Of a stretch of 64,000 bases of DNA, positions 1 through 64,000 are shown one piece after another. Both the position numbers and the translations under genes were made by a program. Source of the DNA: Alteromonadaceae bacterium Bs31 (GTDB lineage: Bacteria; Pseudomonadota; Gammaproteobacteria; Pseudomonadales; Cellvibrionaceae). The stretch spans positions 394,386 to 458,385 of the forward strand of contig FXAI01000002.1 of NCBI GenBank assembly GCA_900177435.1. The letters are read 5' to 3'. Within the stretch, counting starts at the first letter, position 1, and every line of letters starts with the position of its first letter. A model generated the notes under the pieces. That model was not told the origin of the DNA and made no database searches. It saw nothing but the letters and a program-made list of their open reading frames with translations.

Positions 1-1
1 C

Positions 2-3000
2 CACAAAAAAACTGGGGAAAAACGCGCCTCCACGTCAATGAACGACAAGTGTGCTTCGGGCACTGGCGCCACTATCGATAAATGTTTTATAAAAGTGGGT
101 ATGCCACAAGAGCAAGTGGCGCAGCTCAGTTTTAACCCGGAAAAGCTTCATCACGTTGCAGCCAAGTGCGGCGTATTTGCGGAAACCGATATTGTCAATT
201 TGGTAAAAAGTGGTATTCCGGCTGAAGAAATAATGTGCTCCCTGGCCGATGCCATCGTTGGCCAGAATCTTTCGGTTCTCACTCGCGGTAATACCCTTAA
301 GCCCAAAGTACTCTTGCTCGGTGGACCAAATACTTATTTACCTTTTTTGCGTGAATGCTGGCGCTTTCGCATTCCGCAAACCTGGCAAGAACGTGAATAT
401 GCTTACCCCACAGATATTTCCTTGGACGAGCTGATTTTTTCGCCTGAAAATTCAGAATACTATGCAGCCTACGGTGCAGTTTTATTTGGCCTGCATGAAA
501 AAGAGGTGGATTCTTGCGGTGATCTAAAAGCCCTAAAAAACTTTATTCGCGATGGCCGCAAAGCGCAGCTGGGGAACAATGCTGGCCCACCTTTGGTCAA
601 CGGCGACGCTAGTGATTTTATTTCCCTTTATGCTCTGCCCACTTTTAAGCCCCCGAAATCAGCTGGCAAACAGATTAAAGGCTTTATTGGTCTTGATGGT
701 GGCTCCACCTCCAGTAAATGCGTACTGGTGAACGAACACGGGAAAATTCTACAAAAAGTGTATCAACTCTCCCAAGGTAACCCTTTGGAAGATATGAAGC
801 AGATGTTCGGCCAGCTCAAAGTCTGGGCGGAGTCCCAGCAGGCACAGTTGCAGGTAGAGGGCTTTGGCGTTACCGGCTACGCCGGCGATGTTATGGAAAC
901 GGCATTGCAGGCAGATGCGAATATTGTAGAAACCGTTGCCCATATGAAAAGTGCTCAGCACTACTTTCCGGATGTGGATGTTATCTGCGATGTGGGTGGG
1001 CAAGACATTAAAGTTCTGTTTATGCAGAACAAAGTGATCAAAAATTTCCGTTTGAGTAACTCCTGCAGTGCCGGCAACGGTATGTTATTGCAAGCTATGG
1101 CGGACCAATTTGGGGTGCCGGTAACGGAATACGCCGACAAAGCCTTTAAAGCTGAACTTTCACCCGAGTTTAGTTATGGCTGTGCCGTGTTCCTCGATTC
1201 AGATCGGGTAAACTTTCAAAAAGAAGGCTACAACGGGGAAGAATTACTGGCTGGCCTGGCACTGGTACTGCCAAAAAATATTTGGCAGTACGTAGTGCAA
1301 ATTCCGCGTATGGCAGAGCTGGGGCGAATTTTTGTGCTACAGGGCGGTACGCAAAAAAATCTTGCAGCAGTAAAAGCCCAAGTAGATTACATTAAGGAGC
1401 GCGTACCAGAGGCGGAGGTACACGTGCATCCGCACACAGGGGAAGCCGGTGCGCTCGGTGCTGCCTTTGAAGCCATACGTGTGGTAAAGCGCAGCGGTAA
1501 ATCTCGTTTTATCGGCTTACAGCAAGCCATCGATCTTGATTACAGTACAAAAAACGATGAACAAACGCGCTGTACCTTTTGTGCCAATAATTGTTCGCGC
1601 ACTTTTATTGATGCCAAAGTAAGCGAGGACGAAACGGCACGCTATATCTCCGGTTTTTCCTGTGAAAAAGGTACGGTAGAAGATTACGACGCGCTGCGAA
1701 AATTAAATGCAGAAAGACGCTCTCGCATGCTTACCTACCCCAACTTGGTTGATTACGAAGCGACCTGGAATTTTAAGCACCTGTACAAAACAGAAGCGCT
1801 ACCAAAAGCCGGTACAGAGCTGGAAGACGTAGATGTAAAACGGAGCATTTTCGGCGGCGTAAAACATAAACACTATACGCGAGGCTTTTCCCGCTCAGCG
1901 AAAGAATCCCAGGATGTACGCAGCCGCATTCGTATTGGCATGCCCAAGGCTCTCAATATGTGGAGCACCGGCCCCTTTTGGCGCGCCTATTTTGAAGCAT
2001 TGGGTATCAGCCCGCGCAATATTGTTTTTTCCGACGATACAAGCGAGGAACTGTGGCAGGCGGGAGGTAAATATGGCTCTATTGACCCTTGCTACCCTGC
2101 CAAGGTGGTTCAGGCCCATATCCACAACCTGCTGTTTGAGCATCATCCCAAAAAAGCATTGGATTTTATTTTCTTCCCGGCGATTACCCACATTCCCACG
2201 TTTATTGACAATGTAATGGATACAGCCTGCTGCCCCATCGTTGCCGGTACACCTAAAGTAATGGCTGCCGCCTTCACTAAAGAAAGCGACTATTTCGCCA
2301 GCCGAAACATTAGCTACCTCGATCCAGCAGTAAGCTTGAATGAGCCCCTGCTATTAAAAAACCGTATGTTCGAATGCTTTGGCGATCGCCTGCAGATTAC
2401 TGAAGACGAAAATAATTTTGCGCTCGACCAGGCCTTTAAGGCGTTGGAGTTTTTTGATAAGCATATGCAACAAAAAGGTCGGGAAATATTGGAGGCGGTT
2501 AAAGCAGATAACCGGATGGCGCTATTAATGATTGGGCGCCCCTATCACAATGATCCCGGTATGAACCATTTAGTATTGGAAGAATACCAGGCCATGGGCT
2601 ACCCGATTCTTTCGATGAAATCCATTCCTAAAGACCGGGATTTTTTACAGGAATATTTTGCCGAAGATCTCAACAAGGGCCACGTACAATCTCCGCTGGA
2701 GATTGCAGATATCTGGCCGGAAAATTACAGCGTTAACAGCGTGCAAAAAGTATGGGCCACCAAGTTTGCAGCGCGACACCCCAATGTGGCGGTATTGGAT
2801 TTATCCAGTTTTAAATGTGGCCACGACGCGCCCACCTACGGTTTAATCGATCGCGTAATTGGTGCTAGTAATACACCCTATTCCGCGCTTCATGATATTG
2901 ATGCCAACAAGCCATCCGGCTCCATAAAAATTCGTGTTAAAACCTATGGCTATACGCTCAAATTGGCCGAGGAAAAATTGCAGGATTTTGCCGAAAAAAA

Positions 3001-3208
3001 TAAACAGTTGGAAATTGCGACAGTAGAAAAACGCCTGAAACTCCTGGAAAGTGCTCCAGAACATATACAAGTTGATGCTGCCTTTATTGCTGAACTTAAA
3101 AAGTGGCGCCTGGCCAGATCTGAATTACTTAACCAAAGCAAGCAAAGCTTTCCTGCACCGCAAAAGTTTGCGGTATCGAATCTGATAAATGTTGTTGAGG
3201 TGGACTAA
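2..3208 (+). CDS. BcrAD/BadFG-type acyl-CoA dehydratase activase with DUF2229 region (5' end outside window)
   Basis: The frame is open from base 2, so the gene enters from outside the window; the first ATG (38) lies inside the motif NDKCASGTG and is not a real start. The visible part holds the end of one ASKHA ATPase domain, a complete second one (phosphate loop DGGSTSSKC near residue 217 counted from that ATG, DVGGQDIK, SCSAGNG, LQGGTQKN), a cysteine cluster CTFCANNC near residue 510 that could bind an Fe-S cluster, and a DUF2229-type region from about residue 630 (RIGMPKALNMW). The family activates 2-hydroxyacyl-CoA dehydratases by ATP-driven electron transfer; the substrate here is unknown. 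Its stop overlaps the next start (TAATG), indicating translational coupling with the dehydratase-like partner. Confidence 0.85.
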   Translation, partial: HKKTGEKRASTSMNDKCASGTGATIDKCFIKVGMPQEQVAQLSFNPEKLHHVAAKCGVFAETDIVNLVKSGIPAEEIMCSLADAIVGQNLSVLTRGNTLKPKVLLLGGPNTYLPFLRECWRFRIPQTWQEREYAYPTDISLDELIFSPENSEYYAAYGAVLFGLHEKEVDSCGDLKALKNFIRDGRKAQLGNNAGPPLVNGDASDFISLYALPTFKPPKSAGKQIKGFIGLDGGSTSSKCVLVNEHGKILQKVYQLSQGNPLEDMKQMFGQLKVWAESQQAQLQVEGFGVTGYAGDVMETALQADANIVETVAHMKSAQHYFPDVDVICDVGGQDIKVLFMQNKVIKNFRLSNSCSAGNGMLLQAMADQFGVPVTEYADKAFKAELSPEFSYGCAVFLDSDRVNFQKEGYNGEELLAGLALVLPKNIWQYVVQIPRMAELGRIFVLQGGTQKNLAAVKAQVDYIKERVPEAEVHVHPHTGEAGALGAAFEAIRVVKRSGKSRFIGLQQAIDLDYSTKNDEQTRCTFCANNCSRTFIDAKVSEDETARYISGFSCEKGTVEDYDALRKLNAERRSRMLTYPNLVDYEATWNFKHLYKTEALPKAGTELEDVDVKRSIFGGVKHKHYTRGFSRSAKESQDVRSRIRIGMPKALNMWSTGPFWRAYFEALGISPRNIVFSDDTSEELWQAGGKYGSIDPCYPAKVVQAHIHNLLFEHHPKKALDFIFFPAITHIPTFIDNVMDTACCPIVAGTPKVMAAAFTKESDYFASRNISYLDPAVSLNEPLLLKNRMFECFGDRLQITEDENNFALDQAFKALEFFDKHMQQKGREILEAVKADNRMALLMIGRPYHNDPGMNHLVLEEYQAMGYPILSMKSIPKDRDFLQEYFAEDLNKGHVQSPLEIADIWPENYSVNSVQKVWATKFAARHPNVAVLDLSSFKCGHDAPTYGLIDRVIGASNTPYSALHDIDANKPSGSIKIRVKTYGYTLKLAEEKLQDFAEKNKQLEIATVEKRLKLLESAPEHIQVDAAFIAELKKWRLARSELLNQSKQSFPAPQKFAVSNLINVVEVD

Positions 3209-4998
3209 TGCAAGCCCCATCCCCGGAAGAACACACTAAAGACTATTTACACAGTATTGACGAACAGCTTAAGGCCTTTGAGAGAGAAGAGGCGGAGCGT
3301 TTGCAGATCCCGCAGCAAAACCAGCAACACTGGCACGACGCCAACCCCAATAGCTTTACTGCGGAGCAGCGTGAGCACACCACCATATTGCATGCGGGCC
3401 TTACCATGGCTCACGATTTATTTATTCAGTCGGCCTTTCGCGGCCTGGGCTATAAAGTGGAAGCGATGGAGGTGCCCGATACCCGCTCGCTGCAGTTTGG
3501 GCGAGAGTTTGGCAATCGAGGCCAGTGTAACCCCACCTATTTTACCGTCGGTAATCTGATAAAAAAATTAAACCAGTTAAAGGCTGGCGGGCTTAGTAAG
3601 AAAGACATTATCGAAAACTATTTATTTGCTACCGCCGGTTCGTGCGGCCCCTGCCGATTTGGCTCCTACGTAACGGAGTACCGTAAAGCGCTTAGAGATG
3701 CGGGCTTCGAGGGTTTTCGTGTGATTCTGTTCCAGCAGGCTGGCGGGGTAAAACAGGCCACTGGTGAAGAAATGGGATTAAAAATAGATGCCCAGTTTTT
3801 TATCACCATGTGCAAGGCTATTTTATTGGGGGATGCCCTCAATGCGCTGGGCTACCGAATACGGCCCTACGAAATTAATCCCGGAGAAACCGATAAAGTC
3901 ATCGCTCAGGCAAAGCAAGACATAGCTAAAGCCTTTGAAAAGCGAAAAGGCTTGCTAAAAACGCTGTGGAAAACCCGCAAAGCACTTAAAGCCATTCAAG
4001 TAGACCGCACCCAGATAAAGCCACGGGTGGCCATTATTGGCGAATTCTGGGCCATGACCACGGAAGGTGATGGCAACTACAAAATGCACCGCTTTTTAGA
4101 AAAGGAAGGGGCCGAAGTTGATATTCAGCTGGTTACCAACTGGGGGCTTTACCTGGTGTGGGCGAGCCGCTATGACACCAAAGAGCGTGCCAAACTCAAG
4201 GGCGCCGACAGCAAGTTAAGTGACAGCAATAAAAGCGGTAGTAAATTCGCATTACAAGGCGTAGACGTAGCAAAAAAACTACTGCAATTGCGAGCAGCGG
4301 AAGGTTTTCTGAGAGGACTATTCGCTTTCTATGCCCGGGTGCTTGGCTTAACAGATTACCACCTGCCGGACATGGATCATATCGCCGAAATCAGCCACCG
4401 CTTTTACGATAATAATTTGCGTGGGGGTGAGGGGCATATGGAAGTGGGTAAAATGATTCACAACGTTGTGGACCAAAAGGTGAATATGACCCTCAGTATT
4501 AAGCCATTCGGTTGCATGCCCTCCAGTGGGGTGAGCGACGGGGTACAATCGCTTATTACCGAGTTATACCCGGCAGCTATTTTTCTACCCATAGAAACCA
4601 ATGGCGATGGTGCGGTGAATGTCTATAGCCGGGTACAAATGCAGCTATTTAAGGCAAAGCAAAGCGCAGAAAAAGAAGTGAGTGCCCTGCTAAAAAAAAT
4701 CAATATGGACTTGGCAGGCTTTAAGGCGGCGGAGCAGGAAGTGCCCGCGTTCAGTAAAGCTCTGTATCGCAGTCGCCATCACGGCGCCTGTACAGCGCTG
4801 GATCTTGCAGAAGATCTTTACCACCGGCAGCAGCGCTTCGATGTTCGTATTGCCCGCAATATTAAGCGTTGGATTGCTAGCGCCAAAGCACAGCACCAAA
4901 AACAAACTTTGCTGGCAGTGGAGCGGGCGGCCAAGCGCTATAAAGAAAGTAAAAATAGCGGTTTTGGCGAAATGGCCGTAAGAATTATGGAGCCATGA
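3208..4998 (+). CDS. 2-hydroxyacyl-CoA dehydratase-like (HGD-D/COG3581-type) protein
   Basis: A 596-residue protein whose ATG shares one base with the stop of the upstream activase, so the two are almost certainly made together. The motif GSCGPCRFG near residue 145 with two cysteines, the early RGQCNPTYF cysteine, and the late GCMPSSGVSDG motif are typical of the dehydratase-like half of large activase fusion proteins. In many bacteria both halves are one polypeptide of about 1400 or more residues; here the unit is split into two overlapping genes. The N terminus is hydrophilic and there is no signal peptide, so it should be cytoplasmic. The true substrate is not known for this subfamily. Confidence 0.8.
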   Translation: MQAPSPEEHTKDYLHSIDEQLKAFEREEAERLQIPQQNQQHWHDANPNSFTAEQREHTTILHAGLTMAHDLFIQSAFRGLGYKVEAMEVPDTRSLQFGREFGNRGQCNPTYFTVGNLIKKLNQLKAGGLSKKDIIENYLFATAGSCGPCRFGSYVTEYRKALRDAGFEGFRVILFQQAGGVKQATGEEMGLKIDAQFFITMCKAILLGDALNALGYRIRPYEINPGETDKVIAQAKQDIAKAFEKRKGLLKTLWKTRKALKAIQVDRTQIKPRVAIIGEFWAMTTEGDGNYKMHRFLEKEGAEVDIQLVTNWGLYLVWASRYDTKERAKLKGADSKLSDSNKSGSKFALQGVDVAKKLLQLRAAEGFLRGLFAFYARVLGLTDYHLPDMDHIAEISHRFYDNNLRGGEGHMEVGKMIHNVVDQKVNMTLSIKPFGCMPSSGVSDGVQSLITELYPAAIFLPIETNGDGAVNVYSRVQMQLFKAKQSAEKEVSALLKKINMDLAGFKAAEQEVPAFSKALYRSRHHGACTALDLAEDLYHRQQRFDVRIARNIKRWIASAKAQHQKQTLLAVERAAKRYKESKNSGFGEMAVRIMEP

Positions 4999-5026
4999 AT
5001 TTAGCTGCAGTAAGGCTCACTTTCAT

Positions 5027-5863
5027 ATGTTAAGCATTCCTGAGGCACCCAGTGCTATTAGAAAGGGCTTTCCTCTCAAGAACGTGCTTGGAGAGCAAGC
5101 ACTTGTCTGCCTTGCGCGTAATCTTAAAACCGCTCACGGCGAGTTCACTGACAAGGCTTTTATCGATAGCACACTCCCTAAACTTGCCCCCCTGGAATTT
5201 AAAGAGCGTGGCCACTGTATTGCCCAGGCAATGAAAGAATACTTGCCAAACAATTACAGTGAGGCGCTGGCTATTATTTTAAAATCTCTTACACCAGCCA
5301 ATACAGAAACCGAAGGGCTGGGTCTTGCGGTGATGTTTTATCTGCCTCACAGTTGTTTTATTGAACGCTATGGGCTCAAGCACGACTACAATGCAGGAAT
5401 AGACCCTTTCGATCTTTCAATGAAAGCGCAGTACGAAATAACCCGGCGTTTTAGCGCGGAATTTTCTATCCGCCCTTTTCTTATTCAGCAACAGCAGAGA
5501 ACCCTTGCTGTTTTGCGTTGCTGGATAAATGATTCTGACCCGCACGTGCGCCGTCTGTGTTCCGAGGGTACACGCCCCCGCTTGCCCTGGGCTCAGCGAA
5601 TTCCTGCGCTAGTGCAAGACCCAAGCCCTATTCTACCCTTACTGGAAATATTAAAAGATGATCCTGTCCTTTATGTGCGTAGAAGTGTCGCCAATAGTTT
5701 GGGTGATATCGCCAAAGATCATCCGAGCTTAGTATTTGACACCTGTGAGCGCTGGCTGGAAGGTGCAAATAAAGAGTTAAAATGGATAATTCGCCATGCC
5801 TTAAGAAATCCAGCAAAAAAGGGCGTTGAAAGGTCTTTGGAGCTTCGTATGGCTGCCAAATAA
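5027..5863 (+). CDS. AlkC/AlkD-type DNA alkylation repair protein
   Basis: A 278-residue all-helical protein resembling the HEAT-repeat DNA glycosylases that remove 3-methylated purines. The segment RRLCSEGTRPRLPWA (about residues 180-195) followed by repeats with DPVLYVRRSVANSLGDIAK and a C-terminal WIIRHALRNPAKKG is the usual signature of the AlkC-like group. It starts 28 bp after the dehydratase-like gene on the same strand and might be co-transcribed, although no functional link is evident. No extra C-terminal Ig-like domain, present in some AlkC proteins, is seen. The ATG at 5027 has only a weak upstream purine stretch. Confidence 0.75.
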   Translation: MLSIPEAPSAIRKGFPLKNVLGEQALVCLARNLKTAHGEFTDKAFIDSTLPKLAPLEFKERGHCIAQAMKEYLPNNYSEALAIILKSLTPANTETEGLGLAVMFYLPHSCFIERYGLKHDYNAGIDPFDLSMKAQYEITRRFSAEFSIRPFLIQQQQRTLAVLRCWINDSDPHVRRLCSEGTRPRLPWAQRIPALVQDPSPILPLLEILKDDPVLYVRRSVANSLGDIAKDHPSLVFDTCERWLEGANKELKWIIRHALRNPAKKGVERSLELRMAAK

Positions 5864-6107
5864 ATTTTATTGCCGCCATAGAAAAAAGGCTTTAATTAGT
5901 ACAATAATCTTGCTGATAGTTTGGTGGCTGTTGGAGTGTTTATATAGAATTTCCCGGAGTGAGTTAACTGTACACCGGGTTTGTTGGCTTAAATTGAGCG
6001 TTCAGGCTGGTGCATGTACCTTGAGTGTTTATCAGCAGTCGAAAAATAAAGATACGGGGAAAATGGAATACAAGGGTGTTAACACCAGCGAGTATTCCGG
6101 CTGCTAG
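5826..6107 (+). CDS. possible small single-span membrane protein
   Basis: A short open frame overlapping the end of the alkylation repair gene. It encodes a basic segment (CRHRKK), one strongly hydrophobic helix (ALISTIILLIVWWLLECLY) and a polar tail ending in SEYSGC. The frame's first codon is a TTG inside the upstream gene, and no convincing ribosome binding site was seen, so the true start, if any, is unclear. No family is recognised. It could be a real inner-membrane peptide or a chance frame. Confidence 0.25.
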   Translation: MKGLWSFVWLPNKFYCRHRKKALISTIILLIVWWLLECLYRISRSELTVHRVCWLKLSVQAGACTLSVYQQSKNKDTGKMEYKGVNTSEYSGC

Positions 6108-6168
6108 ACTATTAACTCGACAAAATAGTGTGTTGCCGGGTTAATAATATTCTCCACCACCTTCGCGC

Positions 6169-7080
6169 TTACACTATCTTGCTAAAATATTGCTCCATTT
6201 GCGCACGATGGGAGGGGTTTGGCTGCTTCCCCATGAGCGCCCCCATGTTCTCTTGCATGTGGCTCACCTGAGAGGTAGCAGGAATCGCGCAAGTGATATG
6301 TGGATGAGACGTAATATACTTGAGAAAAAACTGCGCCCAGTTGTTACAGTCAATCTCCCCTGCCCATGCGGGCAGTTTCTTATTGCTCACATAGGAAAAC
6401 AGGCTACCACCTTGGAAAGGCCGGTTAGCAATAACGCCAATGTTTTTTTCTGCTGCCAGGGGCAGCAGGCGCTGTTCGGCTTCCCTATCCAAAATGTTGT
6501 AGGTTAATTGAATAAAGTCGATGGGGTAGGCTTTCATTATCATTTCCATCTCCGAATGCCTTAAGCCACCGTAGGTAGTAATGCCGATGTATTGCACGCG
6601 GCCCTTTTCTTTCCAGTCTTGCAGGGTATGCATATGGTTTTTCCAGTCCAGCAAATTATGAATTTGCAGTAGACTGAAACCGGGAATTTTCCACAGTGTG
6701 CGAGATGTTTCCATTTCGGCGATGCCGGCTTCCCGGCCTGTAGTCCACACTTTTGTTGCCGAAAAACAGGATGGAGGGAAATTCAATTTTTCCAGGCAGC
6801 GACCGATAACTTGTTCAGAGCGGCCATACATGGGAGAGGAGTCGATGAGTGCACCCCCATGTTTAAAAAATTCTTTTAGAATTTTTACTCTGGTTTCGAA
6901 TGCTGGCCCCTCGGGTGTGATATCGAAAGTAAGCCAGGAGCCCATGCCAATAGCAGGGATTTTTACGCCGCTGGAGGGGATTGTGCGAAACAGAGTAGAA
7001 AGGTCATTTGCCTGCGCGTGTTTGCCTGCCAAAAGAGAAGCAAAGGTTCCAATTAACAAGGATCTACGGTCTATTTGCAT
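6169..7080 (-). CDS. aldo/keto reductase with Tat-type signal peptide
   Basis: A 303-residue NAD(P)H-dependent oxidoreductase of the aldo/keto reductase barrel family. The start at 7080 is preferred over the longer frame (7149) because it opens with DRRSLLIG, a twin-arginine-like motif, then a hydrophobic stretch ending AQA, and has GGGAG about 13 bases upstream. Family features are the catalytic Tyr in SPMYGRSE, Lys in SATKVW, His in LLQIHNLLDW, and the cofactor region VIANRPFQGG. Export through Tat would place a cofactor-loaded reductase in the periplasm, as known for a subset of this family. The gene is isolated, facing the divergent SIMPL gene. Confidence 0.85.
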   Translation of the reverse strand: MQIDRRSLLIGTFASLLAGKHAQANDLSTLFRTIPSSGVKIPAIGMGSWLTFDITPEGPAFETRVKILKEFFKHGGALIDSSPMYGRSEQVIGRCLEKLNFPPSCFSATKVWTTGREAGIAEMETSRTLWKIPGFSLLQIHNLLDWKNHMHTLQDWKEKGRVQYIGITTYGGLRHSEMEMIMKAYPIDFIQLTYNILDREAEQRLLPLAAEKNIGVIANRPFQGGSLFSYVSNKKLPAWAGEIDCNNWAQFFLKYITSHPHITCAIPATSQVSHMQENMGALMGKQPNPSHRAQMEQYFSKIV

Positions 7081-7267
7081 GGCTTGTTTGCTCCCATGAG
7101 AAGTAAATAGCAAGGTAAGAGGAATTCTATACCCAAGCGCGCCCGTCATCCATGGCTAAAAGTGGCGCAGGTGGTAGAGGGAGGTAAAGCCGAAATATTG
7201 ATTTGCGCTGGCATTCGTTTTTTAATGGGCGGAGGCAATAAACCTCAATAATTAAAAGGAATATCTG

Positions 7268-8050
7268 ATGAACTACCCTGGCCTGCTCGTATTAGTAAGT
7301 TTTCTATCCGTGAGTGTATTCGCAAACCCCGAGCTGAAAGGCCAGCCAGAGGAGTTGCGACAGTTTCTTCACCCGGCAGATAAAACCGTTACGATATATG
7401 CCCATGCGGAACAAACCGCCTATTCCGATAAAGCGATTATACAACTGGTGGTAAGCACCGATGAGAGCCTGCTCTCGCGCTCCCTTGCAGCCAACAGCGA
7501 GCTGCGCAACAAAATTTCACAACAACTGATGGCCAAAGGCATTAAAGCCGAGCATATAAATAGTTCTAAATTCTCAACCTCCCCCCAGTACGGCTGGTTC
7601 GGTAAAAAGCCGAATAGTTTTAAAGTAGTTAACCGAATGGCGATCAGTATTTTTGATGAGCGCCAATTACAAGCGCTGGCTAAAGTGGCCGATGAATATG
7701 AGCAAGCCGAAATATCGGGTACCAGCTTTGAGCACATCGAAAAAGACAAGTTTGAGCAAGCAGTTAAAAAAGATGCGCTGGATAAAGTACTGGCCAAAAA
7801 AGCGTTTTATGAGCGCTCTCTGGGTGTAAAACTGGAGGCCGTGGCCTTTAGGGATGAACAAGTACTGCCTCAGGCCACTGCAGGGGCGCAGCTGGTAGAG
7901 GAGGTTGTTGTGAGTGGCAGGCGGGAATCAGAAAGCCGCTTAATGTCTAAACAAGTAAGTTACGATAGTTACGAGAGCTCTCCAGCAAGAACCTTTGATG
8001 AGGTGAAATACCGGGCGGTTATTTTTGTGGATTTCAAAATATCAAAATAG
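7268..8050 (+). CDS. SIMPL-domain (DUF541) periplasmic protein
   Basis: A 260-residue protein with a signal peptide (cleavage likely after VSVFA) and the SIMPL/DUF541 fold, seen as alternating segments such as TVTIYAHAEQTAYSDKA, VVSTDESLLSRSLAAN and FKVVNRMAISIFDERQL. SIMPL proteins sit in the periplasm or outer envelope; no enzymatic activity is established for the family. A stretch rich in Glu, Val and Arg near the end (EEVVVSGRRESE) is unusual. Start at 7268 has AAAAGGAA just upstream. The gene is divergent from the Tat aldo/keto reductase. Confidence 0.8.
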   Translation: MNYPGLLVLVSFLSVSVFANPELKGQPEELRQFLHPADKTVTIYAHAEQTAYSDKAIIQLVVSTDESLLSRSLAANSELRNKISQQLMAKGIKAEHINSSKFSTSPQYGWFGKKPNSFKVVNRMAISIFDERQLQALAKVADEYEQAEISGTSFEHIEKDKFEQAVKKDALDKVLAKKAFYERSLGVKLEAVAFRDEQVLPQATAGAQLVEEVVVSGRRESESRLMSKQVSYDSYESSPARTFDEVKYRAVIFVDFKISK

Positions 8051-8288
8051 TGGCCGAAATATAAGCCGCTGTGGCAGTTGTGATATTTGCAGTAGATTTA
8101 AAGAGGCTAGCTCCGTGTAAGGTGGGCATCACTTTTCTATCTTTTATCGCTTGCGCAGCGCTCGAAAACGGGTGCCTGAATATAGCCTAAAGCTGCCAGA
8201 TTTTAAGGCCGACAAACACGTTCAGCAGCATGAAGAAGGTGTTTGCCGGTTTTTGCCGAGTGACGAGGTGTTGCGCTTTGGTCGGAAT

Positions 8289-9584
8289 TTAAAAACAAGA
8301 CGTTTGCACGTCATTTAAAAACCCGCGATCCACGCCACTGCGCACAGTAATCTCATTGGGGCAGGGCACTTCACGGTAGTCCAGCGCCGGGTTGTCTGCC
8401 GCCTGGAACCAATCAACATAGAACATGCAGCCCTCATAGGCCTCGCTTAGGCCCCGTGAACCGAAAACACTTTGGCAACTTTGGGCAAGGCAATTTTTGT
8501 AGCTGTCCAGGCTATCGTTCCAGCCAAGCTTTTGCTTGCAGGCAGCCAGCAGCCCACCGTATTGAGCGCCCAGTTGCTCACTGGGTACGCCCCACTGATC
8601 AGAACAGGCATTGAACGCACCAACGCCGCCGCCAGGCACCAGAATGTCAAACTGACCACCACTAACGTCATAGCCAATATTCGTGGTTTGAACAATCATC
8701 CGCTTACCTGCCAGTGCCGCTGAACCGGGGTCATCGCCACCGTTATAGGAGCTGCCGGTAAAGCGCAATTCGTAGCAGCGCCCACATACGTCCCCGCTGG
8801 CTGCGGCGGCAAAGCCATAGGCAAGGTTTTCGTTAATCACCCAGGGCGCCATGCTTTGGCACATATGGGCGGCACCGCCAGCATCACAGGAACTGCCTGC
8901 GTCCACGTCGGAGAGTACAGCATCGCTGGCTGAGCAGGCGGGCAGTGGGTCCACGCCGGAGGGTACATTGCCCTGCCAACTGCAGTGCGCCTTGCAGCAA
9001 TCCCAATAACGGGTGGAATAGCCAGGGCAGCCCAACCAGTCTCCCCCTGATGAAGAACTGCTGCTACTTGATGAACTTGAAGAGCTGCTGGAGCTGGACG
9101 TCGATGAGCTTGAGCTGCTTGACGAACTGGAAGAGCTGCTAGAACTGGATGTTGAAGAGCTAGAGCTACTACTGCTGGATGAACCAGAGCCGCTGGAAGA
9201 GCTGGAGGAGCTACTGGAAGTACCGGAAGATGAATTTGTTGAGCTGCTTGAACTCGATGAAGAGCTGGAGCTGCTACTAGATGAGCCTGGCTGAAGGGAG
9301 CCAGAAGAGCTGGAGCTGCTAGATGAGCTTGGCTGAAGGGAGCCAGAGGAGCTGGAACTGCTACTTGAGCTTGAGCTGCTGCTAACTGTATCACCGGGCA
9401 AATTTATTGCGCCGCTGGATGAATTACTTGAAGAGCTAGTGGATGAACTGGAGCTGCTACTTGAGGAAGAAGAGCTGCTGTCTGCCAACGGCGGCAGGCT
9501 GGTACCTCCACCCCCGCCACATGCAGATAAAACAGTAACAGTGACAAGAGCGCACAAGGAGCGCTTAAGGTTTACTACAAACAT
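8289..9584 (-). CDS. GH45 endoglucanase, lipoprotein with poly-serine linker
   Basis: A 431-residue secreted endo-beta-1,4-glucanase. The N terminus is a lipoprotein signal with lipobox LSAC (Cys22) followed by a Gly run. Residues about 36-181 are an almost pure Ser linker interrupted by short islands (NLPGD, SLQP, GSGS, STNS). The catalytic module begins at about 182. It contains STRYWDCCK (catalytic base Asp near 192) and the second Asp in FDILVPGGGVG (near 313), preceded seven residues earlier by the accessory Asp (GYDVSGG), matching the spacing in the well-known fungal Cel45A. Many Cys residues suggest disulphides. No CBM is visible, so lipid anchoring plus the linker probably presents the enzyme on the cell surface. 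Confidence 0.93.
   Translation of the reverse strand: MFVVNLKRSLCALVTVTVLSACGGGGGTSLPPLADSSSSSSSSSSSSSTSSSSNSSSGAINLPGDTVSSSSSSSSSSSSSGSLQPSSSSSSSSSGSLQPGSSSSSSSSSSSSSSSTNSSSGTSSSSSSSSSGSGSSSSSSSSSSTSSSSSSSSSSSSSSSSTSSSSSSSSSSSSSSSSSGGDWLGCPGYSTRYWDCCKAHCSWQGNVPSGVDPLPACSASDAVLSDVDAGSSCDAGGAAHMCQSMAPWVINENLAYGFAAAASGDVCGRCYELRFTGSSYNGGDDPGSAALAGKRMIVQTTNIGYDVSGGQFDILVPGGGVGAFNACSDQWGVPSEQLGAQYGGLLAACKQKLGWNDSLDSYKNCLAQSCQSVFGSRGLSEAYEGCMFYVDWFQAADNPALDYREVPCPNEITVRSGVDRGFLNDVQTSCF
9040..9480 (-). repeat. poly-serine linker coding repeat of the GH45 gene
   Basis: A low-complexity tract made mainly of AGC, AGT, TCA and TCC serine codons, with mixed codon use that avoids a perfect microsatellite. 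It encodes the roughly 145-residue flexible linker between the lipobox and the GH45 module. The complementary strand shows long frames rich in Glu and Leu that are artefacts of this repeat. Confidence 0.85.
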
Positions 9585-9827
9585 GGCGAGTACTCAAAAA
9601 TCTCGAAAGGAGGAAGCTTATAGCACCAGCCAATATGCAGATGAGATCCGCGCCACATTATGGCAGCTTGTATTAGCTAAAACCAAAATCCTCCGTAAGC
9701 TGCACCGAAAAGGACAACACTGCTCCGCTAACAGGCTTACATTTTCTGCCACATTGTGTGCCAGTAATTGCCATGTTTCATAGGACCTGCTGGGTTAAGA
9801 TAGAAAGCCTGCCTTGTCTTATGGATA

Positions 9828-12206
9828 TTGCCCGCTATGCCCACCAAAAAGCCCTTAAGTCGATTTTCCCTCACGACCCTTTTTGTATTTGGCGTTATTT
9901 TTCCCGTCGTAGTGATTGTGCTGGAAATCAGTTTCGCCTTTTGTGCCGAGGCCTTATTCGACCCATTACCAACACTGTTTCACACCGCCTTAGTGTGTTT
10001 GGTGCCCTTGAGTAATTTTTTAATGTGGTGGAATTTGCAACAGCAAAAGCCTTTATACACTCGGCACATACTGTGGCTTGCGGCGTTTAGCATTGCCGTG
10101 GCCGGTTTTTACACCTTGATATTTCTGCCGATTTTACCCATAGCTGCAATCGCTATTCTCTACCTTGGTTTTGGTTTGTTACCCTTTGGTCCATTGTCGG
10201 CGCTGCTCAGTGGCATAAGCTTGTATCGCCGACTAAATCGGAAGCTGGAGCACAATAAAATTAAGCGAAGGCATTTTTGGCTGGCTAATGTACTCGGCTT
10301 GTTGCTGTTGTCGGCGCTTGATGCTCCCACGGCCATTACAAATTATGGAATGGATTTGGCTGCCAGCAAGGATAAACATGAGCAACAACGGGGAATCAAT
10401 TTGTTGCGACATTTGGGCGATCGAGAATTAATGTTGCGCAAATGTTACTCCAACTCAAACCCTACTCTTGGGCCCTTGAGTTTTATCACTAACTTTTTTA
10501 TCAGCGAGCACAGGAACTCGCCTGCTGATGCGCGCACAAGCTACTATCGAGTGACGGGAGAGCCTTTTAATCTCGCGGCCATTCCGCACGAAGGCTCACA
10601 GTGGAGAAATTTTCGTAGTTTTCGCTTTGACAGTGATATGGGAGGTACGCGCGTGGGTGGTCGTCAGCAGGGCTTGGCGCTCAAGAGCTCAAGGCTGGAT
10701 GGCGTAATAAACGCTGAGCAGGCTAATGGTTATCTGGAATGGACCTTTGTTGTCAGCAACGCAGAATTTATGCAGCAGGAAGCGCGATTACAGTTGGTTT
10801 TACCGCCGGGCGGTGTGGTGTCGAGGGCTACGCTTTGGATAAATGGTGAAGAGCGCGAAGCGGCCTACGCCAGTAAAGGAAAAGTGCGTGAAGCTTACCA
10901 AAGAGTCGTTCGGGTAAGAAGAGATCCCTTGCTAGTCACGCCAGCTGGTTCAGAGCGGGTAATGCTGCAAGCTTTTCCGGTGCCTGCCAATGGTGAAATG
11001 AAATTCAAGGTGGGTATTACGGCACCTTTGTCGATCGCAGGGCCTCAGAGCGCGGCCTTGGTTCTACCCGCCATCGTCGATCGAAATTTTAATATCGAAG
11101 CTGACTTCACTCACAAGTTGTGGGTTGAATCCAAAGCGCAAATGCGCATCGATGCAAGTGAACTCTCTGCCGCAAAAGTTAACGCCAATGTATATCGAAT
11201 ACAGGGCGAGCTGCCAGACAGCGCTTTGGTGAATCCGCGTAAGGCAATTTCTCTTAGTGCTGCTGCCTTCGCGTCGTCGCTGCTCGTGAGTGGTAGCGAG
11301 GGCGAAGCTATTGAGCAGACCATCGTTGAAAAAATAACAGAGGTGGGTGGCTTGTTTATCGTGATAGATGGTTCGCGGGCGCTTGCGGATTCCAAAAGAG
11401 AATTAATTGACTCTCTTGATCACCTTCCCCTGGGCTTGCCGGTAGGTATCGCCATCGGTGGCGAAAAACCTGAACGACGTGCACTACTTCCCCTTAATGA
11501 GCAGCATAAAACTGAGCTTAAAGCTGTTATAAAAAATACCGATTTTATTGGTGGCCAAACTAACAGCGATGCCTTAACCCAAGGTTTGCTCGAGTTGGAA
11601 AAACATGAAAACCCGATGCTACTTTGGATTCACGGACCACAGCCAGTAGATTTTGGCGATAGTGAAAAGCTGCTGCAGGCAACAGAGCGCTTAACGCAGA
11701 TGCCGGAGGTTGTAGACTATAGCGTAGAGGCCGGTCCAAACCAATTGTTGCAGGAAGGTGAATGGAGTGTGTGGAGCAGGCATCTGCCATTGCTGCATGG
11801 TGTGGGGCAGGATTTAAGGCAGTTTTTTGTCAGTATAAATCGTTCTCAGTGGACGATCAGGCGAAGCATAAAAGCTGATGGCGAAGAGACTGGTTCGACG
11901 GGAGTACTTGATAATCACGTTGCTCGCTTATGGGCCTACCAGCAAGTGATTCGTGCTCTGCGTGCGGGCGACCGCAGCGAGAAGGTATTGGCACTGGCAG
12001 TTAATCATCGTTTAGTCACGCCCATCAGTGGTGCGGTAGTACTGGAGAGTGAGGCGCAATATGAGCAGAACGATTTAAGCCCGGTAACAAAAGACTCTGT
12101 TCCCACTATCCCCGAACCCCACGAATGGATTTTATTATTAATCGTACTGGCGGCCCTCTTATGGTTTATTCGCAACAAGCCCAGGCTCATACTTCACTCG
12201 CGTTAA
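9828..12206 (+). CDS. VIT-domain integral membrane protein with PEP-CTERM-like sorting tail (exosortase target)
   Basis: A 792-residue protein. Residues about 15-165 hold several membrane helices. A VIT-like domain spans about 295-420 (GYLEWTFVVSN, then AYQRVVRVRRDPLLV), and a von Willebrand A-like region follows from about 505 (FIVIDGSRAL); its metal site reads DGSRA rather than the canonical DxSxS. The last 37 residues are a textbook sorting tail: PTIPEPHEW, a hydrophobic helix, then basic residues (RNKPR). The coding sequence for this tail overlaps the start of the exosortase gene. This resembles one-target exosortase systems (the MSEP-CTERM/exosortase K and VIT/exosortase N pairs known in other phyla). 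The start could also be the ATG at 9837. Confidence 0.8.
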   Translation: MPAMPTKKPLSRFSLTTLFVFGVIFPVVVIVLEISFAFCAEALFDPLPTLFHTALVCLVPLSNFLMWWNLQQQKPLYTRHILWLAAFSIAVAGFYTLIFLPILPIAAIAILYLGFGLLPFGPLSALLSGISLYRRLNRKLEHNKIKRRHFWLANVLGLLLLSALDAPTAITNYGMDLAASKDKHEQQRGINLLRHLGDRELMLRKCYSNSNPTLGPLSFITNFFISEHRNSPADARTSYYRVTGEPFNLAAIPHEGSQWRNFRSFRFDSDMGGTRVGGRQQGLALKSSRLDGVINAEQANGYLEWTFVVSNAEFMQQEARLQLVLPPGGVVSRATLWINGEEREAAYASKGKVREAYQRVVRVRRDPLLVTPAGSERVMLQAFPVPANGEMKFKVGITAPLSIAGPQSAALVLPAIVDRNFNIEADFTHKLWVESKAQMRIDASELSAAKVNANVYRIQGELPDSALVNPRKAISLSAAAFASSLLVSGSEGEAIEQTIVEKITEVGGLFIVIDGSRALADSKRELIDSLDHLPLGLPVGIAIGGEKPERRALLPLNEQHKTELKAVIKNTDFIGGQTNSDALTQGLLELEKHENPMLLWIHGPQPVDFGDSEKLLQATERLTQMPEVVDYSVEAGPNQLLQEGEWSVWSRHLPLLHGVGQDLRQFFVSINRSQWTIRRSIKADGEETGSTGVLDNHVARLWAYQQVIRALRAGDRSEKVLALAVNHRLVTPISGAVVLESEAQYEQNDLSPVTKDSVPTIPEPHEWILLLIVLAALLWFIRNKPRLILHSR

Positions 12207-13024
12207 TAAAAGCGCTTGTTGCTCTCGGCGTTTTGCTGGCCGGCTACTGGTCCGCCTGGCAATGGTTTTTATATCGTCTCGCAGAATCGCCAGTAGAGGT
12301 ATTTTGTCTGCTTGGCGTATTAATTTTTTTTGGCGGGCTTTTTTTTCGTGGATTAATTCTGTCAAAACAAATCTATGCCCCGCCGATGCTGTTTCTTAGT
12401 TCATTGTTCTTAGTCTATGGCCTGCTGAGTATTTTTCAGGCACCGAATATTGTTACAAGTGGAGTCGCGTTCAGCAGTTTATGTTTGTTTTTTTACTGTG
12501 TAAGCGCGGGGCGAATGCCACCGGCAGGCTTCTGGGGAGTGTGCCTACTGGCCGCTCCCATCGTTCCCTCCCTTCAATTTGTACTGGGCTACCCGGCACG
12601 TATGCTCTCTGCCATTATAACTATTCCCATGTTACAGGCGCAGGGATTCGCCGTAAGCAGGGAAGGAGTGTACTTAAAATGGCAAAGTGAACTACTGCAA
12701 TTTGACGCCCCCTGCAGCGGTATCAGTATGTTGTGGGCGGCGCTGTTTTTTGGTAGCTGTGTTGCCTATTTGTTGCAGCTGAAATGGCGGCGCTATTTGC
12801 TTTTTTGCTTTGCTGCTTGCCTTGCATGCATCATTGGCAATGTCGTGCGTGCCTGCAGCCTTTTTTATCTGCAAAATGGCGTGCTGTCCGACAATAAAAT
12901 ACCCGCATTTATCGATGCGGATACCTTGCACCAGGCAGTAGGCGCAGTCAGCTTTTTGGCCATTATCAGTGTTCTGATCGCCGCACTTTTGTTGATGCAG
13001 ACACGTGAGGGGCTCATGAAATGA
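12161..13024 (+). CDS. exosortase (EpsH/Xrt family membrane peptidase/transpeptidase)
   Basis: A multi-span membrane protein of 287 residues (299 if the ATG at 12125 is used). The family's catalytic triad is visible: Cys in FDAPCSGISMLWA, Arg in GNVVRACSLFYLQ and His in DTLHQAVGAVSF. Exosortases process proteins carrying a C-terminal PEP-CTERM signal. The gene start lies inside the coding sequence for the tail of the upstream VIT protein, and its stop overlaps the start of the EpsI-like gene (ATGA), so the three genes form one tightly coupled operon. The exact Xrt subtype cannot be set without profile scores. Confidence 0.88.
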   Translation: MVYSQQAQAHTSLALIKALVALGVLLAGYWSAWQWFLYRLAESPVEVFCLLGVLIFFGGLFFRGLILSKQIYAPPMLFLSSLFLVYGLLSIFQAPNIVTSGVAFSSLCLFFYCVSAGRMPPAGFWGVCLLAAPIVPSLQFVLGYPARMLSAIITIPMLQAQGFAVSREGVYLKWQSELLQFDAPCSGISMLWAALFFGSCVAYLLQLKWRRYLLFCFAACLACIIGNVVRACSLFYLQNGVLSDNKIPAFIDADTLHQAVGAVSFLAIISVLIAALLLMQTREGLMK

Positions 13025-13521
13025 AGCCTTACACACTATTTATTGCGTGTGCGCTCTTCGCTTTTTTTGCCCCCAAGTTCGGGAAAATCGAGCCCCTTGA
13101 ATTTAACAAACCAAGCTGGCCAGAGTTTTATAATAATCAAGCCCTTGTAGCGCTTCCCCTCAGTGAAAGAGAAATGCGTTTTGCTGAGGGTTTCCCCGGT
13201 GCTATTGGTCGGTTTCAAGCAGGGAAAAATGAAATTATTATTCGGCGTGTGGAAGAGCCGACGCGCAAGCTGCACCCAGCGCGGGATTGTTTTAAAGGCA
13301 TTGGTTACAAGATCATAGATAAACCGTTGTCACTTAACCACGAGGGTATTGCCATGGCCTGTTTTCATGCACAAAAAGGTGAGGCTAAGTTTAAGGTTTG
13401 CGAATATGTGCAAGGTGACCAGGGTGAAAGCTGGTCGGATATTTCCAGTTGGTATTGGGCGGCTTTATTTTCGCGAAATAGCCGATGGTGGTCCTATGTT
13501 ATTGCCCAGCCCATACAATGA
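13021..13521 (+). CDS. EpsI/DUF3485-like exosortase-associated protein
   Basis: A 166-residue protein with an N-terminal signal anchor (LFIACALFAFFAP) and a periplasmic part containing TRKLHPARDCFKGIGY, which matches the H-x-P-x-x-C type motif of exosortase-associated EpsI proteins. It overlaps the exosortase gene by four bases. EpsI domains are either fused to or encoded next to exosortases and are presumed to assist processing; the mechanism is not established. Two further Cys (MACFHAQ, KVCEYVQ) lie downstream. A hairpin covers its stop codon. Confidence 0.7.
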   Translation: MKPYTLFIACALFAFFAPKFGKIEPLEFNKPSWPEFYNNQALVALPLSEREMRFAEGFPGAIGRFQAGKNEIIIRRVEEPTRKLHPARDCFKGIGYKIIDKPLSLNHEGIAMACFHAQKGEAKFKVCEYVQGDQGESWSDISSWYWAALFSRNSRWWSYVIAQPIQ

Positions 13522-13543
13522 GACAGGCCAAAGGCGAGTCTCA
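13519..13543 (+). terminator. hairpin at the end of the exosortase operon
   Basis: TGAGAC and GTCTCA pair around an inner GCC-AAA-GGC stem, with the stop codon of the EpsI-like gene inside the left arm. No T-run follows, so termination may be weak or rho-assisted. It lies between convergent genes. Confidence 0.4.
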
Positions 13544-13604
13544 TTAATAGATCGCTTACTTTCCTTGGGGTGGAATAACTGGCATTCCCTCGATGCGTCG
13601 AAAA

Positions 13605-14873
13605 CTACTTCAGCTTGGTAATACCCAGCGATTTCATCAGCATTTTTTCATATACAGGTTCGCTCACCCCGCTGCGAATTTTGTGCAGAAAATATTTTTC
13701 AAAGGCAATTTTCGCCAGATGAACCCATTTTCCGCCCTTCATCCAATTAACGTTGCGCGGTGGTATTTGTGGCATTGCCACAAAGGCGAGGCCGGTATCG
13801 CCCATATCGGCAAGGCAAACGGCATTCCAGGTGGCTTTGGCTTTTTCTTCATCGCCGTTCAAGCGTGCGCGAATGTTGTGAGCGGTGGCGGTTACCATGC
13901 TCTCGATCATAAAACCGGTTTTGGGCACACCAGTGGGGACGGGCGTTGCTTTAGGCGGTGCGATGGCTACGGCAACACCAATGCCCCAAATATTGCGATA
14001 GGTGGGGTTGCACTGATGATCGTCAATTAATATGAACCCTCGCGGGTTTACCAGGCCTTCTACATTTTTTACTGCATCAATACCGGTAAATGCAGGAAGC
14101 ATCATGGAGTAATTAAAGGGCAGCTCATGGCGTTTTTTCTCCTCGCCATTTTCATCGCATTCCAGCACATGCATTAGGCCATCTTCCACTTTTTCTATTT
14201 TGGCATTACATATCCAGTCCATATGGTGCTTGCGTAATTCCGATTCGAGCATGGCTTTACTGTCGCCCACCCCACCGAGGCCAAGGTGGCCGATATAAGG
14301 CTCGGAGGTAACAAAGGTCATGGGAACCTGATCGCGTATTTTGCGTTTGCGCAGGTCGGCATCCATGATGAAGGCAAATTCATAGGCGGGGCCAAAGCAC
14401 GAAGCCATCTGCACCGCGCCTACAACAATGGGGCCCGGTTTTTCGCAAAATTGCTTCCATTTTTCCCGGGCGGGCTCCGCGTGATCAATATGGCAAACGG
14501 ATTCTGTGAAGCCCTCAGGGCCGAGGCCTTCAATCTCATCGAAGGCCAGTTTTGGCCCTGTAGCGATGATTAAGTGGTCATAGTTGAGCGTGTCACCCTC
14601 TTCGAAAACCAGCTGATTCTTTTCGGGCTCTACCCTGCTCACGGTGCCAACTTTTAAATCAATTTTGCGCTTGCTCAGGGGGACTTCCAGCGGAACACTA
14701 ATGTCTTCTCGCTTGCGCCAGTCCACAGCAACCCAGGGGTTTGAAGGTACAAAGTGGTAGTAATCCTTATCGCTTACAACAATTACGCGGTCTTCCTTGC
14801 GCGCCAGGTCTTTCATTTCATAGGCCATGGGCAGGCCACCTAGGCCTGCGCCAAGTATTACGATATTAGCCAT
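13605..14873 (-). CDS. sulfide:quinone oxidoreductase-like FAD/NAD flavoprotein
   Basis: A 422-residue two-dinucleotide-binding flavoprotein. The N terminus carries a Rossmann motif GAGLGGLP (residues 7-14); IIATGPKLAFD and NIWGIGVAVAI are further FAD-contact segments. The motif ASCFGPAYEF with a Cys near residue 168 and HQCNPTYRN provide candidate redox cysteines, as in sulfide:quinone oxidoreductases, but the remaining pattern is not the classical three-Cys SQR set, so another quinone-reducing substrate is possible. The C terminus is amphipathic and could contact the membrane. Start at 14873 has GGAGG about 12 bases upstream. It is divergent from glmR. Confidence 0.75.
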   Translation of the reverse strand: MANIVILGAGLGGLPMAYEMKDLARKEDRVIVVSDKDYYHFVPSNPWVAVDWRKREDISVPLEVPLSKRKIDLKVGTVSRVEPEKNQLVFEEGDTLNYDHLIIATGPKLAFDEIEGLGPEGFTESVCHIDHAEPAREKWKQFCEKPGPIVVGAVQMASCFGPAYEFAFIMDADLRKRKIRDQVPMTFVTSEPYIGHLGLGGVGDSKAMLESELRKHHMDWICNAKIEKVEDGLMHVLECDENGEEKKRHELPFNYSMMLPAFTGIDAVKNVEGLVNPRGFILIDDHQCNPTYRNIWGIGVAVAIAPPKATPVPTGVPKTGFMIESMVTATAHNIRARLNGDEEKAKATWNAVCLADMGDTGLAFVAMPQIPPRNVNWMKGGKWVHLAKIAFEKYFLHKIRSGVSEPVYEKMLMKSLGITKLK

Positions 14874-15039
14874 GGGAGAATCCCTCCGTAGTTATTTTAG
14901 GTGATGCTAATATACTGCTTATTTATCCCTCGTATTGCAAGTTATTTGTGCAGATTGTGAGTGTAGCGTACAGTCCGAGCTTGATCATTTGTTACGATTC
15001 GGTAGAATAACTTTCGTTTCGGAACTTAAAGGCATCGGC

Positions 15040-15822
15040 ATGCTTAAGCGCAACACTCAACAACGTCGTCGCAACATCATGGAGAAGCTCAATGCCGAGG
15101 GTGAAGTGAGTGTGGAAGAGCTTGCCGAGCAGAATCAGACCTCTGAGGTGACCATCCGCAAGGATCTCAGTGCCCTGGAAGCCAGTGGCTTACTGCTGAG
15201 GAAATTCGGCGGCGCTATAAGGCTGCCAAAGGAGCTGGTGCGCGAAAGTGTCAGTGAAAACATTCAAATTGTTTCGAAGCAAAAGCAAGCAATTGCACGC
15301 GCATCAGCCGGGCTTATTAAAGATCATAACCGAATCATTATCGATTCTGGTCACACTACCGCTTGCTTGCTGCCGGAGTTAGCTAATAAACAAGGCTTGG
15401 TGGTAATGACCAACTCTCTGGAGGTCGCCAAGGCCCTGCGGGAGCTGGAAAATGAGCCCACCTTGTTGATGACGGGGGGCACCTGGGATTCCCGCTCAGA
15501 AAGCTTTCAGGGTCAGCTGGCGGAAGAAATGCTGCGATCCTACGATTTCGACCAGCTCTTTATCGGTGCCGATGGCATCGATCCTCTGCGCGGTACCACC
15601 ACCTATAATGAACTTTACAGCCTGAGCCGAGTAATGGCCGAAGTGGCCAGGGAAGTTGTGCTTATGGTGGAATCAGAAAAAATTGGCCGAAAAATTCATA
15701 ACCTCGAACTGGTGTGGAGCGATGTTGATTTACTGGTAACGGATGCAGGCATAGAGCCGCGAATCAAACACGAAATACAAGCCCAGGGCGTGAAAGTTGT
15801 CTGCGCAAAGACGCTAGCCTAG
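15040..15822 (+). CDS. glmR: DeoR-family regulator upstream of glmS
   Basis: A 260-residue DeoR-type regulator. The longer frame from 14935 is rejected because residues before MLKRNTQQRRR are unlike the family, whose N-terminal winged helix (QQRRRNIMEKL, then TSEVTIRKDLSALEASGLL) starts almost immediately. The C-terminal sugar-phosphate sensor domain (ISOCOT fold) is seen in IIDSGHTTACLLPEL, VMTNSLEVAK and FIGADGID. It precedes glmS directly on the same strand, the arrangement known for the pseudomonad glmS regulator, so it probably controls hexosamine synthesis in response to a sugar phosphate. The symbol rests on that context. Confidence 0.8.
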   Translation: MLKRNTQQRRRNIMEKLNAEGEVSVEELAEQNQTSEVTIRKDLSALEASGLLLRKFGGAIRLPKELVRESVSENIQIVSKQKQAIARASAGLIKDHNRIIIDSGHTTACLLPELANKQGLVVMTNSLEVAKALRELENEPTLLMTGGTWDSRSESFQGQLAEEMLRSYDFDQLFIGADGIDPLRGTTTYNELYSLSRVMAEVAREVVLMVESEKIGRKIHNLELVWSDVDLLVTDAGIEPRIKHEIQAQGVKVVCAKTLA

Positions 15823-15827
15823 CGAGC

Positions 15828-15846
15828 GGCCGCTGAGTGAGCGGCC
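15828..15846 (+). promoter_or_regulatory. hairpin in the glmR-glmS spacer
   Basis: GGCCGCT and AGCGGCC form a perfect 7-bp stem with a GAGTG loop, six bases after the glmR stop and about 45 bases before glmS. No T-run follows. It may attenuate read-through or protect a processed glmS mRNA 5' end. Confidence 0.4.
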
Positions 15847-15890
15847 CACTCGGGTAACGAGATCTAAATATACTTTATAAAGGAAACACT

Positions 15891-17720
15891 ATGTGTGGAA
15901 TTGTGGGTGCTGTAGCACAACGTGACGTCGCTGATATTTTAATAGAAGGCCTTCGCCGCCTCGAATACCGTGGTTATGATTCCGCTGGTATTGCGGTCAC
16001 TAATGAAGGCGCTATCCATCGCCTGCGTCGCTTGGGCAAAGTAAAAGAGCTGGCCGACGCCTTGGAGCTGGAGCCTATTTCCGGTGGTACCGGTATCGCG
16101 CATACCCGCTGGGCTACTCACGGCGAGCCCAGTGAGCGCAATGCCCACCCTCACGTGTCCAACGAAAGAATTGCTGTAGTTCATAATGGCATTATCGAAA
16201 ATCACAGTGTACTAAGAGAGCAATTAAAGCAAAGCGGATATCACTTTGAATCCGAAACCGATACTGAAGTTATTGCCCACCTGGTAGAAAAAGAATTAAA
16301 CAGCCATAACTCGCTACTGCAAGCAGTAACACATTCGGTACCGCAACTAGACGGCGCGTATGGCACTGTGATTATGGATAAAAATGACCCCAGTCGGGTG
16401 GTGGTAGCGCGCTCCGGCAGCCCGCTGGTTATTGGCTTGGGTATTGGTGAAAACTTTATCGCATCGGATCAACTTGCCTTGCTTCCGGTAACTCGCCGAT
16501 TTATTTTCCTCGAAGAGGGGGATGTGGCGGAAATTACCCGAAAAACCGTAAGCATTATTGATAAAGACGGTAATACCGTTGAGCGTGAAGTGCATGAGTC
16601 GAATATCAGTTACGACGCTGGCGATAAAGGCCAGTATCGCCACTACATGCTCAAAGAAATATTCGAACAGCCGCGTTGCGTAAGCGACGCGCTAGAAGGG
16701 CGCTTAAACGACAATACGGTTCTGGATGAAACCTTTGGCAATGGTGCTGCAGAATTATTCCAAAAAGTTAAGCATATACAGATTGTTGCCTGTGGTACCA
16801 GTTATCACTCAGGTATGGTTGCACGATATTGGCTGGAGCAACTGGCAGGTGTGAGTTGTAATGTAGAAATTGCCTCGGAATTTCGTTACCGAAAATCCTT
16901 TGTACAGCCAAACAGCCTGTTAATTACCATATCCCAATCTGGCGAAACCGCAGATACACTCGCCGCTTTGCGCCTGGCGAAAGAGCTGGGTTATTTAGGT
17001 AGCTTAACAATCTGTAATGTTGCTGGATCTTCTCTCGTTCGCGAATCCGACCTCGCCTTTATGACTCGTGCAGGTACCGAGATTGGCGTGGCCTCCACAA
17101 AAGCCTTTACTACCCAGCTGGTTGGCTTGGCCATGTTGGTAATGGCTGTGGGCAAATACAATGGTCTCTCGCAGGAAAATCAAAGAGAATTCTGTGCTGC
17201 CATGAATAGCCTTCCCGCTAAACTGGAAGAAGCCCTGGTGCTAAACGAAAAAATTGAAGCGCTGGCAGAAGAGTTCGCCGATAAGCAGCACGCTTTGTTT
17301 TTAGGCCGAGGTGAGCAATACCCTATCGCAATGGAAGGGGCGCTAAAACTAAAAGAAATTTCCTATATACACGCAGAGGCCTATGCCGCCGGTGAGTTAA
17401 AGCACGGCCCGCTTGCGCTAATTGACGCAGAAATGCCAATTATTGTCGTTGCCCCCAATAACCAGTTGTTGGAGAAGTTAAAATCCAATGTGGAGGAGGT
17501 GCGTGCAAGAGGTGGTATTTTATATGTGTTTGCCGATGTAAATGCCCACTTTGAAAGTGATGACACCATGCGGGTAATTAATGTGCCACATATTCATCCC
17601 TGGCTGGCGCCAGTGTTGTACTCCATTCCCTTGCAGTTACTTTCTTATTACGTGGCGATAATTAAAGGTACTGATGTTGATCAACCTAGAAATTTGGCGA
17701 AATCCGTCACGGTTGAATAA
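15891..17720 (+). CDS. glmS: glutamine--fructose-6-phosphate aminotransferase (isomerizing)
   Basis: A full-length 609-residue GlmS. The N-terminal Ntn glutaminase domain begins MCGIVGAV with the nucleophilic Cys2; RGYDSAG, TRWATHG and HNGIIENH are classical motifs. Two SIS sugar-binding domains follow ([10 protein letters not shown] and [13 protein letters not shown] near residues 300-350; [28 protein letters not shown] near 470-500), and the C terminus ends in the conserved [15 protein letters not shown]. It makes glucosamine-6-phosphate for peptidoglycan and LPS. AAAGGAA lies just upstream of the ATG. It follows glmR in the same direction. Confidence 0.98.
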
Positions 17721-17946
17721 GGAAGGGGTTTTTTAACGCAGTGTTGTGTAAGTGTTTTTTGTACAAAGCTAATAGTTAGATCATCCAATGGCAAATAAGA
17801 ATGGGGTAGAGCAGTAAATGTTTAGTGGCGTACCTGTTTTGCGTGCTAGTGGTGGTTTATAGGGTAATTTCTTTCGTGGCCGCATGACATGGTTGGAGCT
17901 AAAGCAGATAGATGTCAGTAAATTAAAAATCGACCAGGGATAAAGC

Positions 17947-17969
17947 AGCGGTGGATAAGATCCACCGCT
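17947..17969 (-). terminator. terminator of the GH13 gene
   Basis: A perfect 10-bp inverted repeat (AGCGGTGGAT / ATCCACCGCT) with an AAG loop lies 17 bases beyond the stop of the minus-strand GH13 gene. The T-run is short (TGCTTTAT), so efficiency is uncertain. Confidence 0.6.
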
Positions 17970-17986
17970 TCCCTCATTTAACAATA

Positions 17987-19735
17987 CTACTTGTGTAGCT
18001 TGTAAATCGCATAGCTTATTGCTGGCATATCTACACTGTACTTGCCCTTCTTATTACTTAAGTTCAACTCATCACCCATGAGCCGCTCCAGTTTGCTGGC
18101 GACAATATTCATTTTAAACTTGGCAGAAGCTTTTTCTTTCGATGGGTTAAACAATACCAAGAGTGTTTCATCTCCCGCGGCGCGAGCGTATACAAAGGGA
18201 TAGGTATTTTCCTTAGCATAAAGAGGAACAAACTCGGCATAAGCTGCCAGTGCAGGCTGTTCTTTTTTGAGCTTAATCTGTGCCCGCACTTTATTGAGCA
18301 GCGAGTTGGGGTTTTTCTCCTGCTCTGCTACGTTGGGTGCATCGCTTGCAGCATCTACTGGCAGGTAGAGCTTTTCGGCAGACGCTTTGGAAAAACCGAG
18401 GTTATCGTCTTTGCTCCATTGCATGGGGGTGCGAGCACCGGCGCGAGGCTTGTAGGCGCCCTCTACGTGAGGGTTGCCGTAGAGTTGGCGCATGCCAATT
18501 TCGTTGCCGTAGTAAATAAAGGGAATGCCTGGCATGGTGATATTAAAGGCGAAGATCATTTCCAGTTCTTTATCTGTACGCTGAATATTCAGCCGGGATA
18601 AATCGTGGTTGCCCAGGGGTAGCAATACATAGCCATTGCCTACAGTCTTGCTGTACTGATCCATATAGGTGTCGAGGAAGTCGACGATGTTACCTTTACC
18701 TTCGCGATCGAAAAAGCTGTGGCCTTCGGAGTAGCCATTGAGAATGCGCCAGCTCTCTTTTTGTAGCACGTCGCTATAGGCGGGGAACCAGTGAAAGAAG
18801 TCGGCGTGGAAACCGCCACCATTTAGGGCATCTTCAGGAAAGGACCACTCGGCCACCATAAAAGAGTCCTTATATTCTTCGTCGAATATTTTTCGAATTT
18901 TATTCCAGAATATCTTGGTGCCTTCGGTGCGGGTGTTAAAAAACTGGTCGTTACCGCTAATATTCTGAGTTTTTACCAATGCTCCTGCCATGTCTGCCCG
19001 GAAGCCATCTGCGCCCATGTCCATCCAAAAACGCAGCATTTTAAAGAGCTCGTCTTGCAGCGCCAGCACATCGGGGTGGTCGATGGCTAGCATCCAGTCT
19101 GCTTCCGGTTTTGCGAAGCCAAAATTTAATGCGGGCTGGCTCCAGTAAAAGTTGCGCATAAACTGGCCGTTGCGACGAGAATAGCCTTTGATGAAGGAGT
19201 CACTGAAGGCGGCAGGTGGATTTAGCCAGGTATTGTCCGTCCAGATATACCAGTTGGAGTATTGATTGGGGGCCTGTTCGGCAGAGGCCTGAAACCAGGG
19301 GTGTTCGATACTGGAGTAGCTGATCACATAATCGAACAGTATTTTCAGGCCCTTATCTTCTGCTAGCGAGAACATCTTCTCGGCGTCCTGGTTGGTGCCG
19401 TAGCGTGGTGCTACCTTGTAGTAGTCGGATACATCATAGCCTGCGTCCAGGAAGGGAGACTCGAAGAAGGGGTTCAGCCAAATACCGTCTACCCCCAGGC
19501 TTTTGACATAGTCCAGTTTTTCGATAATGCCGGGCAGGTCGCCAATACCATCGGCATTGGTGTCGTAGAAGGTTTGTGGGTAGATCTGGTAGAACACGGC
19601 ATTGTGCAGCCACTTGGGCCCGGGTGGTACCTTAACCTCGCCGGTGATCTTGCCTGAGGTGAATTCTTTCGCATCCACAGCCGTCAGCTGGAATACGGTG
19701 ATAAATAGCAGGGTAAAGAGTGAAATTCGTTTCAT
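17987..19735 (-). CDS. GH13 alpha-amylase-family enzyme, secreted
   Basis: A 582-residue alpha-glucan-active enzyme. The start at 19735 is chosen because it opens a clean signal peptide (MKRISLFTLLFITVFQ, cleavage after VDA); the longer frame to 19783 adds a non-signal-like prefix. The barrel shows YQIYPQTFYD, GVDGIWLNPFFESP, the nucleophile Asp in GFRADMAGA (near 250), the acid/base Glu in VAEWSFPE (near 294) and the third acid in LGNHDLSR (near 378). The sequence style is close to oligo-1,6-glucosidase, trehalose synthase and related alpha-glucosidases rather than classical liquefying amylases. The C-terminal beta domain ends ISYAIYKLHK. Substrate is not determinable by reading. Confidence 0.88.
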   Translation of the reverse strand: MKRISLFTLLFITVFQLTAVDAKEFTSGKITGEVKVPPGPKWLHNAVFYQIYPQTFYDTNADGIGDLPGIIEKLDYVKSLGVDGIWLNPFFESPFLDAGYDVSDYYKVAPRYGTNQDAEKMFSLAEDKGLKILFDYVISYSSIEHPWFQASAEQAPNQYSNWYIWTDNTWLNPPAAFSDSFIKGYSRRNGQFMRNFYWSQPALNFGFAKPEADWMLAIDHPDVLALQDELFKMLRFWMDMGADGFRADMAGALVKTQNISGNDQFFNTRTEGTKIFWNKIRKIFDEEYKDSFMVAEWSFPEDALNGGGFHADFFHWFPAYSDVLQKESWRILNGYSEGHSFFDREGKGNIVDFLDTYMDQYSKTVGNGYVLLPLGNHDLSRLNIQRTDKELEMIFAFNITMPGIPFIYYGNEIGMRQLYGNPHVEGAYKPRAGARTPMQWSKDDNLGFSKASAEKLYLPVDAASDAPNVAEQEKNPNSLLNKVRAQIKLKKEQPALAAYAEFVPLYAKENTYPFVYARAAGDETLLVLFNPSKEKASAKFKMNIVASKLERLMGDELNLSNKKGKYSVDMPAISYAIYKLHK

Positions 19736-19844
19736 AGCGATGCTCTGCGTGATGGGGGGATGGGTTTTTATGTTTTTTCTCAAGGGCGAAGCTTAGCATT
19801 AAGCTTAGTAAGGGCTTTTTGATATACGGCAGTTGCGCTTTAAT

Positions 19845-19855
19845 CTTGTATACAT
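19845..19855. promoter_or_regulatory. TGTATACA palindrome upstream of the RpiB-type isomerase gene
   Basis: CTTGTATACAT, containing the perfect palindrome TGTATACA, lies about 90 bases before the isomerase ATG. The same 11-mer occurs in reverse orientation upstream of the phosphofructokinase gene (35141-35151), suggesting a shared regulator. Confidence 0.4.
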
Positions 19856-19942
19856 TAATTCATATCGTTATTTGCGCTGGTCGTGGTTTTTATTGAAACG
19901 CGCTTTGCCTATAATTCCGGCCACTTAACTCGGAGTATCTTT

Positions 19943-20581
19943 ATGAAAATTGCATTAATGAATGAGTTCAGTCAGGCGTCTAAAAACGCCGTGGTGCTGG
20001 AACAACTGAATCAGGTGGCTGGTGACTTGGGCCACTCGGTATTTAACGTGGGTATGAGCGACGACAACGACCACCGTTTGACCTATATTCACTTGGGAAT
20101 CATCGGTAGTCTACTGCTTAATGCCAAGGCAGTAGATTTTGTGGTGAGTGGCTGTGGCACCGGTCAGGGTGCTCTGATGTCCCTCAACGCATACCCCGGC
20201 GTAGCTTGTGGCTACTGTATCGATCCGGCAGATGCCTTCCTGTTTGCTCAAATTAATAACGGAAATGCGCTTGCCATTCCCTTCGCCAAAGGTTTTGGCT
20301 GGGGTGCAGAACTGAACATCCGCTACATTTTCGAAAAAGCCTTCTCGGGTGACAAAGGCCAGGGTTACCCGCCTGAGCGCAAAGAGTCTCAGGTGACTAA
20401 CGCCGGTATTCTTAACGACATTAAAGACGCTACCTGCAAAACCTATTTGGAAGGTTTGAAAGCGATTGATCCCGAACTGATCAAAACTGCTGTTGGCGGT
20501 GAGCGCTTCCAGGCTTGCTTCTTCGAAAATTGTCAGGTTCAGGAGTTGGCCGACTTTGTGCGAGCTGTTGTTGAGTCTTAA
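19943..20581 (+). CDS. RpiB/LacA/LacB-family sugar-phosphate isomerase
   Basis: A 212-residue protein. The start at 19943 (MKIALMNEFSQ) is preferred to the upstream frame at 19883 because GGAG lies about eight bases before it and the family begins here. The motif VVSGCGTGQGALMSLNAYPGV (residues about 63-83) is the active-site loop, with a Cys acting as catalytic base in RpiB-type isomerases. Compared with the 150-residue RpiB it is longer at the C terminus. It should interconvert pentose- or hexose-phosphate aldoses and ketoses in the cytoplasm. A strong terminator follows. Confidence 0.8.
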   Translation: MKIALMNEFSQASKNAVVLEQLNQVAGDLGHSVFNVGMSDDNDHRLTYIHLGIIGSLLLNAKAVDFVVSGCGTGQGALMSLNAYPGVACGYCIDPADAFLFAQINNGNALAIPFAKGFGWGAELNIRYIFEKAFSGDKGQGYPPERKESQVTNAGILNDIKDATCKTYLEGLKAIDPELIKTAVGGERFQACFFENCQVQELADFVRAVVES

Positions 20582-20589
20582 GTTCTATA

Positions 20590-20617
20590 GCATCCCAAGC
20601 GTGTAAGCTTGGGATGC
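20590..20617. terminator. bidirectional terminator-like hairpin
   Basis: GCATCCCAAGC and GCTTGGGATGC form a perfect 11-bp stem with a 6-base loop, nine bases after the isomerase stop and three bases before the end of the convergent minus-strand peptidase gene. T-rich flanks are short on both sides. Confidence 0.7.
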
Positions 20618-20619
20618 AT

Positions 20620-21696
20620 TTACAAAGAAATCTCCGGGTAAATTTTCCTCGCATCCTCAAGCATTCTGGATTTGTCCGTATCTGAGAAAAACGGTAAACC
20701 TAAAGTATTGATTCTGGATAAAATCAATTGCAGGGCTGTATCAGCTTCTACAGGTTCTGCTGTAATGGCTATTTGAGGAAATGTAACGCCATTGATCCCG
20801 ATGTTGAACACGCGGGCTGAAACATATCTTCCCGTCAGGTATTTAAGTACCGCCGCATCCATCTCCTCATAGGAACTATTAAAGGCCGCGCCAAACGCTG
20901 CATCCACGGACATACCTTTATACAGATGATGCAGGTAGAGGTACATTTGCCTTCGCCTATTGTGGTCGGCGTTTAAGTAGTGTACTAAACCAAACGAGCG
21001 GGCATAAAATCGACCAAGCTCACGTTCTTCTTTTCTGGAGCTGTTAAAGCTTCCCCCGGTACTTTCTGCTTTAAGTAGCTTTTCAGTTTCAATGGATTCC
21101 ATCTTGGTGCCCGATGAATTCATCAGTAGGTAAAACCGGTACTGTACAAGGCCCATCTGCCCCAACATAATCTGCTGGTCTTTCTCAACATAGGTGCCGA
21201 AGTATTCTGCCATTCCCTCCGAGTACCAAGGAGGCATGGCGAGCTTTAACGGGGAGTTGTATGCTATCAGGTGAGCAAGTTCGTGTAATATAACCTGTCG
21301 CCCCTGATTAGCTCGTCCATTGTTACTTGGTGCAAACTTTGCGCTGTTGGCAAATATTGTGGTGGTGTCTCCCTGCTTGGCAAACACGCCGGTATAGTCG
21401 CGATTAATACCAAACATCTTAAAAGTGGAGCCGGATTTAGCGGCGATTACCAGAATTTTTTTACTAAGCGGTGCTTGGGTATAGGATAGGATTTCGCTCA
21501 TAAAATAACGAAAACGTTCCAGTTCTTTGGTTAGCGCTTTACCCTTTTTTTCGCCAGCATTAGTGATTACGGTAAAGTTTTCGGACTCTAGTGACAGCCA
21601 TTTTTCTTTATATATTTTTTTTGTGTTGACGCGATCGGCCAGGGTCGTAGCGGATTGTGCGACTAAAACCATTAGCAATATTATTCTAATAATCAC
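20620..21696 (-). CDS. secreted HExxH zinc metallopeptidase-like protein (copy A of a tandem pair)
   Basis: A 358-residue protein with a signal peptide (ending TTLA). The core holds QVILHELAHLIAYN (HExxH with both His and Glu), followed by PPWYSEGMAEYFGTYVEK, where a downstream Glu would be the third zinc ligand as in gluzincins. It resembles the DUF1570/peptidase-MA-like group. It is clearly paralogous to the next gene (shared NVKKIY/NTKKIY start, STFKMFGI, FGLVHYL, and a C-terminal TLGLPFFSDTDKSRML repeat of the paralogue's pattern). The pair lies head to tail on the minus strand. Substrates are unknown; a role in cell-envelope or extracellular protein turnover is possible. Confidence 0.7.
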   Translation of the reverse strand: MIIRIILLMVLVAQSATTLADRVNTKKIYKEKWLSLESENFTVITNAGEKKGKALTKELERFRYFMSEILSYTQAPLSKKILVIAAKSGSTFKMFGINRDYTGVFAKQGDTTTIFANSAKFAPSNNGRANQGRQVILHELAHLIAYNSPLKLAMPPWYSEGMAEYFGTYVEKDQQIMLGQMGLVQYRFYLLMNSSGTKMESIETEKLLKAESTGGSFNSSRKEERELGRFYARSFGLVHYLNADHNRRRQMYLYLHHLYKGMSVDAAFGAAFNSSYEEMDAAVLKYLTGRYVSARVFNIGINGVTFPQIAITAEPVEADTALQLILSRINTLGLPFFSDTDKSRMLEDARKIYPEISL

Positions 21697-21856
21697 CTTC
21701 AGGCTTACCTCATTTCGTGTTTGTAAATAGCGGAGTTATTGTAAGCCAATTTTAATCTCATGGGCATTACGAGTGTTATGCGAAATTGTAGGTATGTAAG
21801 GGGTGTAGAGTCCTGAATGGAGGCCTTAGAGGGTGGGGGTGTTTTACCATAAATGC

Positions 21857-22981
21857 TTATTGATGGACAAGAAGGTTCTGTTCCAAAGAAAAAGCATCGT
21901 GAAAATCTTCTGCTTCTTTAAGCATTATTTTCCTGTCTTCCGCGGAGACAAAGGGTGCGCCCACGGAATTAATTCTATTAATAATTAATGACAAAGCTTC
22001 TTCTGGCGCTAGCTTGCGCTGCTCATATCTGAACTCGGGAAATTCAACGCCGTTTTTACCCAGATCATAACTCAGTTTTTTTGCGTCTTTGCCGTTTAGA
22101 TAGGATTTTAGAGCGCTTGTCATTTCTGTGTAGGACATTGCGAAGGCTTTATTAAAGGCTTGATCAACTTGCAGGCCCTGTTTAAGTAATTGTAGATATT
22201 TAAAGGCCTGTATTCGTCTCGCGGGATGCCCTGCCAGGTAGTGAACGAAACCAAAGGAGTATGCATAGAACTCGTTAATTTCGCGGGCGTGCAGAGTATT
22301 GTTGTTATGTTTGCTCAGAGTATCGCTTTTTAACAGCGCTTCTACATCCAGGTTATCGAACAGTCTGCCGGAGCGTCTTGTTTTTGGGGACCAGTAGCCG
22401 GTAGCGTTTCTGCTGCCGAGCACGATCTGCTTGTTTTTTTCTACGTAGGTTGCCAAGTATTCAGACATGCCCTCGGAAAACCACAGGGGCATGGCGATGT
22501 CATGTGTTGTGTTGTAAGTGATGAAGTGGGCCAGTTCGTGAAGGATGGTCTGGCGACCTTCGCTGGAGCGACCGCTGGAGCTGGGGCTGAACCTGGCTGC
22601 ATTGGCAAAAATGCTTATTTGCTCGTGGCGATTGGAGTACACGCCCACAAAATCGTCGCGAATGCCGAACATCTTGAACGTGGAGTCGGATTTTGCCAGC
22701 ACAACGGTAACTTTTTCGCGCAGAGGCTTTTGCTCTACCCCAAGCACTTCTGCCACGAAGTAGCGATATCTCTCCAGTTCTTCACTGATGAGAAGCGCGG
22801 TTTTTGCGTTGGTGTTGCTTACGACATTGAAGTGCTCGGTTTCTACATTGAGCCAGTTAGTGTTGTATATTTTCTTAACATTAACCTTTGCTGAGGTGGT
22901 GAAGGGTGCGAGCGCCAGCAGCATAAAGAGCATAGCCGTTATGCACCTATCTGTTAGCGTTGTTCTTGTTGTTGCCCTCAC
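21857..22981 (-). CDS. secreted HExxH zinc metallopeptidase-like protein (copy B of a tandem pair)
   Basis: A 374-residue paralogue of the neighbouring protein, with QTILHELAHFITYNTTHDIAMPLWFSEGMSEYLATYVEK containing the HExxH and downstream Glu (shown here as two overlapping motif segments, HELAHFITYN and EGMSEYLATY). The start at 22981 is GTG; it supplies the positively charged n-region (MRATTRTTLTDR) needed for a signal peptide ending TTSA, whereas the ATG at 22936 would give an uncharged start. Both copies end with a short region enriched in helix-forming residues (VSAEDRKIMLKEAEDF). The gap of 160 bp to copy A suggests either co-transcription or independent promoters. Confidence 0.7.
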   Translation of the reverse strand: MRATTRTTLTDRCITAMLFMLLALAPFTTSAKVNVKKIYNTNWLNVETEHFNVVSNTNAKTALLISEELERYRYFVAEVLGVEQKPLREKVTVVLAKSDSTFKMFGIRDDFVGVYSNRHEQISIFANAARFSPSSSGRSSEGRQTILHELAHFITYNTTHDIAMPLWFSEGMSEYLATYVEKNKQIVLGSRNATGYWSPKTRRSGRLFDNLDVEALLKSDTLSKHNNNTLHAREINEFYAYSFGFVHYLAGHPARRIQAFKYLQLLKQGLQVDQAFNKAFAMSYTEMTSALKSYLNGKDAKKLSYDLGKNGVEFPEFRYEQRKLAPEEALSLIINRINSVGAPFVSAEDRKIMLKEAEDFHDAFSLEQNLLVHQ

Positions 22982-23086
22982 CTTCGGTAGCCATATTATT
23001 GTTACATTTGTATTACAATAGTCGTATTTTTCTCACTATTTTTCAATGATTGATTAGAGATTAGACGAACTACCTTTGTTTGAGAA

Positions 23087-23117
23087 CAAAAAAAAGCCCT
23101 GTCTACATTAGGGCTTT
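23087..23117 (-). terminator. rho-independent terminator of the CE3-CBM gene
   Basis: On the minus strand AAAGCCCT pairs with AGGGCTTT (8 bp, 9-base loop) and runs straight into a tract of eight T. It lies 31 bases after the stop of the minus-strand esterase gene. Confidence 0.85.
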
Positions 23118-23147
23118 AGGCGGTTTTGAGGCTAATGAAGCGCTTTG

Positions 23148-24635
23148 TTAAAACGGCTCCGCTTGTACCACGCGACATGCTGGAACCATAAGTTCATCCT
23201 GGTAGTCGCCTTGCAAGCCAAATGAAGCGGATTGACCGGGCCTTATCTCATCATTCCAGCCAGCGCTGGAGGCAAATACGGAACTACCCGACGCGCTTAA
23301 ATCGGCGTTCCAGCTACCCCTCAAAATGGCTGGTGAATTGAAAATCAGTTCTACTTCCCAGTTACGCACGCGATTGTCGTCATTGTTGCTCACGGTGATT
23401 TCTAACTGATAACCGGTATTCCATTGGTTGGCCAAATTCACTGAGCAACTGACCGTGTCGATGGGGTTTGAGCCACCCGATGAACTTGAGCTGCTAGAAG
23501 AGCTGGAACTGCTCGAGCTTGAGCTACTTGATGATGAGCTGGAACTGGATGACGAGCTTGAGCTGGAAGAGGAGCTAGAACTCGAGCTCGAGGAGGAGCT
23601 GGAGCTGCTCGAAGAGCTCGATGAAGAACTGGAACTCGAAGAAGAGCTGGACGAAGAACTGGAATTCGATCCGCATTCTACCCCGCCAGAGCTATATTGC
23701 CCCTGGTTTTCACAAGTGGTTCTGCCGATACAACTCTGGCTGTTTTCGTAGCCCCAGCCGCTATCGTTGTTCTGGCACAGAGGCACGATTTGACTGCCGA
23801 ACCAGTTGCAGGAACACTGCCCGCTGCCGCCTGAGGAGCTTGACGACGACGAGCTGGAAGACGAGGAGCTACTGGAACTTGATGTGGTGCTGGAGCTGCT
23901 TGAGGACGAGGAGCTGCTGGAGGAGGTAGAACTGCTGCCGCCATTCAGCAGGGTGGTGAGCTGGGAGTACCACTTGGCGGCAATTTTCTGATCGCCAGCG
24001 GCATTGGGGTGTACACCGTCGTAGGTGTCAGCCACGGCGTCGTAGCCGCTCCATTGGTCTACCACATAGATTGGCGAAACCGCCGTGCTTAAGTTTTCTG
24101 CCCAGGCTGGGATAGCAGCATTCAGGGCGATCACCCTTTGGTCGCACTCAGCACAGGAGCCCTCGGGGTCCATGGGAATAATTTGCGCTGCCAGTATGGT
24201 CATACTGGGATTGTTGGCCCGCATTTCTCCTACCAGAGTGGTAAAGGCGTCGAGAATTAGCCCCGTTGCCCGCCCGCTCCATACGTCGTTAGTGCCTAAA
24301 TGCATCAGCACAATTTCCGGATTGGTTTGTTCCAGCCAGGGGCTCAGTTGCCCAGCGTTTGCCATGTTGGTGGCGAGAATGCCACCGTGGCCTTCGTTTT
24401 CTCCATCGTAAGGAAAGGCGCAGCCTTGCCCGGGCAGGGAGCCTACGAAATCGATATCGGTATAGCCATTATCAATCAGATCTTTCCACAGGTAGGCCCG
24501 CCAGCAACCGGGGCTACCGGTAATGGAGTCGCCGAGGGGCATAATGCGCACTTGCGCCTGTGTGCTGTGAGCAAAACACAGTGCCGCTATAAGTATTGGC
24601 AGAAATTTTAGAATGTGGTGAATGATGTTACGCAT
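23148..24635 (-). CDS. CE3-like SGNH acetyl-xylan esterase with CBM10 and CBM2 modules
   Basis: A 495-residue secreted multidomain enzyme. The start at 24635 has GGAGGG 12 bases upstream and opens a signal peptide ending TQA; the longer frame (to 24758) lacks signal character. Modules in order: SGNH esterase with IMPLGDSITGS (Ser37), HLGTNDVW and DGVHPN (Asp/His) as in family CE3; poly-Ser linker; a Cys-rich CBM10-like module (CSCNWFGSQIVPLC, GWGYENSQSC) near residues 265-315; a second long poly-Ser linker; a C-terminal CBM2 (NQWNTGYQLEITVSN, NWEVELIFN, SSAGWNDEIRPGQS). It should remove acetyl groups from xylan while bound to cellulose. Confidence 0.9.
   Translation of the reverse strand: MRNIIHHILKFLPILIAALCFAHSTQAQVRIMPLGDSITGSPGCWRAYLWKDLIDNGYTDIDFVGSLPGQGCAFPYDGENEGHGGILATNMANAGQLSPWLEQTNPEIVLMHLGTNDVWSGRATGLILDAFTTLVGEMRANNPSMTILAAQIIPMDPEGSCAECDQRVIALNAAIPAWAENLSTAVSPIYVVDQWSGYDAVADTYDGVHPNAAGDQKIAAKWYSQLTTLLNGGSSSTSSSSSSSSSSSSTTSSSSSSSSSSSSSSSSSGGSGQCSCNWFGSQIVPLCQNNDSGWGYENSQSCIGRTTCENQGQYSSGGVECGSNSSSSSSSSSSSSSSSSSSSSSSSSSSSSSSSSSSSSSSSSSSSSSSSSSSSSSSSSSSSSSSGGSNPIDTVSCSVNLANQWNTGYQLEITVSNNDDNRVRNWEVELIFNSPAILRGSWNADLSASGSSVFASSAGWNDEIRPGQSASFGLQGDYQDELMVPACRVVQAEPF
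23480..23940 (-). repeat. poly-serine linker repeats flanking CBM10 in the CE3 gene
   Basis: Two low-complexity serine-codon tracts, about 23480-23670 and 23830-23935, encode flexible linkers on either side of the Cys-rich module. They use mixed Ser codons and are the source of several artefactual frames on the plus strand. Confidence 0.8.
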
Positions 24636-24983
24636 AGAGTGCGCCCTCCAGTTCGCTATTGTTATTGTGTGCTCAGCTTTGCTCTGAGGCGGGTATGGAA
24701 TATATTTTATTGTTTGCTCTAGCGTGCGCGGATTCGGGCGCACAGAGCCTTTTAACATTTACAGAGGGTTGCAGATAGGATTTACAGCATGAACTAAAGC
24801 TTATTTGTCGTATATTTGTTTAAGTGTTTAGAAAGATTTTCTTTTTGAGTTACAGCGCACACTTTAAATCGTAGTGTTCCGGGCTGCGCAAGACTAACCC
24901 GGATAGTACCTTGCGTGTAAAAGGGGAAAGGGGTATCCGGGTTTGTCAGCTAAACAGCCTCTGCAGGCTTATAAAAACTGGCT
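24636..24983. other. intergenic region with a 10-bp inverted repeat
   Basis: The 348 bases between the GH43 stop and the CE3 start hold the CE3 promoter region and, at 24896-24943, a perfect inverted repeat AACCCGGATA / TATCCGGGTT separated by 28 bases with a purine-rich loop (AAAAGGGGAAAGGGG). Reading on the minus strand it follows GH43 and may act as a terminator or a regulator site. No gene was seen. Confidence 0.5.
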
Positions 24984-26624
24984 TTATTCGCCGCTGTATT
25001 CAAACCAGTCAAAACTGGCGCTGCTGCTACTGGGCTTGCCCATGGCGCTGGCGTACATACCCACGTAGGGTCCATTAAAGCCTTCTGCTACTTCATCCGA
25101 AAGCACCGCCAGGTCTTGAGCGCTTGCTAAGGTGTTTAGCTTGTCTTCTGTTTCACCGTAATAGAACTGTACATTTCTGCCTGAGCCCACTGCTTTTAGA
25201 ATCAGTTTATTTTTGTTGTAGGCCATACTGGCTATTTTTGATTGCTGCCCTTTTTCTGTTTTTATTATTTCCAGCTTGTTCAATCCTTTTATAAACTGAT
25301 AGTGGCAGGTGCTGTTTCTATACAGCGTCATCCCCGCTATTTCGTTTTCGCTTACCGGCGAGAAGCTCATGCTCATGCTCGCAGTAAAATTGTGATGTTC
25401 AATACGCCTGGCAACTAGAGATGGGTTACTTAATTCACTTAAGGTTTCTTTGCGTAGCTGCAAAGAGAGTTTTTCGTTATTTAATGCGTACCATTTTTTG
25501 TGTGGCGTACGCAGGAAATTCCATTCAAGCGCCAATTGTTCATTAGAGAAATTGTCTCGAGCCGGACTTTTTTCAAAAGGGGTCCAGGGCAAATCGGGTC
25601 GTTGCTGTTCTGCACTCAGGTGACCGATACCGGGGTTAAACACCGGCGTTTTTCCTTCGAATACGACTGGGCTCAAGAATGTTTCTCTCGCCAGCAAAGT
25701 GTGGCCGTCCACCCATCGTTTGCCCAGCATTACAGACCACCAATCGCCATTTTGTGTTTGTACTAAATCGGCGTGGCCAACGGAGTGCACAGGAAACTCC
25801 TTGCCCAAATGCCTGTGGCTGAGTACCGGGTTGATGGAATCACTGATATAGGGGCCCCATATATCCTTGCTGTGATGTACGGTGACGGAGTGATTAAAGC
25901 CCGTGCCTCCCTCGGCGACCATCAACAGGTAGTTGCCGTTTATTTTGTAAAGGTGAGGGCCTTCGGTCCAAACCGCGTTATTGGCGTGTCCGAAAGTGAG
26001 TTGGCTTCGGCGGCCAAACAATTTTTGCTTTTGTAAATCCAGCTGCTGTAACCACACGCCCTGCTGGTCTTTCCAGGCCTGTTGCCCGGAGAGGTTGCCA
26101 TGGCCTACGTAGTAGGCTTTGCCGTCTTCGTCCCACATAAGCGATGGGTCGATACCGGGGGCGTCCAGCCATATGGGGTCGGACCAGGGCCCTGCAGGGT
26201 TCTTGGCGGTAATGTAAAAGTTGCCGTTTTGCTCGCAGGCCACACAGGTTGTTATCAAGTAAAACAAGCCCTGGTGATGGCGAATGGTAACGGCAAAAAT
26301 ACCCATGTAGTCGCCGAGACCGTGCTGCAGATTAAGTTGCTCCGGGCGGTGCAAGCCATAGCCGATTAACGTCCAGTTCACCAGGTCCTTACTGTGGTGG
26401 ATGGGCATACCCGGGAACCACTCAAAGCTGGAGTTCACCATGTAATAGTCCTCCCCCACGCGCACAATGGAGGGGTCGGGGTAATAGCCGGAGAGTATCG
26501 GGTTTTTAAAGGTGCTCGGCGGCTTTGGCTCGCTGGCGAGCGAGCTTGGGCTGAGCGCTTGAGCGGCAATAAATAAACAGGACATGAGGTAGAGCTTTAT
26601 GAAGCGTGCGGTGAGAGTAGCCAT
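24984..26624 (-). CDS. GH43 beta-xylosidase/alpha-L-arabinofuranosidase-like enzyme, secreted
   Basis: A 546-residue secreted glycosidase. The frame's first codon (26633) is TTG; the ATG at 26624 gives a signal peptide (cleavage likely after SSLA). The five-bladed propeller carries the catalytic base Asp in GYYPDPSIV (Asp50), the pKa-modulating Asp in GIDPSLMWD (near 157) and the acid Glu in WTEGPHLY (near 217). The C-terminal half (from about 350, ARDNFSNEQLALEWNFLRTP) is the beta-sandwich typical of the xylosidase/arabinofuranosidase subgroup. It should act on xylo-oligosaccharides after xylanase and esterase action. No anchor or CBM is seen. Confidence 0.88.
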   Translation of the reverse strand: MATLTARFIKLYLMSCLFIAAQALSPSSLASEPKPPSTFKNPILSGYYPDPSIVRVGEDYYMVNSSFEWFPGMPIHHSKDLVNWTLIGYGLHRPEQLNLQHGLGDYMGIFAVTIRHHQGLFYLITTCVACEQNGNFYITAKNPAGPWSDPIWLDAPGIDPSLMWDEDGKAYYVGHGNLSGQQAWKDQQGVWLQQLDLQKQKLFGRRSQLTFGHANNAVWTEGPHLYKINGNYLLMVAEGGTGFNHSVTVHHSKDIWGPYISDSINPVLSHRHLGKEFPVHSVGHADLVQTQNGDWWSVMLGKRWVDGHTLLARETFLSPVVFEGKTPVFNPGIGHLSAEQQRPDLPWTPFEKSPARDNFSNEQLALEWNFLRTPHKKWYALNNEKLSLQLRKETLSELSNPSLVARRIEHHNFTASMSMSFSPVSENEIAGMTLYRNSTCHYQFIKGLNKLEIIKTEKGQQSKIASMAYNKNKLILKAVGSGRNVQFYYGETEDKLNTLASAQDLAVLSDEVAEGFNGPYVGMYASAMGKPSSSSASFDWFEYSGE

Positions 26625-26745
26625 ATTGTTCAATTATTTTTGTTTGATTAAGGCGGATTGATACACCTGGAATCAACAGAAGTCAATGGTAGAGGTATAG
26701 TGATTGTTTTTTTAAAAGCAGATGAATCTGGGGCTGGGGCGGTGC

Positions 26746-27627
26746 TTAATGTTTCAGTAAATAGGGTTTATCATGCTCATACCAGCCGGATTCCAGGTTG
26801 GTATTCTCGATCTCAAATACTCTTCGGTTTTGCAATTCGAATTGAGCAAGGTGGGGCCCATAGTAGCGATTGAATAATTTGTCCAGCTCGCCGTTTTGGT
26901 GCATTTTTTTAAGCCCGAACTCAATGCGCTGGGCCAGCCTGGGTTGCTTTGGTGTCACATAAAAGTAATTGGGCAGATAGGTGTAAAGCAATACATGTTT
27001 GTCATAGGTGAGGCTGGGGAAATCTTTGCCGAAGATCTCCAGCTCTTTCGCAACTTCATTGACTCCTCGATTAAATGTCTGAAAACGGCCGTGTGAAAGC
27101 ATGTTGAACAGGTTTTTGTAACCGAGAGAGTCCACAGTATTAAAGCCGTGGTCCTTTAAGATTTTAGTGGTGGACCAGTTTACATTGGCGCCGGTGGAAA
27201 ACAACTTGAGTTGCCCAAGCGTAGTGACATGTTTTAAAAGGTCTTTGTTTTCTTCCATGATTAAAAAAATACGGTAGCTGCCTATACCTTTTTGAATGGG
27301 AAAAGGCACGCGCAGGGTTTTGCCGGTCCAGTTGGCTTTGGGAGCAGAAGTTATTACAGTGAGGGTTTTACCTTCTAGCAACTCTGTGAACTGACGATCT
27401 CGAGGGATAGCTTTTCGGGCAAGCTTCATCTTGTAGTTGCCATAGCTTTCTTTGGTGACAAACAGGGCGCGTTCCAGAGCCTCGTAGATATATTCCTGAT
27501 GGTGATCTTTTTCGTCAAGTGGCGCATGAATAATAGCTAGGTCAAATGCTCTCGCAGTGAGCGGCAATAGTAGGCTGGCACATAACAGAGCGACATAAAC
27601 AGCCGCCTTTGGCATAGATCGCGACAT
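26746..27627 (-). CDS. periplasmic solute-binding-like protein (SBP_bac_3 type)
   Basis: A 293-residue protein with a signal peptide ending TARA; the ATG at 27627 is preferred to the longer frame at 27687. It has the two-lobed type II periplasmic-binding fold seen in KTLTVITSAPKANW, VPFPIQKGIGSYRIFLI and NYFYVTPKQPRLAQRIEFGLKKMHQNGELDKLFNRYYGP, the last being the typical C-terminal motif of amino-acid-type binding proteins. No ABC transporter genes are adjacent, so it may serve a distant transporter or a sensor. It could also have lost transport function, as many such orphan proteins have. Confidence 0.75.
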   Translation of the reverse strand: MSRSMPKAAVYVALLCASLLLPLTARAFDLAIIHAPLDEKDHHQEYIYEALERALFVTKESYGNYKMKLARKAIPRDRQFTELLEGKTLTVITSAPKANWTGKTLRVPFPIQKGIGSYRIFLIMEENKDLLKHVTTLGQLKLFSTGANVNWSTTKILKDHGFNTVDSLGYKNLFNMLSHGRFQTFNRGVNEVAKELEIFGKDFPSLTYDKHVLLYTYLPNYFYVTPKQPRLAQRIEFGLKKMHQNGELDKLFNRYYGPHLAQFELQNRRVFEIENTNLESGWYEHDKPYLLKH

Positions 27628-27819
27628 ATGGCTTGATAACCGAAAAAGCTTGAGGCTCAGTATCGTTCTCTTATAGGGCTTTGGCAACCAATGAGCGACC
27701 GAAGGGGAGTATTGACGTTATAGCTAGACTTTAATCGTAGCAGGCAAGTGTGCATTGCCGAGCGTTACTTTACTATTACCTAGAGCTACCTACCCAAGGG
27801 CTAAAAGAGTGGACCCCGT

Positions 27820-28629
27820 GTGATTAACCAAGACAATGCATACTGGATGGCGCGTTTATCTCAGCTTATTTATCGCTGTAAGCCTGGCTCCACGCAAACG
27901 GATGAAAAAAGTGTGTTGCGCGAACTACAGCAGGAAGACGCCAGATTTATGCGCCTGGTGTCTGCGGATAACAACAGTGCGCAAGGTATGCTGGTGGAAC
28001 ATGAGCACTACCTAAGCTTTGTTTTTCGCGGAACGGATGAGTTTGTTGATTGGCTCGATAATCTCAACACGCTAAAAATCGAACATGCTTTTGGGCGCTT
28101 TCATCGTGGGTTTTGGGCTTCTTGCGAGGATCTCTGGCCAGACCTGTACCCGGCCTATCAGCAGTTTCAAAAAGAATCTTTACAAAGCTGCAATAAAAAC
28201 AAAGCAGTTTTTTTAACCGGGCATAGTATGGGTGGGGCTATGGCAGCAGTAGCAGCGGTAAAACTATTGCAGCACGAGGTGAACTTTAAAAGTGTATATA
28301 CTTTTGGCCAGCCGCGAGTGGCAGAGCTTGAAACTGCACAAACTTTTAATCGCCTTTATGGTAAAAAATACTTTCGCTTTCACAATAACCGCGATTTTAT
28401 TACTCGTTTCCCTACCCGGGTAATGGGTTATGGGCATTTAGGCACCCATTTACATATTACGGAAACGGGTAGCATACATTGCGACCCGAGCTACTGGCAG
28501 CGCTTTCTAGATGTTTCTTTGGGTGCCTTACATGAGTTGGTGCAGTTGGGCCTTGAGGGGGTGCAGGACCATCATATCGACGGTTATGTTGAGGCGATAA
28601 AGCGCTGGGACTTTAAGCACCGCGCTTAG
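27820..28629 (+). CDS. class 3 lipase-like alpha/beta hydrolase
   Basis: A 269-residue cytoplasmic-looking protein starting at GTG (27820). It has the lipase class 3 signature: oxyanion-loop FRGTDEFVDWLDN, nucleophile Ser in LTGHSMGGAM (near residue 136), catalytic Asp in NNRDFITRFP and His in HHIDGYVEAI. No signal peptide is present; export would need another route. It is divergent from the solute-binding-like gene and stands alone. Confidence 0.82.
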   Translation: MINQDNAYWMARLSQLIYRCKPGSTQTDEKSVLRELQQEDARFMRLVSADNNSAQGMLVEHEHYLSFVFRGTDEFVDWLDNLNTLKIEHAFGRFHRGFWASCEDLWPDLYPAYQQFQKESLQSCNKNKAVFLTGHSMGGAMAAVAAVKLLQHEVNFKSVYTFGQPRVAELETAQTFNRLYGKKYFRFHNNRDFITRFPTRVMGYGHLGTHLHITETGSIHCDPSYWQRFLDVSLGALHELVQLGLEGVQDHHIDGYVEAIKRWDFKHRA

Positions 28630-28686
28630 CTTCTCCGCGAACCACCCCACCTATTGCCGGCCAAGCCTTAGTGCCGCCTCTAAAAT

Positions 28687-30165
28687 TTACTTGTCGAGCT
28701 TTTTCTTAAAGGCTTCAACGACTGTTTCCAGCACCATCACTCGCGCTTTATCTTTAAAATCGGTATTAATTACCGACCAGGGTGCCTCCTCGGTTGACGT
28801 GCGTTCTATCATATCCTCCACTGCCAGTACGTAGTCGTCCCAGCGATTTCGGTTACGGTAGTCTTCTTCGGTAATTTTGTATTTTTTATATTCGGTATTT
28901 TCCCGCTCCTGGAAACGTCGCAATTGCTCTTCCTTACTGATGTTAATCCAGAATTTAATCACCACAGCATTATGGATAGTGAGCTGTTCTTCAAAATCGT
29001 TGATTTCCTTAAAAGCGCGCTGCCACTCTTTTTCACTGGCGAAGCCCTCTACGCGCTCTACCAATACTCTGCCGTACCAGCTGCGATCAAAGATTACCAT
29101 TTCGCCGTTGCGCGGCACTTCTCGCCAGAAGCGCCACATGTAGTTGCGGGCGTATTCATCCTCGGAGGGCTTGGCTACCGGTTTGATGCGGTAAAAACCG
29201 GCATCCAGCGGTGCCACTAAGCGGCGGACCGCACCTCCTTTGCCGGCTGCATCCCAGCCTTCAAAAACAATACAAATGGGTATGCCCTGTTTCTGCAACA
29301 TAACAACCTGTTCTCGCAGGGTTGTTTGTAATTTTTTCAGCTTTTTCTTGCACTCTTTTTTATCCGGGCGATTCTCTTCCGGCTCTGGGTCCATATTAAT
29401 GTTGATGCGTTCGGAGGGATAGGTTTCTGCCAGCATGGGCTCCGGTTCCCGGTCTCCATTGCTGAGCCAGAGCTGGAGTTGGTTGCGAATAATTTCTCCC
29501 ACTTGCAGGTTGCGGTTGCGATCGTCGTCGCCGTTAATCACGTACCAGTGGTTGTCGTGGGTGCTGGTGGCATCGATGGTTTGCTGGATGGCCTTCATGG
29601 CTTCGGGGTAGTTCTTGAGTGCCAGCGCATCTTTCTTATCGAAGAAGGGAGTATCACTGACTTCAGCGACACGTTCCCTTAGCTTTTCCTCGGAGATATG
29701 CAGCCAGCACTTGATCATCAGAGCGCCGTCATCGGTGTGTTTTTTCTCGAAATTGCGGATGTACTGCTCGCGTTTACGCAGTTTTTTCTCGCTAATCTCC
29801 CCGTTCAGGTATTGCACCAGGCTACTGCTTGTCCAGTCGCGCAAATAGATGGCAATTTGCCCTGCCGCTGGCAGGTCGCGCCAGAAGCGCCAGAAGAAGG
29901 GGCGGGTGTCGTCTTCATGCTGGCTGGGGCCGTAGGCGTTAATGGACAGGAAGCGTGGGTCCATCCAGGAGGAAAGTGCATTGATGGTTTCATGGCGGCC
30001 GGAGCGGTCATCGCCTGCAATCACAATAATGACCGGTTTTTTGCGTTTTCGTACCTGATGTTGCAGTTGTACCAGTTCAGTTCGTAATTCGCGTACCCGC
30101 TGTTTGTACTCATCTTTTGATAGTGGGGGCAGGGGCTGAGAGAGAGAAGGCATAAGTCCAACCAT
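28687..30165 (-). CDS. pap: polyphosphate:AMP phosphotransferase (tandem PPK2 domains)
   Basis: A 492-residue protein made of two PPK2 domains. The C-terminal one has an intact P-loop FEGWDAAGKGGAVRRL (near residue 300) and lid motif FDRSWYGRVLVERVEGF; the N-terminal one has a degenerate loop IAGDDRSGRHE (near 48) and is probably structural, as in known AMP-phosphorylating polyphosphate kinases. It should transfer phosphate from polyP to AMP giving ADP. Start at 30165 is the first ATG; the ATG at 30153 is an alternative. No signal peptide. It stands between the lipase and the DUF4389 operon, transcribed away from the latter. Confidence 0.9.
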   Translation of the reverse strand: MVGLMPSLSQPLPPLSKDEYKQRVRELRTELVQLQHQVRKRKKPVIIVIAGDDRSGRHETINALSSWMDPRFLSINAYGPSQHEDDTRPFFWRFWRDLPAAGQIAIYLRDWTSSSLVQYLNGEISEKKLRKREQYIRNFEKKHTDDGALMIKCWLHISEEKLRERVAEVSDTPFFDKKDALALKNYPEAMKAIQQTIDATSTHDNHWYVINGDDDRNRNLQVGEIIRNQLQLWLSNGDREPEPMLAETYPSERININMDPEPEENRPDKKECKKKLKKLQTTLREQVVMLQKQGIPICIVFEGWDAAGKGGAVRRLVAPLDAGFYRIKPVAKPSEDEYARNYMWRFWREVPRNGEMVIFDRSWYGRVLVERVEGFASEKEWQRAFKEINDFEEQLTIHNAVVIKFWINISKEEQLRRFQERENTEYKKYKITEEDYRNRNRWDDYVLAVEDMIERTSTEEAPWSVINTDFKDKARVMVLETVVEAFKKKLDK

Positions 30166-30300
30166 TATTAGTGTGTGTTACATAAAAAATAGTAGCCTAC
30201 AAGGGCACTTTTCCTTTGCGTTTTGTCAAAGCTGAGGGCTATTGCGCCAGGCGTGGTATTTTTGCCGCCACTAGCGTCTCGCTGTTGGGCGGGAATTACT

Positions 30301-30383
30301 GTTGCTCACCGGCGATTCCCGCTCATTGGCCCTATTGTAGCTGGTATCAGTAGCTGTTCACCGAGCAAGCCCGCTTATTGGCC
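30301..30383. repeat. imperfect direct repeat pair, 52-bp spacing, upstream of the DUF4389 operon
   Basis: Two copies of an element with CACCG followed by CCCGCT(C/T)ATTGGCC (30318-30331 and 30370-30383), offset by exactly 52 bases, lie 78-160 bases before the DUF4389 gene. Five turns of DNA spacing would put both on the same helix face, as expected for a regulator that binds cooperatively. The rest of the 30166-30460 gap shows nothing else. Confidence 0.5.
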
Positions 30384-30460
30384 GAATTCTCACTCGTTAA
30401 TGAGCGCAGCGAGAGTAAGCTGGGGCTCAGTTAATCAAGGAGCTTGTGAGGAGCACAACT

Positions 30461-30763
30461 ATGAACACTACCACTATTGAACACGATCAAATACACGATA
30501 ATATGCGTAATCGCGGTACCTGGCTGCGCCTGCTCTTTATGTTGCTCTATGTTGCTGTTTTACATTTGGCTGGCGTGGTGATGTGGGTAGTATGCGTGAT
30601 GCAGTTTTTGATTGTGGTGTTTCACGGAGAAAAAAACAGTAACTTACTGCAACTGGGCGCTACGCTAAGTGAATACATCGCGCAAATTCTGCGTTTTGTG
30701 AGCTTTAACACCGAAGAAAAGCCCTTTCCCTTTGCTCCCTGGCCCAGTGCTAAGGAGCAATAG
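30461..30763 (+). CDS. DUF4389-type small membrane protein
   Basis: A 100-residue protein with two hydrophobic helices (LRLLFMLLYVAVLHLAGVVMW and a second, VVCVMQFLIVVF) and the C-terminal pattern SEYIAQILRFVSFNTEEKPFPFAPWP, characteristic of DUF4389. The family is of unknown function and is often found with stress-response genes. GAGGAG lies just before the ATG (30461); the frame upstream (30446) is unlikely. It begins a run of five genes on the plus strand ending with a LytT-type regulator. Confidence 0.8.
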   Translation: MNTTTIEHDQIHDNMRNRGTWLRLLFMLLYVAVLHLAGVVMWVVCVMQFLIVVFHGEKNSNLLQLGATLSEYIAQILRFVSFNTEEKPFPFAPWPSAKEQ

Positions 30764-30859
30764 CTGCACACTCGCTGTGTAGCAGAGGGAGCGAGTAAGT
30801 ATTCATCCTAATCTAGACAAAGCTGGAGAAAAGCTTCAGCTGCGAAGGAGGCATTCGAC

Positions 30860-31009
30860 ATGAGTCGCCTGCTGGAACAAATAAGTACACTTTGGATTGG
30901 TGTCGGTGGGGTGGTGGTGTACACCTCCTTACTGGTGTTTGACGAAATTGGCTTCCGCTATATTGGCTCAGTACTTGTGCAGTGGTTTAGCTGCACGGGC
31001 CTGTTGTAG
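30860..31009 (+). CDS. 49-residue membrane protein
   Basis: A short gene with an excellent ribosome binding site (AAGGAGG nine bases before ATG 30860). The translation starts MSRLLEQISTLW, then a hydrophobic region of about 15 residues rich in Val and Gly, the charged FDEIGFRY, and a second hydrophobic segment ending FSCTGLL. The topology suggests a small integral membrane protein with a charged turn. It sits between the DUF4389 and LiaF-like genes with spacings of 96 and 33 bases, so it probably belongs to that operon. No family is recognised. Confidence 0.6.
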   Translation: MSRLLEQISTLWIGVGGVVVYTSLLVFDEIGFRYIGSVLVQWFSCTGLL

Positions 31010-31042
31010 GCCAAAGCGGACGCCAAACTGAGAAGCATTGAA

Positions 31043-31810
31043 ATGAGCAAAAATTCTCCCCCCATTAAACCCCATTCGTTTATAGGCTTGGTGCTTATCG
31101 CCCTGGCGGCCTTGCTGCTGCTTCATAACATCGGTTTTAAGTTAGTAGGGATTGTGTTCAAATTCTGGCCTGTGCTGGTCATTGCCGCCGGTATTATTAT
31201 GCTGGCCAACAAAAAGCCACAGCAACGCGCCGGTGTGCTGCCCTATGCCCTTATTATTGTCGGTGGCCTATTTTTACTGGCACAGCTTAACCTGTTCAAT
31301 CTGAGTATTGGCACCATCCTATTGCCTCTTCTTTTGTTTTTGGCGGGTTATCACTTTCTTCGCCAAGGGAAATTGGTGCGTGGCTGTGGTGAGCGAAACA
31401 GGCTGAAAAAATTGACCGATGCCGTAAGTGGTTTGGGAGAACACGCAGATAAAAATACTCTGGAAGCGGATGGTTCTATTGATATTTACGCCATTCTTGG
31501 TGGCGGTGACTACAATACCCGCAGCCACAAATTAGCGAGCGGGAATATTGTCTGTGTTATGGGCGGTGCGCAGCTTGATATGCGAGAAGCGGACACCCAG
31601 CAGGATGTAATACAAATCGATGTGCTGGCGGTAATGGGTGGTGCGGAAATAAAAGTGCCGCCCCACTGGGAAGTTACCGCAAAGGTGCTGCCGCTGCTAG
31701 GCGGGGTATCCAATAAAACCACCTGCATGGCAGAAAAACTTGGCCTGCCTAAAAAGCACCTGGTAATAACCGGGCTGGCACTTATGGGAGGGGTGGAAGT
31801 AAGGAATTAA
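31043..31810 (+). CDS. LiaF-like envelope-stress protein
   Basis: A 255-residue protein with four membrane helices at residues about 12-110 (LLLLHNIGFKLVGIVFKFW, VLVIAAGIIMLANKK, PYALIIVGGLFLLAQ, TILLPLLLFLAG) followed by a soluble beta-rich domain with repeated glycine-turn motifs AILGGGDYNTRS, CVMGGAQLDMRE, AVMGGAEIKVP and LPLLGGVSN. This is the LiaF-C/toastrack pattern of cell-wall-stress proteins in Firmicutes and their Gram-negative counterparts. It lies just before a LytS-type kinase and probably modulates it, as LiaF does for its cognate kinase. Confidence 0.78.
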   Translation: MSKNSPPIKPHSFIGLVLIALAALLLLHNIGFKLVGIVFKFWPVLVIAAGIIMLANKKPQQRAGVLPYALIIVGGLFLLAQLNLFNLSIGTILLPLLLFLAGYHFLRQGKLVRGCGERNRLKKLTDAVSGLGEHADKNTLEADGSIDIYAILGGGDYNTRSHKLASGNIVCVMGGAQLDMREADTQQDVIQIDVLAVMGGAEIKVPPHWEVTAKVLPLLGGVSNKTTCMAEKLGLPKKHLVITGLALMGGVEVRN

Positions 31811-31832
31811 TTTCTTTTCTCCCAGCTAAGCC

Positions 31833-32915
31833 ATGCACCCCGTCTTCAGCTCCGGCCGCTACTTTGCAGCAACAATTCTGTTTTGGGCAAGCATATGCTT
31901 TCTGTTTGCTCTGCTCACGGTTGAGTTGGCAAAAACGCATATCAGTGCACCCTATGCCGAGAGCTTCTCCTTAGTGGTGCCCTGGTATCTGATACTGCTA
32001 TTTTTCTGTTTCTCAAATATTTATGTGTGTCGCCGTGTGCCTTTAGGCAGCAACTCGTTAACCCGGGTAGCCCTTTTTCAGTGGTTGAGTGCGGCGCTTA
32101 CCACCGGGCTCTGGCTGGGTTTGGGCTATCTGTGGGCTGGTGAACTTGCTCACCTGGGTTTAGAGCAAACCAGAGAACTGTATTTAAAGACCCTCCACAT
32201 CCATTGGATTCTCGGGGGCAGCGTTTATATGCTGTGGGTGCTTATTCACTACCTCTATTTAAAAGCGGCAGGCAGTGAAACCGTAAATTCCGATCAGCTG
32301 CGTCAAGAGCTACTGGTTAGGGATATCGAATTAAAAGCCGTAAAGGCTGCAGTACATCCGCATTTTATGTACAACAGCTTGAACATGCTTGCCAACCTAT
32401 CGCTTGCCGCACCGGAAAAAATACACAGTATTTGTGTGCAAATGTCGGAGTTTCTGCGTTACAGCGTTAACTACTCAAAAAAAGAGCATGTCACAGTTGC
32501 AGATGAACTAAAGCATATAGAAAACTACCTGAGTGTAGAGAGAGAGCGTTTCGGCGATCATTTGCATGTTAATTTTTCTATAGACGACAGTATTTGCGAT
32601 TACGATATTATGCCGCTAATACTTTTTCCCTTGGTGGAGAATGCCATAAAGCATGGTATCGATTCCCAATTGGAGCAGGGCTATATCGATATTAAGCTGC
32701 AGGGCGAAAAGGGAAAAATACATATCGATATCAAAAACTCCTACGACCCACAGGGGCGTAAAATGAAAAATACCGGGCTGGGTCTGGAGGCGCTGGCGAA
32801 GCGTTTGAACGCGTACTATGGCGATGCGGCAACTATTACTATCGATAAATCTGAAAAGGAGTATTCCCTGGGTATTCAATTACCTATCAGGGATGAGGTG
32901 AAGGCGCTCTCATGA
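31833..32915 (+). CDS. LytS-family sensor histidine kinase
   Basis: A 360-residue membrane kinase. Four hydrophobic helices span about residues 10-140; the cytoplasmic part starts with the His-kinase motif AAVHPHFMYNSLNMLANLS (phospho-His near 174), followed by the ATP-binding elements LVENAIKHG and GLGLEALAKRL. This is the His_kinase/HATPase arrangement of the LytS/YehU group. It overlaps the response regulator gene by four bases (ATGA), so the pair is made in a fixed ratio. Its neighbours suggest sensing of envelope damage. The ATG at 31833 lacks a clear Shine-Dalgarno sequence. Confidence 0.88.
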   Translation: MHPVFSSGRYFAATILFWASICFLFALLTVELAKTHISAPYAESFSLVVPWYLILLFFCFSNIYVCRRVPLGSNSLTRVALFQWLSAALTTGLWLGLGYLWAGELAHLGLEQTRELYLKTLHIHWILGGSVYMLWVLIHYLYLKAAGSETVNSDQLRQELLVRDIELKAVKAAVHPHFMYNSLNMLANLSLAAPEKIHSICVQMSEFLRYSVNYSKKEHVTVADELKHIENYLSVERERFGDHLHVNFSIDDSICDYDIMPLILFPLVENAIKHGIDSQLEQGYIDIKLQGEKGKIHIDIKNSYDPQGRKMKNTGLGLEALAKRLNAYYGDAATITIDKSEKEYSLGIQLPIRDEVKALS

Positions 32916-33658
32916 AGATAAGCACCATTATTGTTGATGATGAAGCGCACGCCCGGCAGGCGATGCAGCATTTACTGAAAGCGCACCCACAAATTGACGT
33001 ACTTGCCGAATGTGAAAATGGCCTGGCCGCCGTGAAAGCCGTTAACGAACTGCAGCCAGAGCTTATGTTTTTGGATATTCAAATGCCCAAGCTGGACGGT
33101 TTGGATGTGCTTGATCTATTAGGCGATGCGGCACCGCTTACCGTGTTTGTCACCGCACATGACGAGTATGCGATAAAAGCATTTGAAAAAAACGCACTGG
33201 ATTATTTACTCAAGCCCGTGAGCAGAGAGCGATTGGCCTCCACCATTGAGCGTTTGGCGCAACGTAATCTGCAGCCAGAAGCGCAGCAACAACAGCGAGA
33301 AACTTTACTGAGCGGTTATCATCAGCAGCAATCGCCCGTTTCGCGGGTGTTGGTAAGGGAAAAGGGCGATGTATTTGTTATTCCTGTGGAGAGTGTGCTG
33401 GCCATTGAAGCCGCTGACGATTACGTTGTTATTCATACGCCGGAGCGCAAACATATAAAGCAAGAGCGGCTTAGCAAGCTCGAGCAAATACTCGATGCAA
33501 ACCAGTTTTGTCGTATTCATCGTTCCACCATAATTAATCTGGATCACTTGGCGGGTATAGAAAACGATGGCAAAGACAACAAGCTGGCCACCATGAAAAA
33601 CCAACAGCAATTTTCTATTAGTCGCAGTGGCTATAGTAAATTAATTGAGATTCTTTAA
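32912..33658 (+). CDS. LytT-family response regulator
   Basis: A 248-residue regulator. The receiver domain has DDEAHA, the phospho-acceptor Asp in LMFLDIQMPKLDG (near residue 55), the Thr in VTAHDEYA and Lys in YLLKPV. The LytTR DNA-binding domain (about 150-245) is recognisable from SVLAIEAADDYVVIHT and FCRIHRSTIINLDHLAGIE. The start overlaps the kinase stop. Its stop overlaps the stop of the convergent TetR gene by two bases, leaving no terminator space between them. Targets may include the duplicated repeat upstream of its own operon. Confidence 0.9.
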   Translation: MKISTIIVDDEAHARQAMQHLLKAHPQIDVLAECENGLAAVKAVNELQPELMFLDIQMPKLDGLDVLDLLGDAAPLTVFVTAHDEYAIKAFEKNALDYLLKPVSRERLASTIERLAQRNLQPEAQQQQRETLLSGYHQQQSPVSRVLVREKGDVFVIPVESVLAIEAADDYVVIHTPERKHIKQERLSKLEQILDANQFCRIHRSTIINLDHLAGIENDGKDNKLATMKNQQQFSISRSGYSKLIEIL

Positions 33659-34203
33659 GTTGGCATTAAGTGCTCAACCGCCTCCTGGCAGTTATGCAAA
33701 ATATCCCGCTTTAATTTTCTATCGGTAACCGCTCGAGAGAGGGCGAGCCCACCTATCAGCATTATTGTTACTTGGATAGCCTGTTCTCTACTGAGCCCCA
33801 TGTTCTGGTAAATATTCTGGTAACCCTTAAGCACTTTTGTATATGTTGATTTTATGTCCTCGTCCCGTTGCCCAATATCAGTTATTAGAAATGCCAGCGG
33901 ACAATAGGCTTGTTCGGAACCGGGGGTGCCTATTCGTAAATATTCCTGCGCCAGGCTGAGTGCAGATTTAACATTGTTCTTCTCAATAAGGTGCTTTGCC
34001 TTAGCGGCACCATGCAACACTGCTTGATTGTAAATATCCGACTTAGAGGAAAAATGGGCATAGAAGGCGCCCCGTGTTAGTCCCGCATCTTTCATGATGT
34101 CGTCGATGGAAACACCGTCGAAGCCCTTTGCAGTAAATAAACTCGCTGCACTGTCCAGAATTTTTTCGCTCGATTTAAGCTTGTGTTCCGCATTCCAGGG
34201 CAT
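33655..34203 (-). CDS. TetR-family regulator
   Basis: A 182-residue repressor-like protein. The helix-turn-helix (SIDDIMKDAGLTRGAFYAHFSSK, here residues about 30-53, recognised by GLTRGAFYAHF) is at the N terminus; the C-terminal ligand domain includes CPLAFLITDIG, a Cys-containing segment seen in NemR/AcrR-type regulators that sense electrophiles. It is divergent from a glutathione S-transferase-like gene, and a strong palindrome (34288-34307) lies between them, so it most likely represses that gene and itself. Confidence 0.9.
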   Translation of the reverse strand: MPWNAEHKLKSSEKILDSAASLFTAKGFDGVSIDDIMKDAGLTRGAFYAHFSSKSDIYNQAVLHGAAKAKHLIEKNNVKSALSLAQEYLRIGTPGSEQAYCPLAFLITDIGQRDEDIKSTYTKVLKGYQNIYQNMGLSREQAIQVTIMLIGGLALSRAVTDRKLKRDILHNCQEAVEHLMPT

Positions 34204-34287
34204 GCCCTATTCTCCTGTGTTGTTGTAGCCGGCGCCTCGGTGGCAGCCTGGCCCAAAGTAGCTGGCTCGATAATAACTGAAGATTAC

Positions 34288-34307
34288 AATATGTTCTTGA
34301 ACATATT
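34288..34307. promoter_or_regulatory. candidate TetR operator
   Basis: Two perfect 9-bp half sites, AATATGTTC and GAACATATT, separated by TT, lie in the divergent promoter region of the TetR and GST genes. The symmetry and position fit an operator for the adjacent TetR regulator. Confidence 0.7.
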
Positions 34308-34357
34308 TTAGTTTAAGCCTCAAATAAGTGAGCCACTTACCTATCAGGAGATCAGCT

Positions 34358-34999
34358 ATGGCAACGCCCTTACTTTATGGCCCCCACTTTTCCTATTTTC
34401 TTCGCTCTGTGCGGCTGCTAATGAATATTAAAGGCTTTAATCACGAAATAACAAAAGCACCGAGGGGTGAGGAAATTCCCTTTTTCGGTGAAGAACACCA
34501 AAAATTACACCCCTTTATGAAAATTCCGGTATTGGTACACGGTGACCTTGTACTGCCGGAAACGCTTGCTATCGCCTGGTTTGTGGAAAGCCAGCCAGGG
34601 CCTTCTTTTCTGCCGGGGAACACGGTGGATCAAGCCAAGGTACTTTCAATGGCCTCCATGATTTCAAGTTATGTGCACAAGGCGATTATGGTCAACTTTC
34701 TACTTGAGTTTCGCTTTCCGAAAGGCTCGCAAGGGGCTATTCGCTATGAAGTAATTGAAGCGAGTATGCCACAAGCTGAGCAAGCGCTTAGCTGGTTGGC
34801 AGAGGTACTGGATAACAGACGTTATATCCTTGGAGAGCAATTCACATTGGCTGACGCGTATCTAATTCCAATGCTGGATTACCTCGCGCAAATGCACGAA
34901 CCCTATAACTTAAGTGCTGTGCATACCAGCTTGTGCAGTTATGTGGAATTTCATCGTGAGCAGGCATACAGCCAGGGGGTGTTGGGAGCATCTGTGTGA
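34358..34999 (+). CDS. glutathione S-transferase-like protein
   Basis: A 213-residue GST-fold protein. The start at 34358 has AGGAG eight bases upstream; the longer frame at 34328 does not. The N-terminal thioredoxin-like half shows YFLRSVRLLMNIKG, FMKIPVLVHGDLVLPETLAI (a cis-Pro site and the Glu-Thr/Ser glutathione-binding turn), and the helical C-terminal half ends with EQFTLADAYLIPMLDYL. It should conjugate glutathione to electrophiles, consistent with control by the divergent TetR protein. Confidence 0.87.
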   Translation: MATPLLYGPHFSYFLRSVRLLMNIKGFNHEITKAPRGEEIPFFGEEHQKLHPFMKIPVLVHGDLVLPETLAIAWFVESQPGPSFLPGNTVDQAKVLSMASMISSYVHKAIMVNFLLEFRFPKGSQGAIRYEVIEASMPQAEQALSWLAEVLDNRRYILGEQFTLADAYLIPMLDYLAQMHEPYNLSAVHTSLCSYVEFHREQAYSQGVLGASV

Positions 35000-35015
35000 G
35001 CAGTAAAGTGCTCGC
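34996..35015 (+). terminator. terminator-like hairpin after the GST gene
   Basis: GTGAGCA pairs with TGCTCGC (one G-U pair) around a 6-base loop, overlapping the stop codon, and is followed by TTTAGGTGTTTTG. The T-rich tail is broken by purines, so strength is moderate. Confidence 0.45.
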
Positions 35016-35140
35016 TTTAGGTGTTTTGAGGTATTGTTAACGAGAGGGCTCTTGGCCGCTTCTACTATAATTCCCGGTAGCTCTGGTAAGTAGCCCGCTT
35101 TGTTGGCTTTAGTTTTTTTGCGATAGCGATTGAAATATAT

Positions 35141-35151
35141 ATGTATACAAG
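35141..35151. promoter_or_regulatory. TGTATACA palindrome upstream of the phosphofructokinase gene
   Basis: ATGTATACAAG is the reverse complement of the 11-mer found upstream of the RpiB-type isomerase gene (19845-19855). It lies about 140 bases before the phosphofructokinase ATG, in an AT-rich region. The rest of the 35016-35291 gap shows no gene. Confidence 0.4.
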
Positions 35152-35291
35152 AATAGCAAGGGTTCGTTGTTTGAATATTTTTAATTAATTTACTTTTTAA
35201 GGCTTTTTATCTGCGCTTGCCTGGTTCTTGTTATTACCAAATCTGCTTAATTCTGTCACAATGCCGCTTTATTAAGCAGAGCTAAGAATTA

Positions 35292-36509
35292 ATGCAAAAG
35301 ACTGTAGCGATTATATGTGGTGGCGGACCGGCGCCGGGAATTAATACCGTAATTAGCACCGTTGCAAAAACCTTTCTTGCTGACGGGTATCGAGTGCTTG
35401 GCGTGCACCGCGGTTATGAGGGTTTGTTTAAAGACGAGTCCGACTATATTGAGTTCGATTTTGAGCACGCCGATCGTATTTTTAGCCGAGGTGGTTCAAC
35501 CCTTAGAATGAGTCGCTTTAAACCAAAAGACTCTGACTTTTCTCCAGCATTTTTTGTAAAGCACAATGTGGCTCTGCTGGTAACCGTAGGCGGCGATGAT
35601 ACCGCCTCTACCGCAAACCGGTTGAGTAAATACCTGAAAGAGCACGATGTAGATATCGTTAACGTTCATGTACCAAAAACTATTGATAACGACTTACCAT
35701 TACCAGACAGAAACCCCACCTTTGGTTTTCATTCCGCGAAAGATGAGGGTGTGCGTATAGGCAACACCATCTACGAAGATGCAAGAACAACGGGTAGTTG
35801 GTTTGTGCTTTCGGTAATGGGGCGCTCTGCGGGACACCTGGCCTTTGGCATCGGCACCAGTTGCCATCTGCCGATGATTATCATTCCCGAGATGTTTAAT
35901 AAAACAAAGCCGACTTTTCAAAAGATTCTCGACCTGATCATCTCGTCGATGGTTAAGCGTCGCATCCACGGTTTTGATTACGGGGTTTCGATTGTTAGCG
36001 AAGGTGTATTTCATATTCTCGACGACGAAGAAATTAAAAAGTCGGGTGTGCGTTTTACTTATGATGCTCACGGCCACCCGGAACTGGGCAATGTGAGCAA
36101 GGCACATATTTTTAATATTCTTTTGCAGGAGCGCCTGCGTGAGCTGGACCTGGAAATTCGTAGTCGGCCAGTGGAGTTGGGTTATGAGCTGCGTTGCTGC
36201 AGACCCATTGGCTTTGATTTAACGCTGTGTACTCTCCTTGGCTACGGTGTGAAAAAAGTTTACCAGCAGGGTATGAGTGGCTGTATTGTGAGTGCCAACT
36301 CCAACGGGGATATCGTTCCTCTGTTTCTGGATGACTTGCAAGGCGAAGATGGAAAAATTCCACCACGCCTGGTGGATATCGATTCGGAGATTTCCAAGTT
36401 GGGTTTCCAGAATCTGCATTACATTAAGCCCAAGGACTATGAGGCAGCAAAAGCTTATGTTGCAAACCCGGAACAGTTTGATTTAGAGAAAATTCTGGAG
36501 TGGGATTAA
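35292..36509 (+). CDS. 6-phosphofructokinase, PPi-dependent type
   Basis: A 405-residue phosphofructokinase. Motifs: CGGGPAPGINTVI, VTVGGDDTAS (near residue 98), PKTIDNDLPLP (near 126), MGRSAGHLAFGIG and the downstream substrate loop GYELRCCRPIGFD. Asp in GGDD and Lys in PKTIDND are the residues that mark pyrophosphate-dependent enzymes; ATP-dependent ones have GGDG and PGTIDND. It should make fructose-1,6-bisphosphate from fructose-6-phosphate and PPi, reversibly. The gene is separate from other glycolytic genes here. Phosphoryl donor assignment rests on those two positions and is not proven. Confidence 0.85.
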   Translation: MQKTVAIICGGGPAPGINTVISTVAKTFLADGYRVLGVHRGYEGLFKDESDYIEFDFEHADRIFSRGGSTLRMSRFKPKDSDFSPAFFVKHNVALLVTVGGDDTASTANRLSKYLKEHDVDIVNVHVPKTIDNDLPLPDRNPTFGFHSAKDEGVRIGNTIYEDARTTGSWFVLSVMGRSAGHLAFGIGTSCHLPMIIIPEMFNKTKPTFQKILDLIISSMVKRRIHGFDYGVSIVSEGVFHILDDEEIKKSGVRFTYDAHGHPELGNVSKAHIFNILLQERLRELDLEIRSRPVELGYELRCCRPIGFDLTLCTLLGYGVKKVYQQGMSGCIVSANSNGDIVPLFLDDLQGEDGKIPPRLVDIDSEISKLGFQNLHYIKPKDYEAAKAYVANPEQFDLEKILEWD

Positions 36510-36535
36510 TCCTTTAATATTGTTCACCGGTACTA

Positions 36536-37252
36536 TTATGGCGACGGATTATCGTCGCCAGATGTATGTCTAAAGTGGCCGTTCTGTAGATAGTAAATAA
36601 CCTGGGAAATCACTTCCTCGTCACGCATCATGAAGGGGTGGGATACATCCATTTCAATATGCTCGTTCATGCCCTCAAGCTTAGTTTTTTCAATGGAGAC
36701 TTTTCCGTCGTCTTTACCGGGTATTAAGCTTGATAAAATCCAGTTGATACTCTTGTTGCCGGCAATAATTCCCACATTAAAATTAGCCGGGCCGAGAGTA
36801 TTGGGTGTGCTCAGTTCTCCAGTGCCAAGCTGCAGCCCTGCTTGCCCGTTTATGAAATGAAAACCCGGAACATCCTTTAGTTTATCAACCACTTCGCTTC
36901 CCTGGTTTGGCGGGCCTAACATAACAACGTATTTCAGGTTTTCGATTGTATTGGAAGCAAGATACTCGCGAATGAGTATGCCACCCAGGGAATGGCTCAC
37001 AAAGTTAATGTCCTCGTTCTTTTTACATTGCTCTATAGCGGGGGTTATCGCTTTTTCGGCAAGTACCGCTATAGGGTGTTCTCTCGAGGGGTAACCAATA
37101 TTGATGGCCTTGTAGCCGGCTAGGCTAAGTTGTTGCTCGAGCTTTTGCATTGAATTTTCTGTTCTGCCCAGGCCGTGTAGCAATATTACACAGGAGGCCT
37201 GTGCGCCGGTGCTCAGTAACAAGATAAGGCAGAAAATAATTTTTTTGTTCAT
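36536..37252 (-). CDS. secreted lipase-like alpha/beta hydrolase
   Basis: A 238-residue protein with a signal peptide (MNKKIIFCLILLLSTGAQA) and an alpha/beta-hydrolase core: VILLHGLGRTENSM (oxyanion loop), nucleophile Ser in NFVSHSLGGILIREYL, and a late His in EMDVSHPFMMRD. The PGAP1/triacylglycerol-lipase-like layout is common in secreted esterases of this group. It is convergent with phosphofructokinase, and a 7-bp hairpin (TGGCGAC / GTCGCCA) covers its last codons. No partner gene is evident. Confidence 0.8.
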   Translation of the reverse strand: MNKKIIFCLILLLSTGAQASCVILLHGLGRTENSMQKLEQQLSLAGYKAINIGYPSREHPIAVLAEKAITPAIEQCKKNEDINFVSHSLGGILIREYLASNTIENLKYVVMLGPPNQGSEVVDKLKDVPGFHFINGQAGLQLGTGELSTPNTLGPANFNVGIIAGNKSINWILSSLIPGKDDGKVSIEKTKLEGMNEHIEMDVSHPFMMRDEEVISQVIYYLQNGHFRHTSGDDNPSP

Positions 37253-37315
37253 AAGTCAAATCTGCTCATTAAGGCGGTTGGGGTTGCAGACAAAGTGTGA
37301 GCGGCTAGCGCTGTG

Positions 37316-37654
37316 TCATGGGTAACACCGGCAGCCTGTGCTTAGTGCGCACACTTTTTGCTGGCTGGGCTCACACATATTGCTATCCCGGCCGCTATGG
37401 AGAGGGCTGCTATCATTCTTATCTTTTGATTTTGTTATTTCGCGATTAACCATACTCATAGCTTCGGCGGCTATTTTAATGTCGGTAGATACAGCATCTA
37501 CAATTGAAGGCCCGGATTCCTCGGGCCTGGCATTAATACTTTGCAGGCCAGCCTGTCGCCTTATGTCATCCTGGCGCTCTGCTACATAGTATGTGGCGCA
37601 AGCACTTAAAAACAGCGTAACAGCTAGCATCAATATTTTTATAAGACTATTCAT
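37316..37654 (-). CDS. small Cys-tailed lipoprotein, unknown function
   Basis: A 112-residue predicted lipoprotein with lipobox LSAC at Cys19 (TLFLSACATYYVAE). The middle is a charged helical segment (RQDDIRRQAGLQS) and the C terminus carries several Cys (MCEPSQQKVCALSTGCRCYP, split here as MCEPSQQKVC and GCRCYP), suggestive of disulphides. No family is recognised. It lies upstream of the lipase-like gene on the same strand, separated by 63 bases, so the two may be co-transcribed. Confidence 0.6.
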   Translation of the reverse strand: MNSLIKILMLAVTLFLSACATYYVAERQDDIRRQAGLQSINARPEESGPSIVDAVSTDIKIAAEAMSMVNREITKSKDKNDSSPLHSGRDSNMCEPSQQKVCALSTGCRCYP

Positions 37655-37876
37655 TGTCTAAAGCTGGATACCCATCATGTTGATGTTTGGAGGCAGGGGT
37701 GTGTGGGGCCTCGTAAGGAGCGCAGAGTCATTATAAGCCCAACGGCATGTTCTACGTCGGGCTTGGCTGTAACAGTTTGTAGGCTATATTGTGGGGCATA
37801 GTCACATTGCTCAAGCAGAATTTCGGGCACATACTGTTGTCGTTTGTGTGCTTAGGGCAACGGGAGTTTTTTACGT

Positions 37877-38338
37877 ATGGCTTTTCTTGAACACAAAGTT
37901 CCCCCGGTACTTGTCTTGCTGGTGTGTGCGCTGCTGATGTGGCTTATGCCGCAATCGGAACTTGCTGGCTCTACTGCCAGGCTTTTCCGGTGGTCTTTAG
38001 CTGTTGGCTTTATAGTGCTGGCTGGCGTGTTGGGTGTTGTGGCGCTTGCACAGTTTCATCGCGCCAAAACCAGTGAAAACCCCTTAAGGCCGCAACGGGC
38101 CACAACGCTGGTGAAGAGTGGAATCTATAAAATCAGTCGTAACCCTATGTATACCGGCCTGGTTTGCATGCTGTTTGCGTGGGCGGCTTACCTTTGGTCG
38201 TTTATGTCTTTGCTGGGAGTGCCGCTATTTATCGTGTACATGACTCAGTTTCAGATCAAGCCGGAAGAGCGAATTCTCGAAGCCTTATTTGGGGAAGACT
38301 ATATTGCCTATAAGGCGAAGGTTCGCAGGTGGATATAA
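37877..38338 (+). CDS. isoprenylcysteine methyltransferase-like membrane protein
   Basis: A 153-residue membrane protein with about four hydrophobic helices and the C-terminal motif SGIYKISRNPMYTGLVCMLFAW followed by PEERILEALFGEDYIAYKAKVRRW (key residues R-N-P-M-Y, E-E-R, F-G-E-Y), which is the phospholipid/ICMT methyltransferase signature. It should use S-adenosylmethionine at the membrane; the substrate is unknown. GGGAG lies about 13 bases before the ATG. Confidence 0.8.
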   Translation: MAFLEHKVPPVLVLLVCALLMWLMPQSELAGSTARLFRWSLAVGFIVLAGVLGVVALAQFHRAKTSENPLRPQRATTLVKSGIYKISRNPMYTGLVCMLFAWAAYLWSFMSLLGVPLFIVYMTQFQIKPEERILEALFGEDYIAYKAKVRRWI

Positions 38339-38365
38339 CTCACTGAAGCAGTGGCTGCGCAGGTG

Positions 38366-38542
38366 TTAGTCTCTAGGTAGAACCCTTTGCTTCATGGCTA
38401 CTTCAACCATTGTTTCCAGGCGTACGACGCGCTTGTCGATTTCAAGGGTTCTGTCAGACAGTTTCTCCGTTTTTTCATTGAGACGCTTTACTTCATCGGT
38501 AAGCTTTAGTGTGTCGATAAGAATATCCTTCCAGCTAGCCAC
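38366..38542 (-). CDS. 58-residue coiled-coil partner of an RHH protein
   Basis: A short gene starting at GTG (38542) with GGAG nine bases upstream, overlapping the end of the ribbon-helix-helix gene by eight bases. The product is MASWKDILIDTLKL, then a heptad-rich charged helix with Leu at regular spacing (DEVKRLNEKTEKLSDR, TLEIDKRVVRLETM), ending VLPRD. It has no membrane or DNA-binding motif and probably forms a coiled coil, perhaps with the upstream RHH protein. It is too short for routine gene callers. Confidence 0.7.
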   Translation of the reverse strand: MASWKDILIDTLKLTDEVKRLNEKTEKLSDRTLEIDKRVVRLETMVEVAMKQRVLPRD

Positions 38543-38810
38543 GCGTTGTCTCCAGTTTATTCAGTGTTTGTTCCACTCTTGCGTTTGCATGTATGGTTGA
38601 GTCTATGGCTTCTTTGAGGCTGCTGGATACCAGATCCATAAGTTCCCCCGGAGCCATGGCGTCATAGCTGTTGTGTTCAAAGGCATCAATCGCCTGTCTT
38701 ACGATTTCTGTGGCCGAGGTGCCGTGCTCTTCAGCTAGGCGTTCTATCTTGGTTACATTGTCAGCGGAAACGAGAAATTGTTTTCTAACGAGCTTTGCAT
38801 TGGGTTGCAT
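38535..38810 (-). CDS. ribbon-helix-helix (CopG-like) DNA-binding protein
   Basis: A 91-residue protein. The N-terminal half matches the ribbon-helix-helix pattern: a beta strand (RKQFLVSADN), helix A (VTKIERLAEEHG), the turn TSAT and helix B (EIVRQAIDAFEHN). The C-terminal half is helical (LMDLVSSSLKEAIDSTIHA). RHH proteins bind DNA as dimers, commonly as antitoxins or plasmid-type autorepressors. Direct repeats immediately upstream (38835-38855) look like an operator. It overlaps the 58-residue coiled-coil gene. Confidence 0.75.
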   Translation of the reverse strand: MQPNAKLVRKQFLVSADNVTKIERLAEEHGTSATEIVRQAIDAFEHNSYDAMAPGELMDLVSSSLKEAIDSTIHANARVEQTLNKLETTRG

Positions 38811-38834
38811 AGAGGTCTACCTCAGAAAGTACAC

Positions 38835-38855
38835 ATACACACCAATATACACACC
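38835..38855. promoter_or_regulatory. tandem ATACACACC repeats upstream of the RHH gene
   Basis: Two perfect copies of ATACACACC at 38835-38843 and 38847-38855, offset by 12 bases (about one DNA turn), lie 25-45 bases before the RHH ATG. This is the usual arrangement of an RHH operator. An additional inverted repeat AATCTGAT / ATCAGATT sits at 38871-38893. Confidence 0.55.
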
Positions 38856-38976
38856 TTTTCGGGCGAAGTAAATCTGATGATGAATATCAGATTTTGTGGC
38901 TATATGTCTATATCTAGCAGCTAAATGCGCCTATGTTCGACAAAAAACTGATTTCCTGGGTGATGACCCCGAGCCC

Positions 38977-39576
38977 CTAGAGAAAATAGTCGTTCTCGAT
39001 GCCAAATCTTTCAAGTACATCGATACCGTCCATACCCGCCCGTTTGGCTGCTTCCAGGCCAAGCACTGAATCCTCAAAGACTACACAAGCGGAAGGCTCC
39101 ACTCCCATCAGTTCTGCGCAATAGAGAAAGGTGTCTGGGGCTGGCTTGGGCTTGGCAACCTGGTCGGCACCCACGAGGTGATCAATAAGGTGGCTTAGGC
39201 CGCAGTACTCGATAATCGCCTCAGCTTCGGCGGTGTAAGCGCCGGTGCCGATACTCATGGGTATTCTACCGTGGTACTGCTCGGCGATTTCTTTGAGTGC
39301 AGTGGGTTTTATGTAGTCCGTTACCAGCTCTTGAACCAGAGATAACTTGTAAGCGCTGATGGCTTCCAGGGGTTCTTCTACCTCGCAGTCGAAGGCTTTT
39401 ACCAGCGTCGCCAGCGTTTCGACACCGGGCACCCCGGCGAGAGAGCGCATTAATTTGCGATCTACAGGTATACGATACTTTTCCAGTGTTCTTGTCCAGG
39501 CGACTTCGTGCAGCTTACCGCTATCCACTAAAGTGCCGTCCATATCAAAAATAAGTGCCTGATACTGCTCAAACAA
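38977..39576 (-). CDS. HAD-superfamily sugar-phosphate phosphatase (beta-PGM/YqaB type)
   Basis: A 199-residue cytoplasmic hydrolase. Motif I LIFDMDGTLVDSG has the nucleophile Asp and acid Asp (residues about 10 and 12), motif II is the Ser/Thr of PMSIGTGAY, motif III is the Lys of VAKPKPAPDTF, and motif IV is VVFEDSVLGLEAA. A helical cap follows motif I, the layout of beta-phosphoglucomutases and fructose-1-phosphate/6-phosphogluconate phosphatases. It should act on a small sugar phosphate. No gene neighbour defines its pathway. Confidence 0.88.
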   Translation of the reverse strand: MFEQYQALIFDMDGTLVDSGKLHEVAWTRTLEKYRIPVDRKLMRSLAGVPGVETLATLVKAFDCEVEEPLEAISAYKLSLVQELVTDYIKPTALKEIAEQYHGRIPMSIGTGAYTAEAEAIIEYCGLSHLIDHLVGADQVAKPKPAPDTFLYCAELMGVEPSACVVFEDSVLGLEAAKRAGMDGIDVLERFGIENDYFL

Positions 39577-39699
39577 AACAATTACCTCAAAGACGGTTCT
39601 ACTTAAGAATGGGCAATTGTACTATGTGGTTCCCTAAGTTTTTCTGATGGATAGCAAACTGGCACGAGAACGAGTACGTGTGTTTTTAAGGGTCAAACT

Positions 39700-40320
39700 A
39701 TGAACTACCTGGCACATATTCTCTTGTCAAAATCCTCCCCTGAATATCAGTTGGGCAACTTGCTGGCAGACCCTCTTAAAGGTAAGGGCTGGCCGGGAAT
39801 AAGCGAGGGCTATCTTGCCGGGATGAAAATGCATGCGCTTATCGACAGTTACACAGACGCGCACACGCTTGTGTCACGCTCTAAGGCCAGGCTCGGCGAG
39901 AAGGGTTATTTGAAAGGCGTTGTGGTTGATGTTGTTTACGATCATTTTTTAACGAAGCATTGGCATAAATTTGTTACCTTGGCACTGGATGATTTTGTGG
40001 CGCAGTTTGAGCGAAACAGTTCTGCGGTTTTAGTGCAATTACCAGCCCCTGCAGCGCTATTCGTTGGGCGAATATTTCAGTATAAGGTTCTTTTAAGCTA
40101 TGGAGAGCTTTCTGGTGTGAGGCAGGCGCTTACGCGTATTGACAGCCGCCTTTCTGCGAGAATACAAAAAAAGGAAACGGCCAGCACTTACATGCCGGTG
40201 CTGGAGCAAAACTACTCGGCTATCGAACAAGACTTTCTAGAATTTTTTCCACAATTAATGGCACTGTTTCGCGATAAAAATACCGGCTTAGAGGCAGCGC
40301 ACTATTTAAAGCCGAGTTGA
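39700..40320 (+). CDS. acpH: acyl carrier protein phosphodiesterase
   Basis: A 206-residue AcpH/DUF479-type protein: MNYLAHILLSKSSPEYQLGNLLAD, GMKMHALIDSYTDAHTLVSRSK, GVVVDVVYDHFLTKHW and the late EQDFLEFFP are conserved segments with the metal-binding Asp/His pairs of this hydrolase. It removes 4'-phosphopantetheine from acyl carrier protein in the cytoplasm. The gene is single. Confidence 0.9.
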   Translation: MNYLAHILLSKSSPEYQLGNLLADPLKGKGWPGISEGYLAGMKMHALIDSYTDAHTLVSRSKARLGEKGYLKGVVVDVVYDHFLTKHWHKFVTLALDDFVAQFERNSSAVLVQLPAPAALFVGRIFQYKVLLSYGELSGVRQALTRIDSRLSARIQKKETASTYMPVLEQNYSAIEQDFLEFFPQLMALFRDKNTGLEAAHYLKPS

Positions 40321-40387
40321 ACGATTAAGGGAAAAATTTGTTTGGCTGTGAATAATATTCAGCCCTTTAAGTAAGGAGAAAACGCAA

Positions 40388-40696
40388 ATGAAGAAAGGTG
40401 TTGTACTTGGTGTATTACTCTTGAGCGCTGGTTGCGCTCAGATGTTTCCGGCAGTGTCTCGCGAGTTAACGCCGGGTGTTTATCAAATTCAGGCGACTGC
40501 AAATTCCTTTGCTTCTGTGGCTTCGCTAAAGCAAAAGGTCGCAAAAAAAGCGGGCAAAATCTGCGGTGAAGCAGGTTACGAACAAGCAGAATCGGCAGAT
40601 TACGATGTAAAAAAGCAAACAACCTATACCAATGGTTCGCAAATAACATCTCACTACCAGGTTTATACCGAAACCATCAAGTGCAAGCAGGAGTGA
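40388..40696 (+). CDS. small lipoprotein, unknown function
   Basis: A 102-residue predicted lipoprotein with lipobox LLSAGC (Cys16) and an overall pattern of a short envelope protein. After the lipobox come TPGVYQIQATANSFASVASLKQKVAKKAGKICG and a final TETIKCKQE; the two Cys (ICGEAGY, IKCKQE) may form a disulphide. TAAGGAG lies about eight bases before the ATG, a strong ribosome binding site. Function unknown. Confidence 0.75.
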   Translation: MKKGVVLGVLLLSAGCAQMFPAVSRELTPGVYQIQATANSFASVASLKQKVAKKAGKICGEAGYEQAESADYDVKKQTTYTNGSQITSHYQVYTETIKCKQE

Positions 40697-40970
40697 TATT
40701 GCCTTCGTCAGGCTAATTTACTTGTGAAATGCTTTAGCACGCTGTCAACAATAGCCGCAATCATTACCCACCTCCCGTCACAGGCACTTTGCACCGCTAT
40801 GGGCCAAAACTCAAAGCCTTGAAGCCAGGCAAATCCGATCTGAGCGACGAGGTGTGCGCCCTCAAATCTGTAAATAAAAGTGTAAGGAATAAAACTGGCA
40901 CGATCCAAGCTTAGTCTTAGGGTCGCTGGATACTCATGCTGCTGATCTATCTGTAATGTTGGAGAGATGA

Positions 40971-41459
40971 ATGAATTTTGACCTAAATATTGAAGACACC
41001 CGGGAACCCCTGCCGCCTTTCACCAAAGAAACGGCCATAAAAAAAATTCGTTTGGCCGAAGATGCGTGGAATATGAAAGATCCGGCCAAGATCGCCTGCG
41101 CATACAGCTTGAATAGCCGCTGGCGAAACCGCGACCAGTTTATTAGTGGGCGAGAACAAATCATTGCTTTTCTCACCGCCAAATGGGAAAAAGAGCTGGA
41201 CTATAGATTGATTAAAGAGCTCTGGGCGTATAGCGAGAATCGTATCGCCGTACGCTATGTGTATGAGTCGCACGATACTAAAGGCAATTGGTTTCGCTCA
41301 CACGGCAATGAAAACTGGCAATTCGACCAAAAGGGTTTAATGAGCCAGCGACACGCCAGTATCAACGATGTTCTGATTGCTGAGAGCGATCGTAAATTTT
41401 TCTGGCCCCAAGGTAAAAGGCCAGAAGAGCACCCCGGCTTGAGCGAAATGGGCTTGTAG
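40971..41459 (+). CDS. DUF1348/NTF2-like protein
   Basis: A 162-residue protein with the NTF2-like fold typical of DUF1348: [79 protein letters not shown] and a conserved C-terminal [20 protein letters not shown]. The family may be a small-molecule binding or isomerase protein; activity is not known. GGAG lies eight bases before the ATG. No operon partner. Confidence 0.85.
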
Positions 41460-41996
41460 CCCCGTATCGAAAAAATACTGTTAATGGCCGAGTAATATGG
41501 GGTTTCTCGCTAGAACACATGCGCGCCAATCAGATAGCCTTTCAAAAATAAAGGTTAAAGTTCAGTTTAAGCAATTAAATTTCAGCACCCGAAAATATGC
41601 GCCAATTAGGAGCGCTTCCTGCCTGCTCCCCCAATCAATGCTTCAAGGGGGTAGCACAGCCGTTTATCAATTAAAAAACCTGCTTATTTCCGTTTTTCTG
41701 TAGCTCGCCCACGTGCGCCACTCTATGGCGCAGCTTTTTTGCTTAAGTGCCAGATTGCTGGATATATCCAGAGCCTTTACCGTCGAAGTAAAAAATATAC
41801 GCGCGAATTGGAGTCGTTTTTACTAAAAGAGGTGCGGTTTTGGTGCGAGGGGAAAAATTAAAAACGCGGAGACAAATTGTGGTTCGCTTATTGCGGTAGC
41901 CCATTGTAAGCGCCTGTGGTTCCGCCCAAATTAGCGCACAGTGTAGAAAAGCTTTCTGCCCCAAATAAAAACTTTTAAAAGAATGTGGATAATATT
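41460..41996 (+). other. 537-bp region before the glutamine synthetase, with an internal terminator
   Basis: No gene with recognisable protein character is seen here; a 68-codon frame at 41497-41703 looks non-coding. A rho-independent terminator at 41714-41740 splits the stretch. The remaining 250 bases before the synthetase hold its promoter region, including a repeated AATT(A/G)GGAG-like motif (about 41605 and 41807). Confidence 0.5.
41714..41740 (+). terminator. rho-independent terminator
   Basis: TGCGCCA and TGGCGCA form a perfect 7-bp stem with a CTCTA loop followed by GCTTTTTT. It is 250 bases beyond the NTF2-like gene stop and could end a small RNA or an untranslated leader rather than that gene. 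Confidence 0.75.
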
Positions 41997-44171
41997 ATGA
42001 CTGGAAATGAATCTCGGCTTAAGGCCATCAGTGCAATTAGCAGCTCCGTTGCGGCAGACGTAAAACCCACCGAGCCATTGCAGAATATCTGGGCCTGTGA
42101 CGTTTTTAATCTGGCCACAATGGAGGAAAAGCTCTCTAAAAGCGCCTTTAAGGCCATGAAGAAAACTGTTCAAACGGGTTCTCCATTAGACTCGGCCACG
42201 GCCGATATTGTCGCTATGGCCATGAAAGACTGGGCGATAGAAAAAGGCGTTAAATTCTTTTCGCATATATTTTTCCCCATGACAAACGCCACGGCGGAAA
42301 AGCACGACGGCTTTATTGTGACAAATTTCGATGGTAACGCCATCAACGAATTTACTGGAAAGCTGCTGATTAAAGGTGAGCCAGATGGCTCTTCGTTCCC
42401 TAATGGCAGCTTGCGCATGACCAATGCCGCTCGTGGCTATACCGCCTGGGACCCAAGCAGCCCGGCGTACGTTATGTATACCCCCAATGGCGCGACACTG
42501 ATGATACCCAGTGTGTTCATGTCTTGGACGGGCGAAGCGCTGGACAAAAAAATTCCACTGTTGCGTTCCAATGCCGCCATGGATAAAGCTGCACAAAAAG
42601 TCTTAAAGTTAATGGGCGAAACAGAAGTCGCCACCTTAAATTCCAGTTGCGGTGCAGAGCAGGAATATTTTCTGGTAGATGAAAACTTTGCCAATGCCCG
42701 GCCCGACCTGATATTGGCAGGGCGAACGTTATTTGGTGCCGCACCTGCCAAGGGGCAGCAGTTTGATGATCACTATTTTGGCGCGATACCTGAGCGTGTT
42801 CAGGTCTTTATGCAGGATTTTGAAGATCAGCTTTATCGCCTGGGTATACCTGCTAAAACCCACCACAACGAGGTGGCACCGGGGCAGTTTGAAATTGCAC
42901 CGTATTTTGAAGCGGCCAACGTGGCGGCGGACCATCAGCAATTATTGATGACGGTAATGAAAATCACCGCAAAAAAACACGGCTTTGTGGCCCTGTTACA
43001 CGAGAAGCCATTTGCGGGTGTGAACGGCTCTGGCAAGCACGTTAACTGGTCTGTGGGCAACGCCACGCAAGGTAATCTGCTGGACCCCGGAAACACGCCA
43101 GAGAAAAACCTTAACTTTTTATTATTCTGCGGTGCAGTTATTCGAGGCGTGCATTTATTCGGGCCATTATTGCGCGCGGTAATCGCTTCGGCAGCAAACG
43201 ATCACCGCCTGGGAGCTAACGAAGCACCTCCTGCCATACTCTCGGTATACCTGGGAGATCAACTTGAAAAAGTATTTATGGACATTAAAGAGGGCAATCT
43301 GTCACCAACAGTGAGTGGTGGCGAAATGGATTTGGGCCTGTCACAAATATTAACCTTTACCCGCGACCCCGGTGACCGCAATCGCACGTCTCCTTTCGCC
43401 TTTACTGGTAACCGCTTTGAATTTCGTGCGGTTGGTTCGTCTCAATCGGTATCAGGCCCGCTGGTTGCCATGAATACGATACTGGCGGATTCTTTGGACT
43501 GGATCGCCGAAAAGCTGGAAGCGGCCATAGCCGGGGGAATGGATCACACCGCAGCGGTTATTGATGTTTTGAAAACCCTTATGGAAGAGCACGGTAATGT
43601 AGTATTCGGTGGCGATGGCTATTCATCAGAATGGCATGAAATGGCGGTAGCAGAGCGCGGTTTAAAAAATCTGCCCACTGCTGCTGATGCCTTGCCGGAA
43701 TTGATGAAGCCAGAGGTCGTGGAGCTGTTTTCCAGCACAGGCGTGCTCACACCAGTGGAGCTGCAAAGTCGCTACGAGGTCTATTCCGAGCAGTATATTC
43801 TTTCCATAGAAGTGGAAGCCAAATTGGTTATTGATATGGCAACCACCTCCATCTACCCGGCCGCCGCCAGCTACCTGAGTATGCTGTCGGAGTCTATTAG
43901 TGCCTCCATATCTCTCGGCCTTGGCTTGGGAACCGGCGTGGCGAGCAAGCTTTCCAGCAGTATTAACAGCATGATGGCCAGTGTAGATAAATTGTCAGTG
44001 GCACTGGGTGAACATGAGTTTGATTCAGAGCAGGCGCATATGGAGTATTGCGCTAAAACCATTCGGCCATTAATGGATGAGGTGCGCGAATATGCAGACA
44101 CCCTGGAAACACTAATAGCAGACAAATTGTGGCCCTTGCCTAAATATTCGGAAATGCTGTTTATTAAATAG
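41997..44171 (+). CDS. glnN: type III glutamine synthetase
   Basis: A 724-residue GSIII. The ATG at 41997 is used because the family starts M-x-G-N-x-S-R; the GTG at 41985 is an alternative. The enzyme core holds GAEQEYFLVD, KTHHNEVAPGQFEIAPYFE, KPFAGVNGSGKHVNWSVG (ATP and glutamate site), RDPGDRNRTSPFAF and NRFEFRAVGSS, all classical GSIII motifs. A long helical C terminus ends PLPKYSEMLF. It assimilates ammonia with ATP in the cytoplasm. GSIII is uncommon in gammaproteobacteria, and the enzyme is usually nitrogen-controlled. A strong terminator follows. Confidence 0.93.
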   Translation: MTGNESRLKAISAISSSVAADVKPTEPLQNIWACDVFNLATMEEKLSKSAFKAMKKTVQTGSPLDSATADIVAMAMKDWAIEKGVKFFSHIFFPMTNATAEKHDGFIVTNFDGNAINEFTGKLLIKGEPDGSSFPNGSLRMTNAARGYTAWDPSSPAYVMYTPNGATLMIPSVFMSWTGEALDKKIPLLRSNAAMDKAAQKVLKLMGETEVATLNSSCGAEQEYFLVDENFANARPDLILAGRTLFGAAPAKGQQFDDHYFGAIPERVQVFMQDFEDQLYRLGIPAKTHHNEVAPGQFEIAPYFEAANVAADHQQLLMTVMKITAKKHGFVALLHEKPFAGVNGSGKHVNWSVGNATQGNLLDPGNTPEKNLNFLLFCGAVIRGVHLFGPLLRAVIASAANDHRLGANEAPPAILSVYLGDQLEKVFMDIKEGNLSPTVSGGEMDLGLSQILTFTRDPGDRNRTSPFAFTGNRFEFRAVGSSQSVSGPLVAMNTILADSLDWIAEKLEAAIAGGMDHTAAVIDVLKTLMEEHGNVVFGGDGYSSEWHEMAVAERGLKNLPTAADALPELMKPEVVELFSSTGVLTPVELQSRYEVYSEQYILSIEVEAKLVIDMATTSIYPAAASYLSMLSESISASISLGLGLGTGVASKLSSSINSMMASVDKLSVALGEHEFDSEQAHMEYCAKTIRPLMDEVREYADTLETLIADKLWPLPKYSEMLFIK

Positions 44172-44204
44172 CGGAAATTTGCCGTAAAGGAAATTCAGAG
44201 TTGG

Positions 44205-44231
44205 GCCGCAGAAATGCGGTCATTTTTTTTG
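44205..44231 (+). terminator. terminator of the glutamine synthetase gene
   Basis: GGCCGCA and TGCGGTC (one G-U pair) form a 7-bp stem with a GAAA tetraloop, followed by an 8-T tract, 33 bases after the glnN stop. Confidence 0.88.
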
Positions 44232-44712
44232 GGTGGATGTTTGCAGCTGACACCCACCAATGAATTTTTATTGACTGCACATAGCTAGAGACCTGTTAGC
44301 GCTGTAAAAAACCCGCCGTTTAACAGTTCTTTTTTGAAAACACTCTTTTGCCAAGCACTTATGAAAAGCTCTTTGCCCATAAGTGCTTCGCTTAAAAGTA
44401 CTCCCCTCGAATAATGCGCAGGTGCACCGGGTATTGGCCCCTTGTGCGTGGCGTAAAACGCCAAAGGCTCGTTATTGCAAACAGGTATCTAAGCCGTTTT
44501 AGCTACCCCTTGTGGCTTTATTTAATACTTAACTCTTTAAGTAAAACCCCTTCTCTTTACTGATAATGGCAAAACTGTGACGAGCTTAAAGCCCCTGGTG
44601 GCAGTGGTAGCGCGTACGCTGCAAAAATGCTGATAGGCTAGCATATAACAAACTTAAATAGATGTTACTGCAACTATCGCTTTATCGCATTAGGCCAAAG
44701 GAGCTAAAGGTC
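44232..44712 (+). other. 481-bp leader of the GH6 cellulase gene with an 11-bp inverted repeat
   Basis: No gene is seen. A perfect inverted repeat AAGCACTTATG / CATAAGTGCTT (44353-44363 and 44378-44388, 14-base loop) is present. About 200 bases later come GGCAAAACTGTGACGAGC and AAAGCCCC, which superficially resemble pieces of a c-di-GMP riboswitch, but the intervening hairpin and the rest of that fold are absent, so no riboswitch is called. Confidence 0.45.
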
Positions 44713-46755
44713 ATGATATTTAACCGGCATTTGAGCAAGATTTTACGAATTACCCTTACTTTAAGCGCCCTTGTGGCCCTTTCTGCCTGTGGTGGAGGCG
44801 GTGGCGGTGGAGGCGGCAGTGTGTTCGACCCACCGGATAGCAACGCTTCGGGCTCCAGCAGCTCCACCAGTTCATCCTCCAGTTCCGGTGCAATGGCGGG
44901 AGAAAACCCGGGTTCTTCCAGCGGTGGCGATTCGGGCTCTACCAGCTCCTCAAGCGGTGGCGGTGAATCAAGTTCTTCCAGCTCATCCAGCACCAGCAGC
45001 TCAAGCACCAGTTCTGGGAGCCCGGGCTCTGCCAATCCAAATCCTGGTTCCAGCACTTCCGGTTCTGGTTCTGGCAGCTCAGGTTCTTCCGGTACGGGTA
45101 CGGGCGCTAGTTCGAGCAGCTCCAGCAGCAGTTCGGGTTCATCCTCTACCAGTTCTTCAAATAGTTCTTCCAACTCTTCAAGTACAAGTAGCTCGGGGGC
45201 TTCGTCCAGTTCCGGTTCATCCAGCAGCAGTTCGTCGACTAGCTCGTCCAACTCTTCAAGTACAAGCAGCTCGGGGGCGTCGTCCAGTTCTGGTTCATCC
45301 AGCAGTAGTTCGTCGACTAGCTCGTCCAGCTCCTCAAGTTCCAGCAGCTCGGGGGCTTCGTCCAGTTCTGGTTCATCCAGTAGCAGTTCGTCCAGCTCTT
45401 CAAGTTCCAGTAGCTCGGGCGCATCTTCCAGTTCGAGCTCATCCAGCAGCTCGTCCAGTTCCTCAAGCTCCAGCAGCACCAGCTCCTCTGGTTCTTCCGG
45501 CAGCAGCGCTATTGGCTTGGACAACCCCTTCGCTGGTGCCAAATGGTATGTAGACCCCGTATGGTCGGATAAAGCCATGGGCGAGCCAAATGGTGCGCTA
45601 ATCGCAGGGGAAAGTACCTTTGTGTGGATGGATCGCATCGGCGCGATTGAAGGCCCGGATGATGGATACGGACTGGAAGACCATCTTGATGAAGCGCTGG
45701 CACAAGGAGCGGATTTGTTCCAGTTTGTGGTTTACGACCTGCCAAACCGGGACTGTGCAGCGCTGGCCTCAAACGGTGAGTTACGCATTGCCAATGGCGG
45801 TTTTGAGCGATATAAAAACGAATACATAAAAGGGATAAGCGACGTTATCTCGCAGCAAAAATATCAGGGTATTCGCATAGTGGCGGTCATCGAAGTGGAC
45901 TCTCTGCCAAATCTGGTGACCAATCTAGACGAAGCGGATTGCCAGGAAGCCAATGGTCCTGGAGGCTATCGCGACGGCATTCAATATGCGCTAAACGAGC
46001 TCGCCAAAATACCCAATGTATATTCCTACGTGGATATTGCCCACTCGGGCTGGCTCGGTTGGCCGAACAATTTTTCTCCCGCTGTAGCTTTGATTGCAAA
46101 GGTAGTTAAGAGTACTGATAAGGGCTGGCAGAGTATTGCAGGTTTCGCCAGTAACTCCGCCAACTACACTCCGGTACAGGAGCCCTATTTGCCCAATCCG
46201 GATCTGCAAGTGGGTGGTCAGCCTGTTCGCTCGGCAAGTATTTACGAATGGAACGCCTATTTTGAAGAACTGCGTTTTGTGCAGGACTGGCGAGCTGCCA
46301 TGATTAGTGAACACGGTGCGCCTTCAAGCATTGGTATGCTTATCGATACCGGCCGCAATGGCTGGGGCGGGCCCGATCGTCCAACAGGACAGTCCACCAG
46401 TTCAGACTTGAACACCTTCGTGAATGAAAGTCGTATAGATCGCCGTGTGCACCGAGGCAACTGGTGTAATCAGGCTGGCGGCGTGGGCTACCGGCCCCAG
46501 GCTGCACCTGCCAGTGGTGTAGATGCGTATGTGTGGATCAAGCCCCAAGGTGAGTCGGATGGCATCAGCGACCCCAACTTCGCATTAGACCCCAATGACC
46601 CGGCCAAGCAGCACGACCCCATGTGTGACCCCAACAAATACAACGTGGATAACGGTGCGGTGGGCACCGGTGCATTAGACGATGCACCACACGCAGGTCG
46701 CTGGTTCCCGGAGGCCTTTAAAATACTGGTGGATAACGCCTACCCACCTTTGTAG
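44713..46755 (+). CDS. GH6 cellobiohydrolase/endoglucanase, lipoprotein with poly-serine linker
   Basis: A 680-residue cellulase. The ATG at 44713 follows AAAGG and opens a lipoprotein signal with lipobox ALSAC; the longer frame at 44662 is rejected. Residues about 40-268 are a Ser-rich linker with two sub-repeats. The GH6 barrel starts near 270 (NPFAGAKWYVDP) and contains VVYDLPNRDCAALASNGE, where the catalytic acid Asp lies in RDCAA, VIEVDSLPNLVTNL, IAHSGWLGWPNN and GVDAYVWIKPQGESDG. Tunnel-forming loops cannot be judged by reading, so endo or exo action is open. Lipid anchoring would display it at the cell surface, parallel to the GH45 enzyme. Confidence 0.93.
   Translation: MIFNRHLSKILRITLTLSALVALSACGGGGGGGGGSVFDPPDSNASGSSSSTSSSSSSGAMAGENPGSSSGGDSGSTSSSSGGGESSSSSSSSTSSSSTSSGSPGSANPNPGSSTSGSGSGSSGSSGTGTGASSSSSSSSSGSSSTSSSNSSSNSSSTSSSGASSSSGSSSSSSSTSSSNSSSTSSSGASSSSGSSSSSSSTSSSSSSSSSSSGASSSSGSSSSSSSSSSSSSSSGASSSSSSSSSSSSSSSSSSTSSSGSSGSSAIGLDNPFAGAKWYVDPVWSDKAMGEPNGALIAGESTFVWMDRIGAIEGPDDGYGLEDHLDEALAQGADLFQFVVYDLPNRDCAALASNGELRIANGGFERYKNEYIKGISDVISQQKYQGIRIVAVIEVDSLPNLVTNLDEADCQEANGPGGYRDGIQYALNELAKIPNVYSYVDIAHSGWLGWPNNFSPAVALIAKVVKSTDKGWQSIAGFASNSANYTPVQEPYLPNPDLQVGGQPVRSASIYEWNAYFEELRFVQDWRAAMISEHGAPSSIGMLIDTGRNGWGGPDRPTGQSTSSDLNTFVNESRIDRRVHRGNWCNQAGGVGYRPQAAPASGVDAYVWIKPQGESDGISDPNFALDPNDPAKQHDPMCDPNKYNVDNGAVGTGALDDAPHAGRWFPEAFKILVDNAYPPL
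45181..45420 (+). repeat. 78-bp tandem repeat in the GH6 serine linker
   Basis: A 78-base unit encoding a 26-residue Ser-rich segment (SSGASSSSGSSSS followed by STSS-type repeats) recurs at 45181, 45259 and 45337 with few changes, then a 66-base variant follows. This shows recent linker expansion by in-frame duplication. Ser codons are mixed, unlike simple microsatellites. Confidence 0.75.
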
Positions 46756-46786
46756 GTTTAGCGTCTCCTTTGGGGTGTACTAAAAC

Positions 46787-46820
46787 CAAAAACCGCAGCC
46801 TGGGTGCTGCGGTTTTTTTT
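46787..46820. terminator. bidirectional terminator between GH6 and DUF5916 genes
   Basis: AACCGCAGC and GCTGCGGTT form a 9-bp stem with a 6-base loop, flanked by an A-run on the left and an 8-T run on the right, so it can serve both convergent genes. Confidence 0.92.
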
Positions 46821-46821
46821 G

Positions 46822-49032
46822 CTAAAACCTAAACGTATAACTCGCCTTCACGACATATTCATCGCGAATTGCGCGAAAAAAATCCTCCTCCTCTTCCCTT
46901 ATCATTCCCTTATTAATAACGAAATACAGTTCTCTGTCGGCTTGCGGTAGCCAGCGTAGGCGGCTTTGCAGGCCCAGGTAGTTACTTTTGTTGTCGAACT
47001 GGGCAATGAGGAACCAGGCCCAGTCTCGCGACAATGCCAATTCAGATTTTAAGCTTGATATACGCAGGGTGAACTCACCGCCCTTGAAGTCAAATTCTTT
47101 TGTTTCATGTTTACTTGTTAGTAGCCATGAGCGGAAAGGGCGCCAACCCAGTGTGTATCTTTGGTTAAATCGCGCTGCGCCAAAATAGCTTTCGCGCCAT
47201 ATAGAGGTCTTTAGATAAAAGGCTCGGGAGGTGGAGCTGTTTAAAACCATATACCAGTAAACATTGTTGTCATAGTCGCCGGGGTTGACGACAAAGCCAG
47301 GTACGGGCTCATAGCTTCGATGAACGGTATCGGACATGCGATCCCAGCCTATTCGCAGCAGGTCGCCTTCAACAGACTCAAACTGTATGGGCGCGATATG
47401 AAGATATTCCGATTGCCTCTCACCCAGTGTATTGTCGACGATCTCATAATCAAATTTTGGCTCGTAGTATAAAACCCAGCGATTAAGGAAATAATGTCGG
47501 AAGGCGCCGTTAAAATCGTTTCTGCGAATATCGGTGCGATTCACAAAACCCATGGCGGGGTTAAAATTTTGTTCAATGGTTTGGAATGTCCAGTCCAGGC
47601 TGTATCGGGAGTTGGGGTAGGCGAGCGTAAAGCCATAGGCACTGTTGTCGCTGTTTGAGATTTCATCATGGGATTCCTGATACCACAGTGACGCTTGCAC
47701 CAGTTTGTTGTCGAAGGCCTGGCTGTTGTTGTAATTAAAATCAAAACCCAGCACTTCATTTTTTTGATCGGATTGCGGGTCTCCGTTGGTGTAGATAAAG
47801 CCAAGGTTGGATTCGGCAAAAATATTTCGAGAACCGCGAAATACGAATAAATCCGCGTCGTTTTTCTGTTCTGTGGATGCCTCTTGTTGAATGGCCAACA
47901 AGCCAACATTGTAGTTGTGGAGGCGGCCGGAAAGTTTTAGGCCGCCGTTCAAGGGTATAGGCTGGCCATTGCTGTCCAGGCCAATACTGCGGGAATAAAA
48001 TGGCCTGCCGTTTGCGCTTAAGTCTGCAAAGGTATATTGGTTGGCGTCCTGCAGAAAGAAGTCGCGTTTTTCTGCCAGCTTAAGGCTGAAACGGCCGGTA
48101 TTCACTTTTAGGTCGTCTATTTCGGTGGCGGAAAAATCTGTGTTGAGTGTGCCAACCACGGTAAATGCCGGGCTGGGTTTATAAAATATATCTACAGACG
48201 GTTCTGCATCGTTAGTATTCTGTTTGTTAAGGTGGTCTTCCAAACGGTTGACTACGCCTGAGATCTTTACATCCAGCCCCAGGCCCTGATTGATATTGTT
48301 TATCGGCTGCAATTCGCCTGTCAGCGAGGGCGCGTTTTCCCACACGTTATCACCCTGTGAGGACCAGGCAATGGTTTCGCCTTTCCTGCGAATTACGCGG
48401 CCAAAGTTAATGCCCCAGGTATCGCTGTGCGGGTTAAAGGAGAGGGACTTAAAGGGAATGGCGACCTCTACAGTCCAGGATTTGTCGTCAATGTTAGCAG
48501 CGGCAAACCAGATAGCACGCCAATCATCGTTCAGCTCACTATCAGAGTTGGTAATAAGGGCTTCGCTGCGCAGGCCAAAGGGATTGACCTGAAAAAGGTA
48601 ACCCTCCCGCTTGTTATTAAACGGGTCCAGAGTAATGCTGATCAAATCATCCGAGTCAAAGTCTTTGCCCTGAATTGTCTCCCTCAGGCTGATTGCATCA
48701 GGGTGCTGCTCGAACATTCGTGCTGCGATATACAGCATGTCCTGGTCGTAGGCGATCCACAAACGGGTACGTTCACTTGGGGGCGCAAATTGCTGGGGAC
48801 GAACCTGATGAAAGTCTTCAATGGCTTTTAGTTCAGACCAGAGCTTTTCATCCAGCAGGCCGTCAATCTTAGGCGCCCGGCTTGCTTCGTTTATGCGTGT
48901 TATGCGCATGTGCTTGTTGTTGGCGTTTGAACTTTTATCCTTAAGCTTACCTTCGCTACTTAAGGCGCTGTTGGGCACTAAGAGAGGCGCTAATAATAAA
49001 AAGAACAGGGCTATCAAGTATTGGGTACGCAT
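46822..49032 (-). CDS. DUF5916 outer-membrane protein with CBM9-like N-terminal domain
   Basis: A 736-residue secreted protein. The ATG at 49032 has GAGGTGAT seven bases upstream and opens a signal peptide (LIALFFLLLAPLLVP); the longer frame to 49122 is rejected. Residues about 40-230 form a CBM9-like jelly-roll (RAPKIDGLLDEKLWSELKAIEDF, TRLWIAYDQDMLYIAARMFE, WTVEVAIPFKSLSF). The rest is a predicted beta barrel with alternating aromatic strands and a C terminus ending VKASYTFRF, the classical outer-membrane protein ending. The family is of unknown function. It is convergent with the GH6 gene and close to a membrane LytTR regulator. Confidence 0.82.
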   Translation of the reverse strand: MRTQYLIALFFLLLAPLLVPNSALSSEGKLKDKSSNANNKHMRITRINEASRAPKIDGLLDEKLWSELKAIEDFHQVRPQQFAPPSERTRLWIAYDQDMLYIAARMFEQHPDAISLRETIQGKDFDSDDLISITLDPFNNKREGYLFQVNPFGLRSEALITNSDSELNDDWRAIWFAAANIDDKSWTVEVAIPFKSLSFNPHSDTWGINFGRVIRRKGETIAWSSQGDNVWENAPSLTGELQPINNINQGLGLDVKISGVVNRLEDHLNKQNTNDAEPSVDIFYKPSPAFTVVGTLNTDFSATEIDDLKVNTGRFSLKLAEKRDFFLQDANQYTFADLSANGRPFYSRSIGLDSNGQPIPLNGGLKLSGRLHNYNVGLLAIQQEASTEQKNDADLFVFRGSRNIFAESNLGFIYTNGDPQSDQKNEVLGFDFNYNNSQAFDNKLVQASLWYQESHDEISNSDNSAYGFTLAYPNSRYSLDWTFQTIEQNFNPAMGFVNRTDIRRNDFNGAFRHYFLNRWVLYYEPKFDYEIVDNTLGERQSEYLHIAPIQFESVEGDLLRIGWDRMSDTVHRSYEPVPGFVVNPGDYDNNVYWYMVLNSSTSRAFYLKTSIWRESYFGAARFNQRYTLGWRPFRSWLLTSKHETKEFDFKGGEFTLRISSLKSELALSRDWAWFLIAQFDNKSNYLGLQSRLRWLPQADRELYFVINKGMIREEEEDFFRAIRDEYVVKASYTFRF

Positions 49033-49215
49033 TAAATCACCTCTTGCTAAGCCCGGGGCGGGGCTTATTGCGCTTAGTTGTTGGTTTGAGGTGATTACAG
49101 CGAGGGTGGAGGGGTGAATCAAACAGAGAGGGTTAAAAACACCTATGGTGGGATAAACACCGTGAGCGAAGGCCCGTAGCTAACAGCGCAACGGCTAATA
49201 GCGCTGGCAGCAGCC

Positions 49216-50094
49216 TTAAATACGGTGTTCTCTAATGCGGTTTTTGTATTTTTTTCCAATGCTGAGGGACATTCCACTGCGTAACTCCACAGAGGCATTA
49301 TCGGAAGCAAGAGACTTAATGCGCTGGATTTCATTAATATTAATGATGTGAGAGCGGTGAGTGCGAAGAAATAATGATGGGGATAAGCGCTGCTCGATTT
49401 GTTTCATGGTGGTGCGGGTGAGATAGGGCTGATCGTTACAGTATATTTCCACATAATTGCCCGCCGCTTTGATGCATTGAATTTGATCGACTTTAATCAA
49501 GCATTCACTGCTGCCTTTGTACACTAACAGGGTGTCTGGGTAGTCTTGTTCTGCTTGTATTTGAGTGTTTGCGGCTTCCAGAGCGTGTGCGAACTTATCG
49601 CTTACGTCAGCCAAAACTGGGGGCGAAGAGCAGCTTGAGCGCGCATTGGTATTTGGATTGTTACGTAAGATCAGATACCAGCTTGCAATAATGATCGCCA
49701 GCCCGGCGGTGTAATTTGGAATAAAGCGCAATAGGCTTTTTGCCAGGCCTCGATGGCAGCCGATAATATCCACCGCCACCCGGTACGATAGCGCTACCAG
49801 CAACACCAGAAAAATCAACTGAAACTGGCGTGTCAGGCGTTTGGTATCCAGATTTTCGAAGGCACTGAGAAATTTAAAAACGAAGGGAAGTATTAGCAGC
49901 CAAATGCCCCAATCCCATAGCGTCCAGATTACGGTAGAAGCCAAATTTAACGGTGCCGAATTGACAGTTTTATAAGTAATGCAATAGAGAATAGGCACAA
50001 GGCTAAAAACACCCCAGAATACAACTGAGGTTTTTATATCTCTTGGTGATAAGCCAAACGGCCAATCAAAGCTTTGTGCTTGGGAGCTGGACAT
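49216..50094 (-). CDS. membrane-bound LytTR-domain transcriptional regulator
   Basis: A 292-residue protein. The ATG at 50094 (MSSSQAQSF) is preferred; a GTG at 50106 is an alternative. About four hydrophobic helices (VVFWGVFSLVPILYCITY, TLWDWGIWLLILPFVFKFL, FQLIFLVLLVALSY, YTAGLAIIIASWYLIL) precede a cytoplasmic C-terminal LytTR domain (about residues 190-290) with QIQCIKAAGNYVEIYC and SLFLRTHRSHIININEIQRI. It resembles one-component LytTR regulators that couple a membrane signal directly to transcription. Its neighbour is DUF5916, transcribed in the same direction downstream, so that gene is a candidate target. Confidence 0.85.
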   Translation of the reverse strand: MSSSQAQSFDWPFGLSPRDIKTSVVFWGVFSLVPILYCITYKTVNSAPLNLASTVIWTLWDWGIWLLILPFVFKFLSAFENLDTKRLTRQFQLIFLVLLVALSYRVAVDIIGCHRGLAKSLLRFIPNYTAGLAIIIASWYLILRNNPNTNARSSCSSPPVLADVSDKFAHALEAANTQIQAEQDYPDTLLVYKGSSECLIKVDQIQCIKAAGNYVEIYCNDQPYLTRTTMKQIEQRLSPSLFLRTHRSHIININEIQRIKSLASDNASVELRSGMSLSIGKKYKNRIREHRI

Positions 50095-50669
50095 AAGGAT
50101 TCCCACAATACGTATACCCTGAGATGCTCATTGCTAAAATGGAACCCATCGACATGAGCCCCTTCGAAGCCCTTTAGCTCGAAACTGTTCAGCCTATGGA
50201 GCGCCGTTTTTACTGCATCGTAATACCGAAGTAAAATACTCAGTTTTTTGGGTTTAATGCCAGAGCTGATTAAGCTGTTGCCCACAAAGCAATTACTTCA
50301 GCCTACCTTAAGCAAGGTGAGAAGGCGGTAAGCCCTAGCCTATATAAATGGAATAAGGCTTTGTGTAGCCCGACAACTTGCTCGCTTAGCCACTAAGATA
50401 ACAAATACAATTGAAATTGCTTTTATATAGCGCAAGAAAAGTTAATTTAATACTTGTTAGCGCCTGACACTAAATTGCTAGTGTAGAGCCCATCGCCGTA
50501 ACGACCATTGGGCTGGCTATAAGTATTTACTCATTAAGCCTTATTAAGGGCGCGCAGCAAATATTTGCGTGCAAGCAGTATAGGTAATAGCCAAAAGCGT
50601 GCCATTGGCACAGGCCTGGGGCCGTGCAGTTTTTATCGGTGACATGTGTTTGTTGTTGCCTCCAGTTTC
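50095..50669. other. 575-bp region without a recognised gene
   Basis: Contains the promoter side of the LytTR gene. The only clear structure is a perfect 13-base palindrome GTGCCA-T-TGGCAC (50599-50611), about 60 bases after the end of the next minus-strand gene. A frame overlapping the LytTR start (50034-50285) looks non-coding. Confidence 0.45.
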
Positions 50670-51617
50670 CTACAGTTCCGTAGTAAACAGTTTTTTCACG
50701 ACTTCGTATTTTCTTTGGTTTGCCAACAAATCATGAAAGTGAAAAATTATCACACCTTTTGAGGGCTCACCCACCGCGAGGCCAATTGAATGTTCAAAGT
50801 CTTCTTTAGAAATTAGCGTTGGAGTATCTATGGATTGCACGAGTGGAACTACTGGTTTTCCAGTAATTTTTGCTAGCTTGTCGACAACTTCTTCAATCCA
50901 ATTTGCCGACTGGTCTGCAAGCTTGTGATAGGTCATTACGCCAAATACATCAATGTATTTTGATAACCTAGGGAAATCCTGACACACGATCGAATGTATT
51001 GCGTTGCCACAGGTATTTCCAATCCATGGTACTGCGAACATTCCTAACTGAATATTTTTCCCCGATAAATCAACCCGCTCTCGAACGTCCCTCACAAATT
51101 CAGTAATCTGTTGGCATTTCCATGCGACCCAGGCATCTCCTTCTGGCGACCCACCCCTATCTTTCTCGAATTTTTCGAGGCAGTTTTTACAAAAACAATA
51201 CTCGGTGATGTTTGAATCTCTCGCGGCTTCCCAGTGACAGGGATAACGAATGAAATCGAGCCATAGTCCATCAAAGTTAAAGGTCTCGATGATACGAGCA
51301 ATTATTGATAGTTTTTCTTCGCGAACTTTCACATGATTAGGGCAGACCCCATAGTACCAATTGATAGGGTCCATCAGCTTTCCATCTCGGTCAAGCGGAC
51401 GAGAGTCGGGGTATTTCTGCCACAATTCTTCGCTAACAAACAAACTGACTTCGATGTACACTTTGATATTGCTTGTTCTCAGCAAATTGACGAGTTCATT
51501 GTCGTAATGTTCCCACTTGAGCGAGATCTCGTTTATGCCGGAGGCGATAATCTGCTCAATAATGTCTTCCGTGATTTCCTCTAAAAAGAAGGCACCTTTG
51601 ATCATATTCATCTGCAT
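50670..51617 (-). CDS. GH-like TIM-barrel protein of unknown substrate
   Basis: A 315-residue protein starting at 51617, where GAGGAA lies about 13 bases upstream; the longer frame to 51728 has a start of unnatural composition. It shows the GHL (hypothetical glycosyl hydrolase) pattern: barrel strands KVYIEVSLFV, FDGLWLDFIRYPCHW, IQLGMFAVPW and IDVFGVMTYHKL, where acidic residues in WLDFIRYP and a Cys cluster CFCKNCLEKF match GHL-type domains related to GH families with a Cys-x-Cys-x2-Cys segment. No signal peptide is seen, so it may be cytoplasmic. No neighbour indicates the substrate. Confidence 0.65.
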   Translation of the reverse strand: MQMNMIKGAFFLEEITEDIIEQIIASGINEISLKWEHYDNELVNLLRTSNIKVYIEVSLFVSEELWQKYPDSRPLDRDGKLMDPINWYYGVCPNHVKVREEKLSIIARIIETFNFDGLWLDFIRYPCHWEAARDSNITEYCFCKNCLEKFEKDRGGSPEGDAWVAWKCQQITEFVRDVRERVDLSGKNIQLGMFAVPWIGNTCGNAIHSIVCQDFPRLSKYIDVFGVMTYHKLADQSANWIEEVVDKLAKITGKPVVPLVQSIDTPTLISKEDFEHSIGLAVGEPSKGVIIFHFHDLLANQRKYEVVKKLFTTEL

Positions 51618-52156
51618 CTTCTTTGCTTCCTCTAGATGGCAGGGGTGGTTGTTGGCTGCTAAAACTGGCCTGTATCGTTGGTAAGCGCGGCTATATCCAC
51701 AGTAACTTAACCGCCCCCTGTACTGCAATATTTGGAAATGAACAGCCGGGAATGGCTACTGCTTACAACACAATTTGAAGCGACATTCAAAAGCCTTGTA
51801 GCTTGTAAACATAAGCATCCCCTCACAGTTAATGTATTTGGCTTAAAAAGGTAAGCTGGACTTGCTAGCTGCGAAGCTGTAGTGGATTAACTTCCATCGC
51901 AAATGACAGGCGATTCCCACTGTTCTAGCGAGAAAGAATTCGCTCGCATACTATCAGTAGGCTGGTGCCTTTATCGTGCTATCCAATGTACGCATCGCTT
52001 TATGTAAAAACGTCGAAACGCTAGAACAATAAAAATAAGATTTAATGAAATTCAAATGTGGGGGGTGTCTTATATATGTATCGTGGCTGTGAAAAGGTAC
52101 GAACAGCCTAATGTTAAGCGCTTCTGCTGCTTGTAATGATAGCGGTAAAAGCCGTA
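51618..52156. other. 539-bp region without a recognised gene
   Basis: An AT-rich stretch. No open frame with protein character, tRNA or strong hairpin was recognised. Confidence 0.4.
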
Positions 52157-52399
52157 TCAGTTCGCTGCAACGAGCCTCGAAACCAGCCTCTGGGTAAAAG
52201 GCACGACGAGCATACTTACCGGAAATGCCACGATCATTGAGTATGTCCAGGCCTTAGGCCAGTTTAATAACACCTCAGTCAAGGTCGTTGAATCGAAAAA
52301 CAACATAGCCAATGACATAAGGCCTGACATGAATAAAGACATAAAAAACGAAAATGTATGGAAGTGAAATCTCTTAGGTATCATCATGGCGTCCGGCAT
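52157..52399 (-). CDS. DUF2798-type small membrane protein
   Basis: An 80-residue protein with two membrane helices: FFMSLFMSGLMSLAMLFF and AWTYSMIVAFPVSMLVVPFTQRL, the DUF2798 arrangement. The family has no known function. Start could be 52399 or the ATG at 52387 (MMIPKRFHF). It lies 13 bases after the FMN reductase stop on the same strand and is likely co-transcribed with it. Confidence 0.75.
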   Translation of the reverse strand: MPDAMMIPKRFHFHTFSFFMSLFMSGLMSLAMLFFDSTTLTEVLLNWPKAWTYSMIVAFPVSMLVVPFTQRLVSRLVAAN

Positions 52400-52412
52400 T
52401 TACAAATAGCGA

Positions 52413-52943
52413 TTAATCATTGTCAACTGCTGACAGTGCGGTTTTCAACTGAGCCAGCAATTCAGCGTTTTTCAGTTCACCTTTCACGGAGTCGAAGTTG
52501 TCATAAAAGCTTGGTATAGATAAGCTCGAAACGACGTTCCCCTTGAAGAAATGGGCAGAATCTCGAGCCAAAGCGAGCACACTTTTTGCTCCACCTGCGC
52601 CTGGTGAGCTTGCGAGCATGATAATAGGCTTGCCCTGATAGATTTCTATATTTTTTCGAGACGCCCAGTCGAAAAGGTTTTTGTAGGCAACAGTGTAATT
52701 ACCATTGTGTTCGGCATAGGAAATCAGTAAGGCATCTACTTTTTCTATCTTTTTCAGGAAATTAGAAGCAGCATCTGGAATACCGTGCGCCGCTTCGAGG
52801 TCACTGCTGTAAATAGGCATCTCATAATCATTGATGTTCAGCATTTCGACCTCATGTTTATCTAATAAGGTCGCCGCAAAGCTAACGAGATCTCTGTTGA
52901 TGGAATTGCGGCTATTACTTGCTGCGAAGGCTAATATTTTCAT
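52413..52943 (-). CDS. NADPH-dependent FMN reductase-like protein
   Basis: A 176-residue flavodoxin-fold protein. The ATG at 52943 has GGAG nine bases upstream; the longer frame to 53018 overlaps the pirin gene. Motifs are FAASNSRNSINRDLV (FMN phosphate loop), LLISYAEHNGNYTVAYKNLFDWAS and PIIMLASSPGAGGAKSVL. It should reduce FMN or quinones using NAD(P)H. It lies between pirin (upstream) and DUF2798 (downstream), all in one direction, divergent from a LysR regulator. Confidence 0.88.
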   Translation of the reverse strand: MKILAFAASNSRNSINRDLVSFAATLLDKHEVEMLNINDYEMPIYSSDLEAAHGIPDAASNFLKKIEKVDALLISYAEHNGNYTVAYKNLFDWASRKNIEIYQGKPIIMLASSPGAGGAKSVLALARDSAHFFKGNVVSSLSIPSFYDNFDSVKGELKNAELLAQLKTALSAVDND

Positions 52944-52986
52944 TTTTATCTCCAAATTTGTTGTTGAATCGCGCTCACTTGTGTGC

Positions 52987-53889
52987 TTAATCCAAGTGCC
53001 CAAGTTTGCCAGCCGCAAAATCGGCTTCTATGCGCTCTATTTCCGCCTCTGAACTCATTACAAAAGGGCCCTTCTGAACGAAAGTTTCACCGACAGGTTT
53101 AGCAGCGAACAACACAAAATGCGCTGATTTATCATTGCTATTGCTTACTTGAAGTGCTTGTTCTGTACGCTTGTTAAGCGGCGAATATGCCACGGACTGC
53201 CCGGATGAAAGATGAACCTCTCGCCCGGAAACCGTTAATGTTATTTCGCCTTTCACTGCATATATCCAAGCGTTTTCCCCACCGTTCAAGGTGTGCATAA
53301 AGCCGCCGTTCGAATCAGTGCTTCCATCAAGAATGGTCATGGGTAATGCTGGAGATTGCTGCCCGCTTATGCCCTTGCTAGACCCCAGCAAAATGCGAAC
53401 ACGGCTACCATTTCCCTCATAAACAGGGACGCGGTGTGCCTCCACATGCAGTGACTCTGGCTCACTTGTCTTGTAGATTGAGGGTAGGTTCACAAATACT
53501 TGTAAGCCGTGAATTTTTGATCCTGTGCGTGGTGACTCGTCATGAACAACGCCAGCCCCAGCTTTAAGCCAGTACAAGTCTCCTGGCATCAGGTCGAAGT
53601 CGTTACCTAGTGTGTCGCGGTTATGGAACTTACCCTCGCTGTCTTCAAAAAGTACGGAAACAGCCGATAGCCCGGCGTGTGGATGAGCTCCAAAAGTTGG
53701 CATGGTCATTTTGTAGTGGTCAACCATGACCAAAGGATCCATCCCACCGGAAAAATCTTTTTCTTTAAAGGCCATGGCAGTAAAACCACTGCCAATCTCC
53801 AGTACTTTGCCGTACTTGGCCGGCGAGAAACCCGCTGGTGTCGTCGAATTCTTCGTTGTGTTGCTTGCTACTGTCACTGGTGCGTTCAT
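52987..53889 (-). CDS. pirin-family cupin protein
   Basis: A 300-residue double-cupin protein. The N-terminal metal-binding motifs are FGAHPHAGLSAVSVLFEDSEG and FHNRDTLG, followed by GAGVVHDE, which together give the His/Glu ligands of the pirin iron site. The second half carries ILDGSTDSNGG and the pirin C-terminal domain. Bacterial pirins include quercetinase-like enzymes and oxidative-stress proteins. It is the first gene of a minus-strand group and is divergent from a LysR regulator. Confidence 0.9.
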   Translation of the reverse strand: MNAPVTVASNTTKNSTTPAGFSPAKYGKVLEIGSGFTAMAFKEKDFSGGMDPLVMVDHYKMTMPTFGAHPHAGLSAVSVLFEDSEGKFHNRDTLGNDFDLMPGDLYWLKAGAGVVHDESPRTGSKIHGLQVFVNLPSIYKTSEPESLHVEAHRVPVYEGNGSRVRILLGSSKGISGQQSPALPMTILDGSTDSNGGFMHTLNGGENAWIYAVKGEITLTVSGREVHLSSGQSVAYSPLNKRTEQALQVSNSNDKSAHFVLFAAKPVGETFVQKGPFVMSSEAEIERIEADFAAGKLGHLD

Positions 53890-54031
53890 TGTTTTTTACT
53901 CCCGGCTATGTGTTGAGTTGCCATGCTTAAGATACTATCAATAGGACGATATGCGCCGGTAGATACAAAATCTGAAGTGTACGTTCTATAATTGGAACAA
54001 ATGTGGCGGACAAAGCGTGGTTACCGAAGAC

Positions 54032-54937
54032 ATGATCGACCTAAATGATTATTTTTACTTCGTTCACGTGGTAGAAAAACAAGGCTTTACGCCAGCGGCC
54101 AAAGCGCTAAATATTCCCAAATCACGCCTGAGCCGCCATGTAGCAAAGCTAGAAGAAAGGTTAGATATCAAGTTAATTCAAAGAACCTCTCGACAGTTCA
54201 ATGTGACAGAATCTGGCCAGATCTTTTATCAACACGCTCGCGCGCTGCTGGAGGAAATGAAAACAGCAGAGGCCGCCATTCAACATAGAAAAACCTCCCT
54301 AAGCGGTCGAGTGACCATGAGCTGTTCGGTGGGAGTGGCCCAGTTTGCAGTGAAGGATTTAGTACTGCAGTTTATGGCAGAGCACCCAAAAGTTGACCTG
54401 GTTCAGCAGGTTACTAACCAGGCTGTTGATTTAGTTGCTTCAGGTATCGATATGGCAATACGGGGTCACACGGAGGCCTTACCGGATTCGAGTATTATTC
54501 AGCGGCACCTTGCTACGGTTTCATGGCACTTGTTCGCGAGCACTCACTACTTGTCCAAAACTGGCAGCCCTAATTCACCCTATGATTTGTTTAAGCGGCA
54601 AAGTCTAAAAGTAGGTTGGCAGCCCGCTACTGGGCATTGGACACTGCATAACAGCGAAGGCCTAACAGTTACGGTTCCATTTAGCCCACAGCTGTGCAGT
54701 GACGATATGAGTACGCTAAAACACGCAGCTATCGAAGGGCTGGGTATCGTGAGCCTGCCGGCCTATGCCTGCCGTGAAGAAGTGACTAAGGGGTTATTAG
54801 TCAGAGTGCTGCCGGACTGGGTTTCAGGAAAGGCGCAATTGAGTCTACTACTGCCTTCCAGAAGAGCTCAGTCGCCTTCCGTAAGAACACTCAGTGAATA
54901 TTTAATAAATAACGTCAACGAACAGATTGGCGATTAG
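54032..54937 (+). CDS. LysR-family regulator divergent from the pirin operon
   Basis: A 301-residue LysR-type regulator. The ATG at 54032 (MIDLNDYFYFVHVVEKQGFT) is the family-typical start; the GTG at 54017 is less likely. The N-terminal helix-turn-helix (AAKALNIPKSRLSRHVAKLEERLDIKLIQRTSR, recognised by SRLSRHVAKLEERL) is followed by the ligand domain (VDLVASGIDMAIRGH, HLFASTHYLSK, DDMSTLKHAAIEGLGIVSLPAYA). It should control the divergent pirin, FMN reductase and DUF2798 genes, perhaps in response to a quinone or electrophile. Confidence 0.88.
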   Translation: MIDLNDYFYFVHVVEKQGFTPAAKALNIPKSRLSRHVAKLEERLDIKLIQRTSRQFNVTESGQIFYQHARALLEEMKTAEAAIQHRKTSLSGRVTMSCSVGVAQFAVKDLVLQFMAEHPKVDLVQQVTNQAVDLVASGIDMAIRGHTEALPDSSIIQRHLATVSWHLFASTHYLSKTGSPNSPYDLFKRQSLKVGWQPATGHWTLHNSEGLTVTVPFSPQLCSDDMSTLKHAAIEGLGIVSLPAYACREEVTKGLLVRVLPDWVSGKAQLSLLLPSRRAQSPSVRTLSEYLINNVNEQIGD

Positions 54938-55006
54938 CCGAAGCGAAACTGGCGCCGCGTGCCACGTACAAGGCCTTATTCAACCGTGCCTCACCTAAGT
55001 TATTTG

Positions 55007-55504
55007 TTAGGTTTCGGCAGCGAGCAAGGTATTTATTTCCTCTATCATTTTAGGTATTTGCTTTTCGCTATAACCGATATGCTTAGCTTTTACGAGACCA
55101 TCCCTGCCGATTATGACCATGTGCGGTATCGATTTTACGCCGTATTTTTTCGCTACACGAGATTTCTTGTCGAAAGAAAATATCATTGGATTATCCGTAA
55201 TTGCTTTAACCACTTTCTTATATATCTTCCTTGACTCATGGTAGCTTATTGCAATTACTTGCAAATGATCAGTACTAACTCTTTTCTGTATCCCACCTAA
55301 AACCGGAATCTCTTTCATACATGGACTACACCAAGTTGCCCAGAATGTTAAAATCACTACTTTCCCCTTGTAACTATCTAAATCAATTGACTCGCCAGCT
55401 CCATCCTTACCGATGAGTTTAAATGGTTCTTCTCCAACCTCTACTCCAGAATAGACATGACACGAAGAAAAGAGAATGATAACAATTAAGATATTTCTAA
55501 ACAT
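55007..55504 (-). CDS. TlpA-like thioredoxin-fold protein, periplasmic
   Basis: A 165-residue protein with a signal peptide and a redoxin domain containing FWATWCSPCMKEIP (redox Cys59 and Cys62) plus the cis-Pro segment VKSIPHMVIIGRDG. It should be a periplasmic thiol-disulphide protein. It is the first gene of the accessory run that continues to the end of the window, and its stop overlaps ACCTAAC. Confidence 0.85.
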   Translation of the reverse strand: MFRNILIVIILFSSCHVYSGVEVGEEPFKLIGKDGAGESIDLDSYKGKVVILTFWATWCSPCMKEIPVLGGIQKRVSTDHLQVIAISYHESRKIYKKVVKAITDNPMIFSFDKKSRVAKKYGVKSIPHMVIIGRDGLVKAKHIGYSEKQIPKMIEEINTLLAAET

Positions 55505-55866
55505 CTAGCATACTTCCAGTTTTACGATTATAAAGCTAAGGCCTTGCTTATTTGTGTTTTTTCAGTAGTGGCAATTCTAGTTGAAGTGGGGTCGCCGATA
55601 CAAAAATTGAGCAATTTTTTGATATGCATTAATTGCACTCCATCTAATAGATGGGCTCATATTTTGATACTCTTTGTATTTCCCCTAGAAGCTCAAATTT
55701 CATTGACCGCCGAAGCTAGCTAAAAGAGTGCCGCTTTCATTATCAATGTAATCTCTGGCCCTATCGCTGCCGCAAACATAGAGGTGTAGTGCCATATTAC
55801 CGGTAAGTGCCAGTGTTAGCTTCATTGTACAACTGTAACTCATTACCGCCAAACTAGGCTTAACGC
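55505..55866. other. 362-bp intergenic region of the accessory run
   Basis: No gene was recognised. A perfect 10-base palindrome TTACCGGTAA lies at 55797-55806. The stretch is AT-rich. Confidence 0.4.
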
Positions 55867-56502
55867 TCAGTAAATGCTTTTCTCTGGTAACCTGCTGTTC
55901 TGCACCATAAGCCAGATGCTTAGAGAAAGCTCAGCAATAGCCATTGTTAACATAGTAATTACCTCGACTATTTCGGGTAGTTGGAAGTCAATAAAAAATA
56001 CGATATATGTGAAAGATGCAGCTATAAGCAATAGGCCGAGGGTTCTAGGGATGTATTCTGACCTGAAAACCGAATACCCAAGCACAAAGATATGTAAGGA
56101 AAAAAAGCTGTATCCAACGAGTTTTATAGTTGCATAACCATAAACATCCACAAGCTCAATTACCAGTGCAACTAATCCAATGACTAAAATACCTGCGTAT
56201 AGCAGCCTGAGTGTTGCTGTAAGCAAGGCAAACTGCTTATTGGATGGGCTAAGTACAACATACAAGGCAAGAGCAATAATTGAGTCGAGCGCTAATACGA
56301 GCAGATAACCAAGAACGGCAACAAAAAACAGCGTGCCATTAGACTTGATATCCCTCGCTAAAGCGGCGCTATCCCCCGGCACTACAAAATTAGCCAAAAG
56401 AAAATCATCAACGATGGTTACAATAATAACCGAGCTTATAAACGCTATTCCTACAACCTTTGCCGCTTTGCTTGTCGATAAACCAGCGATGAAGCTGTTC
56501 AT
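55867..56502 (-). CDS. DUF4386-type multi-span membrane protein
   Basis: A 211-residue integral membrane protein with six hydrophobic segments and features of DUF4386: the N-terminal AAKVVGIAFISSVIIVTIVD, DDFLLANFVVPGD, and a C-terminal IPRTLGLLLIAASFTYIVFF. The family is of unknown function. It is separated from its neighbours by several hundred bases on both sides, unlike a normal operon. Confidence 0.75.
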   Translation of the reverse strand: MNSFIAGLSTSKAAKVVGIAFISSVIIVTIVDDFLLANFVVPGDSAALARDIKSNGTLFFVAVLGYLLVLALDSIIALALYVVLSPSNKQFALLTATLRLLYAGILVIGLVALVIELVDVYGYATIKLVGYSFFSLHIFVLGYSVFRSEYIPRTLGLLLIAASFTYIVFFIDFQLPEIVEVITMLTMAIAELSLSIWLMVQNSRLPEKSIY

Positions 56503-56836
56503 TTCAACGATCTCTGCAATAATTATTTTTGGGTAACAATTATATAACTTAGGATAAGACTAAGGCCCTGCATGGAGTCCAATCCATTTGGTTTTTGAGC
56601 CCAGCATCATATGCGTGCGTTCTGATTGTGTGTATCAATTACAGGGCCCCGCCGTACAGCCCCGTATAGAGGCTGGTAATGCTTGCGTAGCAATACAAAA
56701 CTAACAAAACGCAATTAAAAGTTAAGCGAGAGCACACATATACATTGCTACCAGCACTAAGGGGCCAAGGAACAAACTATAGGACTGTTACGTTTACAAG
56801 ATTATATAGCGCCGTGATACCCCATGAAACATGTAC
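56503..56836. other. 334-bp intergenic region of the accessory run
   Basis: No gene recognised. On the minus strand GCTTAAC and GTTAG flank a short AT-rich stretch near 56690-56725, a weak inverted repeat only. Confidence 0.35.
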
Positions 56837-57031
56837 TTACTGTGAGCTAGGTTTTCGTAAAATAGTAAATACAACAGCACCAAAAAGAGACAGAAATATG
56901 ACAAAGCCCACAGCAGACAATGATATTCTTAAGCCGTTATCGCCGGATAAGGCGTTAATAAAGATTGAGAGAGATATTAGTGTGCTAACCAGGCTAAAGA
57001 CAAACGCTATAGTCAAATTATTTCTTTCCAT
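56837..57031 (-). CDS. 64-residue two-span membrane protein
   Basis: A small hydrophobic protein with two helices (TIAFVFSLVSTLISLSIFI and SAVGFVIFLSLFGAVVFTIL) and a basic tail (RKPSSQ). A GGGG stretch sits about 10 bases before the ATG. No family recognised; comparable small membrane proteins occur in mobile cassette arrays. Confidence 0.5.
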   Translation of the reverse strand: MERNNLTIAFVFSLVSTLISLSIFINALSGDNGLRISLSAVGFVIFLSLFGAVVFTILRKPSSQ

Positions 57032-57128
57032 TATCGATCCCCATTATTAGTATTTGTTGTTATACGTACAGCTGAGGCCTCACGAAGTGGTGCCTATTAC
57101 GGCGTCCCGCGTTCCGATTTTTTGAGGG

Positions 57129-58085
57129 CTAGAATCTGTACGAATTTGAGGGCTGGTGGTAAGACATTCCTTCAATATCTTCGCCACGCAATCCGTTTAA
57201 TACCTTGCCGAAAAAATCCTTAACTGTGGGATTGGTTTTTTTATAGAAAACCCCGTGTGTTTTTCCAACATCTGGGCCATCAGTAAAGTCAAAATATAGG
57301 GCATTGCTAGAGTTAAGGTTTTTTGCCGTTCTCCCAAGTCGATCTTTTTGGAAGTTGGCATCCGACCATTTTAGCACCCAATCATTTTCATTAATTGTTA
57401 TGTACACGCGTTTGCCAGTTTCTATTAGATCTACCCACGACTTATGGTCTTTGTTGTCTACATCGGCCTGACATAACACCACATTGTCAAATATCGCTGT
57501 TTCATTTTCATAGGCCGAATCAAGAACATAGTTCTGGAACAAGTAGTTGCCAAGACTGTATGTCATTAGGGAAAATTTTATATCGCAAGCTTCAAGTGCT
57601 TGTCTATTAAAGGGCTCTTTCAAGTAGCCACTTAGTTTCTCGAGTGTAGAATCTAAGGCTCCCATCGAGGCCCGAGCCGTTCGCTTGGCGTGGCGGTACT
57701 CTTTCGTCTTAAAACCACCAGGATTAGATGGCCAGGAAAATGCGATAACCTCAACATTGTGTTCTTTTTCTAAAGCAAAACTTTTTTCTAGATTTTTCTC
57801 AAATGACTGATTAAAGCCGTGTACAAAAAACACGCAATTTTTCTTGTTAGAGGTTAGCTTGTCTCGGAGTTTGATGAACTCCTTTTGTGAGGGTATATTA
57901 TTATTTGTTATTACAGATGGTTCTTTGATTAGTTTAACTTTCCATATTCCATCGATTTTATTGGCAGTGGCGAGCCTAACTTCGTTTGGCCCTTTTGAGT
58001 TGACGCCATCGCCGAAAGCCTCGTGGTCTCCTATGCCATCTTTAAAGTTTGATTTATTAATATTTCTGTTTGTGATAATTAACAT
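57129..58085 (-). CDS. DUF900-type alpha/beta hydrolase
   Basis: A 318-residue protein of the alpha/beta-hydrolase superfamily. Motifs are CVFFVHGFNQSFEKN (oxyanion loop), nucleophile Ser in MTYSLGNYLFQN, and a late KTHGVFY with His. The DUF900/COG4782 pattern fits, including VIAFSWPSNPGG. GGAGAT lies just before the ATG (58085). The codon use is AT-rich compared with genes at the left of the window. No signal peptide. Confidence 0.75.
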   Translation of the reverse strand: MLIITNRNINKSNFKDGIGDHEAFGDGVNSKGPNEVRLATANKIDGIWKVKLIKEPSVITNNNIPSQKEFIKLRDKLTSNKKNCVFFVHGFNQSFEKNLEKSFALEKEHNVEVIAFSWPSNPGGFKTKEYRHAKRTARASMGALDSTLEKLSGYLKEPFNRQALEACDIKFSLMTYSLGNYLFQNYVLDSAYENETAIFDNVVLCQADVDNKDHKSWVDLIETGKRVYITINENDWVLKWSDANFQKDRLGRTAKNLNSSNALYFDFTDGPDVGKTHGVFYKKTNPTVKDFFGKVLNGLRGEDIEGMSYHQPSNSYRF

Positions 58086-58154
58086 TTAACATCTCCTTTG
58101 TTTGACGGTGGTTTGCTCCTACACCTTAGCAATACGTATTAAATTGCCATTTAC

Positions 58155-58424
58155 TTATGTTGCACGCTTACTGCTTGGCAAATAGAAAAGTAGGCTTACA
58201 ATTGGCAGGTATACTGGCGCGTAGAAAAGGATGTAAGCGATTTCTTTTGTCCCCTTATTTCCTGCGAGGCCCACCAGTACACCACACACCATTAAAATTA
58301 TGGACGCCAACATTATTAACATGGCATAAACAAATTTTCTAGTGCGATCTATCTTGTTGGATTTCACCAGCACATACAGGTGCAGCAATAACACGACGAT
58401 AAATGGTATAAATTCTATTCCCAT
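58155..58424 (-). CDS. 89-residue three-span membrane protein
   Basis: A small membrane protein with hydrophobic segments FIPFIVVLLLHLYVLV, YAMLIMLASIILMVCGVLVG and YILFYAPVYLPIVSLLFYL. No family recognised. The stop lies in ACATAAG. The 69-base spacing to the DUF900 gene is short enough for co-transcription. Confidence 0.55.
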   Translation of the reverse strand: MGIEFIPFIVVLLLHLYVLVKSNKIDRTRKFVYAMLIMLASIILMVCGVLVGLAGNKGTKEIAYILFYAPVYLPIVSLLFYLPSSKRAT

Positions 58425-59035
58425 ACTTTATCCAGAAAGTCAGCGCGGCGTATATAAACCACGCTACGCGAGCTTATTGTGAACCTGTAGGTTAAGGCTT
58501 TTACCTAGAATCATAGGCGCACATCGATATAGCAGGTACCATAAAAGCGAGATAGCGACTTCTAGCGGTATACCTGGTTCGAGCTGTATGAGGCTGTCTT
58601 CCAGTCCCACGAAAGTGCTATAGGCGTTCTCTTATGTAGCGTTCAGTGAGTCATCTTTGCTTAACATCGGGCAGATGTTAGTTCCTCCTTCTGATTTAAA
58701 GAGAAATGAATAAAAAAATGGCCCAAAGTAAAACATTTTCAACAAGGATTTTTTACTTATCAATTGACCTAGCTCCAAGCCTCTCCTGGGTAGGTTGGGT
58801 GGTGAGTGCACTCAGGGTAGAATGAGGCTCGCTTAGTCCAAGTCATTTGGATTTTTATAAAGAGCTACCAGCTCATTGTCAAGATTTTCTTTGAGTTTTA
58901 TGGGCGGTGTGTGGCTAAACAAAGTAGATGCTGCAACGGCTAAGCATAAAAATCAATAACTCACCATTTTTTAATTACTTTTAATTCTGGTGAATTAATG
59001 TTGCATAATTTTGTTATGAAATACTTGATACTGTT
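58425..59035. other. 611-bp gap containing an interrupted signal-peptide-like frame
   Basis: No intact gene. On the minus strand, 58967-58833, ATG is followed after three codons by TGA, and the same frame then reads FLCLAVAASTLFSH and a polar tail to TAA, as if a short exported protein had acquired a nonsense codon. The remainder shows nothing. Confidence 0.4.
58833..58967 (-). pseudogene. possible remnant of a short exported protein (in-frame TGA)
   Basis: Reads MVSY, stop, FLCLAVAASTLFSHTPPIKL, then a charged tail ending PNDLD. The hydrophobic part looks like a signal peptide. No family, no ribosome binding site; could be chance. Confidence 0.25.
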
Positions 59036-60097
59036 TTATCGGTAGTTAATTTTTTTGAGTTCATTCCGAACTTTATTCAACCTTTCAAAATAATCATGGC
59101 TTTTTCCTGATGTTTTAGGGAGCGAAGTGCTTCCTTCGAGAGGAATTTCACGAACCAGGCGAAACCCTTCACCTAAAGCGCTTGGGTTTGTCTTACCTGT
59201 ATGCGCACGGCTATAGGAATAGAGTGCATCTGCAGAAGAGCTATACGACCCTCCTCGGCGAATAACCATCTCAAAAAAACCAACGGGAGTATCATGCCCA
59301 ATGCAATCGCTCACCCAGGCACTTCCATCAGCTGGTGCTTTTTCATATCCATCGTGCTGACAATCCTCAACGTACTCGCCGACATTGCCAAGCATGTCGT
59401 AGACACCATACGCATTCGGTGCAAATAAGCCCACTACCGAAGTGTAGGCATTGCCATCGTCACAATTAATGCCGCTACGCTTTATCCTAAAATCATTCTC
59501 CAGTGCTTTCACGCCATTATTATCTAACACGTTTGCATGAAGACAAATGTCAGATACTTTAGCGCCAAAATAGTAGGGCGAAGCTGTCCCGCTTCGTACA
59601 ACATACTCCCACTCAGCCTCGGTTGGTAAGCGATAATGCTTTCCCGTTGTTATTGATAGCCAGCGAGCATAGGCCTTCGCATCCTCCCAGCCAATACACA
59701 TAACAGGGTGAAATTCAGATGGTGCATTGTCACGGTCATCCCATTTGGCGGCAGTCATTTTGTATTCTATTTTATTGTCCATCCATTTCCAGCATTGTTC
59801 CGGCATCCGGCGATTTGTAGCTGTTACAAACTGCTCAAATTCACCGACTGTCGTTTCGTACTTGGAAATATAGAATGCTGCTACCCTCACAGTATGGGCA
59901 GGAGCATGGCTTAGTTTGGAGGGCGTAGGGGTATTACTACCCATCATAAATTCGCCAGCGCTTATCAATACCATAGAGGGTTCTATCACTTCGTGACTCA
60001 AGGCTCCATTAAAAGCATTACTACTGGAGTTGTTTATTTCGTTCCGAGCGGTACATGCTGCGAGAATACATAGTGATAATATTGTGATGTATTTCAT
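59036..60097 (-). CDS. SUMF1/FGE-sulfatase-domain lipoprotein
   Basis: A 353-residue lipoprotein. The ATG at 60097 (MKYITILSLCILAAC) opens a lipobox, unlike the longer frame to 60163, and AAGG lies upstream. The formylglycine-generating-enzyme-like fold is shown by GEFMMGSNT, KYETTVGEFEQFV, HPVMCIGWEDAKAYARWLS, YRLPTEAEWEYVVRSGT and VIRRGGSYSSSADALYSYSRA. In true FGE two Cys near the C terminus are catalytic; none is evident at the usual site, so this is more likely a non-enzymatic SUMF1 relative, perhaps a ligand-binding or carbohydrate protein on the outer envelope. Confidence 0.85.
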   Translation of the reverse strand: MKYITILSLCILAACTARNEINNSSSNAFNGALSHEVIEPSMVLISAGEFMMGSNTPTPSKLSHAPAHTVRVAAFYISKYETTVGEFEQFVTATNRRMPEQCWKWMDNKIEYKMTAAKWDDRDNAPSEFHPVMCIGWEDAKAYARWLSITTGKHYRLPTEAEWEYVVRSGTASPYYFGAKVSDICLHANVLDNNGVKALENDFRIKRSGINCDDGNAYTSVVGLFAPNAYGVYDMLGNVGEYVEDCQHDGYEKAPADGSAWVSDCIGHDTPVGFFEMVIRRGGSYSSSADALYSYSRAHTGKTNPSALGEGFRLVREIPLEGSTSLPKTSGKSHDYFERLNKVRNELKKINYR

Positions 60098-60132
60098 TGG
60101 TGTCTGCCTTCTATGAGTAACCTGGTTGTCTA

Positions 60133-60183
60133 GCGCCCGGCTCACCAGTGAACAAACTGGCAAGCTTATGTGGTAGAGGGCGC
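60133..60183. repeat. folded intergenic element (two nested stems)
   Basis: GCGCCC (60133-60138) pairs with GGGCGC (60178-60183), enclosing CCAGT / ACTGG (60145-60160). TCTAG-type sequences lie just outside on both sides. The layout superficially resembles an integron attC hairpin but lacks canonical core sites. Confidence 0.4.
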
Positions 60184-60224
60184 GATACTTCTAGATGTGG
60201 GCGTATTGTCGTGCTGGCACTAAT

Positions 60225-60734
60225 TTACGTTTCAATAATCTTAACTTCATAAAGTTCATTGCCAACCGGTGGTTGAAAGAATTGTTCGGTAAACTCAAAC
60301 ATTGCCGGTGTTACTTCTAAAGAATAGCTTTCACCTTGCTTTTCGTTGCGCTCAAAAACGCGTTTATGACGCAACTCTACCGAAGCAGTTACATAATGTA
60401 ACTTAAACCCAACATTTGAATCTTTAGCTTTTTGCCTGATCTTGTCTCTCTGTTCTTTGGTAGCGGCAGCACCATCAAGAACAATGCTAGTATCGGCATC
60501 GAGAAGTTGTAGGCAAACCTGCCAGATTTGACTTCGGCAGCGCAGGTATTTTTCTGTAGCCCACGCCCCTACAACCTCCATAGGCTCTCGTAGTAAGCCT
60601 TCTGGTGCGTCAGGTACAAATAGCCTTGCAAGCCACTCATCCTCTGAAAAACATATTGCATTCTGTTCTTTAGCAAGTTGTTTCGCATAGGTAGTTTTCC
60701 CTGCACCTATTGGCCCGCATACTACATGAATCAT
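60225..60734 (-). CDS. P-loop kinase-like ATP-binding protein
   Basis: A 169-residue cytoplasmic protein with Walker A GPIGAGKTT (residues 7-15), the acidic-switch ICFSEDEWLARLF, and a Walker B-like SIVLDGAAATKEQRDKI, as in the shikimate-kinase/zeta-toxin-like AAA_33 group. It may phosphorylate a small molecule or nucleotide. GGAGAG lies just upstream of the ATG. Unlike a true zeta toxin no antitoxin partner is adjacent. Confidence 0.75.
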   Translation of the reverse strand: MIHVVCGPIGAGKTTYAKQLAKEQNAICFSEDEWLARLFVPDAPEGLLREPMEVVGAWATEKYLRCRSQIWQVCLQLLDADTSIVLDGAAATKEQRDKIRQKAKDSNVGFKLHYVTASVELRHKRVFERNEKQGESYSLEVTPAMFEFTEQFFQPPVGNELYEVKIIET

Positions 60735-61050
60735 TTTCTCTCCATTCTGTTAAGGTCTTAAACGCCGCGTGGTGAAGATGGTGGTTTTGTTCGTTTTGTC
60801 GAACAAAAGGTAATAGCTTTGCAAGGTCTGCGTGTAATGGCATTTTAAGTATACTGCGACCATCCATATTCTAAGTGTTCGTGCACAACAAAAATCACTA
60901 TGTTTTTAGCCATTTTTACACAGAGCTTTTGACTTTGCTTGTTATAGACCCATGGCAAGCGTTGTACAGAGCTTCGAGATTGCTGAGTCTGTACCAATAT
61001 AGTCTGCACCGATAGTATGGAGAACAGCGCACTTAGCGCATTGTTTCACT
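60735..61050. other. 316-bp intergenic region of the accessory run
   Basis: No supported gene; a 65-codon frame overlapping the kinase start looks non-coding. A short inverted repeat GCGC-ACTTA-GCGC (61028-61040) follows the end of the next gene. Confidence 0.4.
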
Positions 61051-61752
61051 TTACGCGGGGCGACTTAAATATTTATAAACCTCAAGAGCTTGTTGCTTTA
61101 CATCCTTAAGCTCATTTAGGTCTATTCGCCCCATATTACTTGTGGATCCATCATCATACATTGCGCGATACACGATCATTTGGTCTCCATTACCGTCGAT
61201 ATCAAAAGTATCGTTACTCGATATAAAATCAAGAAATTCGTCGCAAAATAACCTTCGTAGTGTATCTTCTTTACTGCATTTCACCAGGTATTTTTGAGAA
61301 AAGGGAGAGTGATCGATATCTACGCCGCCTTTACCCAAAGACTTTAAAAAGCGGATCTGATGTATATTAGAACGGCGAATATGGAAATTGGGGAGATCCA
61401 GGAAGGATGATTTGAAATAGAAAATCGGCTCCATATTTCTTCCCGTGTGGCCGCCTCTCGGCGAGCACTCGAAAAACACCGTCTCGACCCCATTCGCATT
61501 GTTCTGTAACACGTTTATGATCGTCGAGAGTCTATGGCCTTGCCTGTGAGTTGGATTATTAAAGCGGTTAAATGCTTTAAGTCGCTGTCTAAAGTCGCGG
61601 CTCATCTTTGTAGAAAATTGCATATCCAACTGCCCAGCCAAGTGCCGAAATAATTCTGAGCGTTGCTGCTCATGTTTATTTGATCGAGAACGAAAAAACA
61701 GAATCCATACAAAAATTACAAAGATCAATAATAGAAAAACACTAGTAGACAT
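61051..61752 (-). CDS. hypothetical protein with N-terminal membrane anchor
   Basis: A 233-residue protein with one N-terminal helix (VFLLLIFVIFVWILFF) and a basic cytoplasmic linker (RSRSNKHEQQR), followed by an alpha/beta domain containing TVFFECSPRGG, GVDIDHSPFSQKY and IDGNGDQMIVYRAM. It resembles DUF3137-like proteins in layout, but the match is not certain. Function unknown. Spacing to both neighbours is around 300 bases. Confidence 0.55.
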   Translation of the reverse strand: MSTSVFLLLIFVIFVWILFFRSRSNKHEQQRSELFRHLAGQLDMQFSTKMSRDFRQRLKAFNRFNNPTHRQGHRLSTIINVLQNNANGVETVFFECSPRGGHTGRNMEPIFYFKSSFLDLPNFHIRRSNIHQIRFLKSLGKGGVDIDHSPFSQKYLVKCSKEDTLRRLFCDEFLDFISSNDTFDIDGNGDQMIVYRAMYDDGSTSNMGRIDLNELKDVKQQALEVYKYLSRPA

Positions 61753-61984
61753 GCATTTGCTCCAACAGTTTGCTGGTTTAAGCTACATAGACACTTCGCG
61801 AGCCAATAGATATCTACCAGCTAAGCTAAAATATAATGGGTTTGAACCGTGATAGAAACCTTTTCGCTGCAGTGTTTGGCTCGCAAGGCGTATTTAATAA
61901 ATCTAAAGAATTAAGCATGTAGATCATGTAGTAACTGAGCAGAAAAAGTAGGAAAATATTATCACCACTGCTGATATGGCGACT

Positions 61985-62056
61985 CGCCCATGAGCTGAAG
62001 CACCGTAAAGGAGGGCCAAGCTGCGAAGTAGCTGAACATGGCGCGATTTGTTATGC
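61985..62056. repeat. attC-reminiscent element at the stop of the DUF1272 gene
   Basis: On the minus strand GCATAAC (containing the stop codon TAA) is followed after four bases by CGCGCCAT, which pairs with ATGGGCG about 46 bases later leaving one extra G unpaired. An unpaired base in this position and an end box next to a stop codon are features of attC sites, but the opposite end box is not canonical. Confidence 0.35.
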
Positions 62057-62302
62057 AATACCCGACTCACAACCGAACTCTTTTAATACACGTTTTGTTG
62101 ATGCGGGATTAGTTGCCAGTAAAGCCCTAGGCCTTATTGGCCGTTGCACTAAATTTCCGCCGCAGTTAGGACATACATGTTTGAGTTTCTTTGCTGCGCA
62201 TTCTTTACAAAATGTACATTCAAAGGTGCAAATTACCGCTTCTTCAGATTCGGGTGGTAAATCTTTATCACAACATTCACAATTTGGACGTAGTGCTAAC
62301 AT
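62051..62302 (-). CDS. DUF1272 zinc-ribbon-like protein
   Basis: An 83-residue protein with the DUF1272 pattern: LRPNCECCDKDLPP, AVICTFECTFCKECAAKKL and HVCPNCGGNLVQRPIRP. Eight or more Cys in CxxC arrangements suggest two zinc sites. The family is of unknown function. The stop codon is embedded in GCATAAC. Confidence 0.88.
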   Translation of the reverse strand: MLALRPNCECCDKDLPPESEEAVICTFECTFCKECAAKKLKHVCPNCGGNLVQRPIRPRALLATNPASTKRVLKEFGCESGIA

Positions 62303-62375
62303 TTTTCATCCTTCTTATTTTAAAAGGCCCTCGCAGCGTAGTAACTGATGCTTGAGCGACTTTTTGTATAATTTA

Positions 62376-62666
62376 CTAGATCATGTTTAATCTGATAGCT
62401 ATAGGTGCAAATGGGGGTACAGGCATTCTAGCGCCGATATACGCTTTTCTAATACATTTGGCTTTTCTGGAGTCGGTGGCGGTGTCAGAACTTGAAATTA
62501 CACCCGCTATATTCACGGTTAGCATTAATTCAACTTTTGTACCTTTGTCTATTTTATAGCAAGCAGATTTATTATCTAAGCTTTGCTGATTTTGAGAAGC
62601 TATAAATTCACTGGCATACGCTCTATATTCTTCTTTTTCTTTTGAGGAAGCTAGAATGTAAGGCAT
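62376..62666 (-). CDS. hypothetical protein, possibly TonB-C-like
   Basis: A 96-residue protein starting at 62666 (MPYILASSKEKEEYRAY); the frame to 62762 has an improbable prefix. The segment GTKVELMLTVNIAGVISSSD with a later RMPVPPFAPIAIRLNM resembles the C-terminal beta domain of TonB-like energy transducers, where a strand, a G-x-V turn and a PPF-like ending recur. No membrane anchor is present in the called frame, so it may be a truncated or free-standing domain. Confidence 0.5.
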   Translation of the reverse strand: MPYILASSKEKEEYRAYASEFIASQNQQSLDNKSACYKIDKGTKVELMLTVNIAGVISSSDTATDSRKAKCIRKAYIGARMPVPPFAPIAIRLNMI

Positions 62667-62825
62667 GTTTGTTTCTTGATTAATTTGACACTTTATTTGT
62701 ATGGTTGAGCGTAGCGAAAACACGAAAAATCGCGTAGTAATTTGTATTAGGCGGATAAGCATATATTTTTAAAATAATTTCTTTCATAGCTATAACTTAA
62801 CAAGACTTCCTGTTAGCTGATTTGA

Positions 62826-63296
62826 TTATGCAGTTTTAGTGTGCTTACTTTTCCACTTATTTAAATGCTCACAAACAATGCTTGGCTTTAATTTGAACTG
62901 ATTTGGAATTGCCCCTTCCATGCCAGACAAGCCAGCAGCTACTTTTCTCGCAGGCTCCCCTTTTTCATAAGTATTGCTATAGCTAATACCTATCATTTTG
63001 TTTCCGTGTATCCGCCCAACATAAAAATGATCTACATCCGACCACTCAAGGCGCCAAGGGTTAAGCCCGGAATTCACTTCAAAACCGCTTTCATCCATTT
63101 TTATGTATGTTTTTTTGAAGGCCTGAATAAGTCCCACTGGGATCACCAATCCGAAAAAGACGATACCCAGCCATCCCCATATTACACCTTTCGATACCAT
63201 AACGACGCCAAGAGCGACGAAGCCAACGGCAATCAATATTATCTGAATGGCCTTTAGCTTACTCCCTTCAATAATCACTACATTTTCTTCAATCAT
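62826..63296 (-). CDS. STM3941-like membrane protein
   Basis: A 156-residue protein. Two N-terminal helices (IILIAVGFVALGVVMVS and WGWLGIVFFGLVIPVGLIQ) precede a PH-like beta domain (TYIKMDESGFEVNSGLNPWRLEWSDVDHFYVG), the STM3941 layout. The stop lies in GCATAAT. The family function is unknown. Confidence 0.7.
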   Translation of the reverse strand: MIEENVVIIEGSKLKAIQIILIAVGFVALGVVMVSKGVIWGWLGIVFFGLVIPVGLIQAFKKTYIKMDESGFEVNSGLNPWRLEWSDVDHFYVGRIHGNKMIGISYSNTYEKGEPARKVAAGLSGMEGAIPNQFKLKPSIVCEHLNKWKSKHTKTA

Positions 63297-63367
63297 TCAG
63301 AATATCCAATATATGCCTAACATAGCTGCGTTAGGGGTCGGAACGTAGATCCTGCTGGTTATGTTGT

Positions 63368-63754
63368 TTACCCCATCCCAACCTGGGTGCGCAGATAACG
63401 GAGCAAATCTATATAAAGATATATTGAGCCGTAAAGCAGTACAAAGATAAAGGGATAAGCTGCATATACCCATATTCTATCCACGAAAGTGAACCCCTTT
63501 CTGATATATCTCATAATGCATACCGGGATCCAATACGCTGCTTGGGTGGCTATAGATACTTCTAGGGTCGGTTGATATGTATGTGCACAAACAGAAGTCG
63601 GCAAAACGACCAGCACCGTATTTAAAACCCAGTGTTGAATAGCAATACCGCTAAAAGTTAAGTTATAGCGTTTTAGCTTCAGGCACCGATAGAAAATATA
63701 CGGATAAAGGTAAACAAACAGTAAAAATGCTAAAACAATATACAGCCAGCCCAC
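63368..63754 (-). CDS. hypothetical four-span membrane protein
   Basis: A 128-residue membrane protein with hydrophobic segments WLYIVLAFLLFVYLYPYIFY, IQHWVLNTVLVVLPTSVC, IATQAAYWIPVCIMRY and VYAAYPFIFVLLYGSIYLYIDL. No family recognised. ACATAAC follows the stop after four bases, and CCTAAC / GTTAGG lie 63315-63334. Confidence 0.6.
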   Translation of the reverse strand: MGWLYIVLAFLLFVYLYPYIFYRCLKLKRYNLTFSGIAIQHWVLNTVLVVLPTSVCAHTYQPTLEVSIATQAAYWIPVCIMRYIRKGFTFVDRIWVYAAYPFIFVLLYGSIYLYIDLLRYLRTQVGMG

Positions 63755-64000
63755 ACTCCCCTCCCACTATAAATTGAGAGGAATGTACCACCACTATATG
63801 CAAACACTTAGGACCAAAAATGAAAGTGTTGCGGAAACATAACGCCACACTTTGGGCCTGTTAAGCGAATAATAAAAGCGCTTCCGCTTGGCTCGCATTC
63901 CTGAATAAGCTTTTTAATCGCTTAGAGGGGTGGATTTCTATACCGCAGTGAAACGGTGTTTAAAATAATAGTTTATCCCCGGCTGAGTTTCCATCAAAAA
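63755..64000. other. 246-bp window end without a recognised gene
   Basis: AT-rich, no supported frame. The end may contain the promoter of the neighbouring membrane gene. Confidence 0.35.

Follow-up and report, generated by a model that had tools for sequence, protein, structure and literature searches.

We describe a three-gene unit that very probably works as a dedicated exosortase system, in which one enzyme serves one substrate. The unit comprises, in this order, a VIT/vWA protein with a PEP-CTERM-like tail (the cargo), an exosortase and an EpsI-like protein, and lies in a stretch of 64,000 nucleotides that was analysed as a whole, referred to here as the window. The trio recurs among relatives of the cargo more than chance would give, and none of the family libraries searched has a separate name for it.

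The trio and its proteins

All three open reading frames were confirmed on the forward strand. The cargo frame begins with TTG 9828, which is also a possible start codon, and translation from ATG 9837 in the same frame gives 789 residues. The exosortase frame opens at ATG 12125, and we set its start at the in-frame ATG 12161, giving 287 residues, because the conserved domain starts downstream of this codon. From there the cargo and exosortase genes overlap by 46 nt (12161-12206) and the exosortase and EpsI-like genes by 4 nt (13021-13024), which bears out the overlapping ends described in the original prediction. The GC content across the trio, 0.46-0.52, is similar to that of the flanking DNA, and on this ground a genomic island origin was rejected. 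Scans of the region gave no promoter-like sites against a shuffle mean of 4.1, and six terminator-like sites against a shuffle mean of 5.8.

Table 1. Positions of the genes and their features within the window.
Feature	Position	Strand	Basis
VIT/vWA membrane protein (presumed sole substrate)	9837..12206	+	ORF; Pfam VIT; TIGR04477 below cut-off; AF2 pLDDT 90.7
N-terminal membrane region	9861..10361	+	AF2 secondary structure; Kyte-Doolittle scan
VIT domain (Pfam match)	10737..11012	+	Residues 304-395 of the TTG-numbered protein
vWA domain, altered metal site	11340..11843	+	Model residues 502-669
PEP motif of sorting tail (VPTIPEPHEW)	12111..12119 (PEP codons)	+	Sequence; alignment
Rest of sorting tail: hydrophobic helix (model residues 761-780) and basic end	12120..12203	+	Sequence; AF2; Kyte-Doolittle
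Exosortase, XrtQ lineage, no named subtype	12161..13024	+	Profile scores; tree
Presumed catalytic Cys codon (APCSG)	12713..12715	+	Cys in 37/37 rows
Presumed catalytic Arg codon	12848..12850	+	Arg in 37/37 rows
Presumed catalytic His codon	12929..12931	+	His in 37/37 rows
EpsI-like accessory protein, 166 aa, hydrophobic N-terminus	13021..13521	+	Profile matches; 35 relatives; AF2 pLDDT 93.5

The cargo scored 30.3 bits to the Pfam VIT model, above the cut-off of 26.5, and holds the only VIT domain found in the genome. Its predicted N-terminal helices (residues 9-33, 47-69, 75-110, 117-136 and 144-175 in the AF2 model and a Kyte-Doolittle scan) probably form five membrane spans, and from this predicted bundle the protein would probably remain an inner-membrane protein anchored at each end. 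Such an N-terminal anchor speaks against a system that serves simply to secrete the cargo. In a structure comparison, residues 275-750 of the AF2 model matched the fold of ITIH1 (6fpy/6fpz). Within the vWA metal site, where positions were assigned by eye, DGS is retained at residues 511-513. The degenerate site had been named as a feature of what could be a distinct subtype. The alteration is real, but relatives with and without an adjacent exosortase both keep DGS, mostly without the other metal residues (also assigned by eye). Since the altered site is common to most of the cargo family, we rejected it as a subtype marker.

The C-terminus of the cargo follows the motif, helix and basic end plan of a sorting tail. 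The PEP-CTERM family PF07589 gave no match to the cargo even at E<=1 (cut-off 20.7 bits), so unlike tails elsewhere could be missed by it too, and the matches of two PEP-CTERM protein models to the tail, at 13.9 and 12.8 bits, are insignificant.

For the enzyme, scores of 72.7 bits to Exosortase_EpsH (PF09721, cut-off 25.7) and 44 bits to the signature TIGR04178 (cut-off 23) identify a member of the exosortase/archaeosortase superfamily, as judged by these profiles. A Cys, an Arg and a His, which we take to be the catalytic residues of the family, are invariant in all 37 unit exosortase rows.

The only profiles to match the EpsI-like protein at E<=1 were the C-terminal half of XrtT (NF033770; 39.4 bits, cut-off 250) and, insignificantly, XrtN. 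Canonical EpsI (TIGR02914) gave no match at the same threshold, and the likeness to canonical EpsI rows is weak (hhalign probability 20% and 43%). We found 35 relatives beside an exosortase or fused to one. The best Foldseek match had E=0.02, with none at E<=0.001, so the fold gives no clue to the role of this protein.

Recurrence of the unit and its tail

Locus counts were made on 80 of 138 cargo relatives. An exosortase is the next gene downstream on the same strand in 36 of the 80, and an EpsI-like gene accompanies it in 35 of these; in the remaining locus, L030, the contig ends first. Exosortase and EpsI are fused in 7 of the 36 units. The original prediction pictured a gammaproteobacterial version of such systems, a scope too narrow for 36 loci spread over six phyla. 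Relative to the end of the cargo gene, the exosortase domain starts anywhere from 48 nt upstream to 107 nt downstream, with L073 the exception at 334 nt downstream. The order is exosortase, EpsI, cargo in unit L161, where the tail reads PEPGLV, and genome G922 (locus L067) has a cargo with a tail and no exosortase match. Beyond the trio the flanks vary, the largest cluster of flanking homologues among the top 14 listed reaching 5 of 37 loci (the 36 and the window). Three Oxalobacteraceae loci resemble one another in their flanks, and one regulator-like ORF is common to a further three loci. No paper on the trio, and no experiment on any member of it, was found among the full-text literature matches listed; the passages seen in PMC10936215 and PMC6168606 concern exosortase F.

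Of the 37 unit cargo tails counted, all retain the first P and the E of the motif and 36 retain the second P, L077, L091, L101 and L103 being excluded from all tail counts as having no readable tail in register. The next residue is E, H, Q, D or R in 36/37 unit cargos vs 10/40 relatives without an adjacent exosortase, a W follows two residues further on in 34/37 vs 15/40, and a glycine occurs in the helix in 1/37 vs 29/40; the p values of this comparison are too small, because the rows are related. Relatives without an adjacent exosortase, which include those of Verrucomicrobiota and related groups, have generic PEP-CTERM tails.

Distances between cargos correlate with distances between exosortases (r=0.878; Mantel test on 36 rows, the truncated L034 left out), and none of 2000 shuffles gave a value as high. 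Joint descent alone would likewise yield such a correlation. It is improbable, to our mind, that nothing is sorted and that all three proteins are instead parts of a fixed complex in the inner membrane, where the tail would serve only as a second anchor. Overlapping genes and families inherited together would fit such a complex, and release would not be the purpose for a cargo that already has a multi-helix N-terminal anchor. The near-complete retention of P, E and P, however, goes beyond the needs of an anchor, the presumed catalytic residues are invariant, and loci of exosortase XrtQ show the same tail plan with a different cargo.

Tail matches across whole genomes

A dedicated sorting system is described in passages of PMC3237569 as one enzyme with one target per genome. 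The unit exosortase is the sole exosortase detected in 16 of the 37 distinct unit-bearing genomes (G673 and G901, whose matches are identical, count as a single genome). In all 16, the adjacent VIT protein was the only match to the tail profile at E<=0.01 in a six-frame search; since the profile was built from these tails, the telling result is the lack of any other match. PF07589 at E<=0.01 gave matches in 5 of the 16, again the adjacent VIT protein. By title 15 of the 16 are metagenome bins and so may lack some parts; Planctomycetes bacterium Poly30 is the only complete isolate genome. Stray weak matches occurred to the tail profile in G891 (0.044) and to PF07589 in G903 (Poly30, 0.05), G891 (0.06), G906 (0.2) and G887 (0.3). 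The other 21 unit-bearing genomes hold 2-4 exosortases and 1-33 PF07589 matches; the soil bacteria Pseudoduganella violaceinigra and Duganella, which carry the unit, have three exosortases each.

The window's genome gave one match to the tail profile at E<=0.1, the VIT protein, itself part of the profile; the many proteins with the same tail that would speak against a private client were not seen. PF07589 at E<=1 gave six matches in this genome, three over the cut-off and none within the window, in agreement with the earlier statement that the window encodes no other sorting-signal protein. The three over the cut-off carry VPLPG tails, and the genome encodes a second exosortase, XrtD (475.9 bits, cut-off 400), which forms with them a separate system. 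This second system corrects the original prediction. The proposal of a dedicated single-substrate system gains support from the 16 other genomes, 15 of them metagenome bins; in silico, the unit exosortase has a single target in these at E<=0.01 and in the window's genome (G000).

The VIT protein could instead be a client of a general exosortase, here XrtD, with the adjacent enzyme serving other or additional proteins. XrtD is indeed present, cargo relatives lacking an adjacent exosortase have generic tails, and 12 of 13 searched genomes with such cargos encode other exosortases. The three tails that fit XrtD are nevertheless unlike TIPEPHEW, and the genomes with the unit exosortase alone show no other tail at E<=0.01, making this arrangement very improbable.

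Proposed mechanism and known systems

In a dedicated system, the VIT/vWA protein would be inserted into the inner membrane through its N-terminal helix bundle, placing the VIT-vWA part in the periplasm, and the PEP-CTERM-type tail would cross the membrane again. The adjacent exosortase, presumably helped by the EpsI-like protein, would recognise the PEP[E/H]xW-helix-basic tail and cut near PEP through its Cys/Arg/His site. The new C-terminus would then probably be joined to an acceptor in the membrane or envelope. Our best guess, by analogy with archaeosortase A, which serves several substrates, is that this acceptor may be a lipid. Conserved adjacency and a matching tail fall short of proving cleavage.

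More speculatively, and with considerable doubt, VIT/vWA proteins may be recurrent private clients of C-terminal sorting enzymes of differing origin. In the trio family the cargo might then act as a covalent cross-linker, its N-terminus fixed in the inner membrane while the exosortase links its C-terminus, which closely follows the VIT-vWA fold, to another molecule of the envelope, a lipid or a glycan. If so, it would parallel the animal inter-alpha-inhibitor heavy chains, in which the C-terminus is joined to a glycosaminoglycan. Exosortases are hard to study because a single enzyme commonly has many client proteins and is encoded among exopolysaccharide genes. A compact, widespread trio with a single enzyme, helper and substrate offers a minimal test case for the exosortase acceptor and the role of EpsI. 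The cargo family, whose members have either a private exosortase or a generic tail and no exosortase nearby, offers a natural comparison for joint changes in the specificity of tail and enzyme.

Among known systems the nearest is XrtQ (NF012182). All four XrtQ loci over the cut-off have the same layout of VIT/vWA cargo with PEP-CTERM tail, exosortase and EpsI-like protein, and their EpsI-like proteins, that of L163 included, score 134-169 bits to the window-type model. XrtQ is also the best match of the window exosortase, and a tree places the unit exosortases and XrtQ together on one side, opposite 28 others (XrtN, XrtT and XrtK rows not among them; L128, L129, L030 and L123, from the same genome as L122, excluded) with support 100, while the split between the units and XrtQ is weak (59). 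The trio could therefore be simply XrtQ, or XrtN, already described. We regard this as unlikely, as the window exosortase stays below the cut-off of every named NCBIfam Xrt model: it reaches 95.3 bits to XrtQ against 270, and with ten unit relatives spans 95-173 bits, whereas exosortases of the XrtQ loci score 335-398. The XrtQ cargos are TIGR03788-like (405-424 bits) and not of the multi-helix type, in contrast to the window cargo, which TIGR03788 fails to match at E<=1. The enzyme scores 26.9 bits to XrtN (TIGR04476, cut-off 200) and 41.8 to XrtT, and the exosortase K model is absent from its matches at E<=1.

The cargo itself passes no named NCBIfam cut-off and lies closest to the XrtN cargo model TIGR04477 (134.2 bits, E 4.8e-39, cut-off 250), a VIT protein presumably paired with exosortase N in Bacteroidetes. 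Weaker homology, including the N-terminal membrane region (best stretch residues 19-140), links it to the MSEP-CTERM protein (TIGR04286; 36.8 bits, cut-off 150), which we take to be the partner of exosortase K. The likeness to these two pairs drawn in the original prediction holds for the cargo, but the nearest named exosortase is XrtQ, and membership of XrtN or XrtK was rejected on these scores.

XrtD/VPLPA-CTERM, in the same genome, also combines an exosortase with C-terminal tails; it differs in its three presumed clients and in the fusion of the enzyme to a canonical EpsI domain (TIGR02914). In the marine proteobacterial pair TIGR03784/TIGR03788, as passages of PMC3237569 describe it, a VIT/vWA protein is likewise the only client of the adjacent sorting enzyme, but that enzyme is an unrelated classical sortase and the tail LPXTG. 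Archaeosortase A, a distant exosortase homologue, acts on C-terminal tails of a substrate that becomes lipid-anchored, according to passages of PMC7157517 and PMC3237569, and differs in being archaeal. Dedicated exosortases are a known kind, and the trio is a new variant which, from its profile matches, combines an exosortase of the XrtQ lineage with a cargo of the XrtN/MSEP type.

Three overlapping genes and their family scores

The unit consists of a VIT/vWA membrane protein, the cargo, followed by an exosortase and an EpsI-like protein, with all three genes overlapping on the forward strand. The VIT domain scores 30.3 bits in Pfam (cut-off 26.5), and the middle gene contains the Pfam exosortase domain (72.7 bits, cut-off 25.7).

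Genes of the unit and their positions in the window
Feature	Position	Strand	Basis
VIT/vWA protein	9837 (or 9828) to 12206	+	ORF; VIT domain by Pfam
Exosortase	12161 (ORF opens 12125) to 13024	+	ORF; Pfam exosortase
EpsI-like gene	13021-13521	+	ORF

Directly upstream on the opposite strand (8289-9584) is a gene for a protein with very long polyserine stretches, which lies outside the conserved unit.

The original prediction allowed for a distinct exosortase subtype, and scoring against the Xrt profiles agreed with it. The window exosortase fell below every named NCBIfam subtype, the nearest being XrtQ (95.3 bits, cut-off 270), then XrtA (50.8, 208), XrtT (41.8, 250) and XrtN (26.9, 200), and passed only the cut-off of the general signature TIGR04178 (44 bits, cut-off 23). 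For the EpsI-like protein the NCBIfam matches were limited to XrtT, over its C-terminal half (39.4 bits), and an insignificant one to XrtN. The cargo was under the cut-offs of TIGR04477 (134.2 bits, 250) and of MSEP-CTERM (36.8, 150), and none of the unit members scanned scored high enough for any named subtype of NCBIfam release 20.0.

A probable pairing of one enzyme with one target

The genome containing the window (5.0 Mb, 46 contigs) encodes a second exosortase, XrtD (475.9 bits, cut-off 400), on contig C26 at 123264-124019. A whole-genome search with PF07589 gave six matches at E≤1, none of them inside the window. Three were above cut-off and have VPLPG tails (C45:306178, C26:33946 and C26:115404); in the three weaker ones a simple pattern picked up neither a PEP nor a PLP tail where the matching ORF ends. 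XrtD and the VPLPG-tailed proteins are a separate XrtD/VPLPA-CTERM system. The genome contains one VIT domain, and the predicted single-substrate arrangement held up against a profile of the unit's tails, which matched the VIT protein alone at E≤0.1 rather than many same-tailed proteins. One cell thus contains two systems with different tails.

We also searched for PF09721 in 52 genome handles, comprising 37 distinct unit genomes (38 handles), one XrtQ-type genome (G823) and 13 having the cargo without an adjacent exosortase. The unit exosortase is the sole exosortase in 16 of the 37, and in all 16 nothing but the adjacent VIT protein matched the tail profile or PF07589 at E≤0.01. The VIT tails match their own profile by construction, because they were included in it; the informative part is that nothing else matches. 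Stray weaker matches were seen to the tail profile in G891 (0.044) and to PF07589 in G903 (0.05), G891 (0.06), G906 (0.2) and G887 (0.3); at E≤0.3 PF07589 also matches in 3 of 14 control genomes. The remaining 21 unit genomes, which encode further exosortases, carry 1-33 PF07589 matches each. Fifteen of the 16 are metagenome bins by title and may be incomplete; the sixteenth, Planctomycetes bacterium Poly30 (G903), is represented by the complete chromosome of an isolate. These sole-exosortase genomes with a single tail match are the strongest evidence for one enzyme acting on one target.

Spread of the unit and cargo relatives with no private exosortase

Among 144 genomes of the family, three beyond the window's own gave a strong exosortase match (E<1e-45), each with the trio and with differing neighbours; two weaker matches (about 1e-6), within longer frames, are probably other exosortases. 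A single-sequence cargo search of 390 genomes of the order found nothing beyond the window's own cargo. In 369 genomes of the class the exosortase profile gave eight matches at E≤1e-8: the window, two genomes with the unit (G813, locus L162; G673, locus L073), the XrtQ-type genome G823 and four others with weak scores. Overall, the distribution of the unit is rare and scattered.

When the cargo alignment was run against the genome collection, 138 relatives came up; the 80 listed were examined. An exosortase is next downstream in 36 of these 80, with EpsI in view in 35 of the 36 and fused to the exosortase in seven. The original prediction spoke of a gammaproteobacterial version; instead, unit loci span six phyla, Pseudomonadota, Thermodesulfobacteriota, Planctomycetota, Armatimonadota, Elusimicrobiota and Sumerlaeota, with isolates including Duganella, Pseudoduganella, Peristeroidobacter, Sphingomonas, Exilibacterium, Pseudomaricurvus and Planctomycetes bacterium Poly30. 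Flanking genes show little conservation. In the exosortase, Cys, Arg and His never vary, and the distances among cargo proteins agree with those among exosortases (r=0.878). Locus L161 (G980, 6969-10813) has a permuted unit on one strand, exosortase then EpsI-like gene then VIT cargo, the cargo tail being IPEPGLV, not PEPxxW. At L162 a CreB/CreC-like two-component pair, under cut-off, adjoins the unit (11034-13417).

The other 44 of the 80 cargo loci (L033, L045 and L050 among them), mostly from Verrucomicrobiota and relatives, have no adjacent exosortase by the unit's model; in nine, the sequence downstream is shorter than 1000 nt, too little to tell. Generic tails (PEP[G/S], helix glycine) are commoner here than in unit loci, and the gene immediately upstream encodes a PadR regulator in 32 of the 40 loci where the sequence reaches far enough, compared with 2 of 32 unit loci (PF03551 in both proteins scanned). 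An N-terminal extension of at least 60 residues occurs in 37 of the 44 and in 10 of 36 unit loci; a HAAS match under cut-off was seen in one of six cargo proteins scanned from loci without an adjacent exosortase (L045) and in the unit cargo L065. The adjacent exosortase requires at least five changes on a quick cargo tree, which implies repeated gain or loss of the private enzyme.

Of the 13 genomes searched that have the cargo without an adjacent exosortase, 12 have other exosortases and G922 has none. This Blastocatellia MAG (locus L067) has a cargo with a PEPETW tail and no PF09721 match; the missing exosortase may reflect an incomplete assembly. In a Candidatus Poribacteria MAG (L077, 6001-8082) the cargo sits inside the exosortase-linked clade of the cargo tree, stops short of the LVTPVSGAVVLE motif and tail, and has no exosortase in the 5.9 kb downstream, so that enzyme and tail are absent together.

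Cargo structure and relation to known systems

AlphaFold2 models the cargo with confidence (mean pLDDT 90.7): a VIT-vWA core is preceded by five long helices at the N-terminus and followed by a final helix. Inter-alpha-inhibitor heavy chain 1 is its best match in the PDB, by Foldseek (E 8e-22) and by VIA-align (Z 16.7 across 415 residues with an rmsd of 8.3). With vWA metal-site positions assigned by eye, the Asp of DGS is kept in 37 of 37 unit rows and the Ser in 36; the third Ser position, Ser in 12 of 37, is Ala in the window. At the position taken for the metal-binding Thr, 36 of 37 rows have Asp or Asn and the window alone has Thr; the strand that usually carries a metal-binding Asp reads WIHG.

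PEP-CTERM proteins require their core in the periplasm and the basic tail end in the cytoplasm. Five predicted spans at the N-terminus, if their positive loops face inside, would give the cargo this topology. Cutting at PEP would then cost it only a second anchor, and its C-terminus may be transferred to an acceptor, probably a lipid. Haft and colleagues proposed a sortase-like Cys mechanism and describe PEP-CTERM proteins as having no other membrane spans, with one exception family (PMC1569441); substrates of archaeosortase are reported to be lipid-anchored (PMC7157517).

VIT/vWA homologues are described with GlyGly-CTERM, LPXTG or PEP-CTERM tails, the LPXTG-tailed ones with a dedicated sortase, in a paper that also defines dedicated systems (PMC3237569), and therefore tail swapping among VIT/vWA proteins is not a new idea. 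Among the literature matches listed, none reports the trio, its breadth, its single-target status or its place near XrtQ.

A search of 274 genomes from the class found no XrtQ above cut-off, and one of 398 genomes from the phylum found four (loci L157-L160; G1256, G307, G1097 and G1135). All four loci contain an EpsI-like protein and a PEP-CTERM-tailed VIT/vWA protein resembling TIGR03788, the marine sortase target family (407-424 bits, below the cut-off of 551.65), the exosortase standing where a sortase would. Locus L163 repeats this layout and groups with the four in the exosortase tree. Beside the XrtQ locus L159 is a CreB/CreC-like pair over cut-off (10760-13118; CreB 304 of 273, CreC 544 of 356). 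The tree separates unit and XrtQ enzymes from 28 others with support of 100, and unit exosortases on their own with only 59. Given this grouping and the sub-cut-off score, the window enzyme is a member of the XrtQ lineage that falls outside the curated XrtQ family. The trio pairs an XrtQ-lineage exosortase with a cargo of the XrtN/MSEP type.
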